Assembly (NCBI GenBank): GCA_016209865.1
Contig: JACQVL010000352.1
Location: 1 to 12,179 of the forward strand
Length of the DNA stretch: 12,179 bases
Reading direction: 5' to 3'
Origin: Candidatus Latescibacterota bacterium
Lineage (GTDB): Bacteria > JAAXHH01 > JACQVL01
The notes below the pieces were generated by a model. It was not told the origin of the DNA, ran no database searches, and saw nothing but the letters and a program-made list of their open reading frames with translations. A program made the position numbers and the translations under genes. Positions 1 through 12,179 of this stretch are shown piece by piece. How positions within the stretch are numbered: the first letter of the stretch is position 1; every line of letters begins with the position of its first letter.

Positions 1-359
1 GGATTGGCTTACTACATGTTGGTATCAATATTTGGTTATGGCCCATATATAGTGGTAATCCGCACTGAACAAGCCCATCAAGTCAACTGAGGGACAACAC
101 CCGATCCTGGACAATGCTCAGAAAGCCCTGCGTCGTAAACAGCCACATGGATGAAGCTCCTGTCTCGGCGGGCGATGTGTCAGGCTTGACGTCTGAAGGA
201 CACGGATCGTCTCAAGAGTCGTCGACGATCGTCTCGACCGGTTCCTTTCGATCTTAGCTCGGCAGCGGCTGCTCTGCTGAACCGCGCGGTGGGCCACCGT
301 CGGGATTACCATGGGACAACTGGCTGGAACCTTTGCGCGCAAGCCGACCGAACCCGGCT
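1..359. other. Left-edge stretch without a convincing gene
   Basis: I see no gene here. The first 90 bases are richer in A and T than the rest of the window and are open in plus frame 1 up to a TGA at 88-90; the 29 encoded residues are hydrophobic in the middle and could be the end of a membrane protein that starts left of the window, but nothing confirms it. From 91 to 359 there is only an arginine- and serine-rich minus-strand frame with no family resemblance. A 9-bp direct repeat GATCGTCTC lies at 205-213 and 227-235. Confidence 0.5.
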
Positions 360-360
360 T
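341..360 (-). terminator. Hairpin abutting the toxin stop codon, weak terminator candidate
   Basis: AAGCCG (341-346) and CGGCTT (355-360) form a 6-bp stem with an 8-base loop. On the minus strand the stem begins at the last base of the DUF3368 toxin stop codon. No T-run follows in either direction, so it is not a classical intrinsic terminator; it could still slow 3' decay or end transcription with Rho. Confidence 0.2.
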
Positions 361-851
361 CATTCCCCGATAAGCGCCAGAGCTTGATTCATGACCGATC
401 CAGACAGGTACAAGCCGGAGAGCCGTAACCGTTCAAGAATGGGACGAGCGGCCGGGATTCTGCCACGCTGCTTGGCTGTGAGGATCAGTCCGAGCGTCCC
501 GCGGACTGGAATCCCCAGGGTCGCCGCACAGCGGCGAGCCGCCAGATCGTCTATGATAGCTTCAGTCCCTGGGTGCGCATGAGCCCACGCCAGTACAGCG
601 GATTCGCCAGGACCGAGATCCCAGACCTGAATCAGATGGGGAATGGGTGGCGGTTCGACAACGATTAGCCACGCAGTTTGCTCAAGTGCTTGAACCGTGG
701 GATCAGTGGGACCTCGGCGCTGAATCTCGGCCACCACCGGGGCGGGCACGACGAGTTCCGGGCCCATGACCTGGAAGAGATCGAGGAATCCCCCGCGCGC
801 GAACAAAATCAACGGTGACGCATTGACGACGGGGCGTGCCGGGTCAGCCAC
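360..851 (-). CDS. DUF3368 family PIN-like toxin
   Basis: A 163-residue protein of the DUF3368 family, PIN-like putative ribonuclease toxins that pair with UPF0175 antitoxins in type II modules. Visible family marks are VVNASPLI at residues 8-15 (Asn10 where classical PIN domains have the first Asp, which as far as I recall is common in DUF3368), VVAEI with Glu42, the LGPGESAVLA stretch with Glu83, IIDD with Asp101 and Asp102, and the GTLGLILTAKQRG block at 118-130. Length matches the family. The start is a GTG (849-851) that overlaps the antitoxin's last 8 bases, so the two are translationally coupled. The acidic residues of the PIN-like active site are present, so the toxin looks intact. 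RNA cleavage is inferred from the fold and untested here. Confidence 0.85.
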   Translation of the reverse strand: MADPARPVVNASPLILFARGGFLDLFQVMGPELVVPAPVVAEIQRRGPTDPTVQALEQTAWLIVVEPPPIPHLIQVWDLGPGESAVLAWAHAHPGTEAIIDDLAARRCAATLGIPVRGTLGLILTAKQRGRIPAARPILERLRLSGLYLSGSVMNQALALIGE

Positions 852-1095
852 GGGCCAGCTCTCGCTTCAGATCCTCCAGGTCCACGACAAAGCTCTCCAC
901 CTGCTCGCGAGCGAGGGCCAGGAGAAAGTCGGTGCGGTCCAATCCGGCGATGTCGGCGGCCTTTTCTTGGGAAACCTCCCCCCGGGTGTACCAGTAGATG
1001 GCGGCGGCCAAGCGCAGCTCGCGCACAAACTCATCCGGGGAACGGCGTAACGCAGAAAACACGTCTTCGGGCAGATCGAAGGTAACCGTCGGCAT
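844..1095 (-). CDS. UPF0175 family antitoxin
   Basis: An 83-residue UPF0175 protein. It opens with the beta-strand MPTVTFDLPEDVF, followed by the helical block DEFVRELRLAAAIYWYTRG (residues 21-39) and a helix-turn-helix-like segment VSQEKAADIAGLDRTDFLLAL (41-61), the layout of small DNA-binding antitoxins. It should neutralise the downstream DUF3368 toxin and probably represses its own operon. I chose the ATG at 1093-1095: GGAG lies 7 bases upstream, and the family N-terminus begins exactly here. The upstream in-frame extension (to 1173) crosses the likely promoter and shows no family similarity. The stop overlaps the toxin start by 8 bp. Confidence 0.87.
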   Translation of the reverse strand: MPTVTFDLPEDVFSALRRSPDEFVRELRLAAAIYWYTRGEVSQEKAADIAGLDRTDFLLALAREQVESFVVDLEDLKRELARG

Positions 1096-1144
1096 GGGAG
1101 ACTCCACACATGAGATGCTGGACGACTCGATGGAGATACATTTT

Positions 1145-1173
1145 AGCATACACCATGCCGCCCACCCTGTCAA
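1145..1173 (-). promoter_or_regulatory. Sigma70 promoter of the UPF0175/DUF3368 operon
   Basis: On the minus strand a perfect -35 TTGACA (1168-1173), a 17-bp spacer and a -10 TATGCT (1145-1150) precede the antitoxin. An alternative extended -10, TGC followed by TAAAAT (1140-1145), overlaps it. Transcription would begin near 1138, leaving a leader of roughly 40 bases to the ATG at 1095. Confidence 0.65.
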
Positions 1174-1181
1174 CTCTTTTC

Positions 1182-1198
1182 TCCCCCCAGAGGGGGGA
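1182..1198. repeat. Perfect G/C hairpin in the divergent spacer
   Basis: TCCCCCC (1182-1188), loop AGA and GGGGGGA (1192-1198) form a perfect 7-bp stem. It sits 9 bp upstream of the antitoxin promoter's -35 box. Neither side has a T-run, so it is unlikely to be an intrinsic terminator. It may be a dispersed REP-like repeat or an operator. Confidence 0.5.
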
Positions 1199-1285
1199 TC
1201 GCTCCTGGCTGAACGGCCGTGATGACTGTCTCCCGCGTGACGCGCATCGGATCCACACCGGAGACGGGCGTGGAGACGGGGCGAA

Positions 1286-1335
1286 AAGGGGAAGGAGCCG
1301 CTTCAATGACCGCAGCGGTCACGCGGTCTCCCCTT
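1286..1335. promoter_or_regulatory. Nested inverted repeats upstream of the MNT/HEPN promoter
   Basis: An inner perfect palindrome TGACCGC-A-GCGGTCA (1307-1321) is enclosed by complementary arms AAGGGGA (1286-1292) and TCCCCTT (1329-1335). The outer arm ends 9 bases before the -35 box of the plus-strand promoter. The position suits an operator bound by one of the antitoxins, as toxin-antitoxin operons are usually autoregulated; the binding protein is a guess. Confidence 0.35.
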
Positions 1336-1344
1336 CAATTTGAG

Positions 1345-1373
1345 TTGACATCGTGGTCTCAATACGGTATCCT
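1345..1373 (+). promoter_or_regulatory. Sigma70 promoter of the MNT/HEPN operon
   Basis: A perfect -35 TTGACA (1345-1350), a 17-bp spacer and a -10 TATCCT (1368-1373). Transcription would start near 1380, about 60 bases before the ATG at 1440. This placement argues against the earlier in-frame GTG at 1353, which lies inside the promoter. Confidence 0.7.
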
Positions 1374-1439
1374 GTTCTTACGGAATATGGGGCCCGGTTC
1401 ACTGACCTCGGTTCGTGGCTCGACGTTGACACTTCGACC

Positions 1440-1802
1440 ATGCCATCATTCGATACACTTAAGACGCTCACCACGACGCAACGTCAGGCGTTACAGGCCG
1501 TCGCGCGCAGACTCCAGGCGGAATTTGAGCTGGAGGCGCTCATCCTCTATGGCTCAGTCATTCGGGGCGAGGCCGATGAGGAATCCGATCTCGACGTGCT
1601 CGTCCTGACCACCACACCCCTACCCCGGTCTGTGCGACATCGAATCACGGATATTGTCTTTGAGATCAATCTCCAGTACGGGACGAATATCAGTACGGTG
1701 GTCGTCGACCGGGTCACGTGGGAATCCGGCCCCTTCTCGGTGCTCCCGATTCATGACACGATTCTGGCAGAAGGGATCCGCTTCTCACCGGTTCCTGACT
1801 AA
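1440..1802 (+). CDS. MNT-domain nucleotidyltransferase, antitoxin of a HEPN/MNT module
   Basis: A 120-residue minimal nucleotidyltransferase (MNT). The GSx10DxD signature is complete: Gly38-Ser39, ten residues, then Asp50-Leu-Asp52, with a third acidic residue at Asp90 in STVVVD. An intact triad suggests an active enzyme. In characterised HEPN/MNT pairs (type VII, MntA of Shewanella) the MNT protein transfers AMP groups to a tyrosine of the HEPN toxin and so neutralises it; that role is inferred here. The start at 1440 is preferred because the promoter's -10 box lies at 1368-1373 and the in-frame GTG at 1353 would be untranscribed. No clear Shine-Dalgarno precedes it. The HEPN partner begins 30 bases downstream in the same orientation. 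Confidence 0.85.
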   Translation: MPSFDTLKTLTTTQRQALQAVARRLQAEFELEALILYGSVIRGEADEESDLDVLVLTTTPLPRSVRHRITDIVFEINLQYGTNISTVVVDRVTWESGPFSVLPIHDTILAEGIRFSPVPD

Positions 1803-1832
1803 CATCAGAGGCGTGCAGCGAGGCGAAGTGCG

Positions 1833-2249
1833 ATGAAGTCGGAGGCCCAGCGTGCTCATGTCGTGCGGTATTGGTGGGCCCAAGCGCACGCGAGCCTGGC
1901 GTCGGCGCGACGAGAACTTGAGGCGGGAGTGCCGACCTTTGCGATCAATCGGCTCTACTATGCCGCCTTCTATGGGGTCAGTGCCGCGTTACTGGATCGG
2001 CAGAAGGCCTTTCGGAAACATACCGGCGTGCGCGCGGCGTTCCATCGAGAATTCATGAAGACGGGCCTGCTCGATGTCGAATGGGGTAAGTTCTATGACC
2101 AGCTGTTTGAAGACCGGCATGAGGGCGACTACATCGCGTTAATGACCTTCGACAGCGCGTACGTCGAACAGCAGTTGACCCGGTGTACGCAATTCTTAGA
2201 GAGGCTTCGGCCCTTGATCGCGTCACTGGCTGATGGACACTCACCCTGA
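1833..2249 (+). CDS. HEPN domain protein, toxin of the HEPN/MNT module
   Basis: A 138-residue all-helical HEPN-domain protein of the COG1895 type. Family marks are WWAQAHASLASARRELE (residues 14-30), INRLYYAAFYGVSAALL (38-54), the FRKHTGVRAAFH block (60-71) and the RHEGDY motif (95-100). HEPN proteins are often ribonuclease toxins with an RX4-6H active site. Here no clean RX4-6H is visible at the usual C-terminal position: the arginine (Arg95) is followed by Asp99-Tyr100. This may be a subfamily feature, and Tyr100 may correspond to the tyrosine that MntA modifies. The start ATG has GAGG 9 bases upstream. It is the second gene behind the promoter at 1345-1373, with 30 bases between the genes. 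Confidence 0.82.
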   Translation: MKSEAQRAHVVRYWWAQAHASLASARRELEAGVPTFAINRLYYAAFYGVSAALLDRQKAFRKHTGVRAAFHREFMKTGLLDVEWGKFYDQLFEDRHEGDYIALMTFDSAYVEQQLTRCTQFLERLRPLIASLADGHSP

Positions 2250-2423
2250 ACGGGGGATTCCTGCTCGCATTGACCCTGTAGCAGAATTGTAGCAGATGGT
2301 CCACCAATAGGGGCAACTTTCAGCAAGCAACCGCAACTCAATCGAAGTGTGGATATGAGAGATAAGACGAAAGACACCAATGAAATATCAAGTGCTGCAA
2401 GGCGATGCATCACAGGAATGTCT
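2250..2423. other. Non-coding stretch at the island end, with a short direct repeat
   Basis: No gene is visible between the HEPN stop and the tRNA remnant. TGTAGCAGA occurs at 2277-2285 and again at 2288-2296, an 11-bp period, about one helical turn. Tandem 9-10 bp repeats near a tRNA attachment site recall integrase arm-binding sites, but two copies are thin evidence. Short open frames here are interrupted and match nothing I recognise. Confidence 0.4.
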
Positions 2424-2480
2424 CTGTCTTGAGGGGGCAGTGGGCGTAAGCCTGTCCGGGTTCGAATCCCGGCTTCGGCA
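2424..2480 (+). pseudogene. 3' half of a tRNA-Leu(GAG) gene, likely attachment-site remnant
   Basis: The sequence folds as the 3' part of a class II tRNA. The anticodon stem CTGTC (2424-2428) pairs with GGCAG (2436-2440) around the loop TTGAGGG, whose centre gives the anticodon GAG (2431-2433, leucine). A long variable arm follows (2441-2455, GGGC/GCCT stem), then the T arm CCGGG-TTCGAAT-CCCGG (2456-2472) and the acceptor strand CTTCGGC plus discriminator A (2473-2480). The matching 5' acceptor strand (GCCGAAG) and D arm are absent upstream, so this is not a complete gene. No CCA is encoded. Remnants running from the anticodon arm to the 3' end are typical of tyrosine-integrase attachment sites in tRNA genes. 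Confidence 0.8.
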
Positions 2481-2491
2481 TGTTGAGAGAC

Positions 2492-2526
2492 AAGCACTTA
2501 GATCATCGTGATCTGGGTGCTTTTTT
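2492..2526 (+). terminator. Strong intrinsic terminator behind the tRNA remnant
   Basis: AAGCACTTAGATCA (2492-2505) pairs over 14 positions with TGATCTGGGTGCTT (2509-2522), including two T-G wobbles, around a 3-base loop, and ends in a T-run (2521-2526). It lies 11 bases after the tRNA 3' end and is probably the original terminator of that tRNA gene, which makes DNA to its right the likely original chromosome. Confidence 0.88.
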
Positions 2527-2629
2527 GTTGGAGAAGAAGAGATTGTGACTGATTGATCAAACAAAGCCTATTCCAGTCAAATAGAGAGGGCGCTATCGTC
2601 TTTGTCGAGGTTCTGGCCTTGTGTTCCTC

Positions 2630-3766
2630 TCAGCGTGGTGCGACCCGGAATCGGGTGACGACCTCGTCATTCAACTCGAACCCCAGGCCTGGGCGACGGG
2701 GCACGTCGATGAAGCCGTCCGGATCGACCTGGATAGGTGGGACCAACAACTCCGAGATGATGGGGGAATCCGGAAACGCCATCGGCGTCTCGAAGTACGG
2801 CATATTGGGCAGTACCGCGGCCAGGTGGAGTTCTGCCGCCACGCCGACCATGTGGCACCAGGCATGGGGCACGCAGATCAACCCCCGACGATAGGCAGCT
2901 TCCGCGATCCGGGTGATCTCCCGCATCCCGCCCGACCGGACTGCGCTGGGCTGGACGACGTCCACCCGGCCTTTCTCCATGATCTCGTCAAACTCGAACC
3001 GGGTGGTGAACCCCCAATCCCCGATCGCGATGCGGGTGTCCACCGCATCTGCCAGCCGGGCATACCCGGCCAGGTTGTCGGCGGGCAGCGGGGCTTCGAT
3101 GAAGAACGGCCGGTACAGCTCGAGCGCCCGGATGGTGGCGAGCGCCTGGCCCACGTCCGACCAGTGGTTCTGGACATCGATCAGCAAGTCCCGCTCCTCG
3201 CCGATCGTTTCACGTACCGCCCGGACGATCTCGACATCATGCTGGACGCTCACATGCGCGAACCCGCCCGGCCATTCCTCTAATTTCATCGCCCGAAACC
3301 CCCGGTCACGGGCCAGCGCAAACCGTTCGACGATCTCCGGGATCGTGTCCCCCGGTGGGTAGACGGTCGCGTACGGGACGACCTTGGATTTGACCTCCCC
3401 CCGGTCGCGCACGGTGCAGCAGGCCGTCCAGATGAGGTCACAGACCGGTCTGCCGAGGGCTTTCCCGGCGAGATCCCACAGGGCGGTCTCGACCGCGCCG
3501 ATGGCGGCGATCGTCACCCCGCGCCGGCCGAACAGGCCGGTGGCGGCGTACATCTTCTGCCAGAGCCGCTCGACCTGCAGGGGGTCCTCGCCGTGGAGGA
3601 GGTCCTGCAGGCCGCCGTCGGTGCGGAGGATGGCCTCGATGACCAGGGCGGGGGATTCCGCCTGTCCGATCCCAGTGAGGCCGTCATCGGTGTGCACGCG
3701 CACCAAGGTCTCCTGAGCCGCGCCAGGATCGACCAGATGAATCGTCTCGAGATGGGTGATCCGCAT
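2630..3766 (-). CDS. Mandelate racemase/muconate lactonizing family protein (enolase superfamily)
   Basis: A 378-residue enolase-superfamily protein of normal length: N-terminal capping domain (about 1-125, with TDDGLTGIGQAES at 27-38), then the TIM barrel and a C-terminal DVPRRPGLGFEL return strand. These enzymes bind Mg2+ and abstract the alpha proton of a carboxylate, commonly as sugar-acid dehydratases or racemases. Expected landmarks are Lys161, metal ligands Asp197 and Glu224, and the general base His301 in VPHAWCH. Three positions are unusual: the second Lys of the KxK motif is Glu163, the third metal ligand is Asp250 rather than Glu, and the Asp that normally pairs with the catalytic His is Ser274. 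It is last in a six-gene operon, 37 bp after the M81 gene. The substrate cannot be named. Confidence 0.85.
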   Translation of the reverse strand: MRITHLETIHLVDPGAAQETLVRVHTDDGLTGIGQAESPALVIEAILRTDGGLQDLLHGEDPLQVERLWQKMYAATGLFGRRGVTIAAIGAVETALWDLAGKALGRPVCDLIWTACCTVRDRGEVKSKVVPYATVYPPGDTIPEIVERFALARDRGFRAMKLEEWPGGFAHVSVQHDVEIVRAVRETIGEERDLLIDVQNHWSDVGQALATIRALELYRPFFIEAPLPADNLAGYARLADAVDTRIAIGDWGFTTRFEFDEIMEKGRVDVVQPSAVRSGGMREITRIAEAAYRRGLICVPHAWCHMVGVAAELHLAAVLPNMPYFETPMAFPDSPIISELLVPPIQVDPDGFIDVPRRPGLGFELNDEVVTRFRVAPR

Positions 3767-3803
3767 GAAGGGGACCCCTTTCTGCTCTCAGTGTACTCGG
3801 GAT

Positions 3804-5270
3804 TTACATCTCGTCAAAGGGATACAGCTTGCGCCCCAATCGGTGGAACGCCAGTTTGCCGTGTGCCGGGTTATGCACACTCGGTTCTGCGACGACAAAG
3901 ATCGCCCCGGCCCAGGCTTCGAACCCCGCCCGGAAATGCGCCGCCGATTTGACGCCGATATACTTCATCGTCCGCGGGTCCAGACCGAGCGTTCGCGCAA
4001 ACGCGGTATCGAAGGGCTGCTCACGCCGACTGACCAGCAGCACGTGAATCTCCCCGTACTGGATGTGCGCGGAAGCCCCCATGTTCCCCTTCAGTCCAGC
4101 ATACATCGGGCCATCATAGGAGAAATGCCCCTCTGAAAGCGCTTTCACTTCAACTCCCATCCTGCACGGTGCTCCCTGCAGTGGAGAGGACTTTCCCCCT
4201 ACCTCCAGGTCCAGGGTCGCTCCGACGCCCGCCTTCTGGCAGTGCGCCACCGCTTCCGGATCGACGATATACAGCACGCAGGCATCCTCCAACCCGGCGT
4301 CCAGGAAGCTCTGCAGCATCCCGGTGCTGTCACCGGGCGACCCTCCCCCGGTATTGTCATCCCGGTCTGCAAAGATGACCGGAAACACGCCGGCGCGTTG
4401 CGCTTGCTCGATGGCCTCACGGGTGGATGGCCGGTCGAGCTGCCAGTCCGCCCGGCGCGCGAAGATCCATTCCCCTAACTCATCGGCATACGCCCGGGCC
4501 AATGACCGGTCATTCTCCGTGACGATATACACCGACGCGCCCATGTCCGGCACGTCTGCCAGGGGATAACACGTGGCAATCGACCCGCAGACCACTCCGG
4601 GCCGGGCTTCGATGCGATGCAATTCCGCGATAGCCTCACGCATGGGAGGATGAGCAGTGACCTGGTTCATGCCCCAGACCATCGGAATTTGGTGCAAGGC
4701 CATGATCGGGCGGAGGCCATCCCGGTGGATTCGGACGAGCACGTCGGCGCATTCCCGTCCGCGCGCCGCCATATCGATCTCCGGGTAGGTCTCCCGTCCG
4801 ATCAACGCATCCGCCATCTCTACCATGCGACGGGACACGTTGGCGTGAATGTCCAGTTGTCCGACGATCGGCACCCGCGGCCCGACCAGCTCGCGCACGG
4901 CGCCCAGGATGTGGCCTTCTCCGTCGTCGATTCCTTCCGCCACCATGGAGCCGTGCAACTCCAGCAGGACGCCGTCAATCCGGCCAGCCGCAGCGATGCC
5001 CCGGAGCAGGTCATCCAGAATGGTATCAAAGATCTCTCGCGGAGTGGGTCCGCTCGGCTGTGGCTCTGCATAGACGGTGGGGATGAGTTCAAACCCATGC
5101 GCTTCTGCCCCTTCAATAAACCCTCCTATCGGGGTATTCGCATGACGGAAGACGTCGAGAATCTCCTGCCCATGCAGGTACCCAAACCGCTCGTGATAAC
5201 TGTCCCAGGTGGTGAGCACCGGGGTGAAGGTGCTGGTTTCGTGGCTGATTGCGCCCGTGACCACTCGCAT
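3804..5270 (-). CDS. M81 family metallopeptidase (MlrC-like)
   Basis: A 488-residue protein covering both halves of the M81/MlrC family: N-terminal metallohydrolase domain (about 1-290) and C-terminal MlrC domain (about 298-480). Motifs include SHETSTF (9-15), LLELHGSM (102-109), QLDIHAN (138-144) and DNTGGGSPGDST (305-316). The founding member, MlrC, is a zinc enzyme that cleaves linearised microcystin and its tetrapeptide; most homologues lie in catabolic clusters with unknown substrates, so toxin degradation should not be assumed. Glu11, His106, Asp140 and His142 are the probable metal or catalytic residues. The usual TYPH(I/V)D motif reads TYPEID (161-166), with Glu164 replacing the histidine. 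AAGGAG lies 8 bases before the ATG. The upstream isomerase gene ends 36 bp away. Confidence 0.9.
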   Translation of the reverse strand: MRVVTGAISHETSTFTPVLTTWDSYHERFGYLHGQEILDVFRHANTPIGGFIEGAEAHGFELIPTVYAEPQPSGPTPREIFDTILDDLLRGIAAAGRIDGVLLELHGSMVAEGIDDGEGHILGAVRELVGPRVPIVGQLDIHANVSRRMVEMADALIGRETYPEIDMAARGRECADVLVRIHRDGLRPIMALHQIPMVWGMNQVTAHPPMREAIAELHRIEARPGVVCGSIATCYPLADVPDMGASVYIVTENDRSLARAYADELGEWIFARRADWQLDRPSTREAIEQAQRAGVFPVIFADRDDNTGGGSPGDSTGMLQSFLDAGLEDACVLYIVDPEAVAHCQKAGVGATLDLEVGGKSSPLQGAPCRMGVEVKALSEGHFSYDGPMYAGLKGNMGASAHIQYGEIHVLLVSRREQPFDTAFARTLGLDPRTMKYIGVKSAAHFRAGFEAWAGAIFVVAEPSVHNPAHGKLAFHRLGRKLYPFDEM

Positions 5271-5306
5271 GTCAACTGCTCCTTAAAGAGAGAAAGAGCG
5301 CACGAT

Positions 5307-6059
5307 CTATTTGCCCATCTGCCTGAGGGTGTGGAGGCAGCGCTCGACACACTCTAAGGGTGGAGAGGCATAGCTCTCCTGCTCCACGATATACCATTCC
5401 GTCCCGCCCACCCCCTCACACAGCCGGAAGACCTCGTCCCACGGGACGTCCCCCTCCCCGATCAGCGCCGTCTCGTTGGTCGCCGAGTACTCCTTGAGGT
5501 GCACCGTGACGGCGCGGCCAGGGTACCGTTCCAGGAAGGGGAGGACCTGGGCACCTCCGTGGAGCGCGTTCCCTATGTCCACCTGCATGATCACCGCCGG
5601 GTCGGTGTGCCCGAAGAAGGTGTCCCAGGGTAATTCGCCTTCCAGCGGTTGAAACTCTACAGTGTGGTTGTGATAGCCGGGGCGCATCCCGTATGGGCGC
5701 AGGCGCTCCGCGATGCCGTTCATCAGCCGGGCCGTCTCCAGCCACGCCGCCCGCGAGCTGCGCCGCGCTTCGGGCAACCCCGGCACGATGAGCAGGCGGT
5801 TGCCGAGCGTCTGATGGAACTCGACACTCCGGTCGAGTTCCGGCCCCAGCAGCGTGTCGAGACTGACGTGGGCCCCGGCGACCCGCAGGCCCAGGTCGTC
5901 CAGCATCGTCCGGAGGGTGGCGGCCTCGAAGCCGTAATACCCGGCAAACTCCACGCCGTCGTACCCCATCTTGGCGACGGCCGACAGGGTGCCGGGGAGA
6001 TCGCGGGCACAGTCCTGGCGTACCGAATACAGTTGCAGCGCGATCGGGAGACGTGCCAT
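5307..6059 (-). CDS. Sugar phosphate isomerase/epimerase family protein (AP endonuclease 2 fold)
   Basis: A 250-residue TIM-barrel protein of the xylose-isomerase-like family (IolE, D-tagatose 3-epimerase, Nfo relatives). Family marks are IALQLYSVRQD (6-16), MGYDGVEFAGYYG (31-43), the YHNHTVEF stretch (129-136), MQVDIGN (159-164), VTVHLKEYS (184-192) and WYIVEQESY (222-230). Probable metal ligands are Glu135, Asp161, His187 and Glu226, all present. It likely isomerises or epimerises a sugar, keto-inositol or similar polyol. I start it at the ATG 6057-6059, because AAAGGAG (6067-6073) is 7 bases away; the ATG at 6065 would be too close. PhyH lies 72 bp upstream and M81 36 bp downstream. The substrate is unknown. 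Confidence 0.88.
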   Translation of the reverse strand: MARLPIALQLYSVRQDCARDLPGTLSAVAKMGYDGVEFAGYYGFEAATLRTMLDDLGLRVAGAHVSLDTLLGPELDRSVEFHQTLGNRLLIVPGLPEARRSSRAAWLETARLMNGIAERLRPYGMRPGYHNHTVEFQPLEGELPWDTFFGHTDPAVIMQVDIGNALHGGAQVLPFLERYPGRAVTVHLKEYSATNETALIGEGDVPWDEVFRLCEGVGGTEWYIVEQESYASPPLECVERCLHTLRQMGK

Positions 6060-6066
6060 CGTCATG

Positions 6067-6073
6067 CTCCTTT
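6067..6073 (-). promoter_or_regulatory. Ribosome binding site that fixes the isomerase start
   Basis: AAAGGAG on the minus strand. It leaves 7 bases to the ATG at 6059 but only one to the ATG at 6065, so the shorter protein beginning MARLPI is favoured. Confidence 0.7.
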
Positions 6074-6131
6074 CTGGCCCGTTGGGATACCCGTGTCTCT
6101 TGCGTGTCACACAGACATCTTCGCCCCGTGC

Positions 6132-7001
6132 TCAAGGAGTATGCAGACGAGACTCAACGGGCGGCCATATCCGCGGGAAATACGGCCCCGTGAACCGATC
6201 CCCTTCCTGGACATACGGCCCCAGGAGATCGGCGTTGGGATGATGCCGCCCGTGTTGCGTGAAGCCGCAGTCGGCCGGCATCATGTGGATCACAAACGAC
6301 AGGCGCGGCGCCGTGGAGAGGTTCGGCCCGGAGCCATGGAACGTGAGCGCGTGGTGGAAACTGGCCTGCCCCGCTTGGAGCAGGCACGGTTCGTCGATCC
6401 AGTCCCGGCCCGCTTGGCGATATTTCGCTTTCAGGGCCGCCAGGTCGTGCTCCCCAAACGTCGCCGCGTCGTCACACAAGCCCCAGTGATGCGACCCCAC
6501 GATCGTGCGCATGCCGCCGTTGGACAGGTCGGTCTCCTGCAGCGCCACCCACGCGGTGCAGAAGTTGGCGGTGTTGGCGCACTGCCAGTGGGCGTAATCC
6601 TGATGCCATCCCACATTCCCCGCCGGTTCCCCCGTCCCGGCCGGCCCCAGGCCGGGCTTGCAGAGGATTTGGTCATGCCACACCCGCACTTCATCCGTCT
6701 GCATCAGCACCGACCCGATGTAGCCGATCACGGGAGTTTTGATGACCTCCCGCATCGCGCGGTTTATCCACCAGCCGTTACACACCTGGCGGAGGGCGGG
6801 GCTGTCCTCGGGATAGTTCGGAGGGCTGAGCCAGTGCAGACCGTCGAAATCGCGTTCCCCACGGCAGATGCGGAGGACTTCCTGTCGGAGCGCCGCCACT
6901 TCCTGGGCGTCGAAGAGCGCCGGACTGATCCAGACTCCCCTGTCGTGATACCGGCGAATATCGTCAGTGGTGATCGTGAGATCGAGCGGGGACAACGGCA
7001 T
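6132..7001 (-). CDS. PhyH family Fe(II)/2-oxoglutarate dioxygenase (operon member)
   Basis: A 289-residue member of the phytanoyl-CoA dioxygenase (PhyH) family, non-haem iron enzymes that hydroxylate small molecules using O2 and 2-oxoglutarate. The iron-binding facial triad is visible: His133 and Asp135 in GWHQDYAHW, and His222 in LTFHGSGPN. Arg233 in APRLSFVIH is the probable 2-oxoglutarate carboxylate ligand. The double-stranded beta-helix core spans about 95-242, so the enzyme looks complete and active. Its start has AAGGGG 6 bases upstream. It lies 31 bp after the lactonase and 72 bp before the isomerase, so it probably oxidises an intermediate or the initial substrate of this pathway. 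The actual substrate cannot be read from the sequence. Confidence 0.88.
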   Translation of the reverse strand: MPLSPLDLTITTDDIRRYHDRGVWISPALFDAQEVAALRQEVLRICRGERDFDGLHWLSPPNYPEDSPALRQVCNGWWINRAMREVIKTPVIGYIGSVLMQTDEVRVWHDQILCKPGLGPAGTGEPAGNVGWHQDYAHWQCANTANFCTAWVALQETDLSNGGMRTIVGSHHWGLCDDAATFGEHDLAALKAKYRQAGRDWIDEPCLLQAGQASFHHALTFHGSGPNLSTAPRLSFVIHMMPADCGFTQHGRHHPNADLLGPYVQEGDRFTGPYFPRIWPPVESRLHTP

Positions 7002-7032
7002 GGCAGGCCCCTTCGGTGCGCTCTACGCGTCC

Positions 7033-8130
7033 CTACGTCGTCCGCGGCATCATCGCGATACAGACAGGTGCCGGGACGTCCGCCGTGTGGCCGGTGAACA
7101 CAAGCTGACCTGTCTGTTCATCCAGGCGAAAGACGACGACCCGGTCGCTATGATTATTGGCGGCGAGTAAGAAGGCCGCCGTCGGGTCGATGGCCAGGTT
7201 CCAAGGCCATGCTCCCTGGGCGGGCGCATGACCGGCCGGGGTCAGTCGCCCCGTGGCCTCGTCGATGAGGAAGAGCGCGATACTGTCGTGGCCGCGATTG
7301 GAGCCATACAGCACCCGGCCCGACGGACCGACCCGGATGTCCGCGCTGTACGTGGCGTCCGTCCATCCGGCGGGCAGCGTGGAGGTCGTCTGCAATTCCG
7401 TGAGCGTGCCCTGCGCCGCGTCATACGCATAGGCGACGATGGTGTTGTCGAGCTCATTGATGAGAAACGCGTACCGGCCGTTGGGATGGAAGATGATGTG
7501 CCGCGGCCCGGCCCCGGCCGCGACCTGCACCCACGGCGGGTCATGCGGCGTCAGGACTCCCTGGGTCGCATCGAACCGGTACAGCCGGAGTTGATCGAGT
7601 CCCAAATCGGCGGCCACGACGTAGCGATTCGTCGGATCCGGGACGATCGCATGCACGTGCGAGCTGTCCTGCCGTTGCGGGTTGACGCTGGAGCCGGTGT
7701 GCTGGACGACCGCGGTCGCGGGCCCCAGCCGGCCGTCCGCCTGGATGGGCAGGACGGCCACGCTGCCGGAGCTGTAATTGGCTGTGAACACATAGCGACC
7801 CGTCTGATCGAGGCTCAGGTAGCAGGGCAGGGTGCCGTGCGAGGGCTGCCGGTTGAGCCGCGTCAGGCCGCCCATGACGGCGTCGATGGCAAACGCGCTG
7901 ATCGCCCCGCCGGGCTGGCCGTCACACTCCTGGACCGCGTTGGCCGCATACAGGTACCGGTGCCGGGCATCCAGCGCCAGAAAGAAAGGATGGTCGCCTT
8001 CGGTCGCCTTGCTGATGAAGTCCAGGGCGCCTGAGGCGGGGTCGAGACGATAGACGTAAATCCCATCGCGGTCGTCGTTCGTCCACGTGCCGATATACAC
8101 CAGGATCGCTGTGTCACGTTGCTCTGCCAT
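7033..8130 (-). CDS. Lactonase family protein, seven-bladed beta-propeller (Pgl/YbhE type)
   Basis: A 365-residue protein of the PF10282 lactonase family, whose best-known member is E. coli 6-phosphogluconolactonase Pgl. Repeated propeller blades are readable: YIGTWTNDDRDGIYVYRLD (12-30), LALDARHRYLYAANA (51-65), LSLDQTGRYVFTANYSSG (105-122), SSHVHAIVPDPTNRYVVAAD (156-175), GPRHIIFHPNGRYAFLIN (208-225), IRVGPSGRVLYGSNRG (265-280) and NLAIDPTAAFLLAANNHSD (311-329). There is no signal peptide, so it is probably cytoplasmic. In this operon it may hydrolyse a lactone made by a dehydrogenase or oxygenase step and feed the open acid to the enolase-superfamily enzyme; that order is inference. The start has GGAG 9 bases upstream. 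ABM ends 66 bp before it. Confidence 0.9.
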   Translation of the reverse strand: MAEQRDTAILVYIGTWTNDDRDGIYVYRLDPASGALDFISKATEGDHPFFLALDARHRYLYAANAVQECDGQPGGAISAFAIDAVMGGLTRLNRQPSHGTLPCYLSLDQTGRYVFTANYSSGSVAVLPIQADGRLGPATAVVQHTGSSVNPQRQDSSHVHAIVPDPTNRYVVAADLGLDQLRLYRFDATQGVLTPHDPPWVQVAAGAGPRHIIFHPNGRYAFLINELDNTIVAYAYDAAQGTLTELQTTSTLPAGWTDATYSADIRVGPSGRVLYGSNRGHDSIALFLIDEATGRLTPAGHAPAQGAWPWNLAIDPTAAFLLAANNHSDRVVVFRLDEQTGQLVFTGHTADVPAPVCIAMMPRTT

Positions 8131-8196
8131 AATCTCTGACTCCGTGCTGAGAGGGTGGTCATTCGGCTCGCATGCCCTGCACCGGCGAAACTCCCG

Positions 8197-8514
8197 TTAC
8201 GTCCACTCGTCATCCGGGGGCCAGATGTTGTGACTTCCCGCTCCAGCGCCCTGGGGACGCTCCTCCACCCAGTCTTTCACGGTATCCCGCCACTTGATGA
8301 AATGCGGCGTCTGGAGGTGCGCCTGGAAGGCGGCCTCGTCCGTGTAGACCTCGTAGAGCCAGATCCGTTGCGGGTCGGCCCCGTCCTGGATGACGTCAAA
8401 CCGCAAGCATCCTGGCTCATGGCGGACGGAGCCGCGCGCGTCGTCCAGCATGGCTGCGATGAATGGTTCTTTGTAGCCTTGTTTGATCTGAATCGATGCC
8501 ATGATGATGTACAT
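8197..8514 (-). CDS. Antibiotic biosynthesis monooxygenase (ABM) domain protein, LsrG/YgiN-like
   Basis: A 105-residue ABM-fold (dimeric alpha/beta ferredoxin-like barrel) protein. The pattern MASIQIKQGYKEPFIAAM, then HEPGCLRFDVIQD (32-44), WLYEVYTDEAAFQAHLQT (52-69) and PHFIKW (70-75), resembles LsrG (phospho-AI-2 isomerase) and YgiN (quinol monooxygenase). Such proteins act as small cofactor-free oxygenases, isomerases or ligand-binding dimers; which applies here is not evident. It is the first gene of the operon. AGGAGG lies 4 bases before the ATG at 8512-8514, so this start is preferred to the internal Met5. The last 15 or so residues (Gly-rich, then WPPDDEWT) are not obviously part of the fold. 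Confidence 0.85.
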   Translation of the reverse strand: MYIIMASIQIKQGYKEPFIAAMLDDARGSVRHEPGCLRFDVIQDGADPQRIWLYEVYTDEAAFQAHLQTPHFIKWRDTVKDWVEERPQGAGAGSHNIWPPDDEWT

Positions 8515-8555
8515 GGTGCCTCCTTTAGGGTTAGCGCGCTGTAGGATGCGTTAAG

Positions 8556-8583
8556 GGTATAGCCGAATCCGACGGCTTGTCAA
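8556..8583 (-). promoter_or_regulatory. Sigma70 promoter of the six-gene catabolic operon
   Basis: On the minus strand a perfect -35 TTGACA (8578-8583), a 16-bp spacer and a -10 TATACC (8556-8561). It lies about 40 bases before the ABM start. I see no comparable promoter in the short gaps between the six downstream genes, which suggests one transcript of about 5.9 kb. Confidence 0.65.
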
Positions 8584-8635
8584 GTCATCTTTTCCAGGAT
8601 GCCATCGACAAAATTCAGTGCACCCTCAGAATCAC

Positions 8636-8664
8636 TTGATCCGTTGAGGCTGTGTGCCTATCTT
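8636..8664 (+). promoter_or_regulatory. Candidate promoter of the divergent PhyH gene
   Basis: TTGATC (8636-8641), 17-bp spacer, TATCTT (8659-8664); four of six matches in each box. Transcription would begin about 45 bases before the ATG at 8716. It does not overlap the minus-strand promoter, so both could be active together under a shared regulator in the 50-bp gap. Confidence 0.4.
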
Positions 8665-8703
8665 CTCCGTGTCCAGTCCCTGGTCATGTTGTCCACTGTC
8701 GAC

Positions 8704-8710
8704 AAGGAGG
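8704..8710 (+). promoter_or_regulatory. Ribosome binding site that fixes the divergent PhyH start
   Basis: AAGGAGG, 5 bases before the ATG at 8716. It rules out the 39-residue in-frame upstream extension beginning at 8599, which also crosses the candidate promoter. Confidence 0.8.
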
Positions 8711-8715
8711 GAATC

Positions 8716-9630
8716 ATGGTGCGTTACGACCACGTCCATCGAACGTTTGATTGCGACCCGACACTGACGGATACGCAGGTTCTGGACTTCTGCCGAAACG
8801 GGTTTCTGCTTCTTCCAGGGGTTGTCCCGGATGCGATCAATCGGCGAACCTGCGATTATCTGAACGGCACGCTTCCGGCCCAACCCAGTTACATTCCCGA
8901 TGGACTGACTCTGGAGGATCTGGAGCGCATTCGCGCCTCCCATGAACCCAGCACCATCCTGCTGGAGGAGTGGTTTATCGACCATGTCCTGCTCAATCTC
9001 CAGGTGGCAGGGGTCTTACGGTCGTTGCTCGGGAAAAACGCGGGTCTGCCGGTTCTGGTCAGTCATCACCGGGTGGAATGTCCGGCTGCAGCCCAGGGAT
9101 GGCATTACGATGCCGATCACCTCTTCGGTCCTGAAATCAATTTTGTCGAAGTCTTTTACTTTCCCCAGGACACCCCGCTGGAGCTGGGGCCCACCGAACT
9201 GGTGTCCGGGTCGCATCTCAGCCCCATCCGTCGTGAGGCAAGCGACAAAGGGGTGCCAACGACCGGCCCTGCGGGCACAATCGGCATCCACCTCCAGAAT
9301 ATCCTCCATCGCCGGGGGGAGTCGACCGCCGCAGGAATCCGTCACATGCTGAAATACAGCTACTGGCGGACGGAACCGCCGAAACGCGATTGGATCACCG
9401 AACCCACGTTTGATTTTCGAACGGTCTCCTATGGAGGACATGGCACCGCCCGATACGTGGCGCATATGTTCTACTGGCTCTGCGGAAAGGGAAAGGAATA
9501 TCGCATCATCGGGGGGCAGGCGTGGCCCTGGTCGAGCAAAAATCAGATCGGCCCGTCCTACGGCTTCGGGAAGACGGAGGGATACCTGCCGAACTGGCGA
9601 AAGAATAACCCGGATGATTACGCCGCGTGA
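8716..9630 (+). CDS. PhyH family Fe(II)/2-oxoglutarate dioxygenase (divergent)
   Basis: A 304-residue PhyH-type oxygenase, only loosely similar to the other two in this window. The iron triad reads His130 and Asp132 in GWHYDADH, with His198 in NILHRRGES as the distal ligand and Arg209 in GIRHMLKYSYWR as the probable 2-oxoglutarate binder. The core motif block LELGPTELVSGSHLSP (155-170) is the usual PhyH strand before the distal His. The C-terminal 70 residues are aromatic and longer than in the other two. Translation starts behind a strong AAGGAGG site. It is transcribed away from the catabolic operon with about 200 bp between start codons, so joint regulation is plausible. Function beyond hydroxylation of a small molecule is unknown. 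Confidence 0.85.
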   Translation: MVRYDHVHRTFDCDPTLTDTQVLDFCRNGFLLLPGVVPDAINRRTCDYLNGTLPAQPSYIPDGLTLEDLERIRASHEPSTILLEEWFIDHVLLNLQVAGVLRSLLGKNAGLPVLVSHHRVECPAAAQGWHYDADHLFGPEINFVEVFYFPQDTPLELGPTELVSGSHLSPIRREASDKGVPTTGPAGTIGIHLQNILHRRGESTAAGIRHMLKYSYWRTEPPKRDWITEPTFDFRTVSYGGHGTARYVAHMFYWLCGKGKEYRIIGGQAWPWSSKNQIGPSYGFGKTEGYLPNWRKNNPDDYAA

Positions 9631-9648
9631 CCGCCGATGTCGTCACGC
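9625..9648. terminator. Hairpin between convergent genes, weak terminator candidate
   Basis: GCGTGAC (9625-9631) and GTCACGC (9642-9648) form a 7-bp stem with a 10-base loop that spans the stop codon of the plus-strand PhyH gene, in the 67-bp gap before the convergent PhyH gene. There is no T-run on either strand, so a bidirectional or Rho-assisted role is only possible. Confidence 0.25.
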
Positions 9649-9697
9649 CGTCGCGTCCTGCGCGAGGTGGACGTCGCCCGAGTCGAGTCGGCTGCAC

Positions 9698-10552
9698 TCA
9701 ATGCACTGGCCGAGTCCAACACTCCGGGGAGTAGGGTTCGCGGTCAAACAACGTTTTCCGCTCCGGGCCGGCGCGCTCGAGCCACGCGGCTGGAATCTCT
9801 TGCGTGTATCGGTGGGGAGGGCCCGCCTCTTTGAAGATATCGATGACAAAGAGGCGGAACGGCTGCGGGGAATCGAGCGGCTTCGGCTCTACGGCGTGGA
9901 ACATTCTCGCATTCAGGTACACCATGCTCCCTGGCGGCAGTTCAAGCTGTTCGACCTTGAGCTCGCGCTGGGCTTGATGGTTGAATGCGCCGCTCAGCAG
10001 TTTCTCAGGGGTCACTTCGGCGGTCGGCGCGATTCGATGGCTCCCCGGGATGACGGAGAGACTCCGGTCTCCGCGAGTGAACCCGTTTGGATAGTAAAGA
10101 ATCTGGATGTACCCCTTCTCCCGTTCTGCGAGGTTGACCGCGTTGGTATGAAACCAGTGATGATGATCCTGATGAAACCCGATCGGCCCGGCGCCACGGA
10201 GCGCCACGTTCAGGGCCGAATGGCAGAAGTGGTACGCCGGGCCGAGCGTCGCCCGCAGCAGCGCGGTGACGAGAGGCGCGTCGATGAGTCGGTCTGACCA
10301 GACCCCTCGGTCGTTCCACGGCCGGATGAAGTAGATGGAGGGGTTGCTCAGGCCGGCGCGTTCCGCAGGCGATAACGAGAGAAACTCCCGGACAGGAGCA
10401 TAATCGAGGATCTCCTCCGTCAGTCCCGCCAGGCCGGCCTCTGTGAAGACCTCTGGAAACGCGACGTAGCCATCCCGATGGAAAGCAGCCAGCGCGTCGG
10501 CCGGAGGCGTATCGATGCGGAAGATCGGCGGTTCTGTGGACTGACTCATCAT
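9698..10552 (-). CDS. PhyH family Fe(II)/2-oxoglutarate dioxygenase (downstream of hupE-like gene)
   Basis: A 284-residue PhyH-type oxygenase. The facial triad is His127 and Asp129 in GFHQDHHHW and His219 in ARMFHAVEPKP, with Arg233 in FRLFVIDIF as the probable 2-oxoglutarate ligand. The N-terminal helix ALAAFHRDGYVAFPEVF (20-36) is the typical family opening. Two adjacent ATG codons (10552 and 10549) follow AGGAGG by about 6 bases; either could serve. The first ATG overlaps the TGA of the HupE-like gene as ATGA, which could couple their translation, but that overlap may come from a frameshift in the HupE gene. It converges on the plus-strand PhyH gene. Substrate unknown. Confidence 0.87.
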   Translation of the reverse strand: MMSQSTEPPIFRIDTPPADALAAFHRDGYVAFPEVFTEAGLAGLTEEILDYAPVREFLSLSPAERAGLSNPSIYFIRPWNDRGVWSDRLIDAPLVTALLRATLGPAYHFCHSALNVALRGAGPIGFHQDHHHWFHTNAVNLAEREKGYIQILYYPNGFTRGDRSLSVIPGSHRIAPTAEVTPEKLLSGAFNHQAQRELKVEQLELPPGSMVYLNARMFHAVEPKPLDSPQPFRLFVIDIFKEAGPPHRYTQEIPAAWLERAGPERKTLFDREPYSPECWTRPVH

Positions 10553-11940
10553 CCTGTCCCTCCTGGAGGTAGGGGGCTACTGGACACCCCGCCTGATGAA
10601 TGTTTCCACGACCTGCGCTGTCGAACCTTACTTCCCACCCACCAGCTCAGACCCGAACCGACCAGGATGAGCATCAGCCATCCCGTCGCGCTCCCCAGCA
10701 GCGCGGCGTCGACCGACGGCCACCGAAACTCGTACTGGCGCAGCACGGCGGCGCGACCGGTCATCCAGTGCCAGCCGGTGTGGGTCACGAGCGCCGACAG
10801 AATGATCGTCCCGACCCGCTCCTTGACGACGAACCGGTACAGCCCCTCCAGTGCCGGGACGAGGAACGCGAGGACGAGGAGTTGCCCCAGCTCGACGCCC
10901 ACGTTGAACGACAGCAGGGCGGTCAGCATGTGGGCGCCGCCGAACTGCAGCGTGTCTCGCAGGGCGAACGAGAACCCGAACCCGTGAACGAGGCCGAACC
11001 CGAAAGTGACCATCCACCGGCGACGCAGGTTGGCCCCGACGATGTTCTCGAGGGCGGTGTAGACGATCGACACCGCGATCAGCGTTTCGACCAGCGGCGG
11101 AAACCACAGCATGTCCGGCGCGAGGCCGGCGGCCGACGCGATGAGCGTGATCGAGTGCCCGACCGTGAACGCCGTGACGAGGGCGACGAGCGGCCGGAGC
11201 CGCCGGAACGGGATCACGACGCAGAGCAGGAACAGCAGATGGTCGAGACCGTCCAGGATGTGCGAGAACCCTAACGCCACGAACCGCAGGGCGGCCTGGT
11301 GCCAGCGGGGGTCGAGGACGATCAGGCTCGGATCGCCGGTGTACTCGAAGGCGCGAACGGCGCCGCCGGGCGGCAGGAATCGCAGCACGGTGACGACTCG
11401 CAACGCCAACCGGTCGAGGCCGGGGTTGATGGAGAATTGGGATCGATCCGACTGAATCGGGTATTCGAACAGCGCGTCGAGCAGCGCCTGCTGCCACACG
11501 AGTTGCGTAGAGTCAGGCAGCCGCGGGCCGGTGACGTGCGCTAAGGCGTCGTCGTAACTGCTGAAGGCTCTGTCGGTGGGGATTGACGCGCGGACGGCGA
11601 CGAGTTCCGGGGTCGCCAGGCGGCGGCCATCCTCGTACAGCGCCGCCTCGTGACCGATCCACAACATGGCCGCGTGGCGCAACTCGGAATCGGACCGCGC
11701 GAGGTTCAGGTAGCCCGGTCCGTACAACGGGAGTTCCATGTCACGCATGGCATGGAGCGGCACACGCACGAGCAGCCGCAGCCGGTGTCCTTCCGGCTTG
11801 ACGAACGCCTGAATCGTGATGTCGCCCGGGATATCGTGAGCGGACAGGCGGGCCGGAAGGGCAAACACCAGCACTGCCGTCAGGGCCGCCGCGATGCTCG
11901 ACGTGACGCCGCCGCGATCGTTCCTCAGCACGGCTCTCAT
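10549..11940 (-). CDS. HupE/UreJ family membrane protein with large extracytoplasmic N-terminus
   Basis: A 463-residue protein. Residues 1-34 look like a signal peptide ending LSA before HDIPGD; about 35-215 is an extracytoplasmic beta-rich domain (TIQAFVKPEGHRLRLLVRVP); about 216-436 holds roughly six or seven membrane helices with the family's histidine and acidic motifs: GFSHILDGLDHLLF (224-237), FTVGHSIT (258-265), VETLIAVSI (284-292), FGLVHGFGFS (315-324), FNVGVELGQ (345-353) and THTGWHW (386-392). HupE and UreJ relatives are linked to nickel or cobalt uptake, but this long form is uncharacterised. I start it at the ATG 11938-11940, where GAGG lies 8 bases upstream and the signal peptide begins. 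The last 25 residues are Gly/Ser/Pro-rich and look like read-through past a lost stop. The NHL gene ends 10 bp upstream. Confidence 0.82.
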   Translation of the reverse strand: MRAVLRNDRGGVTSSIAAALTAVLVFALPARLSAHDIPGDITIQAFVKPEGHRLRLLVRVPLHAMRDMELPLYGPGYLNLARSDSELRHAAMLWIGHEAALYEDGRRLATPELVAVRASIPTDRAFSSYDDALAHVTGPRLPDSTQLVWQQALLDALFEYPIQSDRSQFSINPGLDRLALRVVTVLRFLPPGGAVRAFEYTGDPSLIVLDPRWHQAALRFVALGFSHILDGLDHLLFLLCVVIPFRRLRPLVALVTAFTVGHSITLIASAAGLAPDMLWFPPLVETLIAVSIVYTALENIVGANLRRRWMVTFGFGLVHGFGFSFALRDTLQFGGAHMLTALLSFNVGVELGQLLVLAFLVPALEGLYRFVVKERVGTIILSALVTHTGWHWMTGRAAVLRQYEFRWPSVDAALLGSATGWLMLILVGSGLSWWVGSKVRQRRSWKHSSGGVSSSPLPPGGTG

Positions 11941-11950
11941 GACGTGGCCT

Positions 11951-12179
11951 CTACTTCGAGGCCCTCGGCCACACAACGCCCTGGTTCTTCTGGGTAACGG
12001 GGCCCAGGCCTTTGTACACGAACTTCTGCACGCGTTTGCCTTCGTACGTCTCGGTGGTGTAGTTGTTGCCCTTCGAATCGGTGGCAATACTGTGCACGCC
12101 GAAGAACTGGCCGGGCTGGCGCCCGCAGTCGCCGAAGCTCGTCAAGATCGTCATCGTCTTGCGCTCGATGATGTACACC
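11951..12179 (-). CDS. NHL-repeat beta-propeller protein, C-terminal part only (cut by window edge)
   Basis: The gene runs off the right edge; only about 76 C-terminal residues are visible. They hold one NHL-type propeller repeat, FGDCGRQPGQFFGVHSIATD, followed by KGNNYTTETYEGKRVQKF, then a short tail ending WPRASK. This pattern is that of secreted six-bladed propeller proteins annotated as NHL-repeat or peptidyl-alpha-hydroxyglycine lyase-like; no catalytic claim can be made from the fragment. The GTG at the edge is only an in-frame codon, not a supported start. Its stop is 10 bp before the HupE-like start on the same strand, so the two are probably co-transcribed from a promoter outside the window. 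Confidence 0.75.
   Translation of the reverse strand, partial: VYIIERKTMTILTSFGDCGRQPGQFFGVHSIATDSKGNNYTTETYEGKRVQKFVYKGLGPVTQKNQGVVWPRASK

Follow-up and report, generated by a model that had tools for sequence, protein, structure and literature searches.

Introduction

Islands integrated at tRNA genes (tDNAs) carry a signature that was set out in Islander, namely a 3' end fragment of the tDNA together with an integrase beside the intact copy (PMC4383910). In its anticodon-centred islands, the intact tDNA stands at the integrase end and the displaced 3' fragment lies elsewhere; its criteria call for both on the same replicon, 2-200 kb apart (PMC4383910). The locus reported here resembles these islands in the placement of the intact tDNA and of the displaced fragment, and likewise has a tyrosine integrase beside the tDNA and a block of identity that starts in the anticodon arm and stops shortly after the tRNA end; the extent of this block (59 bp) assigns it to the anticodon-centred class. 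The tDNA and its fragment are found here on different draft contigs. No direct precedent for islands at secG/tRNA-Leu was found in the literature searched.

The window, i.e., the whole 12,179-nt stretch that was analysed, is one contig (C312) of a draft Candidatus Latescibacterota genome (3.75 Mb, 356 contigs), and it was this assembly that was searched for counterparts of the features in Table 1. We conclude, with a probability of about 93%, that a half tRNA gene in the window marks the distal junction (attR) of an element whose site-specific insertion target was tRNA-Leu(GAG).

Results

The tRNA half and its intact counterpart

Positions 2424-2480 of the window correspond to the 3' 57 nt of tRNA-Leu(GAG), comprising the anticodon arm, the long variable arm, the T arm and the 3' acceptor strand, while the 5' half is absent. 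The piece reaches the 3' end of the tRNA, as an Islander end fragment does, and occupies the gap between the genes at 1833-2249 and 2630-3766, where it overlaps no conserved coding sequence. ARAGORN found no complete tRNA in the window, and an Rfam search of the window gave no match at the gathering score; sub-threshold Rfam matches, including one to Y RNA, were rejected as similarity to the T arm. A terminator scan located a stem of 14 pairs with a T tail 11 bases past the tRNA end, the sole terminator found in that region, and the folding energy of 2481-2530 was -20.8 kcal/mol. The first-pass annotation of this locus, made by eye, had given these coordinates, the count of 57 bases, the GAG anticodon and the 11-base spacing, all of which proved correct on comparison with the intact gene and in the terminator scan; its statement that the 5' half is missing was borne out by ARAGORN.

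The fragment sequence occurs at only one other place in the assembly (contig C241, 11119-11226; E = 8.5e-28 including flank). There, ARAGORN identified a complete, 85-nt tRNA-Leu(GAG) at 11091-11175, the single intact copy in the genome, whose positions 29-85 match window 2424-2480 base for base. The full block of identity is 59/59 bp (window 2424-2482 vs C241 11119-11177), opening with the 5' strand of the anticodon stem and closing two bases beyond the tRNA end, and its edges are sharply mismatched (TCT before and T after the block in the window, ACG and C on C241). The genome therefore holds an intact tRNA together with its cognate fragment. An exact match of this length between the fragment and an intact tRNA elsewhere in the genome lies far beyond chance, and identity with such abrupt edges is the pattern to be expected of an att identity block, unlike the drift that a duplicated gene would undergo. 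A tRNA-like sequence arisen by chance, or a functional small RNA that owes nothing to the splitting of a tRNA, could be entertained in that the piece folds, precedes a strong terminator and resembles Deinococcus Y RNA below the threshold (a match that reflects its T arm); given that the tRNA-Leu(GAG) of this very genome is identical at 59/59 positions, however, this explanation is exceedingly improbable. The first-pass annotation had also anticipated an intact tRNA-Leu(GAG) sharing these 57 bases, and an integrase beside it. Both were found, but on C241 and not to the left on the window's own contig, since the assembly breaks inside the element.

Table 1. Features of the window that bear on the proposed attR junction and its two flanks.
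Feature	Position	Strand	Evidence
End of a DDE-transposase insertion sequence inside the element	1..102		97%, 96% and 98% identical copies at C40, C260 and C114
Element cargo: DUF3368 protein	360..851	-	Pfam DUF3368, E 3.3e-14; PADLOC PDC-S70, E 9e-56
Element cargo: UPF0175 antitoxin candidate, overlapping the 360..851 gene	844..1095	-	Pfam UPF0175, E 6e-24 (longer ORF 844-1173); PADLOC PDC-S70
Element cargo: small nucleotidyltransferase, MNT-like antitoxin candidate	1353..1802	+	Pfam NTP_transf_2, E 1e-7
Element cargo: HEPN-domain protein, partner of the nucleotidyltransferase	1833..2249	+	Pfam HEPN, E 2e-14
Putative integrase arm-type sites of attR	2277..2296	+	Two TGTAGCAGA units 11 bp apart; same 20-mer at C241 11240-11259
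attR identity block, with the probable crossover inside	2424..2482	+	tRNA-Leu(GAG) 3' fragment 2424-2480 plus TG; 59/59 identity with C241 11119-11177
Terminator probably native to the tRNA-Leu gene and moved along with the fragment	2492..2522	+	14-pair stem, T run; weak homology to the hairpin that follows the intact tRNA
Probable chromosomal flank B', metabolic genes	2630..12087		Pfam: MR_MLE, MlrC/M81, TIM-barrel, PhyH-type, lactonase, HupE_UreJ_2

The native locus and the integrase end

On C241 the intact tRNA lies directly after secG, which is preceded by pfkA and tpiA (Pfam); mreB and a cell-wall gene cluster, identified by reading translations, are located further upstream. tRNA-Leu(GAG) also follows secG in every order-level relative whose examined stretch covers both genes, and C241 is therefore the native locus. 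Apart from an integrase fragment in one relative (see below), no element genes were found near the tRNA in the relatives examined.

Approximately 110 bases past the tRNA end, and convergent with it, C241 encodes a tyrosine integrase of 345 aa (11286-12323; Pfam Phage_integrase, E = 2e-34; phrog_1 integrase, E = 2e-69), the second component of the Islander signature. Two other matches to it in the genome have E values of 2.7e-12 and weaker. The integrase gene is followed by an excisionase-like HTH gene (HTH_17) and by a Prim-Pol/AAA_25 gene (primase/helicase), whose product, presented as the element's replication protein, measures 697 aa (L030 12984-15077) and hints that the element may be an integrative plasmid or a satellite and not a passive island.

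The hairpin after the rebuilt tRNA on C241 differs from that in the window and is weaker (-14.5 vs -20.8 kcal/mol on similar lengths), yet the two terminators retain residual similarity, with a local score of 30 vs a maximum of 29 in 2000 shuffles. Since the weaker hairpin keeps this similarity to the native one, a related host may once have been the source from which the element acquired both a tRNA end and its terminator. The same weak homology, running past the tRNA into the terminator, is what would be left behind if part of the gene, its 3' end with the terminator, had simply been duplicated with no integrase involved. Such a duplication, however, fails to explain the integrase next to the intact copy, the repeats common to both places (below) or the abrupt end of the block of 100% identity, whereas decayed terminator homology is explained by an att copy that the element carried from a related host. 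We consider a plain duplication very unlikely.

Paired repeats at both junctions

A 20-mer, TGTAGCAGAATTGTAGCAGA, occurs at window 2277-2296 and at C241 11240-11259, and these were the only two sites in the 3.75 Mb at up to 2 mismatches; a control search with the reversed 20-mer returned 0 sites. The copies lie on the element side at both junctions, preceding the identity block by 127 bp in the window and following it by 62 bp on C241, in the same orientation relative to the block. None of 200 shuffles of the window contained two such 9-mers. Because two 9-bp units at an 11-bp period adjoin a tyrosine integrase gene, we read the 20-mers as putative integrase arm sites. At the sequence level, paired putative arm-type sites are thus present on the element side of both attL and attR. 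On the two draft contigs, the position of the integrase 3' of the intact tRNA and the equal orientation of the repeats to the block are consistent with the Islander configuration, in which the 3' fragment would stand downstream of the tDNA in the same orientation. An exact scan of viral contigs with the 20-mer gave one match (IMGVR_UViG_3300046710_000457; L102, 3199-3218), ~550 bp past the 3' end of a phage integrase that is distantly related (27%); this match is possibly a coincidence, or else a shared arm motif.

The identity of the arm 20-mers at the two junctions also bears on whether the window might be the junction of a second element that shares the integrase type and att site, as a tandem copy or a remnant, and not the far end of the element seen on C241. 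No contig joins the two ends, both contig edges are assembly breaks, and tandem arrays at one tDNA have been described by Islander (PMC4383910). Attempts to join the contig ends gave no connection: no second copy of the C241 end exists in the assembly, and the window starts with an insertion-sequence end that is repeated elsewhere. However, the assembly contains only one fragment and one intact tRNA, and a single integrase close to the C241 type, the other two matches being those weaker ones noted above. Together with the identical 20-mers, these counts make a second element unlikely, although it is the alternative to which we give the most weight.

Element cargo and the left end of the window

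Homology to the three copies of the insertion-sequence end stops abruptly at approximately window position 102, and the copy at C40 adjoins a DDE_Tnp_4/DDE_Tnp_1 transposase gene; this repeat plausibly explains the contig break. Between it and the proposed attR lie two gene pairs (360-2249), whose assignment to the element as cargo is supported. We take the DUF3368 protein to be a PIN-type toxin candidate, and both the DUF3368/UPF0175 and the nucleotidyltransferase/HEPN pairs to belong to toxin-antitoxin-like families. The true start of the nucleotidyltransferase gene may be the ATG at 1440. If both ends belong together, the element is at least ~7.3 kb in size (4.88 + 2.42 kb). No virion structural genes were found in the ~7.3 kb of the element that is seen, its middle being missing from the assembly.

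The right flank

The junction geometry implies that the DNA to the right of about 2482-2483 is host chromosome, which would begin by ~2483 at the latest. Within 2630-12087, no mobility genes were found among the genes scanned, and neither an arm repeat nor an integrase is present. Synteny gave no corroboration, the downstream genes in order-level relatives being different from those of the window, and no tRNA was found near homologues of the 2630-3766 gene in the flanks of 26 contig loci and two order relatives. GC content showed no clear difference between the two sides of the junction.

The enolase-superfamily (MR_MLE) gene at 2630-3766 is 78-82% identical to genes in metagenome-assembled genomes labelled Caldilineaceae, Poribacteria and Zixiibacteriota. 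Since homologues this similar occur across phyla, the gene appears to have spread horizontally. Its protein has 34 matches in the genome. Two phytanoyl-CoA dioxygenase (PhyH) genes assigned by Pfam, and a third that is similar by eye, lie within 5 kb (6132-7001, 8599-9630 and 9698-10552).

Related loci in bacteria and viruses

A similar arrangement was found in a relative of the same order (G013, contig C52; L067), in which secG is followed, as here, by tRNA-Leu(GAG) and a convergent integrase fragment (60% identical over 112 aa), the contig ending inside the integrase. Between tRNA and integrase there is an 11-bp direct repeat, TTGTGCAGTAATTGTGCAGT, the sequence of which differs from the repeat described above. 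A viral contig (IMGVR_UViG_3300009127_000324; L103) encodes an integrase 39% identical to that of C241; beyond it come TGTGTCG repeats with an 11-bp period, then a terminator-like hairpin and the 3' part of tRNA-Leu(GAG) from the anticodon loop onward, with a second repeat pair on the far side of the tRNA part. As in the window, a terminator stands after the tRNA half. Relative to the tRNA part, the repeats start at -139/+115 on the viral contig and at -147/+121 here; the blocks begin at slightly different tRNA positions, and the viral arm sequences (TGTGTCGTTTTTGTGTCG) differ from ours. The layout of L103 is attP-like: it appears to be attP or a junction, in contrast to the two resolved chromosomal ends seen here.

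More distantly, the Pseudomonas syringae phages Cruim01 and Medea1 carry tyrosine integrases 33% identical to that of C241, each followed by the 3' half of a long-variable-arm, tRNA-Leu-like sequence that starts in the anticodon arm. They differ from the present element in being full dsDNA phages and in using another leucine isoacceptor (fragment GATTTAGGTTCC; anticodon TAG by eye). It is conceivable, if rather doubtful, that an integrase clade spread across bacterial lineages and phages has become specific to that half of leucine tRNAs (GAG, TAG) which contains the anticodon arm, carrying a substitute terminator of its own so that the rebuilt tRNA gene still terminates.

Discussion

The intact tRNA, the integrase, the shared 20-mer and the occurrence of the same layout in a relative and in a viral contig all support the integrated-element junction that the first-pass annotation had proposed. 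In the sequence of events that we favour, the attP of the element would have included its own copy of the tRNA's 3' 57 nt, with paired 11-bp arm sites on either side. The tyrosine integrase encoded at the element's other end would have recombined attP with attB in the chromosomal gene after secG, with strand exchange within the shared block, probably in its anticodon-loop part. The full tRNA would thereby have been rebuilt at the secG side with the element's copy, giving attL on C241, while the host's original 3' part and native terminator would have been pushed to the far side, giving the attR of the window. The DNA to the left of 2424 would then be the end of the element, bearing the two toxin-antitoxin-like pairs. 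In this scheme we infer the crossover position, the origin of both contigs from the ends of one element copy and the role of the integrase as agent.

The junction is that of a well-resolved but ordinary tDNA island of the Islander type, and the process itself is textbook. A half tRNA spotted by eye correctly pointed to a split island. One boundary of a mobile element is thereby placed to within 59 bp in an uncultured lineage, its two toxin-antitoxin-like pairs are assigned to the element and not to the host, and an integrase is matched to its target, the tRNA-Leu(GAG) after secG, and to its likely arm sites.
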